Assembly: GCA_013314855.1 (NCBI GenBank)
Contig: JABUEW010000019.1
Span: forward strand, 1 to 45,368
Direction of reading: 5' to 3'
DNA length: 45,368 bases
DNA from: Bacillota bacterium
GTDB lineage: Bacteria > Bacillota > Clostridia > Acetivibrionales > DUMC01
Shown here: positions 1-45,368 of the stretch, piece after piece
Layout: each line of letters starts with the position of its first letter
Position numbering within the stretch: the stretch's first letter is position 1
Position numbers and translations under genes: made by a program
Notes under the pieces: model-generated
What the model was told of the DNA's origin: nothing
Databases searched by the model: none
The model's input: the letters and a program-made list of their open reading frames with translations, nothing else

Positions 1-212
1 ACCCTCTAGTTAATTCCTATCTCTACGCGGACTTCTATATCCGCTAGCTTATCCTTATCTCAAGGCTTTGTCCTTGCTCTTCTTTTTTCGCTCTCGCTTC
101 GTTTTCTCAATTCAAAGAGCCCTCTTTCTATACACTGTTCACTTTTCAATGTCCATATCCGCATTGCTTAGGTTCCCTTTAGGCACCTGCTTTAGCTTCC
201 CCTCAGAGCGAC
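1..212 (-). other. rRNA operon leader (16S side, running off the left edge)
   Basis: No protein-like reading frame is convincing here. On the minus strand, downstream of a near-consensus promoter, the transcript contains a boxA-like GCTCTTTGAA (111-120), a segment of the type TTGAAAAGTGAACAGTG often seen before clostridial rRNA genes, and small hairpins at 61-76 and 27-44. This is how a ribosomal RNA leader with antitermination sites looks. The rRNA gene itself would start left of position 1, so it cannot be confirmed here; a 16S-23S spacer is the alternative, but the strong promoter just upstream favours a leader. Confidence 0.6.
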
Positions 213-218
213 TTTTCT

Positions 219-247
219 ATAGTAACATGCAACTTTTATTTTGTCAA
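219..247 (-). promoter_or_regulatory. Strong promoter of the rRNA operon
   Basis: On the minus strand a perfect -35 TTGACA (242-247) is followed after 17 bases by -10 TACTAT (219-224). It lies just after the stop codon of the HATPase gene and reads leftward into the rRNA-type leader. Confidence 0.75.
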
Positions 248-292
248 CAACCTTTTTGCAAAATCTATTTTTTTCAAAATCCTTTTAAATTT

Positions 293-757
293 TTACGTCG
301 GATGCTTTTCTAAGCTCTTCAATATCGATATTTTATTACCCTCCTTATTAAACTCTACCTTATCACACAACTTCTTAATAATTTTAATTCCTCGGCCTCT
401 TTCCTCTATATTGCTCCAGCAAAACGTGTCCTGGCTTTCTTCGCACTTTTCCAAATAAAAATTATAGTCATACCCTTCTCCATCATCGGTAACCATCATT
501 AATATACACTTATTTTTTGTAATGCCAACAGTTATCCTGACTAGCTTATCTTTATTTTCCTTATTACCATGTATTACTGCATTTAAAAGCAACTCATTGA
601 GAATTACTCTCAATTCAAAAAGAATATCATCATGAATAGCCCCACAATTATCAATTAAATATTGAATAACCTCATTTACAGTATAGCCTACAACTTCAAC
701 CTTGCTTGGAATCACTTTATTATAAGCATTTGAAAGCTCTAATTCTAATGAGTTCAA
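293..757 (-). CDS. RsbW-like HATPase (serine kinase / anti-sigma factor family), intact ATP site
   Basis: A 154-residue GHKL-type ATPase of the RsbW/SpoIIAB class, expected to be a cytoplasmic kinase of an STAS antagonist or an anti-sigma factor. The ATP-site motifs are complete: an N box with Glu55 and Asn59 (NELLLNA), a G1 box DDGEGYD around 91-97, and a G2 box ERGRGI around 119-124. A GGAAGGGAG ribosome site precedes the ATG. It is the last gene of the sigma cassette, 115 bases after the sigma gene, and lies directly before the rRNA promoter. Its completeness contrasts with the other RsbW-like protein of the cassette (2049-1624), so it may supply the kinase activity for the module; that is inference. 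Confidence 0.8.
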   Translation of the reverse strand: MNSLELELSNAYNKVIPSKVEVVGYTVNEVIQYLIDNCGAIHDDILFELRVILNELLLNAVIHGNKENKDKLVRITVGITKNKCILMMVTDDGEGYDYNFYLEKCEESQDTFCWSNIEERGRGIKIIKKLCDKVEFNKEGNKISILKSLEKHPT

Positions 758-872
758 GACACTCCCTTCCTCGCCACTTATTCTTATAATAAATACCCAT
801 TAGTGTTTACTCATAAACAAAAAATAGTTTTAAAATATAAACTAGCACAACAATTTAACCTATATTGGCCTA

Positions 873-1643
873 TTATTTTAAAATAATTCTAAGCTTATTT
901 AAGATTTTCTTTTCCATCCGAGAAATGTACATTTGAGACACGCCTAGTTTTTCGGCTATATTCTTTTGAGTCTTATTTTCATAATACCTTAATCTTATAA
1001 ACTCTTTTTCAATATCATTAAGTTTATTCATACTTTTTTCAAGGAAATCTCTGTTTTCTATCTTTTCAAATTCTTCATCTTCTTCTCCTATTGTTTCATG
1101 GAGTTCTATATTATCATCAGTATATGCATTTTGGTCAAAGGATGTCAAATTATAAACATTTTTTGATTCAATTATTTCCAGCACATTTTCCTCATCTATA
1201 TTCAAATAACTTGCAATTTCATCTACACGCGGCGGCCTTTGCAACTTTATATATAATTGTTCTTTTGCAAGATTAACTTTTTTGTAATCTTCATAGATTC
1301 TCCTTGGAATTCTAATTACCGAACCTTTATCACGGAAAAACCTTTTTATTTCCCCAATAATAGTAGGAGTTGCAAAACTGATAAATTTTACACCCCTTTC
1401 AGGGTTATAGCGCTCCACTGACTTAATCAAAGCAATAGAAGCAACCTGGAAAATATCTTCATATTCGACTCCCCTGTTGACAAACTTCTTCGATATAATT
1501 TCTGCTAGGTAAAGATATTTGTTAACAATTGCGTTTCTATTAGATATCGTAGGTTTTTCTTTATATCTTTTAAACATATCTTTATCATTATCATTATCAT
1601 TATCTGTAGGAAACGGTAGGGTATCATTTGCTTTCTGTTGCAT
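873..1643 (-). CDS. Sigma-B/F/G-type RNA polymerase sigma factor
   Basis: Sigma-70 family factor of the SigB/SigF/SigG group, about 256 residues. Region 2 is clear (roughly residues 40-110, with EDIFQVASIALIKSVERY and IIGEIKRFFRDKG), region 3 follows, and region 4.2 has a helix-turn-helix near 225-245 (KNIAEKLGVSQMYISRMEK). The basic patch IPRRI after region 2 is closer to SigB than to sporulation SigF. The frame stays open upstream to 1724, but the ATG at 1643 has GAGGAG about 10 bases ahead and overlaps the upstream stop by 20 bases, which fits translational coupling to the anti-sigma gene. The N-terminus carries a (DN)n tract encoded by a hexanucleotide repeat. The promoters it serves cannot be told from the window. 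Confidence 0.88.
   Translation of the reverse strand: MQQKANDTLPFPTDNDNDNDKDMFKRYKEKPTISNRNAIVNKYLYLAEIISKKFVNRGVEYEDIFQVASIALIKSVERYNPERGVKFISFATPTIIGEIKRFFRDKGSVIRIPRRIYEDYKKVNLAKEQLYIKLQRPPRVDEIASYLNIDEENVLEIIESKNVYNLTSFDQNAYTDDNIELHETIGEEDEEFEKIENRDFLEKSMNKLNDIEKEFIRLRYYENKTQKNIAEKLGVSQMYISRMEKKILNKLRIILK
1582..1604 (-). repeat. Hexanucleotide microsatellite inside the sigma gene
   Basis: About 3.8 tandem copies of TTATCA (plus strand) encode alternating Asp-Asn near residues 14-22 of the sigma factor. The unit is a multiple of three, so length changes would alter the acidic tail without a frameshift. Confidence 0.85.
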
Positions 1644-2049
1644 CCTTAATTTTCTCCTCAATTTTCTCCTCGACATTTTTAGACATAGATAATATATAAC
1701 TATTATCACCGCATAATTCAACATTATCCATAAGTGAGTTTATTATAGGTATAGCCAGCTCGTCCATCTCACTATTAAAAATACACTTTAGAGACTTGTC
1801 CTCACAATCGTAAACTATATTCAAAACTAATTTCCCAATATTAAAGATAATTCTATATCCGGAAGCGGTTTTACTTCCTATGTGGACCAGCTTGCTGCAA
1901 ACTTCAGATACGGCAACTTTTATATCTTCGATGGCCTCAATGTCAAAGCCTATGCGGTTTGCAATTCCAGATGCCGCAAGCCTTGCCACACTTACATATT
2001 CAGCTTTGAAAGGCAATAAAAGTTCAATGCAATCAACAGACGATTCCAT
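1624..2049 (-). CDS. RsbW-like anti-sigma factor with degenerate ATP-binding site
   Basis: 141 residues that match the RsbW fold over their length: the N-terminal segment (PFKAEYVSVARLAASGIANR), the N-box helix (EDIKVAVSEV) and the C-terminal LMDNVEL strand region are all in order. Yet the catalytic motifs are lost. The N-box Asn is Lys53 (SEVCSK where RsbW has SEACTN), the DxGxG G1 box is replaced by DCEDK (81-85), and no GxG loop precedes the LMD segment. It should therefore not bind ATP or phosphorylate an antagonist, though it could still bind the sigma factor. The start at 2049 has GAGGAG 7 bases ahead and lies 4 bases after the STAS stop; it overlaps the sigma gene at its end. This tight packing indicates an operon. 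Confidence 0.82.
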   Translation of the reverse strand: MESSVDCIELLLPFKAEYVSVARLAASGIANRIGFDIEAIEDIKVAVSEVCSKLVHIGSKTASGYRIIFNIGKLVLNIVYDCEDKSLKCIFNSEMDELAIPIINSLMDNVELCGDNSYILSMSKNVEEKIEEKIKDATESK

Positions 2050-2053
2050 ACCT

Positions 2054-2371
2054 TCACTCCTCAATAATAAATAATTTGTCAAGGCCAGTAATTGAAAAAA
2101 GCTTTTTTATATTACTTTTTAATCCAATTAAATGAATGTTATTTCCGTATTGTTTTGCCCTTTTCAAAGTACCTGCGAAAACACCCAGGCCTGTACTGTC
2201 AATATAGTTTAATTTACTGCAGTCTATTTTAATGTCAGTTTTCCGGCTATCAACAATATGGTATAACCTGTCCTTTAATTTTGAAGAGGTATAAATATCT
2301 GCCTCTCCTGAAACTAAAACTCTTGTGACTTCTCCTGAATATTCCTCTTTAATAATCAAATCGCTTGTCAT
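2054..2371 (-). CDS. STAS-domain anti-sigma factor antagonist (RsbV/SpoIIAA family)
   Basis: 105-residue single STAS domain. The phosphorylatable serine is Ser59 in the classic motif YIDSTGLG. In RsbV/SpoIIAA systems the unphosphorylated protein sequesters the anti-sigma factor and frees sigma; the kinase reverses this. A GAGGAGG ribosome site stands 9 bases before the ATG. Its start overlaps the stop of the J-like membrane protein by four bases (ATGA-type junction), and the degenerate RsbW follows after 4 bases, so the three are probably made from one transcript. Confidence 0.88.
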   Translation of the reverse strand: MTSDLIIKEEYSGEVTRVLVSGEADIYTSSKLKDRLYHIVDSRKTDIKIDCSKLNYIDSTGLGVFAGTLKRAKQYGNNIHLIGLKSNIKKLFSITGLDKLFIIEE

Positions 2372-3258
2372 TTTCTCATCGCCTCCTCGGAAGTATTTAC
2401 CAAAAGCTTAATAAATTCAACAGCATTATCGTAATGTTTTGCTCTTATACTTATAGCTGCAATCATTTCCTCTCCGGCAGTTTTCGCATCCGTAAGAATT
2501 TTGCTGTTTTTGACATTAATTCCGTAGATACCTTCATCTACCACTACTATTTTTCCTTCTTTATTTTCTTCTTCAATTTCCTCCCTGTACACTTTATCTT
2601 CCGGCAAACCCATCTCACTAACAATTTCATCCAGTTTCATAAATGCCCCTTGTTTCGCAAATTTTTCAAATTGAGCCTTGTCTAAAATCAAGACGTCTAC
2701 ATCCCCTACCGCTATCAATACCATTGCTTTTTGCAACATTGCCATCTGTACTTGAGGATCCTGTTTTTCCTGGGCTTCTGAAATTAAGATGTTTTCAAAA
2801 CTTACGGCCTCTATCGTCGGCATCCTGGATTTAATATCTTCTTCCAACTGTTCTGTTTCATTGCAGTAAACCTCACCCATAAAAACCACATACAAATCCG
2901 GGTCTACCCTGTTAACACAACCTCTAATCGTAGATATTATAGCAACAAGCATTATAATACCCACGATTATATGGATTTTGTAGTAATATAGGATATTTTT
3001 CAATTTATCCTCGTCAATTCCAAGCTTTTGTAATATGGGATTAGGCCTTTTACGTTCCTTCCCGTCATCCTTTGATTCAACTATATAGCCCATTAAAAGA
3101 TTATATGCTTCCGTTATTTTACCAAATTGCTCTTCCGAAAGCCCTTCATTATTACCGGCACGATACTTTCTTAATATTGTTGCATATCTTTTTTCTATTT
3201 CATTTTTCGATGCATCTTCTTTAACGCCAAGGACTTTATACGCTTCCTGTTTTTGCAA
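2368..3258 (-). CDS. Membrane-anchored J-like domain protein lacking HPD
   Basis: About 296 residues. Residues 5-60 resemble a DnaJ domain (YKVLGV..., a charged helix II, and a helix with ITEAYNLLMG), but the HPD tripeptide needed to stimulate Hsp70 is absent: the loop reads KYRAGNN. A cytoplasmic linker leads to one transmembrane helix (about 94-113), then an extracytoplasmic domain of about 180 residues whose segment GDVDVLILDKAQFEKF recalls substrate-binding-protein folds. I chose the TTG at 3258 because AAGGGGGG lies just upstream; the frame is open to a TTG at 3324 that overlaps the lysS stop. Placed between lysS and the STAS antagonist and overlapping the latter, it could be a membrane sensor feeding the sigma module (inference). 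Confidence 0.7.
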   Translation of the reverse strand: MQKQEAYKVLGVKEDASKNEIEKRYATILRKYRAGNNEGLSEEQFGKITEAYNLLMGYIVESKDDGKERKRPNPILQKLGIDEDKLKNILYYYKIHIIVGIIMLVAIISTIRGCVNRVDPDLYVVFMGEVYCNETEQLEEDIKSRMPTIEAVSFENILISEAQEKQDPQVQMAMLQKAMVLIAVGDVDVLILDKAQFEKFAKQGAFMKLDEIVSEMGLPEDKVYREEIEEENKEGKIVVVDEGIYGINVKNSKILTDAKTAGEEMIAAISIRAKHYDNAVEFIKLLVNTSEEAMRK

Positions 3259-3320
3259 TTTAAAACCCCCCTTACTTCCTTTATAAAATATATAGAAGTT
3301 TATAATTGAGGCCTTTATTT

Positions 3321-4814
3321 TCAAGGCTTTGGCTTCATAGTAGGAAACAATAGTACATCCCTTATGGAGTATGAGTCAGTAAGCAGCATAACCAGCCTAT
3401 CAACACCTATTCCCAGACCTCCTGTAGGCGGCATACCGTACTCCAGAGCATTTAAGAAGTCTTCATCAATCATATTGGCTTCTTCGTCTCCTGCCTCCCT
3501 CTTTTTCATCTGTTCTATGAACCTATCCCTTTGGTCCAACGGATCATTCAATTCAGAATAGGCATTTCCCATTTCCCTACCTGTAATAAAAATCTCAAAC
3601 CTCTCTGTCAACTCCGGTCTATCGGGTTTTCTTTTTGTAAGAGGAGAAATCTCTACCGGATAATCGTAAATAAATGTAGGCTGTATTAAATGGCTTTCCA
3701 CAAACTCTTCAAAAAATAAATAGAGCACTTCTCCCCATTTTATATTTTCTTTAAACTCAAGTCCTTTTTCTTTAGCAATTCTCTTAGCTTCTTCATTTCC
3801 TTTTACTTTACCAAAATCTATGCCAGTATATTTCTCTACAGCTTCAACCATAGTAAGCCTTTGCCATGGCGGCGTTAGGTCAATTTCCATATTCTGATAA
3901 ATAACCTTCATTGTCCCTAATATTTCCATTGCAACTGAAGAAATCAATCCTTCTGCCAGTTCCATCATTCCATTGTAATCAGTGTAAGCTTCATAAACCT
4001 CCATCATAGTAAACTCCGGATTGTGTTTTACGGATATACCTTCATTTCTAAACATACGTCCCAATTCATATACCTTTTCAAGCCCGCCTACAATAAGTCT
4101 CTTCAAATATAATTCAGGAGATATCCTTAAATATAAATCCATATCCAGAGTATTATGATGGGTAATAAAAGGTCTGGCAGCAGCGCCTCCGGGAATAACA
4201 TTCAATAAAGGGGTTTCCACTTCAAGGAAACCTCTTTCATCAAGATACCTTCTCACAGCTTTAATTATCTTTGTCCTGGTTATAAATGTTTTCTTCACTT
4301 CCGGATTGACAATAAGGTCAATATATCTTTGCCTGTATCTTAAATCAACATCTTTCAACCCGTGCCACTTTTCAGGTAAAGGCTGCAATGATTTTGCAAG
4401 TAATAATATGTTGTTGGCTTTTATTGAAATTTCACCTTTATGTGTTTTGAAAACATGTCCCTCTATACCTATAATATCTCCAATGTCATACTTCTTAAAG
4501 TCCTCATAAGCTTCTTCTCCAATTTCATTAATTCTTACATAAATTTGGATTTTGCCTTCTCTGTCTTGGATATCGCAAAAGGAAGCTTTTCCCATACTTC
4601 TTTTTGATATTATTCTGCCCGCTACGGAAACAAACTTCCCATCCATTTCATTAAAATTATCAATTATCTGTGAACTTGAGCTGCTGACATGGTATTTCAC
4701 AACTTTAAAGGGATCTTTATTCTCCTCTTTAAGTTCCTTCAATTTCTGTCTTCTAACTTTTAATATTTCGTTCAAATCATTAACTTCGCTAGCGTAGTCC
4801 AAACTGTCGGGCAT
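3321..4814 (-). CDS. lysS: Lysine--tRNA ligase, class II
   Basis: 497 residues, the usual LysRS length. The N-terminal anticodon-binding OB fold (about 60-165) is followed by the class II catalytic core, with motif 2 ([20 protein letters not shown]) and motif 3 ([13 protein letters not shown]) near the C-terminus. It charges tRNA-Lys in the cytoplasm. AAGGAGG stands 7 bases before the ATG. No T-box leader is visible upstream; instead a hairpin-rich element fills the gap to greA, which otherwise would be its operon partner. Confidence 0.97.
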
Positions 4815-5140
4815 AACTTATCCTCCTTGTAAACTATAAAGATAGCAGCTTACTGTTAAACTTAACAACACCTGCGCTAAAGTGCAGGGACTATACTTTC
4901 GACTAAAAGTCGCCCAAAGTAAATACAGGCGTTGTGCAAACCCGCCACTTTAGTGGCGGGCAGTTGTATTGTTGTAATTTATATTTACAATTATATATAA
5001 ATTATATATAAATCATCTTAATATTTCAAGCTGATGCCAATATTTGTGTGATGCCAATATTTGATATTGAGGACATGCTTTGAATTTTGTATTTTGTTTT
5101 TATATATTTGGATAATGGATATACTGGATATATTCGAAGT
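4815..5140. other. 326-base gap between greA and lysS
   Basis: Contains the lysS ribosome site (4820-4828), the hairpin-rich element at 4865-4970, and an AT-rich stretch (4975-5135) with repeats of the type aattatatata and a short direct repeat (gatgccaatatttg around 5032-5061). No protein-coding frame is convincing. Confidence 0.5.
4865..4970. repeat. Hairpin-rich MITE-like element
   Basis: Three hairpins sit side by side: 4871-4888 (CCTGC...GCAGG), 4895-4920 (ACTTTCGACT/AGTCG...AAAGT), and 4941-4960 (CCCGCCACT/AGTGGCGGG, loop TT). The first and third share a core CACTTTAG, and outer arms at 4866-4875 and 4926-4935 can also pair with one mismatch. Higher GC than the flanks and several subterminal hairpins suggest a non-autonomous mobile element, for instance an IS200/IS605 derivative; a structured 5' leader of lysS is the alternative. 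No transposase is present. Confidence 0.5.
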
Positions 5141-5617
5141 TTATTTATCAATGTTTAATATTTTAAGCTTAATAACTCCGGCAGGGACACTGACTTCCAC
5201 CATATCTCCTTTCTCTTTTCCAATAAGCGCTCTGCCCACAGGAGATTCATTTGATATTTTATACCTTCCGGGATCAGCTTCTGTAGAACCAACAATAAAA
5301 TATTCAACCTCTTCCTTTAAATCCATATCATATACTTTTACCTTACAGCCGAGGCTCACCGTTTCAGTATTAACATCTTCTTCATCAATAACTTTCGCGT
5401 TCTTTAACATGGTCTCAATTTGAACAATTCTGCTTTCTATATAAGCCTGCTCATTTTTTACCTCGTCATACTCGGAATTTTCGGTTATATCTCCAAATGA
5501 TAGGGCCTGTTTTATTCTTTCTGCAATTTCTCTCCTTTTTATACTCTTCAAATATTCTAACTCTTTTTCCAGTTTTTTTAATCCTTCATAAGTTAATATG
5601 ACTTCTTTTCCTGTCAT
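5141..5617 (-). CDS. greA: Transcription elongation factor GreA
   Basis: 158 residues, the standard GreA length. The N-terminal antiparallel coiled coil (about 8-75) carries the tip acidic pair in [11 protein letters not shown] near residues 42-52, which activates cleavage of backtracked RNA by RNA polymerase; the C-terminal FKBP-like domain holds [24 protein letters not shown] precedes the ATG. It is the first gene after a strong promoter, and lysS follows downstream in the usual clostridial order. Confidence 0.96.
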
Positions 5618-5737
5618 TTGAAGCCTCTCCTTTACAATGGTTTTTATGTGTTGATAATATATGCATTAAAGCCTTATTTATTCCAGCTATTCGAAGTTTA
5701 AGGCAATATATTTCATTTCAAGGATATAAAACAAACA

Positions 5738-5759
5738 GCACTGATAATACCAACAGTGC
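5738..5759 (-). other. Hairpin in the greA 5' untranslated region
   Basis: GCACTG (5738-5743) and CAGTGC (5754-5759) form a six-base stem with a 10-base loop in the long leader between the greA promoter and its start. No T-run follows, so it is not a terminator; a role is unknown. Confidence 0.4.
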
Positions 5760-5808
5760 CACAATGTCTAAAATCCTAATATATTTTAGGTATTTTCAAG
5801 TTCTATTT

Positions 5809-5838
5809 ATTATAGAATACATAGTATTGAATTGTCAA
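5809..5838 (-). promoter_or_regulatory. Promoter of greA (greA-lysS transcript)
   Basis: Minus-strand -35 TTGACA (5833-5838) and -10 TATAAT (5809-5814) with an 18-base spacer, both perfect matches to the vegetative consensus. The start would leave a leader of about 185 bases before greA. Confidence 0.8.
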
Positions 5839-5868
5839 GAAGTTAAAAATCAAAAATTCAGTTTAGTT

Positions 5869-6858
5869 TCAAAAATACACCACCCTGTTTTCATCGGCAG
5901 ACATCCTTGCTTTAATACACGCTTCTGTTACATAAAAAGAATCTTCTGCGCTAATCATGCATTTCTCTTCACTTCGTACCTGCTTTAAAAAATCCTGGAA
6001 AATTTCTCTCCCCTCAAGTAAGTCAAGTTCCACAGTCCCTTCAGTCTCTTTATTTACAAGATAAACCTTCCGGTTACATACCTCTAATATCCCTTCTGTA
6101 CCGACTATCCTTATCCTGTCATCATCATGCCCCTTTGCTGTATCCGGTCTCATATAATCAATTGTTACTGAAGCAAATACCTGGTTTTCCATAACAAAGT
6201 GGCAAAGAGCAGTTATTTCCAAATCCCCATGCCCTTTATTAAAAAGATTTGAATGGGACGAATATACCAATATAAATTTTTTGGCGCTAAACCAATAAAG
6301 CCAATCAATGGCATGGCTCCCTACCCAGGGGATGGTACCTCCATAAGTTTTTCTGTCTTTATAGTGTTCTCCCCTGTTGCCAAGTTTATATGATTTTTGA
6401 GCGTTCATAAGCCTTATTTCGCCGATTTTACCCTTTTTTACCGCCTCCCATGCAGTAAGAAACCAGGGTGTGTACCGGATACCGAACATAGTTGCAAGAA
6501 ACACTCCCGATTTACTATAGATTTCTTTCAACATATAAAGGTCTTCCATATTAGTAGCAATTGGCTTTTCTATAAATAAGTGAATTCCCCGTCTTAAAAC
6601 TTCAGCAGCAACCTTTGCATGGTCGCCGAAATAACAGCACACAACCGCAATGTCGGGCTTTAACTCATCCAACATTTTACAATAATCGTCATATGTTTTA
6701 ACATACGGATGATCTTTTGCAACAATATTATAAAGAGAAGATATATTTTCACCCTCAGATCCTGGTGATATACCTACTATTTTGATTTCACGGTCATCTC
6801 TAATTCCATTTAAAACATACCCATAATGACCCGTTGAGCCAATTATAGAGACTTTCAT
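5869..6858 (-). CDS. Gfo/Idh/MocA family oxidoreductase
   Basis: 329 residues. An N-terminal Rossmann domain shows the dinucleotide loop GSTGHYG (7-13) and the family signature IEKP with Lys98; the C-terminal alpha/beta domain holds GSHAIDW around 181-187, where the family has its catalytic His and Asp region. Members oxidise or reduce sugars, inositols or their derivatives with NAD(P) in the cytoplasm; the substrate cannot be told. It lies 82 bases after another Gfo/Idh/MocA gene on the same strand and is probably co-transcribed with it. Confidence 0.85.
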   Translation of the reverse strand: MKVSIIGSTGHYGYVLNGIRDDREIKIVGISPGSEGENISSLYNIVAKDHPYVKTYDDYCKMLDELKPDIAVVCCYFGDHAKVAAEVLRRGIHLFIEKPIATNMEDLYMLKEIYSKSGVFLATMFGIRYTPWFLTAWEAVKKGKIGEIRLMNAQKSYKLGNRGEHYKDRKTYGGTIPWVGSHAIDWLYWFSAKKFILVYSSHSNLFNKGHGDLEITALCHFVMENQVFASVTIDYMRPDTAKGHDDDRIRIVGTEGILEVCNRKVYLVNKETEGTVELDLLEGREIFQDFLKQVRSEEKCMISAEDSFYVTEACIKARMSADENRVVYF

Positions 6859-6940
6859 GATATAATCCTCCCGTGAGCAATTTAATCTATTGTCCCAGTC
6901 CTAAATACAATCATAAATACAATCAGCATACCAAGTTAAT

Positions 6941-8146
6941 TCAAGCCCCAAAATACTTATAGCCAACCAGGTTAACCTTTTCTCCTGCTTTTGCCCACCA
7001 TATTTCTTTTTCTGACGGCAGAGCCCAATCTTCATAACATTCCAGTAAAATCTCTTTTAAACCATCAACCCAAACAAGCTCAGGTTCTCCTTCCACCTTT
7101 ATCAATGATTTAGGAAAGTTGATTATCTCAGGTACCGATTCCTGCATTCCATTTACGCATATAATGTGAGGAATGGCAGTCTCAACTTTTGATGTTATAT
7201 TTACATCAAGTCCTCCTGCAGCATCTATACATATCCAAAGTTTTTTAACTTCTTTGTCAAAAGGATTACCGTAATTTTTTATTGTTCCATCCTTAAATTG
7301 GGCTATTAAATTGCTATTTTCCGTTCCATGCTTATATGTAACCACTGCCTTTTCAAATTCATAGCAAAATACGGGACCTATATTCCCATTAACCGCATGG
7401 GATGCATAAAACATTATATCTACGCCGTCTTGAGCAATTATATGAGCCGCCACAGTATCAAAGTTTTCAATATCATTGGCCCTATACAACTCCGCTTTTA
7501 CTTCGGATGGATATATGCTTCCGTCTTCTTTTTCGCCCAATACAAAAAGCATATTATTAAGATAATGAGCTGTAGCATTAGCTGCCACACTGTCTAATAC
7601 CCAATTGCCATATTCATCTTTTTTCTTGCCTGCCCATTTCCTGCTGTAGTACTTTTTGTCTCTCGGCCATAAAACAACTGTTTTTAACCTTAAAGGCCTT
7701 CCCAACTTTCCTTCCATAATATCTCTTTTTAGTTCAAGAACTGCATCATTAAAAGACAATTGATAACCAATAGCAAGAAACTTGCCTGTTTTATTTCTGA
7801 CTTCCGTCATTTTAAGAGCATCCTGCACAGTTGCACTCACGGGTTTCTCACATAAAACATTGCTACCGTGCATCATTGCATAACAAGATTGATACGAATG
7901 ATATTGTATGGGTGAAGATATTACTGCAAGCTCAGCATTATTTCCCATATAAAATTCCTCTATGGTTTGAAAAAAAGGAATTCTGAGCTCTTCAAGCTTT
8001 TTGAGAAACTTGCAGCCTTGAGGATTTGGATCAACCACACCCACTATTGAAAAACTGTCTTTATCCATATGATTTAAGAGTTCATTAATATATATATTAC
8101 CATAACCTCCTGCACCAACCAACACAATCGATACTTTTTTTCTCAT
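6941..8146 (-). CDS. Gfo/Idh/MocA family oxidoreductase (long form)
   Basis: 401 residues with the nucleotide loop GAGGYGN (11-17) and CEKP with Lys101. It is longer than the usual 330-350 residues because of an extended C-terminal domain. A GAAGGTG ribosome site precedes the ATG. It sits 51 bases after the unrecognised 339-residue gene and 82 before a second oxidoreductase of the same family, suggesting a three-gene operon for the metabolism of an unknown sugar or polyol. Sequence identity between the two oxidoreductases looks low, so they are not a recent duplication. Confidence 0.82.
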   Translation of the reverse strand: MRKKVSIVLVGAGGYGNIYINELLNHMDKDSFSIVGVVDPNPQGCKFLKKLEELRIPFFQTIEEFYMGNNAELAVISSPIQYHSYQSCYAMMHGSNVLCEKPVSATVQDALKMTEVRNKTGKFLAIGYQLSFNDAVLELKRDIMEGKLGRPLRLKTVVLWPRDKKYYSRKWAGKKKDEYGNWVLDSVAANATAHYLNNMLFVLGEKEDGSIYPSEVKAELYRANDIENFDTVAAHIIAQDGVDIMFYASHAVNGNIGPVFCYEFEKAVVTYKHGTENSNLIAQFKDGTIKNYGNPFDKEVKKLWICIDAAGGLDVNITSKVETAIPHIICVNGMQESVPEIINFPKSLIKVEGEPELVWVDGLKEILLECYEDWALPSEKEIWWAKAGEKVNLVGYKYFGA

Positions 8147-8197
8147 AATTTACACCTTCTCTTAATAATTTTTTTATTTAGTCCAATGTATTTTGGT

Positions 8198-9217
8198 TCA
8201 ATATATACTTGATACATCTGAAATATTTACTCCAATAAATCCTTTTATGTAATAACCATTTTCTTTAAAAGTCCTTGCCATATCCTGCATGATATAATCT
8301 CCCTGTACGTTATTTGATAAAGGCCCAATCCGGTTTTGTATCAAGAACTCAGCCATCTCCAAACTGCTAAAGTCCGCTGGTATTAACTTTCCCAGCTTCA
8401 CCATAATAGCAGGTGGAATATAAATTTCAAGGCTACATATCACAATATTTCCCGTACTAATTTCTTCCTTATTTAAATAGCTTTTCAAATATCCGGTTTT
8501 ATATAAACCCGGACCAAAGTTTAATATCACAGCCTTTGGTTTAACTTTTGCATATTCATCAATTTTACCCATATCCCCAAAATTTATAATAACATCTGCA
8601 TTATTCAAGCCCTTTTTAAAATCAGAAATTACGCTTATCGAAAGTCCGGTATTAATATAAATGTCCTCAAGCTCTTTTTGAAGCCATGTCCTATCCATAG
8701 CTAAAAGTGTAATAAATTTTGTTACAGGATAAAGCATCCTTACGACATTAATAACTTCGTTTTTATTATCACCTTCAATAACAATAATATCCAAATGGCC
8801 AATATCAGCCTTATCAGGGTAAAGTTTTTTCAGTATCTCAACAACAAGGGCTTGAAACAAAAACCTACCGCCAGAAACTTCTTCATAATGTTCTTTCAAA
8901 TTATAAATATTCATTAACTTTCTTGAAAAATAAAACCTTCCAATATTTTTTTTGGAACATACCAACTCTATTGTCCTGAAAACTTCATCATTGATAGTAC
9001 AGGGTAATTGCAATAAATAAACTTTTAAATCATTATACACCTCAATTTCTTTCAAACTTTCTTCTATATGGTCCATAATATGGTCCATAACTATATCTTT
9101 GTAAAATAATCTTCCTAATAACTTTAGCGCTCTGTGCCATATATTAACTGACGTTTTGGTATCTACAGTACTTGTTTCAATATTTTCGGAACATAATACC
9201 AGTAAAATATCAGCCAT
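8198..9217 (-). CDS. Unrecognised 339-residue protein, probable Rossmann-like domain
   Basis: I do not recognise this family. No signal peptide or membrane segment is seen. Residues about 140-235 alternate strands and helices in a nucleotide-binding-like pattern (HLDIIVIEGDN, VTKFITLLAMD, ISVISDF, NADVIINFG, KAVILNFG), recalling the dehydrogenase-type domains of ORFs that check a quinone- or shikimate-like substrate, but no GxGxxG loop is present. An AGGGGA ribosome site supports the ATG at 9217. Downstream are two Gfo/Idh/MocA oxidoreductases in the same direction, upstream guaB ends 120 bases away. A role in the same sugar pathway is possible but unsupported. Confidence 0.6.
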   Translation of the reverse strand: MADILLVLCSENIETSTVDTKTSVNIWHRALKLLGRLFYKDIVMDHIMDHIEESLKEIEVYNDLKVYLLQLPCTINDEVFRTIELVCSKKNIGRFYFSRKLMNIYNLKEHYEEVSGGRFLFQALVVEILKKLYPDKADIGHLDIIVIEGDNKNEVINVVRMLYPVTKFITLLAMDRTWLQKELEDIYINTGLSISVISDFKKGLNNADVIINFGDMGKIDEYAKVKPKAVILNFGPGLYKTGYLKSYLNKEEISTGNIVICSLEIYIPPAIMVKLGKLIPADFSSLEMAEFLIQNRIGPLSNNVQGDYIMQDMARTFKENGYYIKGFIGVNISDVSSIY

Positions 9218-9337
9218 GCATATTCCCCTGCCTTTAATAGTTTAATAGATTACATATAATAGTACATAGTTAATACATAGTATTAATATTGTCACCACAG
9301 ATAGAATATGCAAAGATCAGCAGTCAACAGGCAAAAG

Positions 9338-10849
<1,512 letters not shown>

Positions 10850-10858
10850 TTAGGATAT

Positions 10859-10887
10859 ATTATACTAGAGAATGGCTATATCGTCAA
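10859..10887 (-). promoter_or_regulatory. Promoter of guaB
   Basis: Minus-strand -35 TTGACG (10882-10887), 17-base spacer, -10 TATAAT (10859-10864). The leader to the guaB start is about 55 bases. Confidence 0.75.
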
Positions 10888-10949
10888 GAATAATTCAAAC
10901 TATCAACTTTAGAGTAATTTAGAGTAAGCTTGCAAACAAGTGGTATATT

Positions 10950-11213
10950 CTACCATTTTGACGAATAGGGATAAGGACAGTGTGTACCTGCAATTTTGGC
11001 TTTTATATGAACGAGGCATCCGCAGTGCCTACAAGTAGTACCGTAATCGAGATAAGCACATTCCGTGCATATATTAAGTCTTTGTTCGTATTCTTTTTCT
11101 GTAACCAGTTTAATATTCTTTATTTTGAGAGTTTTACCGAAAATTTGGGCTGTCTCTTCCGGCGTTATTCCTACAATGTCCATGCAGCTTTTGCATTTTC
11201 CTTTATCTTGCAT
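10950..11213 (-). CDS. DUF6171-type small zinc-ribbon-like protein
   Basis: 87 residues from the ATG at 11213, chosen because GAAAGAGG lies just ahead; the frame is open further up to 11267. Cysteine pairs CKSC (near the N-terminus), CTEC and CRHCGC, plus a final HCP, suggest a zinc-bound fold. The pattern matches the DUF6171 family of Firmicutes, whose function is not known. It stands alone between guaB and the arabinofuranosidase gene. Confidence 0.7.
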   Translation of the reverse strand: MQDKGKCKSCMDIVGITPEETAQIFGKTLKIKNIKLVTEKEYEQRLNICTECAYLDYGTTCRHCGCLVHIKAKIAGTHCPYPYSSKW

Positions 11214-11316
11214 TTTCAATCCTCTTTCACAGCATATAATTAACAGGAGAGACAATCCAAATACCAAATCGGAAAACAGTCCTATTTTTGCGTCCCCCTG
11301 TCAAACTTTGCTTTTT

Positions 11317-12795
11317 CTACTCAACAGTTAGTACAACTACGCATTTGGGTGGCAATGATATACTAATAGCACTTCTTTCAATTGAAGCCCCGTTGAATTC
11401 TGACGGTTTTATGGTTTCCGGCGATCGGAATGTATTGTGTGCGTTCATTTCAGTAGATGTCAGAATAGTTCCGGTCACTTTTGATATGTTTGATCCTCTT
11501 AATTCACAAGTAATGTCAATACCGTCATTGGGATTAAGATTACAAAGTGATATATTTATGCTGTTACCCGAATCTACAGAGGCAGATGCACTTATCTGAG
11601 GGATTTCTTCATTTTCCAAGGTATATTTGGGACTGTCAAATTCCAAAGATAATAGTTCTGCATCCTGATGTACTTTGTACATATTAAACACATGGTATGT
11701 AGGTGTAAGAACTATTTTTTCCCCTTCAGTAAGTATTACTGCCTGCAGGACATTAACTGTTTGGGCAATATTTGCCATGTGCACCCTGTCGCAGTGGTTA
11801 TGGAATATATTCAAATTTATGCCGGCTACGAGAGCGTCCCTCAGCGTGTTTTGCTGGTAAAGGAATCCAGGATTTGTTCCCGGCTCTACATCATACCATG
11901 TCCCCCATTCATCAACAATTAAGCCTATCCTTTTTTCCGGATCATACTGATCCATTATCGATTTATGTTTAGTAATCAATTCATCCATGAACAGGGTTTT
12001 CTTCAAGGTAGTAAACCATTCAAACTCATCAAACTCGGTGGAAGAGCCTTTTCTATCCCAGGTTGGTCTGGGTACGGTATAATAATGAAGGCTTATACCA
12101 TCCATATATTTGGCAGCCTCTCTCATCAAAACTTCGGTCCAGCGGTAATCCTTACTGTTTGCACCACACGCTACTTTATATACCTTATTGCCGCTAAAGT
12201 TTCTTACATAGCAGGAATATCGGCGGTATAAGTCAGCATAGTACTCTGGCCGCATATTCCCTCCACAGCCCCAATTTTCGTTCCCTACCCCAAAATAGGG
12301 CAGTTTCCAGGGTTCCTCACGCCCGTTATTCCTTCTAAGATTAGCCATTGGGGACTCCCCGTCAAAGGTTATATATTCGATCCATTCCTGCATTTCCTGG
12401 ACAGTGCCGCTTCCTACATTGCCACAGATATAAGGCTCAGCGCCAATTAATTCACATAATGTCATGAATTCATGGGTACCAAAGTTGTTGTTCTCAATAA
12501 CGCCTCCCCAGTGCGTATTAATCATTTTGACGCGTTCTTCATAAGGCCCTATGCCGTTTTTCCAATGATACTCATCTGCGAAACACCCTCCGGGCCACCT
12601 TAATACCGGGACTTGTAACTCCCTCAATGCTTCTATAATATCATTACGGATACCTCCAGTATTAGGTATTGGCGAATCCTTTCCGACCCAGATTCCTCCA
12701 TAGATACATCTTCCCAGGTGCTCGGAAAAATGCCCGTAAATGTTTTTGTTGATTTTACCCTTTTTAATATCAGCATTGATAACCATTTTTGTCAT
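11317..12795 (-). CDS. abfA: GH51 alpha-N-arabinofuranosidase
   Basis: 492 residues, no signal peptide, so cytoplasmic. A TIM barrel holds the acid/base Glu173 in GVGNENWG and the nucleophile Glu296 in IVDEWGTW; a C-terminal beta domain follows from about 390. GH51 enzymes release arabinose from short arabino-oligosaccharides and arabinoxylan fragments brought in by transporters. AAAGGAG precedes the ATG. It lies 23 bases after the GntR/LacI-type regulator, with which it is probably co-transcribed and by which it is probably controlled. Confidence 0.95.
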
Positions 12796-12818
12796 TAGAA
12801 TATTCTCCTTTCATAAAG

Positions 12819-13844
12819 TTATATTTTTCTTAAGGATTCCCTATAAACTAACGAAGGATTAAGCAATACTTTTTTACCTATATCGCCTCCTGTTATGCTT
12901 GTTTTACTGAGGATTGAAAACAGTTCCTCAACAAGATACTTCATATCAAGACTAAATGTTGTAAGGGCGGGAAAGTATTCCTTTGCAAGCGGGATATCGT
13001 CACACCCTATTACTGATAGATCTTCGGGCACCCTTAAACCTCCTTCCTTTAATCTTTGTATAAATCCTACCGCCATCCAGTCATTTGAAGCAAAAACACC
13101 GGTAGGTCGCGTACTTTCAGAGAAATTATTCAATAAATATTCAGCAGCTTTATAGCCTCCGGCCCAGTTCATCTTTTCTGTTATTACAGTTGGGTTTGTT
13201 CCTAAAGCTTTTGAGGCATCAATAAATCCCTCTTTTCTATTTAGAGCGGATGGGTATTTTCCAGGTCCCGCAAGAAGCAAGATGTTTCTATGGTTATGCT
13301 CCGTAAGAGTTTTAGCCGCTTTATACCCAATTTTATAATCATCATAGTAAATCTGTATTATATTATTGAAGTTTGGGTAGTCATGCAATGTAATGATTAT
13401 TTTATATGCCTGCTGTATCCTTTCCATAATCCTGTCATCTATTATACCGACTACTATGAGAGGAAAAGGTTCTATTGAATTATTATTTATGTGTTCCGGA
13501 TGTTTCATAAAAATATTTATTGAGTGCCTGACAGCCATATTGGTCAATTCGACAAGAAACATATTATAGAAGGGGTCGTTAGCCTTAATATCAGGAGAAC
13601 AAAGCACGTGAAGTGAATTGAGTTTTATATCCGGCGTTATATAAGTTCCCTTGCCGCGTATCTGTATAAGCAGGCCTTCATTTGTAAGTGCTTTAATTGC
13701 CGCTCTTACGCTGACCCTGCTAACACCCAGGGTTTCAGCCAGTTCCCTTTCGGAAGCAATTTTTACAAGTGAACCGGTACGAATTTTCAGTATTTGTGTT
13801 CTAAGCTTTTCTGTAGTTTTTTCCTTAATAAGGGGCTTTTGCAT
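12819..13844 (-). CDS. GntR/LacI-type transcriptional regulator (AraR-like)
   Basis: 341 residues. An N-terminal GntR winged helix (about 5-70, with SERELAETLGVSRVSVRAAI and the wing RGKGTYI) is joined to a LacI/periplasmic-binding-protein ligand domain (about 80-335, with FASNDWMAVGF and VIGCDDIPLA). This chimera is the AraR architecture, where arabinose releases the repressor. The gene next to it encodes an arabinofuranosidase, which fits. TGGAG stands 7 bases before the ATG. Its own promoter overlaps tandem 11-base repeats, suggesting autorepression. The effector is inferred, not shown. Confidence 0.85.
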   Translation of the reverse strand: MQKPLIKEKTTEKLRTQILKIRTGSLVKIASERELAETLGVSRVSVRAAIKALTNEGLLIQIRGKGTYITPDIKLNSLHVLCSPDIKANDPFYNMFLVELTNMAVRHSINIFMKHPEHINNNSIEPFPLIVVGIIDDRIMERIQQAYKIIITLHDYPNFNNIIQIYYDDYKIGYKAAKTLTEHNHRNILLLAGPGKYPSALNRKEGFIDASKALGTNPTVITEKMNWAGGYKAAEYLLNNFSESTRPTGVFASNDWMAVGFIQRLKEGGLRVPEDLSVIGCDDIPLAKEYFPALTTFSLDMKYLVEELFSILSKTSITGGDIGKKVLLNPSLVYRESLRKI

Positions 13845-13871
13845 TATTTGTTCTCCATTTCCAGTTCCAAT

Positions 13872-13904
13872 TAATACTAATATAATACCAATATAATACC
13901 AATA
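13872..13904. promoter_or_regulatory. Three tandem 11-base repeats, probable operator
   Basis: TAATACYAATA occurs three times head to tail (13872-13882, 13883-13893, 13894-13904), the first with one change. The array covers the -10 region and probable start of the regulator promoter, and the period is about one helical turn, as expected for a repressor array. Confidence 0.55.
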
Positions 13905-13921
13905 CTTAATATGTGTGTCAA
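13893..13921 (-). promoter_or_regulatory. Promoter of the GntR/LacI regulator and abfA
   Basis: Minus-strand -35 TTGACA (13916-13921), 17-base spacer, -10 TATTAT (13893-13898). Three further TTGACA copies lie just upstream (13930-13935, 13938-13943, 13944-13949). Confidence 0.65.
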
Positions 13922-13980
13922 GATATGTATGTCAATATGTCAATGTCAATATAGCAGACACATATAAGCAGACATTTTAT

Positions 13981-14009
13981 TTGATAATATAATTGTTTTC
14001 TAGTATAAT
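13981..14009 (+). promoter_or_regulatory. Promoter toward the GH2 gene
   Basis: Plus-strand -35 TTGATA (13981-13986), 17-base spacer, -10 TATAAT (14004-14009). Interrupted palindromic arms (TTTGATA... and ...TATCAAA, about 13980-14018) surround it and could be an operator. Confidence 0.65.
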
Positions 14010-14021
14010 TATATCAAAAAA

Positions 14022-14043
14022 TAAAGGCTAAAAGTCCTTTATA
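14022..14043 (+). other. Leader hairpin upstream of the GH2 gene
   Basis: ATAAAGG and CCTTTAT form a 7-base stem with an 8-base loop just after the probable transcription start. No T-run follows. Confidence 0.4.
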
Positions 14044-14059
14044 GAATCTCACGGATTTT

Positions 14060-14227
14060 ATGATTAACGATTCTTTGCAGGATATTCTTTTTTCAGAATA
14101 TGGCTGCTACACTGCGCAATTAGATGGGAAAGGATATGAAAGCATTGAATCTGAATTTTACCGTCTAATAGCAGAAGTAAATAATTCAAAAGTTGGAAAG
14201 CATCTTATATTATCTTATTTATATTAA
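14060..14227 (+). CDS. Possible 55-residue small protein ahead of the GH2 gene
   Basis: An ATG-to-TAA frame of 55 codons fills the leader between the promoter and the GH2 start, ending 18 bases before the latter. Its composition is protein-like (LDGKGYESIESEFYRLIAEV), but no ribosome site is evident before the ATG and I recognise no family. It could be a small accessory protein, a regulatory leader peptide, or the tail of a decayed gene. Confidence 0.3.
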   Translation: MINDSLQDILFSEYGCYTAQLDGKGYESIESEFYRLIAEVNNSKVGKHLILSYLY

Positions 14228-14245
14228 TATGAAAGGATGGTAAGT

Positions 14246-16615
14246 ATGAAATTTGGTGTCAATTGCAGCTGTCTTGATTTGAATGGAAAATGGGGTCTTG
14301 CATACAGCTTTAATGAACCGGAAAAAGAATATACAACAATTGAATCAATAAAAAAATCAGGTATGGAAGAAATTGAAGCAGTTGTTCCAGGAAATTTCGA
14401 GTTGGATTTACAAAGAGCAGGTATAATTGAGGATCTGTTTTTCGGGACCAATTCATATAAAAACCGATGGTTGGAAAAATGTCACGTATGGTATTTCAGG
14501 GAGTTCAGCAGTTCCGGTTTTAAAGAAGAAATTGATGCAATCCTTGTTTTTGAAGGATTGGACTGTTACTCGGATATTTATATAAATGGTATGCATGTTG
14601 CATCATGTGATAATATGCTGATAGAACATAAATTTCATATCAATAATTATCTGAAAGGGAATAATGAAATTGTAGTTCATATTAGGCCTGCATGTATTGA
14701 AGCTAAAAAATATGATTACCCTGTATCTGCAATTTCCGGTGAATACTGGTATGAATCTCTTTATGTAAGAAAAGCTCCCCACATGTATGGATGGGATATT
14801 ATGCCAAGAATAGTCTCCGCAGGTATATGGAGACCCGTATACATAGAATATAGACCAAAGGATAGAATTGAAGAGGTTTATTTGCAGACGATAGATGTGT
14901 CTGATGATAAAAAACTGGCATATTTATCACTGTATTACAAGGTAAAAATAAGAAACGAAAATAATAACAATAATAACGGCAACAATAACGACAAGTGGGA
15001 AATCGTTGTCAACGGCTGTTGCGGCAGTTCTTCCTTTGAGCAAAAGAAAAAAATGCATTTCATTGCCGGTCATATGTACTTTTATGTTAACGATCCTGCT
15101 TTATGGTGGCCAAAGGGAAAAGGAAAGCCAAACCTCTATAACATAACCGTATCTCTTTTAAGAAATGGAAAGAGTATTGACACTGTATCATTCAAATATG
15201 GTATAAGAACAATAGAACTTATAAGAACAAGCGTAACCGGTTTGAAAGGAGAAGGTGAATTCTGTTTCAAAGTAAATGGTGAGAGGGTATTCATAAAAGG
15301 GAGCAACTGGGTTCCACTGGATGCCTTTCATTCGAGGGATAGGGAAAGAATACCCAATGCCATTTCATTGGTAGATGATATAGGATGTAATATGCTAAGG
15401 TGCTGGGGTGGGAACGTGTATGAAGATAACCTGTTTTATGATTTATGCGATGAAAAGGGTATAATGGTATGGCAGGACTTTGCCATGGCATGCGCTGTTT
15501 ATCCGCAAGACAAGGAGTTCTGCGAAAGAATTGAGCATGAAGCGGTATGTACGGTAAAGAGACTCAGGCAGCATACATGCATTGTGTTGTGGTGCGGAGA
15601 CAATGAATGTGATATGGCATATTACTGGAAAAAAACGAGCAGGAACCCTAATGAAAATATACTTACACGCAAAATACTGCCTGAAATTATAAGGCTGCAC
15701 GATCCACACAGACCATATTTGCCAAGTTCGCCCTATATGGATGAGGAAGCGGTCAAAACAGGTAAAACCTATATTACGGAAGATCACCTATGGGGCCCCA
15801 GGAATTATTTCAAGAGTGATTACTATAGTAATTCCTTATGCCATTTTGCAAGTGAAATCGGGTATCATGGATGTCCATCTCCCAGGTCGATAAAAAAATT
15901 CATTTCCGCAGATAAATTATGGCCTTATGAAGATAATGACGAATGGATTATTCATTCATCCAACCCCGAGCCTGAAAAAGAAGGGCCATGGAGTTACCGT
16001 ATCAGTCTGATGGCTAATCAGATCAAAGAAATGTTTGGAGTGGTTCCTGACAGCTTAGAAAAATTCTCACTTTTAAGCCAGATATGTCAAGCGGAAGCAA
16101 AGAAGTATTTCATAGAATTGTTCAGGGCATCGAAATGGAGAAGAACCGGTATCATTTGGTGGAACATATTGGATGGATGGCCACAGTTTTCTGATGCAGT
16201 TGTAGATTATTACTTTGAAAAAAAGCTTGCCTATTATTACATAAGGAACTCCCAAAAGGACTTCTGCCTGGTTATTGCAGAGCCAAAAGGATGGGAACAT
16301 GACATCATTGCGTGTAACGACACTAGGGACAATATTGACATTATGTATTCTGTAAAGGACCTGGATACCGGAGAAATACTAAAAAGCGGGAACGCTGTTT
16401 GCTATAAGGATTCTTCAACAGTTATCGGAAGCATTCCATTCAGCAATGGATTTAAAAGATTCTATATAGTGGAATGGGAGAGTGAGCACGAAAGTGGAAA
16501 GAACCATTATATTTCAGGAAACCCACCATTTAATGCTGAAATGTATATTAAGATGCTGGAAAAACTTATTAATGTCATGGGCTGGGAATACGATCTCAAG
16601 TCCTTAACACAATAA
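14246..16615 (+). CDS. GH2 beta-mannosidase-like glycoside hydrolase
   Basis: About 789 residues. I chose the ATG at 14246 because GAAAGGATGG sits before it; an ATG at 14237 in frame would overlap that site. Order: galactose-binding-like domain (to about 200), an immunoglobulin-like domain (about 205-330), TIM barrel from about 345 (VFIKGSNWVPLDA is typical of beta-mannosidases). Numbered from the first ATG, the acid/base is Glu457 in WCGDNE and the nucleophile Glu540 in FASEIGYHG. No signal peptide, so cytoplasmic, acting on mannose-containing oligosaccharides; other GH2 activities cannot be excluded. A poly-asparagine run (about 242-251) is unusual. A terminator hairpin follows at 16639. 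Confidence 0.85.
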   Translation: MKFGVNCSCLDLNGKWGLAYSFNEPEKEYTTIESIKKSGMEEIEAVVPGNFELDLQRAGIIEDLFFGTNSYKNRWLEKCHVWYFREFSSSGFKEEIDAILVFEGLDCYSDIYINGMHVASCDNMLIEHKFHINNYLKGNNEIVVHIRPACIEAKKYDYPVSAISGEYWYESLYVRKAPHMYGWDIMPRIVSAGIWRPVYIEYRPKDRIEEVYLQTIDVSDDKKLAYLSLYYKVKIRNENNNNNNGNNNDKWEIVVNGCCGSSSFEQKKKMHFIAGHMYFYVNDPALWWPKGKGKPNLYNITVSLLRNGKSIDTVSFKYGIRTIELIRTSVTGLKGEGEFCFKVNGERVFIKGSNWVPLDAFHSRDRERIPNAISLVDDIGCNMLRCWGGNVYEDNLFYDLCDEKGIMVWQDFAMACAVYPQDKEFCERIEHEAVCTVKRLRQHTCIVLWCGDNECDMAYYWKKTSRNPNENILTRKILPEIIRLHDPHRPYLPSSPYMDEEAVKTGKTYITEDHLWGPRNYFKSDYYSNSLCHFASEIGYHGCPSPRSIKKFISADKLWPYEDNDEWIIHSSNPEPEKEGPWSYRISLMANQIKEMFGVVPDSLEKFSLLSQICQAEAKKYFIELFRASKWRRTGIIWWNILDGWPQFSDAVVDYYFEKKLAYYYIRNSQKDFCLVIAEPKGWEHDIIACNDTRDNIDIMYSVKDLDTGEILKSGNAVCYKDSSTVIGSIPFSNGFKRFYIVEWESEHESGKNHYISGNPPFNAEMYIKMLEKLINVMGWEYDLKSLTQ

Positions 16616-16638
16616 ACATGAATACAAAGAATTAATAT

Positions 16639-16671
16639 GGGCGCATTTTATTTTTATGAAAAAATGCGCCC
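16639..16671 (+). terminator. Terminator-like hairpin after the GH2 gene
   Basis: GGGCGCATTTT (16639-16649) pairs with AAAATGCGCCC (16661-16671). The following AATTATATTTT is only moderately T-rich, so termination may be partial. Confidence 0.7.
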
Positions 16672-16855
16672 AATTATATTTTACCCTTGATTAAATTTAC
16701 ATTTCAAAGTATTATATATTTAAGATTATTATTATATTATAGTACATTTAATAATAAGTTGTATAAGAGATGTGATATGCGATATTCCGTGTAATAACTT
16801 ACACAACAATAGTCTCACTAATACTATTTGCATTTTATTTGAGAGGTGAATTGAA

Positions 16856-18109
16856 TTGAGTAAAAATATTGAAAATTGTCAAAGTAAAGTGAAATTAGGT
16901 TTTATTGGTCTTAGTGGCCGTGGAATAGGCCTCCTGGAAACTGTTTTAACAATGGAGGATGTTGACGTTCCTGCAGTGTGTGAACTATACGACGATAGGC
17001 TGCGAATGGGCATTGACCGGATCGAAGCTTCAGCCAGACAAAAACCCGAAGGATACAAAGACTATAAAAAATTATTAGAGCGTAAAGACATTGATGGAGT
17101 AATTATTGCTACCTCATGGACTACTCATGTTGAAATTGCTATTGCAGCTATGAAAGCAGGAAAGTATGCCGCTATTGAAGTTGGTGGAGCTACATCGCTT
17201 CAACAGTGTTGGGATTTGGTAAAGACCTCCGAAGAAACCGGAATGCCTTGCATGATGCTTGAGAACTGTAATTATGGTAGAGAAGAAATGGCTATACTTA
17301 ATATGGTTAAAAAGAACCTTTTTGGTGAACTGATCCATTGTCAATGTGGATATGAGCATGACCTTAGACAAGAAGTTGCATGTGGAATAGAAAACAGGCA
17401 CTACAGAATTCATAATTATTTGAATAGAAATGGGGATGTTTATCCAACACATGGACTTGGTCCTATGGCTAAGTGTTTAAATATTAATAGAGGCAATAGA
17501 TTTATAAGCTTAACCTCTATGTCTTCAAAATCTCGTGGAATTAATGAATGGATTAAAGAGAACAAGGGAGAAGACCATCCCCTTGCAAAAGTGAATTTTG
17601 CATTAGGTGATATAGTTACTACAATGATAAAATGTGCTCATGGTGAAACCATCCTTATAATTCATGACACATCACTTCCTCGCCCCTATTCAAGAGGAGG
17701 AAGAGTGCAAGGAACAAAAGGCATATGGATGGAGGATAATAAATCTATTTACATACAGGGAAAAAGCCCCGCACATACCTGGGAACCTTTTGAGAATTAC
17801 CTGGAAGAATATGAACATCCATTATGGAGAGAATATCTTGGCCTTGGAGTTCGTGGTGGTCATGGTGGTATGGATTATCTTGTCCTGAGAGCTTATATTG
17901 AAAGTGTAAAAGCTAAAACTGATACTCCTATAGATGTATATGATACTGCTACCTGGATGGCTGTTACGCCTCTCTCGGAGCAATCAATTGCCACAGGGAG
18001 CAGCGCTATAGCATTTCCTGATTTTACAAATGGTAAGTGGATAGATAGAAAACCTGGTTTACCAAGTAAATATTCCCTGGAAAATGTCTATGATGAGTTA
18101 TTTATATAA
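16856..18109 (+). CDS. GH109-like Gfo/Idh/MocA-fold protein (NAD-dependent glycosidase candidate)
   Basis: 417 residues from a TTG start with GAGAGGTG ahead. The Rossmann domain has GLSGRGIG (18-25). The catalytic-domain signature is EVGG (108-111) where ordinary Gfo/Idh/MocA enzymes have EKP, followed by CMMLENCNYG (132-141) and YPTHGLGP (196-203). This pattern is that of family GH109, NAD-dependent alpha-N-acetylgalactosaminidases that cleave by a redox route. Activity on N-acetylgalactosamine is not assured, as many relatives differ. No signal peptide is present, unlike many characterised GH109 enzymes. It follows the GH2 gene with a terminator-like hairpin between, so may have its own promoter. 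Confidence 0.72.
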   Translation: MSKNIENCQSKVKLGFIGLSGRGIGLLETVLTMEDVDVPAVCELYDDRLRMGIDRIEASARQKPEGYKDYKKLLERKDIDGVIIATSWTTHVEIAIAAMKAGKYAAIEVGGATSLQQCWDLVKTSEETGMPCMMLENCNYGREEMAILNMVKKNLFGELIHCQCGYEHDLRQEVACGIENRHYRIHNYLNRNGDVYPTHGLGPMAKCLNINRGNRFISLTSMSSKSRGINEWIKENKGEDHPLAKVNFALGDIVTTMIKCAHGETILIIHDTSLPRPYSRGGRVQGTKGIWMEDNKSIYIQGKSPAHTWEPFENYLEEYEHPLWREYLGLGVRGGHGGMDYLVLRAYIESVKAKTDTPIDVYDTATWMAVTPLSEQSIATGSSAIAFPDFTNGKWIDRKPGLPSKYSLENVYDELFI

Positions 18110-18387
18110 ATATCATGCTATCTGATGATATATTAGCTATATTTTGCGTTGTATTGTCTTTTATCTTTAAATCTCCACGAAGGGAGGAAATAAAATAGAA
18201 TATAGTTTTCAATTTTTTAGAAAAGAAAAAAAATTGTTATAGGATAAGCTAATCTACAGGAGTTTAGATAAAATAAATTACAGAAGGAAATATTAACACA
18301 CGTTCCCCGGACAGGTTACACTTCAGAACTGTCTATCGGTATTGCAAGTACAATGGGAATTTATAATCCGTTTTACAAACCCTTCAA
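18110..18387. other. Gap between the GH109-like gene and the PIN toxin gene
   Basis: AT-rich. A strong ribosome-site-like GGGAGG (18181-18188) has no start codon after it. An open stretch on the plus strand around 18290-18400 (peptide segments such as SIGIASTMGIYNPFY) has no start codon and runs into the antisense of the toxin gene; it may be a decayed gene end. Confidence 0.3.
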
Positions 18388-18825
18388 TTATGATGACAAT
18401 ATCCTTAAAAAGTCTTGTGTACTGATAACTTGTATTCTATCATTATCAAGATTCATTTTTAAAAAATCTTTATCTTCGGTAACCAAATATTCCGACTGAC
18501 ATTTTAATGCACTGACAAATTGAAACGCATCTTCAATATCATAAAAATCCAAGTGCAGACCATAAATCATTACTTCCATATCAAAGGGAACAACCTCTAC
18601 AACTTGTAATAATTTATTTATTCTTTCCTTCAAGATTGAAGCTTTCATTTTAAATCTATTCTGCATTACATATATAATATTGTTTATCGTTATAGCTGAA
18701 ATAAAAAAAGTAAGATTCTTTTCTTCAATCAATTTAAACATACTTCTGACATTATTTGAGTTTTGTCTTGAAACGTCTATTACATCAAACAGAATATTTG
18801 TATCAATAAAAACTTTATTTCCCAT
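18388..18825 (-). CDS. PIN-domain toxin (VapC-like ribonuclease)
   Basis: 145 residues from the ATG at 18825, with GGAG 8 bases ahead inside the antitoxin gene; it overlaps the antitoxin stop by 11 bases. PIN-domain acidic residues Asp8 (FIDTN), Asp99 (IEDAF) and Asp118/Asp120 (VTEDKDF) are in place; the position of the second acidic residue (near 48-49, TINNIIYV) holds asparagines. PIN toxins cleave RNA, often tRNA, when the antitoxin is degraded. Together with the gene upstream it forms a type II toxin-antitoxin module. Confidence 0.82.
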   Translation of the reverse strand: MGNKVFIDTNILFDVIDVSRQNSNNVRSMFKLIEEKNLTFFISAITINNIIYVMQNRFKMKASILKERINKLLQVVEVVPFDMEVMIYGLHLDFYDIEDAFQFVSALKCQSEYLVTEDKDFLKMNLDNDRIQVISTQDFLRILSS

Positions 18826-19045
18826 AATACTTCTCCAACATTCCACTTAATACGTGTTCGTCTTTTAGTCCGGTTACGCCCCAATCAAACAGGTCATCAA
18901 TGATTTCCTTTTTGGACCTTCTTATAGGTGTAACCCTAAGTAAAGGCACTCCATTTTTTTCAATAATTATTTCTTCTTTTTGAGCATATTTAATAAAAGT
19001 TCCGAATTTGGTTTTTACTTCACTGGCAGACATTGTTTTCAACAT
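18815..19045 (-). CDS. Phd/YefM-family antitoxin
   Basis: 76 residues from the ATG at 19045, supported by GAGGAG 6 bases ahead; the frame continues to an ATG at 19063. The N-terminal half has the Phd/YefM DNA-binding and dimer fold (SASEVKTKFGTFIKYAQ, then IIIEKNGVPLLRVTP); the C-terminal half would wrap the toxin. It neutralises the PIN toxin and represses the operon; TGTACA operator cores lie upstream of the promoter. Confidence 0.85.
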   Translation of the reverse strand: MLKTMSASEVKTKFGTFIKYAQKEEIIIEKNGVPLLRVTPIRRSKKEIIDDLFDWGVTGLKDEHVLSGMLEKYYGK

Positions 19046-19112
19046 ACTCACTCCTCTATCCATTACTAATACTTAAAAACTAAAAACTCAACAATAAAAC
19101 TAATACATATTT

Positions 19113-19141
19113 ATTATAAAAGATATAGTTCAATTAGTCAA
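19113..19141 (-). promoter_or_regulatory. Promoter of the toxin-antitoxin operon
   Basis: Minus-strand -35 TTGACT (19136-19141), 17-base spacer, -10 TATAAT (19113-19118). Confidence 0.75.
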
Positions 19142-19142
19142 T

Positions 19143-19174
19143 AATTATGTACATAATTTATTAAAAGTTGTACA
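19143..19174. promoter_or_regulatory. Probable antitoxin operator with two TGTACA cores
   Basis: A perfect 16-base palindrome (19143-19158) is centred on TGTACA (19148-19153); a second TGTACA (19169-19174) lies 21 bases away. TGTACA is the core bound by YefM-type antitoxins in the E. coli yefM-yoeB operator. The site abuts the -35 of the operon promoter. Confidence 0.6.
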
Positions 19175-19217
19175 TTTTATCATGTTCCCGAATTTTCGTG
19201 CTAGTTTACCGCGCTTA

Positions 19218-19427
19218 TCACTTGTCTTCTATCCACTCACAATCGAAACAATTATCAGCTTCAAGAGGCTCTTTTATTATTCCGTTTTTTATAAGCGGCA
19301 TATGTACATCGCATGGAAGATCGGCGTCCATCCAGCCGTTATCTCTGTTCAAAACCCTAATAGGGATGCTATGATTTCTCACCTTCGCGAGCACGGGGTA
19401 GAAATCGGTTGATATACTGTAAAAAGA
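19218..19427 (-). pseudogene. Remnant of a GH2 glycoside hydrolase (N-terminal domain)
   Basis: A 69-codon open stretch without a usable start. Its translation holds DADLPCDVHMPLIKNGII and a following CEWIED, which match the galactose-binding-domain segment of beta-mannosidase-like GH2 enzymes; the intact GH2 protein here has AVVPGNFELDLQRAGIIEDL at the same place. The frame ends in TGA TAA where the family continues with an aromatic motif. It lies between ilvB and the toxin-antitoxin pair and is best read as a decayed gene piece. Confidence 0.5.
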
Positions 19428-19518
19428 TTATATATAGCAATCCGTATTTCCATCCAGTTGTACCTGTTACATCCTTAAATATCTTTCCTATAATTCATTC
19501 CTATATTTAGTCCTTAGT

Positions 19519-21213
19519 TTATTCCTCTATCAACTCATATATTGGTGCTCCCGGCGGGACTATCGGAAATACTTTTTCATCCTTATTAATTTCAAAATTT
19601 ATTAATACCGGTCTGTCTTTTGAGTTCAGTGCTGTCTTTAATGCAGGGTCTACTTCCTCAGGTTTCGTAACATTTATGCCCTCTGCGCCAAAGGCTTTTG
19701 CAAGGGCCACAAAATCAGTCCCCCTATCTATTGTAGTACATGAATACCTGCCTCCATAAAAAAGCTCCTGCCACTGTCTTACCATCCCAAGCACCCGGTT
19801 ATTCAGGATTGCTATTATAATAGGCAGTTTATACTCGACTGCCGTTGCAAGTTCGGTGCAGTTCATTCTAAAGCTGCCGTCACCGGCAATATTAATAACT
19901 TTTTTATCCGGTCTGCCTATCTGGGCTCCTATACATGCCCCCAGGCCATATCCCATTGTACCTAATCCACCTGATGAAATAAACTGCCTTGGCCTTGTAT
20001 ACTTATAAAATTGTGCTGCCCAAAGCTGGTTTTGACCTACTTCAGTAGTAATAATTGCATCACCTTTTGTTAGTTCATATATCCTTTCCACTACATATTG
20101 AGGTTTTAAAGTGCCATCCTGTGTATACTTTAAAGGGTACTCTTTTTTCCATTGGTCAATTTTCCTGTTCCACTCGGAATACCCCTTTTCAGGTACTTTT
20201 TGGATTATAAGTTGTAATATCTTTTTTATATCTCCAATTAACGGGTAATGTACATTAACATTTTTCCCTATTTCTGCAGGGTCTACATCTATATGCATTA
20301 TTTTTGCATTAGGTGCAAATCTTTTTACATTGCTTATTACTCTGTCACTGAACCTGGCACCAATAGCAATAAACAAATCTGCCTCGGAAATAGCCATATT
20401 AGTGGTCCGTGCTCCATGCATGCCCACCAAACCCATAAAAAGTTCATGAGTCCCCGGGAAAGATCCCAGGCCCATAAGTGTCGTAGTTACCGGTATTTTT
20501 GCCTTTTCAGCCAAAGCCAGAACTTCCTGGTCTGCCGCAGCAATTGACACACCTCCACCAGACAAGATTACGGGTTTTTCGGCCTTGCTAATCATTTCAG
20601 CCGCAATGGCAATATCTTCCTCTTTTATTTTTTGAGTTATACCTTTCCTGGATAAAACATCATGTACCTTAACTCTATTACTAAAATCTTCGGGTTGATA
20701 TTCTGCAACAGCTGCTGTTACATCTTTACATATATCTATAAGTACAGGCCCCGGCCTTCGTTCTTTTGCTATAACAAACGCCTCTCTGATTATTCCTGCA
20801 AGTTTTGTCACATCTTTTACTATATAGTTATGTTTTGTTATAGGCATGGTTATTCCGGTAATATCTACTTCCTGGAAAGAATCTTTGCCAAGCAAAGAGG
20901 TAGCAACCTGGCCGGTAAATGCAACTATCGGTACTGAATCCATGTATGCTGTTGCAATCCCAGTAACAAGGTTTGTAGCCCCCGGCCCCGATGTAGCAAT
21001 ACATACACCCACCTTTCCCGTTGCTCTGGCATAACCGTCCGCTGCATGAGATGCTCCCTGTTCATGGGATGTCAATATATGCCTTATTTCACCCTGTGCC
21101 TTGTATAACGCATCATATATATTTAATACCGCTCCCCCGGGGAAGCCGAATACAGTATCAACACCCTGTTCTTTTAAACACTCTATTACTATTTCAGCTC
21201 CGGTTAATTTCAT
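19519..21213 (-). CDS. ilvB: Acetolactate synthase, large (catalytic) subunit
   Basis: About 564 residues. Thiamine-diphosphate enzyme with the N-terminal PYR domain (catalytic Glu in SHEQGASHAADGYAR), a central FAD-type domain, and the C-terminal PP domain with GDGSFRMNCTELATA...NN for the cofactor and magnesium. It makes acetolactate and acetohydroxybutyrate for valine, leucine and isoleucine. I prefer the ATG at 21213; a GTG at 21228 is also possible. It follows ilvD on the same strand, 188 bases away. No ilvN regulatory subunit is found in the window. Confidence 0.95.
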   Translation of the reverse strand: MKLTGAEIVIECLKEQGVDTVFGFPGGAVLNIYDALYKAQGEIRHILTSHEQGASHAADGYARATGKVGVCIATSGPGATNLVTGIATAYMDSVPIVAFTGQVATSLLGKDSFQEVDITGITMPITKHNYIVKDVTKLAGIIREAFVIAKERRPGPVLIDICKDVTAAVAEYQPEDFSNRVKVHDVLSRKGITQKIKEEDIAIAAEMISKAEKPVILSGGGVSIAAADQEVLALAEKAKIPVTTTLMGLGSFPGTHELFMGLVGMHGARTTNMAISEADLFIAIGARFSDRVISNVKRFAPNAKIMHIDVDPAEIGKNVNVHYPLIGDIKKILQLIIQKVPEKGYSEWNRKIDQWKKEYPLKYTQDGTLKPQYVVERIYELTKGDAIITTEVGQNQLWAAQFYKYTRPRQFISSGGLGTMGYGLGACIGAQIGRPDKKVINIAGDGSFRMNCTELATAVEYKLPIIIAILNNRVLGMVRQWQELFYGGRYSCTTIDRGTDFVALAKAFGAEGINVTKPEEVDPALKTALNSKDRPVLINFEINKDEKVFPIVPPGAPIYELIEE

Positions 21214-21285
21214 TTGAACTCTCACCACTTTCTCTTTTTAAAGTCAAAACAAACTGTCTCTTAACAACTCATAAGGCTTACTATA

Positions 21286-21314
21286 TTTATACACTATATG
21301 GATACGGATTGCAA
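21286..21314 (-). promoter_or_regulatory. Possible promoter of ilvB
   Basis: Minus-strand TTGCAA (21309-21314), 17-base spacer, TATAAA (21286-21291). A moderate match; ilvB could also be read from ilvD. No T-box sequence is seen in the leader. Confidence 0.4.
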
Positions 21315-21400
21315 TATTTCAATAGCTAATTAATGGCTAATTATATGAACAGTTCAATTTAATTAACAATTTAATTGAAATATAAATTACAGCAAGCTTG

Positions 21401-23068
21401 TCAAGTCTTATGCTTAAAAACCGCTCCCGTACTTGCCGATGACACTAATTTTGCATACCTTCCCAGGTATCCTCCCGTTATTCTCGGTTCAGGGGCTTTC
21501 CATTCGGCCATTCTTTTTTTAAGCTCCTCATCCGGTATTTCTACATCCAACCTTCCCCCAGGAATATTTATACTTATGATATCTCCATCCTTTACAACTG
21601 CAATTGGTCCGCCCTCCATTGCTTCAGGAGATACATGCCCTATAGAAGCACCTCTTGTTGCCCCTGAAAACCTCCCATCAGTTATCAAGGCAACATCTTT
21701 ATCCAAACCCATTCCTGCTATAGCAGATGTGGGACCTAGCATCTCCCTCATCCCGGGTCCGCCTTTTGGCCCTTCATAACGGATAATCACTACATCCCCT
21801 TTCACTATTCTCCCATTATATATGGCATTTATAGCATCATCTTCCGAATCAAACACCTTTGCAGGCCCTTTATGGCAAAGCATTTCCGGAGCTACCGCCG
21901 ACCTTTTGACAACAGCACCATCAGGAGCAATGTTACCCTTTAGAATAGCTATTCCTCCAGTAGGACTATAAGGATTGTCCACACTCCGGATTACTTCCCT
22001 ATCAAGAACGCAGGCTTTTTCAATATTCTCGCCAACCGTTCTCCCGGTCACAGTTATGAGTTCAATATTTAACAATCCTTTTTTGGATAATTCCTTCATT
22101 ACTGCCTGTACTCCTCCTGCCGCATAAAGGTCTTGTACATGATGAGGCCCTGCGGGAGATAATTTACATATATTTGGCACCCTAGCGCTAATATCATTTA
22201 TTATATCCAGGTCTATCTTTACCCCTGCTTCATGCGAAATAGCTAAAAGATGTAGGACTGAATTTGTAGAACACCCCAAGGCCATGTCTACTGCAAGGGC
22301 ATTTTTAAAAGCTTCAGGAACAAGTATATCCGATGGTTTTATGTCTTTTTCAATAAGCTCCATGATCTTCATCCCTGTTAACTTGGCAAGCCTTATTCTT
22401 TCCGCGTAAACCGCTGGTATAGTACCATTACCGGGAAGTCCCATACCAAGAGCCTCAGTAAGGCAGTTCATTGAATTGGCAGTAAACATTCCGGAGCATG
22501 AGCCACAACCGGGACACGCATACTCTTCACAATCCCTTACTTCATCTTCTGTCATTTTACCAGCCTTGTAAGCTCCGATAGCTTCAAATACACTATTTAA
22601 ATCCAGGTACTTGCCATCCCTTTTTATAGAGAGCATAGGTCCTCCGCTTACAAATACCGAGGGAATATTTATCCTTGCAGCCGCCATCAACATACCCGGT
22701 ATAATTTTATCGCAATTCGGTATAAATACCATGCCGTCAAAACTATGTGCCAATGCCATTGCCTCGCACGAATCCGCAATAAGCTCCCTGGTAGCAAGAG
22801 AATATTTCATGCCCAAATGACCCATGGCTATTCCATCACAAACCCCAATAACACCAAACTCAACAGGCGTACCCCCTGCCATTCTTATCCCTGCTTTTAC
22901 CGCCTCCGCAATTTTATCCAGGTGTGTATGTCCCGGTATAATATCGTTTTTGGAATTAGCTATACCGATAAGGGGGCGCCTTATTTCTTCATCAGTATAT
23001 CCCATGGCCTTAAATAAAGATCTGTGGGGAGCCCTCTCTATGCCTTTTTTAATTGTATCGCTTCTCAT
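21401..23068 (-). CDS. ilvD: Dihydroxy-acid dehydratase
   Basis: 555 residues, standard length. Iron-sulfur cluster ligands are in place: Cys119 in NCDKIIPGM and the cysteines of [11 protein letters not shown] (185-191); the C-terminal [14 protein letters not shown] segment is characteristic. It dehydrates dihydroxy acids to the keto acids of valine and isoleucine. AAAGAGGGG precedes the ATG. First gene of the ilvD-ilvB pair. Confidence 0.97.
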
Positions 23069-23421
23069 TTAAATCCCCTCTTTCATAACATGTGTTGTTT
23101 TATATATTATACTCACGTATAACACTCATATATAATACCTAACTTACTCTCAAAAGCCCAACACCCCAAATTCAGGTGCGTATAACAGCGCCGGTTAAAT
23201 TCAACTTGTTATAATATTTATTCTTTATTCTACTATGCAAAGCTTTAGTATGTCCATAGTATTAAATAAAAAAAGTATAATTCGTTAACTATTTCATACA
23301 TACCACAATAATTTTCATTAAAGCTGTAAAATTGTGTAAAATTGTTAGCGTCAACTTAGGACGACATTCAAAAACTCAAATTACACGGTTCGGTAAAATG
23401 TTACATGTTTCTGCAAAATGT
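23069..23421. other. 353-base region upstream of ilvD
   Basis: No gene is supported. On the minus strand it holds a weak promoter (23132-23161) and an interrupted palindrome ATTATAC...GTATAAC (23106-23123); the element TGTTATACG occurs twice (near 23115-23124 and 23178-23188). These could be control sites for the ilv genes. No terminator with a T-run is evident behind the cvpA-like gene. Confidence 0.35.
23132..23161 (-). promoter_or_regulatory. Possible promoter of ilvD
   Basis: Minus-strand -35-like TTGGGC (23156-23161), 18-base spacer, -10 TATTAT (23132-23137). Confidence 0.35.
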
Positions 23422-24129
23422 CTATATCCCCTTGCCCGGGAACATAAAGTCTATAATAAAATTATTCTCGTAAAAGAATTTGGCTATTGTAGAAGTTCCT
23501 ATAGCATCATGTATTTGCCTGAAGGAAGGTACAGAATTAAAAAGCATTAATATTGCAAAAACAATATACACGGTGAGCAACCCTTCAACCGCACCAAGTG
23601 CAAAACCTCCCAATTTGTCCAGCTGTTTGAACACAGGGAGTTTTGTAATACCCTCAAGCAAATGTTTTACAATAACTATGGCAATTCTTACTGCTAAATA
23701 TAACAAAACCATGCTTATTATATAAATAATGATTTTTGCCAATTCTCCGCTTATTATTTCCATTACTTTATTTACATCTATAAGCTTTCCGGGCTCAGGT
23801 ACCTGGTTAATTATATTGCCTTTCAAAAACTCGGGCAAAGGAAGCTTTTCAATAACGGTATTGACGGCAGCCTCCTTTACCTGTTGACCGGTTTGGGATA
23901 TAAGTTCTGCTTTTTGCTTCAGTAAATTATCAAGTATTGATGTTTTAATATTTTCGAATAATTTTGTCTTCATTAGCAATTCTGCAACCTTAGGGTAAAA
24001 TTTTAATGATATCCATATTGAAATAAAATACGAGGCAATTTTAAAAATAGATAGAATAAACCCTGTTTTAAGTCCCACTAATGCGAAACCCAAAATAATG
24101 GCAACTACCGCGATATCACTTAAATTCAT
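23422..24129 (-). CDS. CvpA family membrane protein
   Basis: 235 residues from the ATG at 24129, chosen for the GGGGGAG site before it; the frame is open to 24183. Four hydrophobic segments are seen, two in the first 60 residues (AVVAIILGFALVGLKTGF) and two after about residue 130, with the CvpA-type motif LDKLGGFALGAVEGLL near 185-200. CvpA proteins are linked to colicin V production and envelope processes; the exact role is unclear. It follows the DUF5711 gene by 115 bases. Confidence 0.75.
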   Translation of the reverse strand: MNLSDIAVVAIILGFALVGLKTGFILSIFKIASYFISIWISLKFYPKVAELLMKTKLFENIKTSILDNLLKQKAELISQTGQQVKEAAVNTVIEKLPLPEFLKGNIINQVPEPGKLIDVNKVMEIISGELAKIIIYIISMVLLYLAVRIAIVIVKHLLEGITKLPVFKQLDKLGGFALGAVEGLLTVYIVFAILMLFNSVPSFRQIHDAIGTSTIAKFFYENNFIIDFMFPGKGI

Positions 24130-24244
24130 GTTCTCTCCCCCTATAAAAACTTTTATAATTTTGTGTATAATTTTGCCGGTCAATTTAACTTATGCTCTTA
24201 ATTCATATGTACTCTATGTACTCTTAATTCGTATGAAAAGAACA

Positions 24245-25423
24245 TCAGCGGATTCTTACTATGTCCACACTATTTTTAGTAACCACAGCTGCCTCATTTT
24301 TACTGAAGAAATGTACTTCTTCCACATCCGAAATTGAACTGTATTTGACAATTAAGTCCCCTCTGCCGTTTACAAAATGCACCTCTCTTCCGGTATTTAT
24401 TGCCGCTGTATCATGGTAAGTACTTATATTATACACTTCTTCACCTAATTGGTAATCTTTAACTATATTTCCTGCTTTGTTTATCAGCACAATTTTACAT
24501 GCATTTGCCCCTTCTACGCTGCTTACAGCTGCAATAAAAACCCTGTCGTCAATAACGCCGGTACTATACACTCTTTTATACTCCTTTTTCCACACCTCAC
24601 TCCTATTTTTATCAAAATATATAATTGATGTATCATTCACAATAGCGAATGAATCATCTTCAAGTGCCCATACAAAAGGATATACATGGTTTTCACAGGG
24701 TGATAAAGCTGCAAAGGGGTTGCCTAATAAATCTGTAAACTCAATATAGGAGGCAGCACTCATCCCTGAAACATCAATGCTATGAATTATAACGGTTTCC
24801 CCGGAAGGTAAAACTTCACTTGAAAATACAAATGTGTCTATTATAGACCTGCGGAAAATTTCCTGCCCTTCAGGACTAAAAACCTTTACAATTCCCTTAT
24901 ATTTTTCCAATTCATGTACAACAGTAATAAACCCCTTTTGGTTAATATCAGCATTTATTATATCCCCCTCAAAAGTTTCTTCCCACTTTAAACCCTTAGT
25001 ATCCATAACAAAAGCTTGTCTTCCCCCAATGTCTGCTACAAGTAAATTTTGGCCTTTTGTTTTTAACATGGGTTCATTCATTTTAACTGTAATACTCCAT
25101 TGTTTATTCCCTTTTTTATCCATAGCGGTTATACCGTAAATGGTACATTTTACCAACAAGTCCTTATATACTGCAAAATCCGGCCTTTCTTTTGCTTCGT
25201 ATTCTATCTCCCAAAGCTTTATATCCTCTTCATCAACCCCTTTTTTATGTAAAGTGTCGTAAAACAATTTTTTTATATAATTTTCATCAATATTAATATC
25301 GCTATTTCTTAAATAAGCCGTAAATGCTGTGAGCAAAACAGCAATAAAAAGCAAAATAAATAAAATTACTTTAGGCTTTTTACTGCCTTCTCTTACTGTT
25401 GCCCTTTCATCAGTAGTATTCAA
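24245..25423 (-). CDS. DUF5711-type membrane-anchored protein
   Basis: 392 residues from a TTG start with GGGGTGA 7 bases ahead. One transmembrane helix (about 18-38) follows a short cytoplasmic tail; the rest is extracytoplasmic and consists of repeated beta strands of about 40 residues (MDKKGNKQWSI, MDTKGLKWEE, FSPEGQEIF, INKAGNIVKDY), as in a beta-propeller. This matches the clostridial DUF5711 family, function unknown. It may act with the CvpA-like protein encoded next to it. Confidence 0.65.
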   Translation of the reverse strand: MNTTDERATVREGSKKPKVILFILLFIAVLLTAFTAYLRNSDINIDENYIKKLFYDTLHKKGVDEEDIKLWEIEYEAKERPDFAVYKDLLVKCTIYGITAMDKKGNKQWSITVKMNEPMLKTKGQNLLVADIGGRQAFVMDTKGLKWEETFEGDIINADINQKGFITVVHELEKYKGIVKVFSPEGQEIFRRSIIDTFVFSSEVLPSGETVIIHSIDVSGMSAASYIEFTDLLGNPFAALSPCENHVYPFVWALEDDSFAIVNDTSIIYFDKNRSEVWKKEYKRVYSTGVIDDRVFIAAVSSVEGANACKIVLINKAGNIVKDYQLGEEVYNISTYHDTAAINTGREVHFVNGRGDLIVKYSSISDVEEVHFFSKNEAAVVTKNSVDIVRIR

Positions 25424-25598
25424 AGGAATTCACCCCACAAGTTGTCTTCTTTAACTTAAGTCTATTTTACCATAAATATTGATTAAAGTATTTATAAATA
25501 AATAAAAAAAATTACTGAAACAATGCTATTAGTGATTACAATATTTATTAGACGGGGGAACTGATGCTGATTCCGCCCCTTGTGAGATTTACGTACAC

Positions 25599-25648
25599 AA
25601 TATAGAATATAGAGACAATATAGAACATAGAATATGGAATATAGAGAT
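25599..25648. repeat. AATATAGA-type short repeats
   Basis: Several imperfect copies of aatatagA/G follow one another between the permease gene and the DUF5711 gene. No hairpin with T-run is present, so I cannot name a terminator for the transporter operon here. Confidence 0.4.
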
Positions 25649-25653
25649 GATGC

Positions 25654-26529
25654 TCAGCCCTTTATTGATCCTATCATAACACCTTTCACAAAATATTTCT
25701 GTAAATACGGGTAAACTAATATTATTGGCAATATAGATACAATAATAGTTGCATATTTAATTGAATCCTCGGCAATAATATTCTTCCCACCGGACACAAT
25801 CATTTCTGCATCAATGGCTTCGCCCTTAAGAACTATCTGACGCAATATAACCTGCAATGGGTATTTGGTATGATCCCGTAAATATATAAACGGTCCAAAA
25901 AATGCATTCCATAATCCTACTGCATAGAATAATCCTATTGTAGCAATTACGGCACTGGATGTAGGAATAACAAGAAACCATAATATACCCAGGTCATTTA
26001 GACCGTCAATTTGTCCCGATTCCTCTATTTCTGTCGGAAATGTAGAAAAGAAACTTCGCATAATAATTAAATTCCATGCACTTAATGCACCGGGAAGCAC
26101 CACCGCCCATATGGTATTATATATTTTCAGCCAGTTAATTGCCAGATAAGTTGGAATCATTCCGCCGTTAAAAAACATTATAACAATAACCATTCCATTT
26201 ATTACTTTAGCAAAAGGACAACGGTTCTTTTTACTTAGGGCATAGGCTGCAGTTGTAGTTACAAAAAGAGCAATAGCTGTACCAAGAACCACATAAATAA
26301 TTGTATTCTTATAGGCAGTAAAAATCCTTTTATCTTCAAATACTTTTTTATATACATCCAGATTAAAGCCTTTGGGATAAAAAGTAATTTCATTTCTCAA
26401 AACATAAATATTTTTTGAAAAAGAAACAGCAACCATATAAATAAAAGGGTATACTGTAACAAATATTACAAATAAGAGCAAAAGCGTTCTTAATAATGTC
26501 CAAAATGAAAGTTTATTTTTATTAACCAT
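25654..26529 (-). CDS. Carbohydrate ABC transporter permease (LplC/YtcP-like)
   Basis: 291 residues with six membrane helices. The binding-protein-dependent permease signature (EAA loop) is EEsgqIDGLNDLGILW, roughly at 167-182, followed by IPTSSAVIATI. It pairs with the LplB-like permease upstream, 15 bases away, to import an oligosaccharide or related solute. AAGGTGATG precedes the ATG. No ATPase gene is present, so the shared MsmX-type ATPase encoded elsewhere is the likely motor (family knowledge). Confidence 0.9.
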   Translation of the reverse strand: MVNKNKLSFWTLLRTLLLLFVIFVTVYPFIYMVAVSFSKNIYVLRNEITFYPKGFNLDVYKKVFEDKRIFTAYKNTIIYVVLGTAIALFVTTTAAYALSKKNRCPFAKVINGMVIVIMFFNGGMIPTYLAINWLKIYNTIWAVVLPGALSAWNLIIMRSFFSTFPTEIEESGQIDGLNDLGILWFLVIPTSSAVIATIGLFYAVGLWNAFFGPFIYLRDHTKYPLQVILRQIVLKGEAIDAEMIVSGGKNIIAEDSIKYATIIVSILPIILVYPYLQKYFVKGVMIGSIKG

Positions 26530-26544
26530 AATTACATCACCTTT

Positions 26545-27516
26545 CTACCAAAGACTCGTTTCTGTCAGATATTTGGAAATCTTGTTACAAATTACAAGGA
26601 AGATCACATTTACTGCTGAATTAAATAACCCAACTGCCGAAGCAAAACTGAAGTTATTGCTCTCAATACCTGTCCTATATATATATGTTTGGATAACATC
26701 GGATGTTTCATAGGTAGATGGCTTTTGCAACAGATAAGCTCTTTCAAATCCTACATTCATAACATGTCCAAGCCTTAACAACAGCATTGTTACTATAGTT
26801 GGTGCAAGGCATGGCAAGGTTATATAAATAAGCTGTTTTAACCTTGATGCTCCATCTATTATAGCAGCCTCATATAGCTGAGGATCAATATTAGTTAGTG
26901 CTGCTAAGTATATTATTGCGCCCCATCCTAGTCCCTGCCATATTTCAGAGGCTATATAAATTGTTCTGAAGTACTTTGCATCAGCAAGAAAGTTTATTCG
27001 CTGATATCCCATGGAAACTAGCAACTTGTTAATGGGGCCGCTGGTTGGTGATAGAAACATACTGAAAAGTCCCACTACGACTACTGTTGAGTAAAAATGC
27101 GGCATGTAGCTTACAGTCTGCACAAATTTCTTGAATTTTATATTTTGCACTTCATTTAATATAAGGGCAAATATAATAGGTGCAGGGAATCCCCATAGTA
27201 TAGAATATGCCGAAAGCAGTATAGTATTTCTAAAATACTTGTAAAAAAACGGGTTGCTAAAAAATGTCCTGAAATGTTTCAAGCCAACCCACGGACTGTC
27301 AAAAAACCCTTTAAAAGGTGAGTATTGTTTAAATGCTATTAAAACTCCCCACATGGGAAGATAGTAAAATAAAAGCATGCATATTACTGCCGGAATAACT
27401 AAAAGGAACAAATATTTTCCCTTTTTTAGCTTCTTTAAAAACCCTCTGGGTTTGGAAACAGGCATAGCTTTTATATCTAAAACTGAACTTGTATTATTTG
27501 TAACTTCCCTCCCCAT
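26545..27516 (-). CDS. Carbohydrate ABC transporter permease (LplB-like)
   Basis: 323 residues from the ATG at 27516, preceded by AGGGGTG; an in-frame ATG at 27552 falls in a hairpin loop and is unlikely. The first membrane helix follows a basic segment (FLKKLKKGKYLFLLVIPAV); the signature loop YEAAIIDGASRLKQLIYITLP is in the second half. Six helices are expected. It lies between the solute-binding lipoprotein gene and the second permease in one operon. Confidence 0.9.
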   Translation of the reverse strand: MGREVTNNTSSVLDIKAMPVSKPRGFLKKLKKGKYLFLLVIPAVICMLLFYYLPMWGVLIAFKQYSPFKGFFDSPWVGLKHFRTFFSNPFFYKYFRNTILLSAYSILWGFPAPIIFALILNEVQNIKFKKFVQTVSYMPHFYSTVVVVGLFSMFLSPTSGPINKLLVSMGYQRINFLADAKYFRTIYIASEIWQGLGWGAIIYLAALTNIDPQLYEAAIIDGASRLKQLIYITLPCLAPTIVTMLLLRLGHVMNVGFERAYLLQKPSTYETSDVIQTYIYRTGIESNNFSFASAVGLFNSAVNVIFLVICNKISKYLTETSLW

Positions 27517-27536
27517 TAAATCACCCCTAACTTTTG

Positions 27537-27564
27537 GATACCGGGGAATCATTTCCCCGGTATC
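27537..27564 (-). other. Perfect 12-bp hairpin between binding-protein and permease genes
   Basis: GATACCGGGGAA (27537-27548) and TTCCCCGGTATC (27553-27564) pair perfectly with a 4-base loop. No T-run follows in the transcript, so it is more likely an mRNA-stabilising or partial-termination element that lets the binding protein outnumber the permeases, as known for other sugar importers. Confidence 0.65.
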
Positions 27565-27609
27565 TCCAATATTTTCTATTTTTTCAGTGCCATTTTGATT
27601 ACTCGTTTG

Positions 27610-29220
27610 CTACTCTTTTGCTACTCTATTATAAGCTTCTTCATACATTTTTATAAGCTTATCTACCCCTAGTTTCTTTACTTCCTGAACATATGCATCC
27701 CATTCACTTAGCGGTCTTTGTCCAAGCAGGAATTTAGAAAGCTGTTCGTTGACATAAGTCGCAATAGTTGTTCCAAGTTGCGCATTCATTTCAGTTTCCT
27801 GTTCATTAAAAGGAAGCCAATTAAGTGGATTAGCCCTTTCTTCAACATATTGTATTGCTATACGAGCCTGTTCAACATTCTCTTTTGAGTAGAGGGCTTC
27901 GTTTGATGCCGGGTCAATTACCTGATAAAGGCCGTAGGTACCTACACCATAGAGATTACGAGGGGGTGTACCCTTGTCATCAAGGATAAATTGTTTTTCA
28001 CCGTTAACTACTTTATAGGTAACACCTTCTTTACCCCAGCTAAGAATTTCAATTCCTTCAGGGCTATACATCCAGTCAACATACTTGAACGCATTGTTTA
28101 TATTTTCCTGTTTTCCTGTATTACATACTAAGAAACCGGAAAATTCGAAATTAGTCTTTTTAATTCTGTCGGTTGCATTTGGTCCAATACCTTTCGGGGG
28201 TGCCATAACTGCCCATGTATATTCAGGATCAGTTACACGCGCGGGACCGTTGAAAAAGTCGATACGTACAATATACTCAGGCATCATGAACCCTCTTCCT
28301 GATGATACCAGCTCTTGCCAGCTCTTTGTCTCAATTGTCAGGAAATCCGGAGGCAATAGCTCTTCATCAGCCATTTTCTTAAAGAACATTACCATTTCTT
28401 TTGTAGTATCTTCTATAGCACCATAGCCCCATTTTTTTGTATTAAAATCATAGTACCCATAGAGGGCATGATAAGGTTTCCATTGAGGTGCCATAATCTC
28501 AAGTTGTCCTAAACCTGTTCTGAACGCAAGAGGATAACTGTCAGGATATAACTCCTTTAGTTTTTTAGCAACCTGATACATCTCATTTACATCTTTTGGA
28601 GGAGTAAGACCATGTTTTTCAAATATGTCTTTACGATACATCCATGCTCTCAGATTATTAATAGTATGGAGACCATAAGTTGGGAAGAAATAAATCTTTC
28701 CATCACCAGATGTACGTTGTGCAAGACATTCCTTTGAATCAGGGGTATTTTTTATCCAATTACTAAAATTCGGCAACTTATCAAGATTGTCCATAATGCT
28801 GACAAAAGCACCTGCAAGAGCATGTTTATCAGCTATTGCTTTTGAAATTAAATGAAGCAAATCAGGAAGCTGATCCCTAGATGCCATTATTAAATTAACC
28901 TTTGTTTCCATTTCCGTATTGGGTATAGCTTGAATATCAAATTCAATATTTGTTGCTTCAGAGACTATTTTCCACATTGCCCAGTTTGGATCATAGGGCC
29001 AGCTTGCATGAGAACCCATGACAATTGATATCTTGGTAGGCTTGTCAAAGAGTTTTCCGCTCTTAATTTCGCCGGTATTATCTTTTTGGTTATCGGCAGC
29101 AGTTCTATCTTCCTGCGTATCGCCACCTTTTTTTGAATTGCTGCAGGCTGCCAGTGCAAGTACTATCAAAAGTACTAAGGCCAATGCAATAATTCTTTTT
29201 AATAAAGACTTTCCCTTCAT
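27610..29220 (-). CDS. Extracellular solute-binding lipoprotein (LplA-like)
   Basis: 536 residues. A lipoprotein signal peptide with basic start (KGKSLLKR), hydrophobic core and lipobox LAAC gives Cys26 as the anchored residue; a charged linker (about 28-50) follows, then a cluster B/LplA-type binding protein with TKISIVMGSHASWPYDPNW near its start. It captures a sugar or oligosaccharide outside the membrane. AAGGAGG stands 9 bases before the ATG. First gene of the importer operon, downstream of the membrane-bound AraC-type regulator. Confidence 0.92.
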   Translation of the reverse strand: MKGKSLLKRIIALALVLLIVLALAACSNSKKGGDTQEDRTAADNQKDNTGEIKSGKLFDKPTKISIVMGSHASWPYDPNWAMWKIVSEATNIEFDIQAIPNTEMETKVNLIMASRDQLPDLLHLISKAIADKHALAGAFVSIMDNLDKLPNFSNWIKNTPDSKECLAQRTSGDGKIYFFPTYGLHTINNLRAWMYRKDIFEKHGLTPPKDVNEMYQVAKKLKELYPDSYPLAFRTGLGQLEIMAPQWKPYHALYGYYDFNTKKWGYGAIEDTTKEMVMFFKKMADEELLPPDFLTIETKSWQELVSSGRGFMMPEYIVRIDFFNGPARVTDPEYTWAVMAPPKGIGPNATDRIKKTNFEFSGFLVCNTGKQENINNAFKYVDWMYSPEGIEILSWGKEGVTYKVVNGEKQFILDDKGTPPRNLYGVGTYGLYQVIDPASNEALYSKENVEQARIAIQYVEERANPLNWLPFNEQETEMNAQLGTTIATYVNEQLSKFLLGQRPLSEWDAYVQEVKKLGVDKLIKMYEEAYNRVAKE

Positions 29221-29478
29221 GTAATAAATCCTCCTTTTTAAAATTTAATGTGCAGCCTCTGCTTTTTCAACTTATAATCTGTCGACTTTGTTTCTGCATT
29301 ATATATTGAAATTAAAGTTATTAAAGTTTGAAAAAGCATGCTGCTCATTTATTATAAAAAGTGCGTGTGATAAAATAAATGATTATTTGTATTGAAAATA
29401 CCGATAAATTTAAATATTTAAAAATATAGTGATAACTTAAAATTTTCAATATAAAATAATAATTCTTCTTAATAGTAC
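29221..29478. promoter_or_regulatory. Control region of the importer operon
   Basis: 258 bases between the regulator stop and the binding-protein start. A TATAAT-like -10 is present on the minus strand (about 29354-29359) without a good -35, which suits a promoter needing an AraC-type activator. No operator could be defined by eye. Confidence 0.35.
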
Positions 29479-31869
29479 TCAGGAATCGGCCCTGAATGGT
29501 TCATCCAACAATCCTGAATTCCTTCTATATTCCTTTGGGGTAAATCCTGAATATTTCTTAAATAATCGAATAAAAGTATTGCCATTAGCAAATCCTACTT
29601 TCATTGCTATATCTTTAACCTTCATCTGAGTGTTCTCTATTAGTTCCATAGATTTTTTTATACGATAATTATTAATATAATCATTGAGATTTATATTAAG
29701 CCTTGCTTTAAAATAAGAAGATATATATGCAGCGGAAAGATTAAGCTTTTCCGCCAGCAAATCAAGATAAATATCTTCCATATAATGTTCTTCTACATAA
29801 TTAATAATAAAATCGATAATATAATCATTTTTCTTTTTGTTTCTTGCAATATAATCTATAACATTCTCTATAAACTCATGGCATATACTTTCGTATTCTT
29901 TAATGGTATCGCATTCTTCAAGCAAATAATATACTCTCGATGTATTTATTTCTTTAGGTATATCATAGTACATTCGTGTTAATAACTTTATAGAGCAATT
30001 TACTATTTCTATGCAGAGAAGTTTAATATAAAAACTATTAACATCCTTTTTCATATTATAATCAAGAATATCACTTACCATTTTCAGGCTTTCCTTTTTT
30101 TGTGCATTACGAAGAAAACCTGTAAACTCTTCCATTTGCTCCAGAGGGAAATAGAACCTATTGCTGTTTTTATTAATAGAATCTTCAGTTAATACCTGGG
30201 TCTCAGGCACCAGTTTTCGATACTTGGCAATTTCAAACATGCTGTTATATGCCTCTTTCAAATAAGACACATTATCATAGGTCTTACTTATTGCTATAGT
30301 AAAATATACAAATTCCTTATCATTTTCCAATTGTCTGATTATATCATTAATCAACATCTCAATATTCTTCTCATTTTTTTCAACATTAATAATTGAAACA
30401 ATTTTCTTGTTTTCCATCTGAAAAGTAATGGAGCTTTTGAAATGCTCTTTTACATAAAGTTGAATCAGCTCCTTGAACAAGAATGTGATTTTGCTGGTTT
30501 CTTGTTCATGAGGCATTTTCTTAAGGAATTCAGGCTTAAAATGAAGTTTAAAATATATGATTATATAACTCTGAGTTACAGATAAGTTCTCCTTTATCTC
30601 ATCAGCTTGTATATATATATCTTTCATCTTAGCCTGATATAAAAACGCTTCCAGGTTTGAGTTGCGTGTTTTAATATCTCTGGCATAATCAGCATTTTGT
30701 TCAACAATTAACCTTACATTATCTCGAATATAATTAAGGTCGAAAATGTTTTTATGTGAAGAAACCTCCCTCATTTTCATAGATTTAATTGCACTTACGG
30801 GTTTATATACTTTCGCCGTTTTTTCATGGTTTACTGCATAATGCTCCTGCTTAAAGTTTTTTGATTGTGTTATGACCTCTGCAATTTGTTTTACAGGATT
30901 ATTAAACTTAACTACAATTAAAAATGACAATAAAACACTAAACAATAATGAGAATACCAATACGAGCCTGAAAATAATATTAACTTTGGCAAGCTGCTGT
31001 TTTAGCTGTGCATCAGGAACAAGTCTATAATACGTTAATCCGCTGAAATTTGATGTTCTCATAAAAAGGTATCCCTGGCTTGTTTTAACAAAGTTTTTTC
31101 CATCAGCAAAAGCACCTTCAGGTATTAAAAGTTTTGAACCCGAAACTGAAGGATAGATCATATCTCCATAATTATTATATATATAATAGTAGTCTACAAA
31201 ACTTTTATCAATAGATCTTATAAGATCTTCAATTCTAACCAAACTTATTATAAGAAAATTGCTGTTATTACCTTTTTTGAAAGCAAAAGGCATAAGAAAA
31301 CTACTGGAAGAACCTATACGGCTATAATCATTAAATGTATCAGCAGGATAAATTTTAAAAATGAAATCCTTATTCATTTCCTCAAGCCAGAATTCCTTTG
31401 TATAATTTCGGCTGTTAAAAAATTTGGTATAGAACCATTCACTGTCATATGTTCCCAAAGCCTCTACAATAATCTTGTCAGGCTGCTTTGGCATAATATA
31501 CATAGCCTTTACATAATCCATAAAACCACTGTAATTTTTTTTGTACACTCGCTCGTTGAGTTTTTCGAATAAAACTCTCTTTTCATACATATTCGTGCTC
31601 TGTCCGTTTATTAATGGGAAAAAGACCTCTTCATAATGCAACTGTACCATGGCATTCTTAATTTGCTCAAAAATCTGTTCATTTTTAGCTACAACTTTAC
31701 TGAATCGTTCATCCATATTTACAGTTATTTCAGTTTCAATTATTTTCAAATACGTTTTATATGCATATAGGTAAAAGAAAGAAACTGTCAGTATTATTAA
31801 TAAAAAACTTGCCATTAATCTTGAAAACATAGTTCTTAATAGCAGTATATCAATAATTTTCCTTTTCAA
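29479..31869 (-). CDS. Membrane-bound AraC-family regulator with extracytoplasmic sensor
   Basis: About 796 residues from a TTG at 31869 with AGGGGAG six bases ahead; the frame is open to a GTG at 31890. One transmembrane helix near residues 15-38, an extracytoplasmic sensor of about 250 residues, a second helix near 300-322, a cytoplasmic linker, and a C-terminal AraC helix-turn-helix pair (about 690-790, with LNLSAAYISSYFKARLN and DIAMKVGFANGNTFIRLFKKYSGFTPKEYRR). Such one-piece receptors activate neighbouring sugar importer genes. It directly precedes the importer operon on the same strand. Confidence 0.88.
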   Translation of the reverse strand: MKRKIIDILLLRTMFSRLMASFLLIILTVSFFYLYAYKTYLKIIETEITVNMDERFSKVVAKNEQIFEQIKNAMVQLHYEEVFFPLINGQSTNMYEKRVLFEKLNERVYKKNYSGFMDYVKAMYIMPKQPDKIIVEALGTYDSEWFYTKFFNSRNYTKEFWLEEMNKDFIFKIYPADTFNDYSRIGSSSSFLMPFAFKKGNNSNFLIISLVRIEDLIRSIDKSFVDYYYIYNNYGDMIYPSVSGSKLLIPEGAFADGKNFVKTSQGYLFMRTSNFSGLTYYRLVPDAQLKQQLAKVNIIFRLVLVFSLLFSVLLSFLIVVKFNNPVKQIAEVITQSKNFKQEHYAVNHEKTAKVYKPVSAIKSMKMREVSSHKNIFDLNYIRDNVRLIVEQNADYARDIKTRNSNLEAFLYQAKMKDIYIQADEIKENLSVTQSYIIIYFKLHFKPEFLKKMPHEQETSKITFLFKELIQLYVKEHFKSSITFQMENKKIVSIINVEKNEKNIEMLINDIIRQLENDKEFVYFTIAISKTYDNVSYLKEAYNSMFEIAKYRKLVPETQVLTEDSINKNSNRFYFPLEQMEEFTGFLRNAQKKESLKMVSDILDYNMKKDVNSFYIKLLCIEIVNCSIKLLTRMYYDIPKEINTSRVYYLLEECDTIKEYESICHEFIENVIDYIARNKKKNDYIIDFIINYVEEHYMEDIYLDLLAEKLNLSAAYISSYFKARLNINLNDYINNYRIKKSMELIENTQMKVKDIAMKVGFANGNTFIRLFKKYSGFTPKEYRRNSGLLDEPFRADS

Positions 31870-32077
31870 GGCAATCTCCCCTGTAAACACACTTTCAATA
31901 ATTTATTTATAGCACTTATAAATAATTAATAACACAACTTATAACATATATATAATAACATATTTCTTTCTAATTTAACATGTTAATTTCTGTAAATGAG
32001 CCCAAACATTCTGCCAAGAGCACTATTGTCCTGTATGCAGCTTTTGGAAGAGTAAACAAGGAAAAATCTTAATGTCG

Positions 32078-33136
32078 TTAAGCTGATGTTCTGATAGCTC
32101 TATTAATCCAATCAAATACCAGCAAAAACAACATAAACATCCCTGTATATCCAAATATGGGATAAACTGTGGATATCAGCCTTGAAAATCCAACACTGGA
32201 TAATGGCACTGATAATGCACATATTACCACTGTAGTAGTTTTTATGTTGAGATTGAGCCTGGTACTTATTCTGCAAATTGCACCATATCCTGAAGTTACT
32301 GCTGAAGTCAACATGGCAGAAGCCATTACAATGTTATATGCATTCATTATGAAACTACTATATCTTTCTATAATATCAATTACTGGAAATTCTCCGATTA
32401 ACGTATCTGTAAAAAAAGTTGATATGGCAAGGTTTAAAACTAAAGCAGTAAAGCACAATAAAAGTCCTCCCAGAATGCCTCCGGCTATAGCGGTCCTTCT
32501 TGTCTTAAGGTAAGGTAATAGGCTACTTAAAGCGGATGCTGCAAGTATATTATTGTAACTAACATACAAAAGAGAAGAAAATACCCAATTATTAGTTATT
32601 ATTTCAACACCCCTGATAATGCTAAATACTTCTTTATTTCTGCTGATAATAATAAAAAATCCTACACCTATAATTCCCACAACAAGGACAGGTGCCAATA
32701 CGGCACTTAACGCGGCAATCCCTTCTACACCTACAAACATAATTATCATGGATATTATGCTGATAATAATAATGCCATATTCCAGGGGTAAATGAAATAA
32801 TCCTGATAAAATACTTCCCATACCTGCAATCATAACACAATAAACCGACAACAGAAAAATGGTAGATATCAATTGCATTATCCTGCCAAGGAGCAACCCC
32901 GCTATTGGAAATATCAGTTCCTCGAAATTCCTTACTCTTTCCAGGTATACTTTTTCCAATATAATATAGCCAGAAAAAGCAAATAAAGCCCCTGATAAAA
33001 GAATACCATAAAAGCCCCCTTTGCCATAGCTGGTGAAAAAATGTATTATTTCCTGGCCGGATGCAAAGCCTGCACCAATTATTACTGCTAAATACACGCT
33101 TGATACTTTAATTATGTTCCTTATTTCTCCCCTCAA
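32078..33136 (-). CDS. YkvI-family membrane transporter
   Basis: 352 residues, about ten hydrophobic helices, no signal peptide. The N-terminal helix has VIIGAGFASGQEI, the hallmark of the YkvI family in the amino-acid/polyamine/cation (APC) superfamily; the substrate is unknown. The start is uncertain: the TTG at 33136 gives the usual N-terminus, but its first two bases are the end of a terminator T-run and no ribosome site precedes it; AGGGGAG lies just inside the coding sequence. Confidence 0.75.
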   Translation of the reverse strand: MRGEIRNIIKVSSVYLAVIIGAGFASGQEIIHFFTSYGKGGFYGILLSGALFAFSGYIILEKVYLERVRNFEELIFPIAGLLLGRIMQLISTIFLLSVYCVMIAGMGSILSGLFHLPLEYGIIIISIISMIIMFVGVEGIAALSAVLAPVLVVGIIGVGFFIIISRNKEVFSIIRGVEIITNNWVFSSLLYVSYNNILAASALSSLLPYLKTRRTAIAGGILGGLLLCFTALVLNLAISTFFTDTLIGEFPVIDIIERYSSFIMNAYNIVMASAMLTSAVTSGYGAICRISTRLNLNIKTTTVVICALSVPLSSVGFSRLISTVYPIFGYTGMFMLFLLVFDWINRAIRTSA

Positions 33137-33185
33137 AAAAACGACTCCGTCATAGCATTTATCCCTTATAATACTATGACGGAGT
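33135..33185 (-). terminator. Intrinsic terminator of the Gld-type ABC operon
   Basis: Perfect 12-base arms ACTCCGTCATAG (33144-33155) and CTATGACGGAGT (33174-33185) with an 18-base loop are followed on the minus strand by CG and seven T (33141-33135). It ends transcription after the DUF4340 gene and abuts the ykvI-like start. Confidence 0.88.
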
Positions 33186-33264
33186 AATCACCTTAATTAC
33201 TTTAAACACAACAGCTGCTCTAACGTAATAAATCCTCCAATACAAAGGAACATTTGTCATGGTT

Positions 33265-34656
33265 TTACTGGCTCTTATTTATTGCTTCCATTAACTTCGT
33301 GTAAGATTCCCTTACTCCCTCGGGTTCATCAAATTTCTTCTTTTCAACGAGTATGCCGCTATACTTTCCATTTCTCATTACGTAGTAGTAACGGTCATCT
33401 TTTGGTATAAACTCCACTTTCATAACCTTAGGTTCAATCTTCCTGTAATAAGTGAAAGTTATTTCGGGTTCTCCCACAGGTGTTGCACCAGGTTCCACTT
33501 CACTCAAGGTTACTCCTATTAGAGATTGATAATATGTCCTGAAGGGTTGTTTATCATTTTCATCTTTCATGCTGGCATCTTTACCGTTCACAAAGAACTT
33601 GTCCTTGTCTGTATCCTTTTCAGGATCCGTTTGCAACTCGCAGTCCAGTGTGTAGCCATCCATTTCTACAACTATTCTTTCTACATCCCATATATTTGTT
33701 ATATAGGCAAATACTTCTACAATCTCCTTGAGCGGTTTATCCAGGAAAGTAAAAGCTTCAGTAGAAATTGTACAAACCTCATTTCCACCTTCAAGCATCA
33801 CATATATTTTCGAGTTCTCCTTACTTTCCTGTCCCATAAGAAGCCGGTTTTTCCCTTCTGAAGTTTCAAACTCCAAAACATAGGATGGTTTTGCAAGCCC
33901 ATACTTTTCAAGGTCTGACGGATTCTCCTCAACATACTCAATAACTGTTGCCTGGGTTATTGCATCAAGCATTGGAGATAATGCACTAACATTTACATTC
34001 CCCTCTATAGGTGATGTCATTGTCCAGTCAGAGTCTTTATCAGGTCTTTCAGCCCGAAAAACCAATGAGCCTTTTCTTTCCATGGACACTTTGATTATAT
34101 CGTCAGATTCCACAGTAAACAGCGCTTTATCCCGTATATCATTTCTTTTTACTTTTACTTTATCTATTGTGTAAGTGTCAGTGGTATATACCTTGTTACT
34201 ATCCTTCTTCTTTACATAATATGCTCCCTTTGTAGGGGTAAGGCTGCCGATTTCCAGTGTCTCAACCGTCCCGTCTTTCATTTTTGCAGATACGACAACG
34301 GGTTTATCGAGCCCATACTGTGCAAGGTCTGTTGCATTTTCTTCTATAACCTTTTCAACAAATATCGAGGAGAAGTTTATGGCCACACTATTTAGTTTGC
34401 TTTTATCATACCTTATACCTTCAGGGTAAACAAGTTCCCACTCATTTTCATTTTCATTCTTTACAAATACCAGCTTTTCTCCCTCGTTTTCTATGGTTAT
34501 CTCTGCCATTTCCAGTGTATCCAAATCAATAATCTTATCAAAGTTTCTTGTGTCGGATGACGATTTACTGTTTTTGTAGTTAGTGACAAATAGATAGACC
34601 CCGAACAACAAAACAAACACAATTAAAACAATTATAGTGTTTCTGTACCTTCTCAT
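33265..34656 (-). CDS. DUF4340 domain-containing protein
   Basis: 463 residues with an N-terminal membrane anchor (about 6-26) and a long outside part containing the DUF4340 repeats (DLAQYGLDKPVVVSAKMKDG near 110-130, DLEKYGLAKPSYVLEF near 246-262). DUF4340 proteins are commonly encoded with GldG-type ABC systems; the function is unknown. It overlaps the GldG stop by ATGA and has AAGGAGGAGG upstream, so it is the last gene of a four-gene operon that ends in a strong terminator. Confidence 0.82.
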   Translation of the reverse strand: MRRYRNTIIVLIVFVLLFGVYLFVTNYKNSKSSSDTRNFDKIIDLDTLEMAEITIENEGEKLVFVKNENENEWELVYPEGIRYDKSKLNSVAINFSSIFVEKVIEENATDLAQYGLDKPVVVSAKMKDGTVETLEIGSLTPTKGAYYVKKKDSNKVYTTDTYTIDKVKVKRNDIRDKALFTVESDDIIKVSMERKGSLVFRAERPDKDSDWTMTSPIEGNVNVSALSPMLDAITQATVIEYVEENPSDLEKYGLAKPSYVLEFETSEGKNRLLMGQESKENSKIYVMLEGGNEVCTISTEAFTFLDKPLKEIVEVFAYITNIWDVERIVVEMDGYTLDCELQTDPEKDTDKDKFFVNGKDASMKDENDKQPFRTYYQSLIGVTLSEVEPGATPVGEPEITFTYYRKIEPKVMKVEFIPKDDRYYYVMRNGKYSGILVEKKKFDEPEGVRESYTKLMEAINKSQ

Positions 34657-36122
34657 AGATGCCTCCTCCTTAAATATACAAAAGTACCTAACCCAAGGAT
34701 TATGAGGGGGAGTACAACTACAACAATAATTCCCATGTAGTTTGCCTGTTCGGCTGTAATATTAATATACTGACTTGTGTAACTTTTGGGTGCTATAATT
34801 ACATCATCTTTTGCTTCACGCATCCAACCAACTATTTCAAGAAAGAATACCAAGCTGTTACTGAAATAAGGTCCAAGGGTGTCAGCTGCACTATCTTCAA
34901 GGAAAGAGCTATTTCCTATTACAGCTATTTTTGAAGGCTTCTGCCAGCCTGTATGCTCGACAGCAACTGCAACATCCAGTGGTCCGGTTATATCATTGCC
35001 CCTTGTCTTGTCAACCTGCTCTCCTACAGCCAAACTGCTTGTTTTTGCAAGGGGTATTACGTCAATATATTCCTTTACATTTTTTAGTATATTTATACTT
35101 CTTGAATTTCCCAATAGTATGTTAAAGCTCTGGGACATTACTTTGTTACTGCTTACATTCATCAAAACTACATAGGGGTTTTGGGGCCAATGCCGTCTTT
35201 CGTCATTTTCCTTTACCTTATCATAATTCAACCCCAGGTTATAATCCATTAAAATATTTTCAAACTGGGGAAACTGCGGATCGAGTTCCAGGTAGTCAAA
35301 CATAAATATCGCTTTTCCGCCATTTTTAAGGTACTCTTTTATTTTATCTTTCTCGCTTATAGTCAAATCCTTTTTGGGAGATGCTACCACCAGGATCTCA
35401 GCATCTTCAGGCACTTTTTCTTCTATAACGAGATTAATGGGCTTTATATCAAAATTATTATTTACCAATTGATCTCTGAGTGAAGAAAAATTGCTATCTA
35501 TATCCTTTTCGTCATGTCCTGTAGTAAAATATATTGTAGGTGTAATTTCGGAAGTAACATACTTTATAGCACCTGTGAAACCCTGCTCTGCTATTGAACC
35601 CGTAATGCGAGTCTGGAATGTTGACTGATCGAAATACGTACTGAAAAGGTCATAATAAGAAAGGCTTTTCAGTTTTTTCCCTGACTTTACGACAAAAACG
35701 CTTTTACTGACATCTTTCAATATATTGTCAGGATCAATCTCTTTTAATATACCGGGATTTTTATCCGGATCCACATATTTTACGGTAACATGGGGATATT
35801 TTGCGTATTGCTCAAGTAGATCAACAAATTCCTTATCCTGGCTTGAAGAACTTATTCTACTCTCATCAAACAACCCGTATATTATAACATCTTTGTCCAG
35901 TTCCTTTAAAATCTTTTTGGTAGTATCCCCGATAGAATATAGCTTGTTAGGTGTCAAGTCCCATTTAACCTGTGCCATATCAACCAAAACGTTCAATACT
36001 ATTGCAATTGCTACTACTGCGGCAATTAATATAATAGAATTGGTCCCATATTTGAAAGTCCTGCTTTTAATTATCTTATTAAAAGTCTTCTTAATACTGT
36101 TCGTCCACTCAATTTTTCTCAT
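34653..36122 (-). CDS. GldG-like ABC auxiliary protein
   Basis: 489 residues from the ATG at 36122 with AGGGGTGA ahead. A cytoplasmic basic segment leads to a transmembrane helix (about 31-50), then a large extracytoplasmic ABC-transporter auxiliary domain (KWDLTPNKLYSIGDTTKKIL near 56-75; TTGHDEKD near 200), and a C-terminal helix before YLRRRHL. This is the GldG/ABC_transp_aux family, in gliding bacteria linked to motility; in Firmicutes its job is not settled. Forms an operon with the permease and ATPase upstream. Confidence 0.85.
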   Translation of the reverse strand: MRKIEWTNSIKKTFNKIIKSRTFKYGTNSIILIAAVVAIAIVLNVLVDMAQVKWDLTPNKLYSIGDTTKKILKELDKDVIIYGLFDESRISSSSQDKEFVDLLEQYAKYPHVTVKYVDPDKNPGILKEIDPDNILKDVSKSVFVVKSGKKLKSLSYYDLFSTYFDQSTFQTRITGSIAEQGFTGAIKYVTSEITPTIYFTTGHDEKDIDSNFSSLRDQLVNNNFDIKPINLVIEEKVPEDAEILVVASPKKDLTISEKDKIKEYLKNGGKAIFMFDYLELDPQFPQFENILMDYNLGLNYDKVKENDERRHWPQNPYVVLMNVSSNKVMSQSFNILLGNSRSINILKNVKEYIDVIPLAKTSSLAVGEQVDKTRGNDITGPLDVAVAVEHTGWQKPSKIAVIGNSSFLEDSAADTLGPYFSNSLVFFLEIVGWMREAKDDVIIAPKSYTSQYINITAEQANYMGIIVVVVLPLIILGLGTFVYLRRRHL

Positions 36123-36127
36123 CCATA

Positions 36128-36832
36128 TCACCCCTGACTCCAGCGTCTTCTTTCAATAACCATTATTGTTATAAACATAAATACCGATATAAAACTGAGA
36201 TAATAAATAATTGAACTCAAATTAAGGACTCCCCTGTTAAAATCTTCATACCTGGAAAGCAACGAAAACCAGTACAGGATTTTTGCTATGAAACCCCCTA
36301 CCATTCCTCCTATACCGTCAGCAATCCACATTATAAGAAGACCCACAAAGCTAATTATTGCAGCAATAACCTGGTTCTCAGTCAAAGCTGACGCAAATAC
36401 TCCCACTGAAATGAAAGATGCTCCCAAAAGAATAAATCCTACGTATCCTCCTACCAATGGTGGTGTAAGCGAAGCACCAAAAGCAAATAAAATTATGGGA
36501 TATATAAACGATATAAGGACCATAACAAGAAATACAAATACAGCAGCGAAATACTTTCCAAGCACAATTCCCATCAGGTTTACAGGCGATGTAAGCAGAA
36601 TAACCTCAGTACCGTTCTTTCTATCTTCTGCCAGTATCCTCATGGTCAGTATCGGAACTATAAATATTAATATATAGCCCATACTCGCAAGATTCCCGTT
36701 GAATTCTCCATACATGCCGATTAAATTAGGCCAAAATATGATTGAAGATATAAGTATAAACATACCTATCAAAACATAAGCCACGGGTGAATAGAAATAT
36801 GATTTTACTTCTTTCCAAAAAACAGCCTGCAT
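36128..36832 (-). CDS. ABC-2-type permease (GldF-like)
   Basis: 234 residues with six hydrophobic helices; the N-terminus FWKEVKSYFYSPVAYV is typical of ABC-2 permeases paired with GldG-like proteins, and RILAEDRKNGTEVILLTSPV lies before the third helix. It starts one base after the ATPase stop codon, with the ribosome site inside the ATPase gene, which points to coupled translation. Confidence 0.88.
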   Translation of the reverse strand: MQAVFWKEVKSYFYSPVAYVLIGMFILISSIIFWPNLIGMYGEFNGNLASMGYILIFIVPILTMRILAEDRKNGTEVILLTSPVNLMGIVLGKYFAAVFVFLVMVLISFIYPIILFAFGASLTPPLVGGYVGFILLGASFISVGVFASALTENQVIAAIISFVGLLIMWIADGIGGMVGGFIAKILYWFSLLSRYEDFNRGVLNLSSIIYYLSFISVFMFITIMVIERRRWSQG

Positions 36833-36833
36833 A

Positions 36834-37784
36834 TTAACTTACCTCCTTTCCTTCTTCGGTTACAACCTGGAGGAATATCTCTTCCAGGGTCATACCCAGT
36901 GATTTTAATTCTATAATCGGGTAACCGGCTTTTGCCATTGCAAAGAAAAGAGGACGCCTTACATCAACATCCTTATCCGACTCAACGATATATGTTACAA
37001 CGTCCCTTTCTTTTTCAACATTTGGCTCAACATACTTAACCCCATATATTTCCTTTATATGACCCAATACTGAATTTTTCGGTCCTGAAATAGTAACTGA
37101 CATTTTCGAGACCTTACCGAAGTTCTTTGAAAGGTTTTCCGGTGTATCGACAGCCGCTATCTCTCCTTTATGGATTATAACAACCCTGCCGCATATAGCA
37201 CTTACTTCACTTAATATGTGGGAACTCAAAATTATGGTATGCTCTTTACCCAGGGCTTTTATAAGCTTCCTGATTTCAATAATCTGTTTTGGGTCAAGGC
37301 CTACTGTAGGCTCGTCCAATATAAGGACCTCAGGCTTCCCTACCAGTGCCTGGGCCAATCCTACCCTCTGCTTATACCCTTTTGAAAGGTTTTTTATAAG
37401 CCTATTTCTCACTTCCGTTATCCCGACCAGCTCCATTATATCATTAAGTTGGCTTCTCCTTACTTTTTTGTCCACCCTTTTTAATTCGCTGACAAAATTC
37501 AGGAAATCGGTAACCGTCATATCAAAATAGAGCGGAGGATGTTCAGGCAAATAGCCTATCCTCTTTTTTACTTCAGCAGGTTCCTCCATGATATCATAGC
37601 CGCAGACTTTAACTGTTCCCTCCGTTGAAGGTATATAACCGGTAATTATATTCATTGTTGTAGTTTTGCCTGCGCCATTCGGGCCAAGAAACCCCAATAT
37701 TTCGCCTTTTTCTACAGTGAAATTTAAGTTCCTTACGCCTACTATGTTTCCATAGTATTTCGTAAGATTTTGTATTTCTATCAT
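36834..37784 (-). CDS. ABC transporter ATP-binding protein (GldA-like)
   Basis: 316 residues. Walker A GPNGAGKTT (35-43), Q-loop region YLPEHPPLYFD, signature LSKGYKQRVGLAQA (about 133-146), Walker B LILDEPTVGLDP (about 155-166), and a C-terminal domain of about 90 residues. It powers the GldF/GldG-like complex encoded downstream. AGGGGGG precedes the ATG. First gene of the operon. Confidence 0.93.
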   Translation of the reverse strand: MIEIQNLTKYYGNIVGVRNLNFTVEKGEILGFLGPNGAGKTTTMNIITGYIPSTEGTVKVCGYDIMEEPAEVKKRIGYLPEHPPLYFDMTVTDFLNFVSELKRVDKKVRRSQLNDIMELVGITEVRNRLIKNLSKGYKQRVGLAQALVGKPEVLILDEPTVGLDPKQIIEIRKLIKALGKEHTIILSSHILSEVSAICGRVVIIHKGEIAAVDTPENLSKNFGKVSKMSVTISGPKNSVLGHIKEIYGVKYVEPNVEKERDVVTYIVESDKDVDVRRPLFFAMAKAGYPIIELKSLGMTLEEIFLQVVTEEGKEVS

Positions 37785-37964
37785 CTTTTTCCCCCCTACT
37801 TAAATGTTATAATAACTACACTAAAAGAAAAGAAAGCGCATCCTACAATAATCAATAATTATATTATCAAGGATACATTTTAATAAATTGTGAACATTTT
37901 GTAACAAAACATTAATGTCATTTCCCATTGTATAGTTTTTAGACTAATATTGCAAGAGGTAATT

Positions 37965-40739
37965 TTATCTCCTCTTTCTTGTGAAAAGGCTGGAACCTAC
38001 AGGCCCAATGAAACTGAACCCGATTATAAGCAGCCAATCGTCTAAATTGAGAGAGACAGTCCTGAATGCTCCTTTCAGAAATGGTATATACACTACCGAC
38101 AATATCATAATAAAGGAACAAAGGACTGCCAACACAAGATAAATATTGTTAAAAATAGGTATTTCAAATATATTCTTTCTTTCCGATTTACACTCAAAGA
38201 CATGTATCAACTGGGTAATTACCAGGGTCACAAAAGCTCCTGTTCTTGCCAGGGCTACATTATATGTAAAATAGAGCATGCTTGCAAAAACCGCCAATGT
38301 GCTTATACCAAGTAACAAACCTCTAATAGTAATCAGACTAAGGAGTCCATCGGAGAATATATTATCTCCTGTTTCCCTTGGAGGTCTCATCATAACATCT
38401 TTTTCAGGGGGTTCAAGTCCGAGGGCAATTGCAGGAAGTCCATCCGTAACAAGGTTTACCCATAATATTTGTATGGGTAAAAGGGGCACAGGTAGTCCGG
38501 CCAACATACCTAAAAACATGGTAAGGACTTCTCCAATATTACAGGATAGTAAATACCGAATAAATTTCCTGATATTACTGTAAATAACTCTTCCTTCCTC
38601 TACAGCAGCTACTATTGTAGCGAAATTATCATCCATTAACACCATGGATGAAACTTCTTTTGTAACATCAGTACCCATAATACCCATGGATACTCCGATA
38701 TCAGCTTCTTTGACTGCAGGGGCATCATTTACGCCGTCCCCTGTCATTGCAACTATATGTCCCAGTTTTTTAAAGGCTTTTACAATGCTCAGCTTATGCT
38801 TTGGTGATACCCTGGCAAATACGGAAACCTTATCTATTACTTTTGCAAGCTTATCTTCACTCATGCCGTCCAGGTCAGCACCCGTCAGTACAATGTCGCC
38901 GTCTGCATATATATTTAGTTCTCCTGCAACTGCACAAGCTGTTATTTTATGGTCACCGGTTATCATAACAGGTTTTATTCCTGCCAATTTGCATTTTTGG
39001 ACAGCTTCTGCCGCTTCTTCCCGTGGCGGATCAATCATTCCTAGTAGCCCGACAAATACCAGCTCTTCTTCCACATTATCCTTTAAGGTCGGTTGCCGGT
39101 TTGATTGCCTATAAGCTACACCCAATACTCTCAATGCTTCTCCTGCCATACTGTCGTTTATCTTCAGTATGTTCGCTACTATATCCGGAGTTAAACTGAC
39201 AATCCCCCGTGTTGTAAGTATTTTACTACACTTTTGAATAATTATATCGGGTGCACCCTTTGTAAAAATAAAAGATTCATTTTTATGATTTCTGCAAATA
39301 ACACTCATACATTTCCTTTCAGAATCAAATGGAATTTCATCCTGCCTTATATAGATTTCATCCAACATTTCACGAGTCAATCCTCCTTTGGCAGCAACAA
39401 CCAAAAGCGCTACCTCTGTAGGGTCACCCGTACTATCCAACCATCCGGTTTTTCTAAATTTTATTTTACTTATTTTTGATTTTATTTCCCCCGGAGGCGT
39501 TTGTTTATTGCCAACTACCCTTACAAGTTGTGCATTATTACATAAGGCACCTATTTCAAGAGTAAGCTTAAGTATCGGGTATTGCATTGGATCTATTTTT
39601 TTCCCTTTTATCAGGAAGTCTCCTTTAGTATCATAACCACTTCCTCTAACTTCATATATATTTTCACCAGCGTAAATTTTTCTCACAGTCATTTTATTCT
39701 CTGTCAAAGTACCTGTCTTATCCGAACATATGATATCGGCACACCCTAAGGTCTCTACAGCAGGTAGTTTTCTTATCAATGCATTCCTTTTCAGCATCCT
39801 TTGCACACCCAAAGCAAGAGATACAGTGACAATGGCAGGAAGGCCCTCGGGTACAGCCGCTACTGCCAGGCTTATTCCTGCAAGGAGCATGGTAAATAAA
39901 TCTTCTCCCCTTAATATCCCCGTTACAGATACTACAGCACAAATTAACATACAAGCATATACAATAAACTTACCCAGGTGTTCAAGTTTTCTTTGAAGGG
40001 GTGTCTGTTCATCTTCAATATTTTGTATCATATCGGCAATTTTACCCATTTCCGTTTTCATACCGGTAGCATATACAACTGCTTTTCCCCTTCCGGAAGT
40101 TATTATCGTCCCCATATATATTAAATTTTCTTTATCCTTAATATTTAAATCATTTTCAAAACCTGCATTATTTCTAATACCTGCTTTCAAGTTGAGCTTT
40201 TTAAGTGCATGTTTTTCAACAGGAATTGATTCTCCTGTGAGCAAAGATTCGTCGGCAGCCAGGTTTGATGATTCTATAAGTATTGCATCGGCAGGTACCC
40301 TGTCGCCTGTCTCTATTATAATCACATCTGGAGGTACAACTTGAGCTGCAGGTATAACAGAAACTTTCCCATCCCTTATAACCCGTGCAGATGGAGCGGC
40401 AAGGTTTTTTAACGCTTCAAGAGTTCTTTCAGTCCTATATTCCTGGATAAATCCCAATAATGCATTTACTATTACTATGGCAACAATTGTTACTGCTTCC
40501 ATCATTTCACCCATAAAGGCTGAAATAGCAGTAGCAGCAAGAAGAATTAAAACCATGAAATCAGTGAATTGTTCAAGAAGGATTTTAAATGCGGAAACTT
40601 TCTTTTTTTCTAATATAGTATTGGGACCATATTTATTAAGCCTGGACTGCGCTTCTTTTTCACTCAGTCCCCTGTCATACCTTATTTTACCTACAAAACT
40701 TTCCAATAATAAATCATCTTGTTTTAAAACCGGCTTCAA
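37965..40739 (-). CDS. P-type calcium-transporting ATPase
   Basis: 924 residues from a TTG start with AAAGGAGG about 10 bases ahead. Features in order: N-terminal cation ATPase domain, actuator TGES (168-171), M4 PEGLPA (297-302), phosphorylated Asp340 in DKTGT, TGDGVNDAPA hinge motif in the later half, and C-terminal helices with the calcium-site pattern CNIGE and NLVTDGLPA. This is the SERCA/PMCA-like P2 type, which exports calcium from the cytoplasm. It is transcribed after the SpeA-like gene, 71 bases away. A strong inverted repeat embraces its ribosome site and buries its start codon. Confidence 0.92.
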   Translation of the reverse strand: MKPVLKQDDLLLESFVGKIRYDRGLSEKEAQSRLNKYGPNTILEKKKVSAFKILLEQFTDFMVLILLAATAISAFMGEMMEAVTIVAIVIVNALLGFIQEYRTERTLEALKNLAAPSARVIRDGKVSVIPAAQVVPPDVIIIETGDRVPADAILIESSNLAADESLLTGESIPVEKHALKKLNLKAGIRNNAGFENDLNIKDKENLIYMGTIITSGRGKAVVYATGMKTEMGKIADMIQNIEDEQTPLQRKLEHLGKFIVYACMLICAVVSVTGILRGEDLFTMLLAGISLAVAAVPEGLPAIVTVSLALGVQRMLKRNALIRKLPAVETLGCADIICSDKTGTLTENKMTVRKIYAGENIYEVRGSGYDTKGDFLIKGKKIDPMQYPILKLTLEIGALCNNAQLVRVVGNKQTPPGEIKSKISKIKFRKTGWLDSTGDPTEVALLVVAAKGGLTREMLDEIYIRQDEIPFDSERKCMSVICRNHKNESFIFTKGAPDIIIQKCSKILTTRGIVSLTPDIVANILKINDSMAGEALRVLGVAYRQSNRQPTLKDNVEEELVFVGLLGMIDPPREEAAEAVQKCKLAGIKPVMITGDHKITACAVAGELNIYADGDIVLTGADLDGMSEDKLAKVIDKVSVFARVSPKHKLSIVKAFKKLGHIVAMTGDGVNDAPAVKEADIGVSMGIMGTDVTKEVSSMVLMDDNFATIVAAVEEGRVIYSNIRKFIRYLLSCNIGEVLTMFLGMLAGLPVPLLPIQILWVNLVTDGLPAIALGLEPPEKDVMMRPPRETGDNIFSDGLLSLITIRGLLLGISTLAVFASMLYFTYNVALARTGAFVTLVITQLIHVFECKSERKNIFEIPIFNNIYLVLAVLCSFIMILSVVYIPFLKGAFRTVSLNLDDWLLIIGFSFIGPVGSSLFTRKRR

Positions 40740-40800
40740 GTGAAATATACCTCCTTTATCCTTTTCTACCTCATATTCTTATTCACTTGAAACAGGTTTT
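40726..40800 (-). promoter_or_regulatory. 19-bp inverted repeat around the calcium-ATPase start
   Basis: Arms 40726-40744 and 40782-40800. In the mRNA 18 of 19 positions pair (one of them G-U, one mismatch). The TTG start (40737-40739) is inside the 3' arm, and the AAAGGAGG ribosome site lies in the 37-base loop. No T-run follows, so this is not a plain terminator. A translational switch is plausible. Confidence 0.6.
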
Positions 40801-40810
40801 AGTACAAGTA

Positions 40811-42268
40811 TTATTCCACTCCCAGTACCCTGATATTGTTGACAAACGGGTCTGCAGTACCTTGCAGTTCACATTTTTCATTCTTTAAAACTTTTATATA
40901 GTCAATAATATCGCGGGTAATTTTTTCGCCCATACAAATAACAGGAATTCCTGGAGGATAAGCCATTATCATCTCACCTGCTATTTCACCCTCTGCATTT
41001 TCCAGAGGAATAGTTTTTTTAGGGCTATAAAATGCATCCCTTGGAGAAACTATCATTTTAGGGTTTTCCAGTACCGGTATTACACTTTTAAATTCCGTAA
41101 CCCTTTCCTTAGAGGCAATATCTTTTAATGCGTTTACAAGTGCTTCTACATCTTCCTGCCTGTCGCCGATACTAATAATCGCCAGAATATTATACAAATC
41201 AGACATTTCTATCTGGATATTATACTCTTTCCGCAATTTAGCTTCCATTTGGTAGCCTGTATAACCCAAACCTCTAACATTAATCCCGAGTTTAGTCTCA
41301 TCAAAGTCATAACACCCGGGTGTACCTACAAGTTCCTTTCCAAATGCATAAAGTCCTTCTATTTTATTTATTTCTTCCCTTGCCCACCTCGCCAACCGGA
41401 GGGTTTTCTCAAGCATTTCACTTCCTGAAACAGCCAATTGTTTTCTGGCAATGTCCAGGGAACACATAAGTAAATAAGAAGCACTGGTTGTATAAGTCAG
41501 GTTCAATACCTGTTTAACTCTTTCCAAAGAAATTATGTTACTTCTATAAAGAAGGATAGAACTTTGAGTAAGAGAACCCGAAGTTTTATGCATGCTGGCC
41601 GCGCTCATGTCAGCTCCAACTTCCATAGCAGTAAGGGGAAAATCATCATGGAAAGACATATGGGAACCATGAGCTTCATCTACCAACGCTGCCATTTCAT
41701 GCCTGTGGGCTATCCTTACAATAGACTTCATATCACAGGTAAAACCGTAGTATGACGGATTTATTATAAACACTGCCTTGGCATGGGGATTCTCTTTTAT
41801 TGCTTTCTTTATGCTATCCACACTAATACCAATGGCAATTCCCAACTTTTCATTTACCTCAGGTTGTACATACACCGGCATGGCACCACTCAGAATTATT
41901 CCTCCAATTGTAGATTTATGGGCATTTCGCGGAATAATTATCTTATCCCCTGGATTACAGGCACTCATTATCATTGCCTGCACTCCGGCAGTAGTTCCAT
42001 TCACTAAAAGAAAGGCTTCCTGCGCTCCGAAAGCGTGGGCCATAAGAGTTTGAGCTTCATGTATTACACCAGTAGGGTTTGTAAGATAGTCAAGATCCTC
42101 CATTCCGTTTGCATCCATCTCAAGTGCTCGTGTTCCAATATAATCAGCTAATTCTTTAAGTCCACGCCCTTGTTTATGTCCTGGTACATGGAATTGGATA
42201 ACCTTATCATCAACATATTTTTTAACTGCATCAAAAATAGGAGTCCTTTTTTGCTCCAACATTATCAA
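40811..42268 (-). CDS. speA: Arginine/lysine/ornithine decarboxylase (SpeA-like)
   Basis: 485 residues, the length of Bacillus SpeA. Fold-type I PLP enzyme: substrate-entry motif FHVPGHKQG (26-34), DEAH (197-200) and the PLP lysine Lys228 in SASMHKTSGSLTQSS. It probably decarboxylates arginine to agmatine for polyamine synthesis; lysine or ornithine cannot be excluded. A TTG at 42268 has GGGAGG 7 bases ahead; an ATG at 42262 is the alternative. A consensus promoter stands upstream. Confidence 0.85.
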   Translation of the reverse strand: MIMLEQKRTPIFDAVKKYVDDKVIQFHVPGHKQGRGLKELADYIGTRALEMDANGMEDLDYLTNPTGVIHEAQTLMAHAFGAQEAFLLVNGTTAGVQAMIMSACNPGDKIIIPRNAHKSTIGGIILSGAMPVYVQPEVNEKLGIAIGISVDSIKKAIKENPHAKAVFIINPSYYGFTCDMKSIVRIAHRHEMAALVDEAHGSHMSFHDDFPLTAMEVGADMSAASMHKTSGSLTQSSILLYRSNIISLERVKQVLNLTYTTSASYLLMCSLDIARKQLAVSGSEMLEKTLRLARWAREEINKIEGLYAFGKELVGTPGCYDFDETKLGINVRGLGYTGYQMEAKLRKEYNIQIEMSDLYNILAIISIGDRQEDVEALVNALKDIASKERVTEFKSVIPVLENPKMIVSPRDAFYSPKKTIPLENAEGEIAGEMIMAYPPGIPVICMGEKITRDIIDYIKVLKNEKCELQGTADPFVNNIRVLGVE

Positions 42269-42341
42269 GGTTAGCCCTCCCTTATATCAATAAATTTTAT
42301 TTTATTAATAGTTTGCTCGCATCTTAAGATTGAACAAGGGA

Positions 42342-42370
42342 ATTATAAAAAAATATTAAAGTAATGTCAA
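42342..42370 (-). promoter_or_regulatory. Promoter of the speA-like gene and calcium ATPase
   Basis: Minus-strand -35 TTGACA (42365-42370), 17-base spacer, -10 TATAAT (42342-42347), all consensus. It lies just outside the transposase remnant. Confidence 0.8.
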
Positions 42371-42388
42371 TAGCTGTTTAGGTTGAAT

Positions 42389-42571
42389 ATGACTCAAAAG
42401 GAAATAACAAGACTAAGAGTCGTAAACCAGACAATAGATAAAGTGATAACCATCAAAGAAGCTGCTGAACTTTTGAATCTCAGTGAACGCCACGTGATAA
42501 GGTTAAAGAAAGGAGTTGCATTATAAGGGCCTGCGTTCATAATCCATAAAAATTGAGGTCAAAAGCTTTAA
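42389..42571 (+). pseudogene. Decayed transposase N-terminus (ISNCY-type helix-turn-helix)
   Basis: A 45-codon frame begins at 42389 and contains KEAAELLNLSERHVIRLKK, the helix-turn-helix start of ISNCY-like transposases. The same frame continues after a TAA (42524-42526) with GPAFIIHKN, a TGA (42554-42556), GQKL and a TAA (42569-42571). In the family this region reads on without stops (KEGPAFIIHKNRG type). So point mutations have killed it, and the rest of the gene is missing. Confidence 0.7.
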
Positions 42572-42620
42572 AAGTAAAAGCTCCAAAAAACACCGTAAAA
42601 CTAAAAGCCATCAGCTGTCT

Positions 42621-44186
42621 TTAAAAGCGGTTTGACCTGAACATTGAAAGTACTAAACCGACAATAATTATCCCTGCAATAACCAAACCTATTCTTAAAA
42701 CGGTTAAGTTAAGAAAATATATTTCTGTACCAGTATAAGCGCTCATACCTAATCCCACAATGAGCCCTGCTATTATTATACTGACAGCCAGCAGTACGAT
42801 ACTGAATGAAACCCTGTTGAAAATTCTGTCAATACGTTTTTCGATACGCTCAATATCTTTCAGCTTAAACTGCATGGTAAACTCGTCATCTTCCATTTTT
42901 CTCAAAAAATTAAGCATAAAGTTAGGAAATTCCCTTATTAAATTTCCATAGTCCATAGCTCCACCCAGAATTTCTTTCCTCAGTTTTTCAGGTGAAAATG
43001 TCTTGTACATAAGCTTCCTTGCAATAGGTTCTGCGACCTCCAGAACATTAAGCTCCCGATCAAGTTTTTCAACCAGTCCTTCCAGAGTAACAAGGGATTT
43101 AGCAAGCATTGTAAATTCGCCGGGGATCATAATGTTATAAGAAAATGCAAGATTGAAAATCTCATTAAAAACTTCTCCTACTTTGATTTCGTTTAAAGGT
43201 ATGGCAAGGTATTTATCCCTTAATATATCAATCTCCTTTTCAAGTTTTTTGGTATTAATACAATGCGTCATGGTATCTAGGTCAATTATAGCTTGGGTAA
43301 TCAGCCTACTATTTTTAAATGCCACTCCCATAAGCATTTTTAAAAATTGAATTTTACGTTCTTCATTCAATTTCCCCACCATTCCCAAATCGAGAAATCC
43401 AATTGTGTTATCAGGCAAAACCATAATGTTCCCCTGATGGGGGTCTCCATGAAAAAAACCATCCCTCAAAATCTGGTTAAATATTGACTCTGCAAGGTTT
43501 CTGGCAATTACCTTGCGGTTCAACCCTGCATTATCCAATGCAGTAAAATCATTAAGCCGTATTCCATCTATATATTCCATTGTAAGTACGCGTCTTGTCG
43601 TATGAATCCAGCTTATGTCCGGAACTTTAACACCCCTATCCTTAGAAAAATTCTCCTTGAAAGTTTCTGCATTTTCACCTTCGACCCTGAAATCTAGCTC
43701 ATTTTTCAGTGTATTTTCGAACTCGTATACCATTTTGGTAAAGTCGTAAAGTTTTCCATATTTGGTATGGCTGTCTATAAAGTGCGCCAGGTCTTCAAGT
43801 ATTCTCAAATCAAGGTCAATGTTTCTTTCAATTCCGGGTCTCTGTACCTTTACTACCACTTTTTTGCCTGAATTCAGCCGGGCAAAGTGCACCTGAGCAA
43901 TGGATGCCGCCGCAATGGGTGTTTCATTAAATTCTTTAAATATATTTTCAAGCTTGTCGTCAAATTCACTTTCTATTAGGGCCTTTACATCCTCAAAAAG
44001 AAATGGAGGTACGGAATCCTGGAGTTTTTCAAGTTCTGCAATTACATTGGGAGGCAGAATATCCGGCCTTGTGCTTATTATCTGCCCAAACTTTATGAAT
44101 GTAGGCCCGAGTTCCTCCAGCGAAAGCCTCAGACGTTCACCGATTGAAAGCTTTTCATTATTGTCCTCACTATCGCCTTTTCCCAA
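42621..44186 (-). CDS. ABC1/AarF/UbiB-family atypical kinase
   Basis: 521 residues from a TTG at 44186. The family signature KFGQ (FIKFGQIISTRPD, about 31-43), the alanine-rich nucleotide loop AAASIAQVH (about 92-100), lysine in VVVKVQRPG, HGDPHQGN and DLG in the catalytic core are all present; two C-terminal helices (about 455-480 and 490-512) anchor it. UbiB-family proteins support isoprenoid-quinone or lipid handling in the membrane; here the role is unknown. The N-terminus is some 35-40 residues shorter than usual, and the upstream frame is closed by TAA next to an A8 run. Confidence 0.85.
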   Translation of the reverse strand: MGKGDSEDNNEKLSIGERLRLSLEELGPTFIKFGQIISTRPDILPPNVIAELEKLQDSVPPFLFEDVKALIESEFDDKLENIFKEFNETPIAAASIAQVHFARLNSGKKVVVKVQRPGIERNIDLDLRILEDLAHFIDSHTKYGKLYDFTKMVYEFENTLKNELDFRVEGENAETFKENFSKDRGVKVPDISWIHTTRRVLTMEYIDGIRLNDFTALDNAGLNRKVIARNLAESIFNQILRDGFFHGDPHQGNIMVLPDNTIGFLDLGMVGKLNEERKIQFLKMLMGVAFKNSRLITQAIIDLDTMTHCINTKKLEKEIDILRDKYLAIPLNEIKVGEVFNEIFNLAFSYNIMIPGEFTMLAKSLVTLEGLVEKLDRELNVLEVAEPIARKLMYKTFSPEKLRKEILGGAMDYGNLIREFPNFMLNFLRKMEDDEFTMQFKLKDIERIEKRIDRIFNRVSFSIVLLAVSIIIAGLIVGLGMSAYTGTEIYFLNLTVLRIGLVIAGIIIVGLVLSMFRSNRF

Positions 44187-44215
44187 CCTTTTTTTTAATA
44201 TATTATAGCCAGCTT

Positions 44216-45202
44216 TCAGTCATGCCATTTAATTAGGCTCGCCCCCCAGGTTAAACCTGATCCAAACCCGGCGAACAACAGTATGTCGTCTTTTTTAATT
44301 TTACCATTGTTACATGCCTCAGACAAAGCGACAGGTATGGATGCCGAAGACATATTGCCGTAATATTCGATATTGCAATACATCTTTTCCGGAGGAATTT
44401 TCAGTCTTTCCAAAACAGAAAGAAGTATTCGTTTGTTTGCCTGGTGGGGTATTATTAAGCTTATATCATCTAGTGCTACCCCTGTTTTATCAACAATCTG
44501 GTTTATCATCTTTTCAAGAATCATTACTGCAAACTGGAAAACTTCTCTTCCGTTCATAACTATTGTATTCAGCCTGCTGTCCAAAAGGTCATGGGTCAGA
44601 GGCAATCTTGAACCTCCTGCCGGTACTTTTAACAAATCCGCGCCTGAACCGTCCGCACCTATTATGCTTCCCAAGATGCCGAAACCCTCCGGTACTTGCC
44701 CTACAACAACCGCACCTGCTCCATCACCAAATAAAATGCTCGTGTTTAGGTCATTGTAATTTGTAATTCTTGAATAGGTATCGGCTCCAATCAGCAGTAC
44801 ATAGTTATATTGCCCTGATGATACATAACTTACTGCAATGTCCAACCCGTACATAAATCCGGTGCATGCTGCGGAAACATCGAATGCCGCTGCGTTTTGT
44901 GCACCAATCCCGTTTTGAACCAGACACGCAGTTGAAGGAAACACCATGTCGGGTGTTGTTGTAGCAACGATAATCAAATCAATATCTCCTGGCAATAGGT
45001 TTGCCCTGTCAATTGCAGCTAACGCAGCTTTTATAGCTAAGTCCGATGTAGCAACATTGAATTCGGTTATCCTTCTTTCTTTTATCCCTGTTCTTTCTTC
45101 TATCCAGTCTTCCGTTTTCCCGAAACGTTCAGCCAGTTCGTGGTTGGCCAAGACCAATTCGGGCAGATAATATCCATATCCTAAAATTCCTACGCTCCTC
45201 AC
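44216..45202 (-). CDS. fabH: 3-oxoacyl-ACP synthase III
   Basis: 328 residues, standard length. The catalytic triad is present: Cys113 in AACTGF, His253 in IPHQAN and Asn283 in YYGNMSSASIP. It starts fatty-acid synthesis by condensing an acyl-CoA with malonyl-ACP. The start is a GTG at 45202 with AAAGGGG about 11 bases ahead. No other fab genes follow; the neighbour downstream is the UbiB-like kinase, 29 bases away, so lipid or quinone-side-chain work in common is possible. A KAS III homologue of secondary metabolism cannot be excluded. Confidence 0.9.
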   Translation of the reverse strand: MRSVGILGYGYYLPELVLANHELAERFGKTEDWIEERTGIKERRITEFNVATSDLAIKAALAAIDRANLLPGDIDLIIVATTTPDMVFPSTACLVQNGIGAQNAAAFDVSAACTGFMYGLDIAVSYVSSGQYNYVLLIGADTYSRITNYNDLNTSILFGDGAGAVVVGQVPEGFGILGSIIGADGSGADLLKVPAGGSRLPLTHDLLDSRLNTIVMNGREVFQFAVMILEKMINQIVDKTGVALDDISLIIPHQANKRILLSVLERLKIPPEKMYCNIEYYGNMSSASIPVALSEACNNGKIKKDDILLFAGFGSGLTWGASLIKWHD

Positions 45203-45228
45203 AGATGTATATAACCCCTTTTTTCATT

Positions 45229-45368
45229 CTATTGTGAAATCTCTGACCTTGTTTTAGTCTTCAATCTTTCCGCGGCAATGCCTTCTGATACTTTTTCCCA
45301 TTGTGCAGACAGATTGTCCAGAAAATCAGCCCCTTCGCCCTGTAAGATACTTGCAGCTTCCTCATAGC
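45229..45368 (-). CDS. C-terminal end of an unrecognised protein (partial)
   Basis: An open frame enters from the right edge and ends at a TAG (45229-45231). The visible 46 residues are acidic and helical (GADFLDNLSAQWEKVSEG...) and end in EISQ. Too short to assign. It lies 26 bases ahead of fabH in transcription order and may belong to the same operon. Confidence 0.5.
   Translation of the reverse strand, partial: YEEAASILQGEGADFLDNLSAQWEKVSEGIAAERLKTKTRSEISQ

Follow-up and report, generated by a model that had tools for sequence, protein, structure and literature searches.

Partner switching, in its textbook form, gives two jobs to one protein: the lock that holds the sigma factor is also the kinase of its antagonist, and its ADP/ATP state is coupled to binding. 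What, then, is to be made of a locus in which the RsbW-like protein next to the sigma gene has lost its ATP-binding motifs, and a second HATPase gene follows? Such a locus lies at positions 293-3324 on the minus strand of a 45,368-nt stretch of Clostridia DNA (the whole of which is called the window here).

Layout and conservation of the cassette

The first gene of the cluster (2368..3324, minus strand, as are all those below; start codon uncertain) encodes a DnaJ-domain protein (Pfam DnaJ, 7.1e-9), also found upstream in 25 of 30 loci from the order; reading by eye suggests a membrane segment in it. It is followed by genes for a STAS anti-sigma antagonist (2054..2371; Pfam STAS, 1.7e-16; NCBIfam ant_ant_sig, 1.4e-20); an RsbW-like switch protein without ATP-binding motifs, called DEAD below (1624..2049; 141 aa from the ATG; Pfam HATPase_c_2, 7.6e-9); a 256-aa sigma factor of the SigB/SigF/SigG family (873..1643; NCBIfam TIGR02980, 1.5e-72, at 244 bits over a cut-off of 234.35), its start overlapping the end of the DEAD gene by 20 bases; and a second HATPase, HAT2 (293..757; Pfam HATPase_c_2, 3.2e-17), which begins with a TTG codon, AGGAAGGGAG standing 5′ of it. 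Scanning the window against Rfam and for tRNAs produced no matches, and HAT2 had only a weak match among the PHROGs.

Of 40 genomes sampled from the order, 36 have a DEAD ortholog, the source genome among them. STAS, DEAD and sigma genes are adjacent in all 30 loci fetched from these, and HAT2 comes next in 27; of the remaining three, two run into the end of their contig and the third is masked. The gene order singled out from the window's letters alone, with a motif-less RsbW between STAS and sigma and a HATPase after them, is thus a recurring one, and the cassette is more than a chance arrangement. That sequence-only reading had also named relatives with intact motifs as something that would count against it; within the order none turned up, the N-box Asn and DxGxG being absent from DEAD in 30 of 30 loci.

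A lost ATP site and a second HATPase

The motif losses first described for the window protein were borne out in each particular: Lys53 stands at the position of the RsbW N-box Asn, DxGxG is replaced by DCEDK, and there is neither an ATP-lid nor a GxG. Structure prediction (pLDDT 88.9) nevertheless gives it the GHKL fold of RsbW, the best Foldseek match in the PDB being RsbW itself (6m36, E 4.9e-10). It also retains R23, D42, K44, S48 and E49; the report on the RsbW-RsbV crystal structure (PMC7340262) places R23, D42, K44 and E49 of RsbW in contact with RsbV. Where SigF has the contact residue D148, the alignment places an acidic stretch, with no clear match.

Among Clostridia loci, N-box Asn and G1 Asp are missing together (the definition of “dead” used here) from 149 of 224 RsbW-like rows, or 127 of 196 distinct proteins, and these come from many families across the class. 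The alignments also lack the lid segment, while a GxG-like stretch persists in 16 of the 149. The antagonist contacts are kept: R23, D42, K44 and E49 are found in 149, 148, 142 and 149 of the 149, respectively. Annotators should be wary of the name anti-sigma kinase for these proteins, which probably have no kinase activity.

Ser59 of the window STAS protein, in YIDSTGLG, is as first read, and a phosphorylatable Ser is retained in all 215 STAS proteins found. HAT2 likewise has the intact N-box, G1 and G2 claimed for it, and the catalytic Glu and N-box Asn are present in 120 of 120 adjacent HAT2 proteins (strict N..HGN in 111, DxG in 118, [GN]RG in 118; the two without [GN]RG, L020 and L022, are truncated where their loci end). 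Its predicted structure (pLDDT 85.5) has SpoIIAB as best PDB match, and sequence and fold searches give RsbW and SpoIIAB as its closest solved relatives. HAT2 branches apart from RsbW in the tree, and is not a recent RsbW copy.

Motif loss and HAT2 go together. HAT2 is adjacent to 100 of 127 distinct dead proteins and 0 of 61 intact ones (of the 196 distinct proteins from Clostridia loci); counted by fetched locus, it is present in 120 of the 149 with a dead RsbW and in none of the 67 with a live one, a contrast slightly weaker than 0/67 sounds, since just 53 of the live loci extend at least 700 bases downstream of sigma and 3 of the 67 are SpoIIAB operons. Of the 29 dead loci without an adjacent HAT2, 11 are masked or cut by a contig end, and the other 18 are in genomes with a HAT2-family protein elsewhere. 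The genome-wide contrast is independent of live-locus length: in a class-wide sample, counting matches of 60 bits or more, 70 of 73 dead-RsbW genomes have a HAT2-family protein, and so combine a motif-less RsbW with a separate motif-bearing kinase-like protein; among intact-RsbW genomes, 1 of 28 has a HAT2-family protein. In G297 an intact RsbW occurs together with a HAT2-like protein (69.5 bits) adjoining a response regulator. Fisher's test on dead RsbW and HAT2 gives 4e-20, a value that is not independent evidence because the independent events are few.

How few depends on the tree. In the sigma tree the dead form appears two or more times, with at most three independent pairs, one of them on starred branches; the RsbW tree joins the dead forms together; and a tree built without the motif columns needs three changes, from too few columns. 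A test using 62 of the 123 sigma-tree rows did not reject a single origin (p-AU 0.44), so the claim is limited to between one and three origins. Several independent losses were considered and dropped, the RsbW tree uniting the dead forms and a single origin being compatible at that p-AU.

A candidate promoter before the HAT2 gene

A candidate SigB-type promoter, GTTTAT-N14-GGGTAT, lies between sigma and HAT2 at 793..818, 35 nt upstream of the HAT2 start codon. The same kind of motif occurs in 62 of 116 sigma-HAT2 gaps (51 of 96 distinct gaps), while shuffled gaps gave a mean of 0.91 motif-bearing and a maximum of 3; the strict motif is missing from the other 54. Of 20 HAT2 genes located elsewhere in the genome, 6 also have it upstream (mean of 0.11 and maximum of 2 in shuffles), and in those six genomes the only SigB/F/G-family sigma over the cut-off is the cassette's own. 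The SigF consensus is similar to the SigB-type motif. On its own the motif is at least as common in the window as chance would make it (14 sites, against an expected 12.3), and in the source genome it marks no clear regulon, with 23 sites against 15 control sites. The placement of the motif suggests that the cassette sigma transcribes its own shut-off kinase, if HAT2 is that kinase.

It seems conceivable that the splitting also moved the feedback. Where a SigB-type promoter is seen in intact Clostridia systems, it precedes the STAS-RsbW-sigma operon, while in split systems it lies almost only ahead of the kinase gene; sigma would then transcribe its shut-off enzyme alone, in some genomes from a distant gene, and an Epulonipiscium-/Tyzzerella-type STAS-DEAD-HAT2-PP2C module would have left sigma and come to control another target. 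We offer this as a tentative extension, with the balance tipped slightly against it.

Proposed switch, alternatives and known systems

The reading we prefer, with a probability of roughly three in four, is a partner switch whose two jobs have been split: DEAD as a kinase-less anti-sigma factor, and HAT2 as the STAS kinase, its gene driven by sigma. We infer the whole scheme from sequence comparison, including all binding and phosphorylation steps, the phosphatase and the reading of the promoter by sigma. DEAD would bind sigma or, in competition, unphosphorylated STAS, which it could not phosphorylate. HAT2 would be an ATP-dependent kinase acting on STAS Ser59, and phosphorylation of STAS would free DEAD to capture sigma. 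With HAT2 transcribed from its own sigma-type promoter, active sigma would make the kinase that shuts it off. Reversal would fall to an RsbU-type phosphatase encoded elsewhere. One candidate is a conserved PAS-PP2C protein, for which 38 of the 40 order genomes have a match of at least 1e-100 quality; the association is only suggestive, since of the four genomes lacking a DEAD match, three (G003, G025 and G034, but not G017) have this protein too. HAT2 could instead act on another STAS protein. The division of labour first proposed from the window has gained good comparative support, from the HAT2 linkage, the kept contacts and the kept Ser; the accompanying remark, made without searching, that it knew of no such system fails for the principle, as described below.

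An RsbT-like HAT2 is one alternative: it would bind and activate an RsbU-type PP2C phosphatase and so turn sigma on, leaving another kinase to phosphorylate STAS. In Bacillus, RsbT precedes RsbU, and a PP2C gene directly follows HAT2 in three loci (L084, L093 and L096; a receiver domain was checked in two of them). The Arg that would meet sigma or the antagonist is also mostly missing from HAT2 (Arg at the R23 position in just 18 of 120). Against this, the searches listed RsbW and SpoIIAB and no RsbT, though the PDB copy searched may hold no RsbT chain, and L033, of RsbT type by eye, groups with SpoIIAB, on a long branch of a weakly resolved tree. HAT2 occurs, moreover, where the RsbW kinase site is lost. 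In 14 genomes that pair a dead RsbW with an unlinked HAT2, nothing but HAT2 exceeds the HATPase_c_2 family cut-off, which leaves no obvious candidate there for a different GHKL kinase of STAS. We consider this alternative unlikely.

As a second possibility, HAT2 might be both anti-sigma factor and kinase, with DEAD an anti-anti-sigma factor or the poison subunit of a heterodimer. There is a model for this in M. smegmatis RsbW3, an RsbW homologue described as kinase-inactive and as binding and counteracting RsbW1 (PMC7693655). It is, however, DEAD that sits between STAS and sigma, and DEAD that has R23 in 149 of 149 proteins where HAT2 has Arg in so few; HAT2 stands apart from RsbW in the tree, and in 18 loci it is not linked to the sigma gene. 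Such an exchange of roles seems distinctly improbable.

Thirdly, DEAD might bind nucleotide in some other way and retain a weak kinase or sensor role, HAT2 merely adding to it. The N-box Glu, E49, is invariant, a GxG-like stretch is left in 16 of 149 proteins, and the motif-poor UsfX is called nucleotide-binding in the title of a reference. The joint loss of N-box Asn and G1 Asp in 149 proteins, with no lid segment in the alignments, makes this very improbable, and the conservation of E49 is otherwise explained, since it is also an antagonist contact (PMC7340262). Finally, the missing ATP motifs might mark DEAD as a relic being lost from one lineage, an idea with next to no chance and one we reject, because the motif loss, to judge from the alignments not a local decay, is fixed throughout the order and much of the class, in a protein found in 36 of 40 genomes and many class families and keeping 51-67% identity to the window protein, with 21 invariant columns, in 15 order members.

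A split switch of the preferred kind would matter beyond this locus. A conserved lock family without a nucleotide site shows which part of the switch logic is dispensable, and allows lock and kinase activities to be measured apart. The Acetivibrio/Ruminiclostridium group, for whose alternative sigma factor we found no description in the open-access literature, would gain, along with many small-genome anaerobes, a testable alternative-sigma circuit with built-in negative feedback.

In gene order (STAS, HATPase, sigma), fold, antagonist contacts and the Ser, the cassette resembles the RsbV-RsbW-SigB and SpoIIAA-SpoIIAB-SigF systems of B. subtilis, in which, however, sigma binding and antagonist phosphorylation belong to a single protein; in the cassette the sigma-linked protein is motif-less and a HATPase has been added. 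The Bacillus stressosome offers, in its RsbT-RsbU module, a sigma-free HATPase beside a PP2C phosphatase, as HAT2 is beside PP2C in the three loci named above. What sets the cassette apart is that, among solved structures, HAT2 is nearest RsbW and SpoIIAB, and that the split accompanies loss of the RsbW kinase site. DEAD shares with M. tuberculosis UsfX (8jzt, 8ih8) a replaced N-box Asn (Arg in UsfX), but its profile matches Bacillus RsbW (2.9e-24) much better than UsfX (2.5e-3).

The nearest functional parallel is the SigF switch of M. smegmatis. According to PMC7693655, RsbW1 binds SigF without kinase activity, while RsbW2 phosphorylates RsfB without binding SigF; anti-sigma and kinase jobs thus fall to two RsbW-like proteins, experimentally there and by proposal here. 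The same paper places the kinase gene at another locus, with the STAS gene rsfB and near a receiver-PP2C gene; HAT2, STAS and receiver-PP2C genes are likewise neighbors in the sigma-free modules of L084 and L093. The clade A Clostridia differ from M. smegmatis in clustering all four parts, often with a sigma-type promoter on the putative kinase gene. No description of a single-operon layout, or of a sigma-type promoter on the kinase gene, turned up in searches of the open-access literature. The split principle itself is already known from the mycobacterium; in many Clostridia it would take the form of a widespread, self-contained gene cassette.

The cassette and its two HATPase-fold proteins

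The four genes proposed in the sequence-only reading are real on checking of their coordinates, and all lie on the minus strand: a STAS antagonist (2371-2054), an RsbW-like protein (2049-1624), a sigma factor (1643-873) and a second HATPase (HAT2; 757-293), with family assignments concordant between Pfam and NCBIfam. The loss of ATP motifs from the RsbW-like protein also holds: it has Lys53 at the N-box and DCEDK in the G1 place, with neither a lid nor a GxG, and the observation of a motif-less RsbW accompanied by a separate HATPase is confirmed. An AlphaFold model of the motif-less protein (pLDDT 88.9) finds B. subtilis RsbW as its top structure match (6m36; E 4.9e-10), followed by mycobacterial UsfX and SpoIIAB; the HAT2 model (pLDDT 85.5) matches SpoIIAB and RsbW. 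The best-supported reading, to which we give about three chances in four, is that the motif-less protein would be the anti-sigma factor and HAT2 the STAS kinase.

Upstream of the four is a DnaJ-domain gene (2368-3324) with an apparent membrane segment, whose product could be the signal input of the cluster. Scanning the window against Rfam and for tRNA genes gave no match. In draft genomes, contigs often break off at most about 2 kb from the cassette, as if repeated sequence came next (window 1-290, and many other loci).

Distribution of motif loss and of HAT2

Within the order Acetivibrionales, orthologs of the motif-less protein are found in 36 of 40 genomes (own genome counted); named relatives with one include Acetivibrio straminisolvens (Acetivibrionales), Herbivorax, Pseudobacteroides and Ruminiclostridium. 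In all 30 loci fetched from the order, the STAS, RsbW-like and sigma genes are contiguous, and the N-box Asn and DxGxG are missing; HAT2 follows sigma in 27, the others stopping at a contig end (L017, L028) or being masked (L025). The DnaJ gene was detected in 25 of the 30, as first gene of the cluster.

Across the class Clostridia, a profile search with the motif-less protein matched 181 of 391 genomes. Loci from 114 of these were compared with 80 named loci (the best 80 of 159) and the 30 order loci, giving 224 rows, with overlap, and 196 distinct proteins. Proteins with neither the N-box Asn nor the G1 Asp were counted as motif-less, those with both and GxG as motif-intact, and the rest as intermediate (149, 67, and 8 rows; 127, 61, and 8 distinct proteins). 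HAT2 was present within the fetched locus in 120/149 motif-less, 0/67 motif-intact and 0/8 intermediate rows (100/127, 0/61, and 0/8 distinct proteins); the motif-intact rows, three of which are SpoIIAB operons (L258-L260), extend at least 700 bases past the sigma gene in 53 of 67. The 29 motif-less rows without an adjoining HAT2 comprise five masked there, six that stop at a nearby contig end, and 18 whose genome encodes a HAT2-family protein away from the cassette, including Caloranaerobacter (Tissierellales) and many small genomes of one family (f47). HAT2 is the sole HATPase_c_2 match above cut-off in 14 of the unlinked-HAT2 genomes.

Judging gene names by eye, the unlinked HAT2 in L295, L304, and L305 adjoins an engB-like GTPase gene that comes after lon, with typA downstream in L295 and L304, a common site away from the sigma locus. 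Two proteins are possible intermediates: L209 (genome G175) has lost DxGxG but not the N-box Asn, and that genome encodes a HAT2 at another place; in L104 the N-box position is Lys but the G1 Asp and GLG are intact, and no HAT2 match came up in its genome. In six loci of another family (f18: L210, L212, L228, L231, L240, L242), RsbW-like proteins adjoining sigma have half-degraded motifs (Asp kept in 6/6, Asn in 4/6, G1 Gly replaced in 5/6), and no STAS gene was found within the fetched stretch.

By genome in the class sample (HAT2 counted at 60 bits or more; three masked and three SpoIIAB loci left out), HAT2 is present in 70 of 73 genomes with a motif-less RsbW, vs. 1 of 28 with a motif-intact and 1 of 7 with an intermediate one. 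Of the three motif-less exceptions, G109 does have an adjoining HAT2, which scores 53.4 bits, and in G295 and G220 a contig end truncates the locus; in the sole motif-intact exception, G297, the HAT2-type protein adjoins a response regulator. Beyond this set, HAT2-type matches above 60 bits are also listed for a few genomes (G168, G189, G231, G278, G363). Fisher's test gives 4e-20 for the association, which is far too strong because the genomes are related: the sigma tree holds at most three independent pairs, or one on starred branches.

Conserved residues and a candidate promoter

In the RsbW-RsbV crystal structure (PMC7340262), RsbV is contacted by RsbW Arg23, Asp42, Lys44/Ser48, Glu49, and Tyr118, with Glu49 located at its phosphorylated Ser. 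In the 149 motif-less proteins R23 is kept in 149, D42 in 148, K44 in 142 (Arg in the other seven) and E49 in 149, and a GxG-like stretch is left in 16; the binding face is thus still constrained, although the ATP site has been lost. HAT2 has the reverse pattern, with Glu and Asn in 120/120 and Arg at the R23 position in 18/120, where the alignment is loose. The phosphorylatable Ser is retained in all 215 STAS proteins found. A tree built from 67 selected rows places HAT2 in a group separate from RsbW and SpoIIAB, one very long row (L080) being unsure.

Directly upstream of HAT2 is a candidate SigB-type promoter (GTTTAT-N14-GGGTAT; 793-818, minus strand), a near but not identical match to the C. 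difficile SigB consensus, given in PMC7494833 as WGWTT-N13-17-(G/T)GGTWA. Of 116 sigma-HAT2 gaps, 62 contain a strict version of the motif, GTTT-N13-17-GGGTA (51/96 distinct gaps; 26/27 in the order set); shuffled gaps gave a mean of 0.91 and a maximum of 3. Elsewhere in these systems it precedes STAS in 1/116, sigma in 3/116 and the DnaJ gene in 0/61; in motif-intact systems it precedes STAS in 10/66. Unlinked HAT2 genes have it in 6 of 20 (shuffles 0.11, maximum 2). All 17 unlinked-HAT2 genomes tested, including these six, have a single SigB/F/G-family sigma above cut-off, so the motif before the six is not accounted for by SigF or SigG; this sigma is at the cassette in 16, and in the 17th (G217, with only a weak match to the motif-less protein) lies outside the fetched loci. 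A looser pattern is not enriched across the window (14 found, 12.3 expected): the case for the putative promoter is its conserved position, not the rarity of the motif.

Phosphatases, sigma-free modules and known systems

An RsbU-like PAS-PP2C protein in the same genome (L038, 1492-2577) adjoins a glutamine synthetase gene, and 38 of the 40 order genomes yield a match to it at 1e-100 or below. Three loci have STAS, motif-less RsbW, HAT2, and PP2C genes together without an adjoining sigma (L084, 3660-6027; L093, 3646-6124; L096), with a receiver domain ahead of the PP2C in the two checked (L084 and L093); L087, which stops at a contig end, likewise has the first three without sigma alongside. 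This clustering with an RsbU-type phosphatase supports action of HAT2 on STAS. An RsbT-like role, in which HAT2 would activate the PP2C phosphatase, is also compatible with it and is possible. By their neighbor genes, the two other family sigmas in the L093 and L096 genomes resemble SigF and SigG; of two in the L084 genome, one is SigF-like and the other has no assignment, and the L087 genome has no family sigma above cut-off. The motif-less protein of these modules may have a target other than a SigB-type sigma.

The proposed division of anti-sigma and kinase roles between the motif-less protein and HAT2 has a precedent in Mycobacterium smegmatis. According to one report (PMC7693655), RsbW1 binds SigF without kinase activity, RsbW2 is the RsfB kinase and does not bind SigF, and RsbW3 is an antagonist of RsbW1; rsbW2 is located with rsfB, near a receiver-PP2C gene. 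UsfX of M. tuberculosis has Arg where RsbW has the N-box Asn. The principle of the split is therefore already known in a mycobacterium, and the remark in the sequence-only reading that it knew of no described system with this layout does not hold for that principle. Literature searches, limited to listings of open-access papers, turned up no description of the clostridial case. What is new beyond M. smegmatis is the reach of the system in the Clostridia, its gathering in a single cluster, the opposite conservation patterns of its two proteins, and the candidate promoter before the kinase-like gene.
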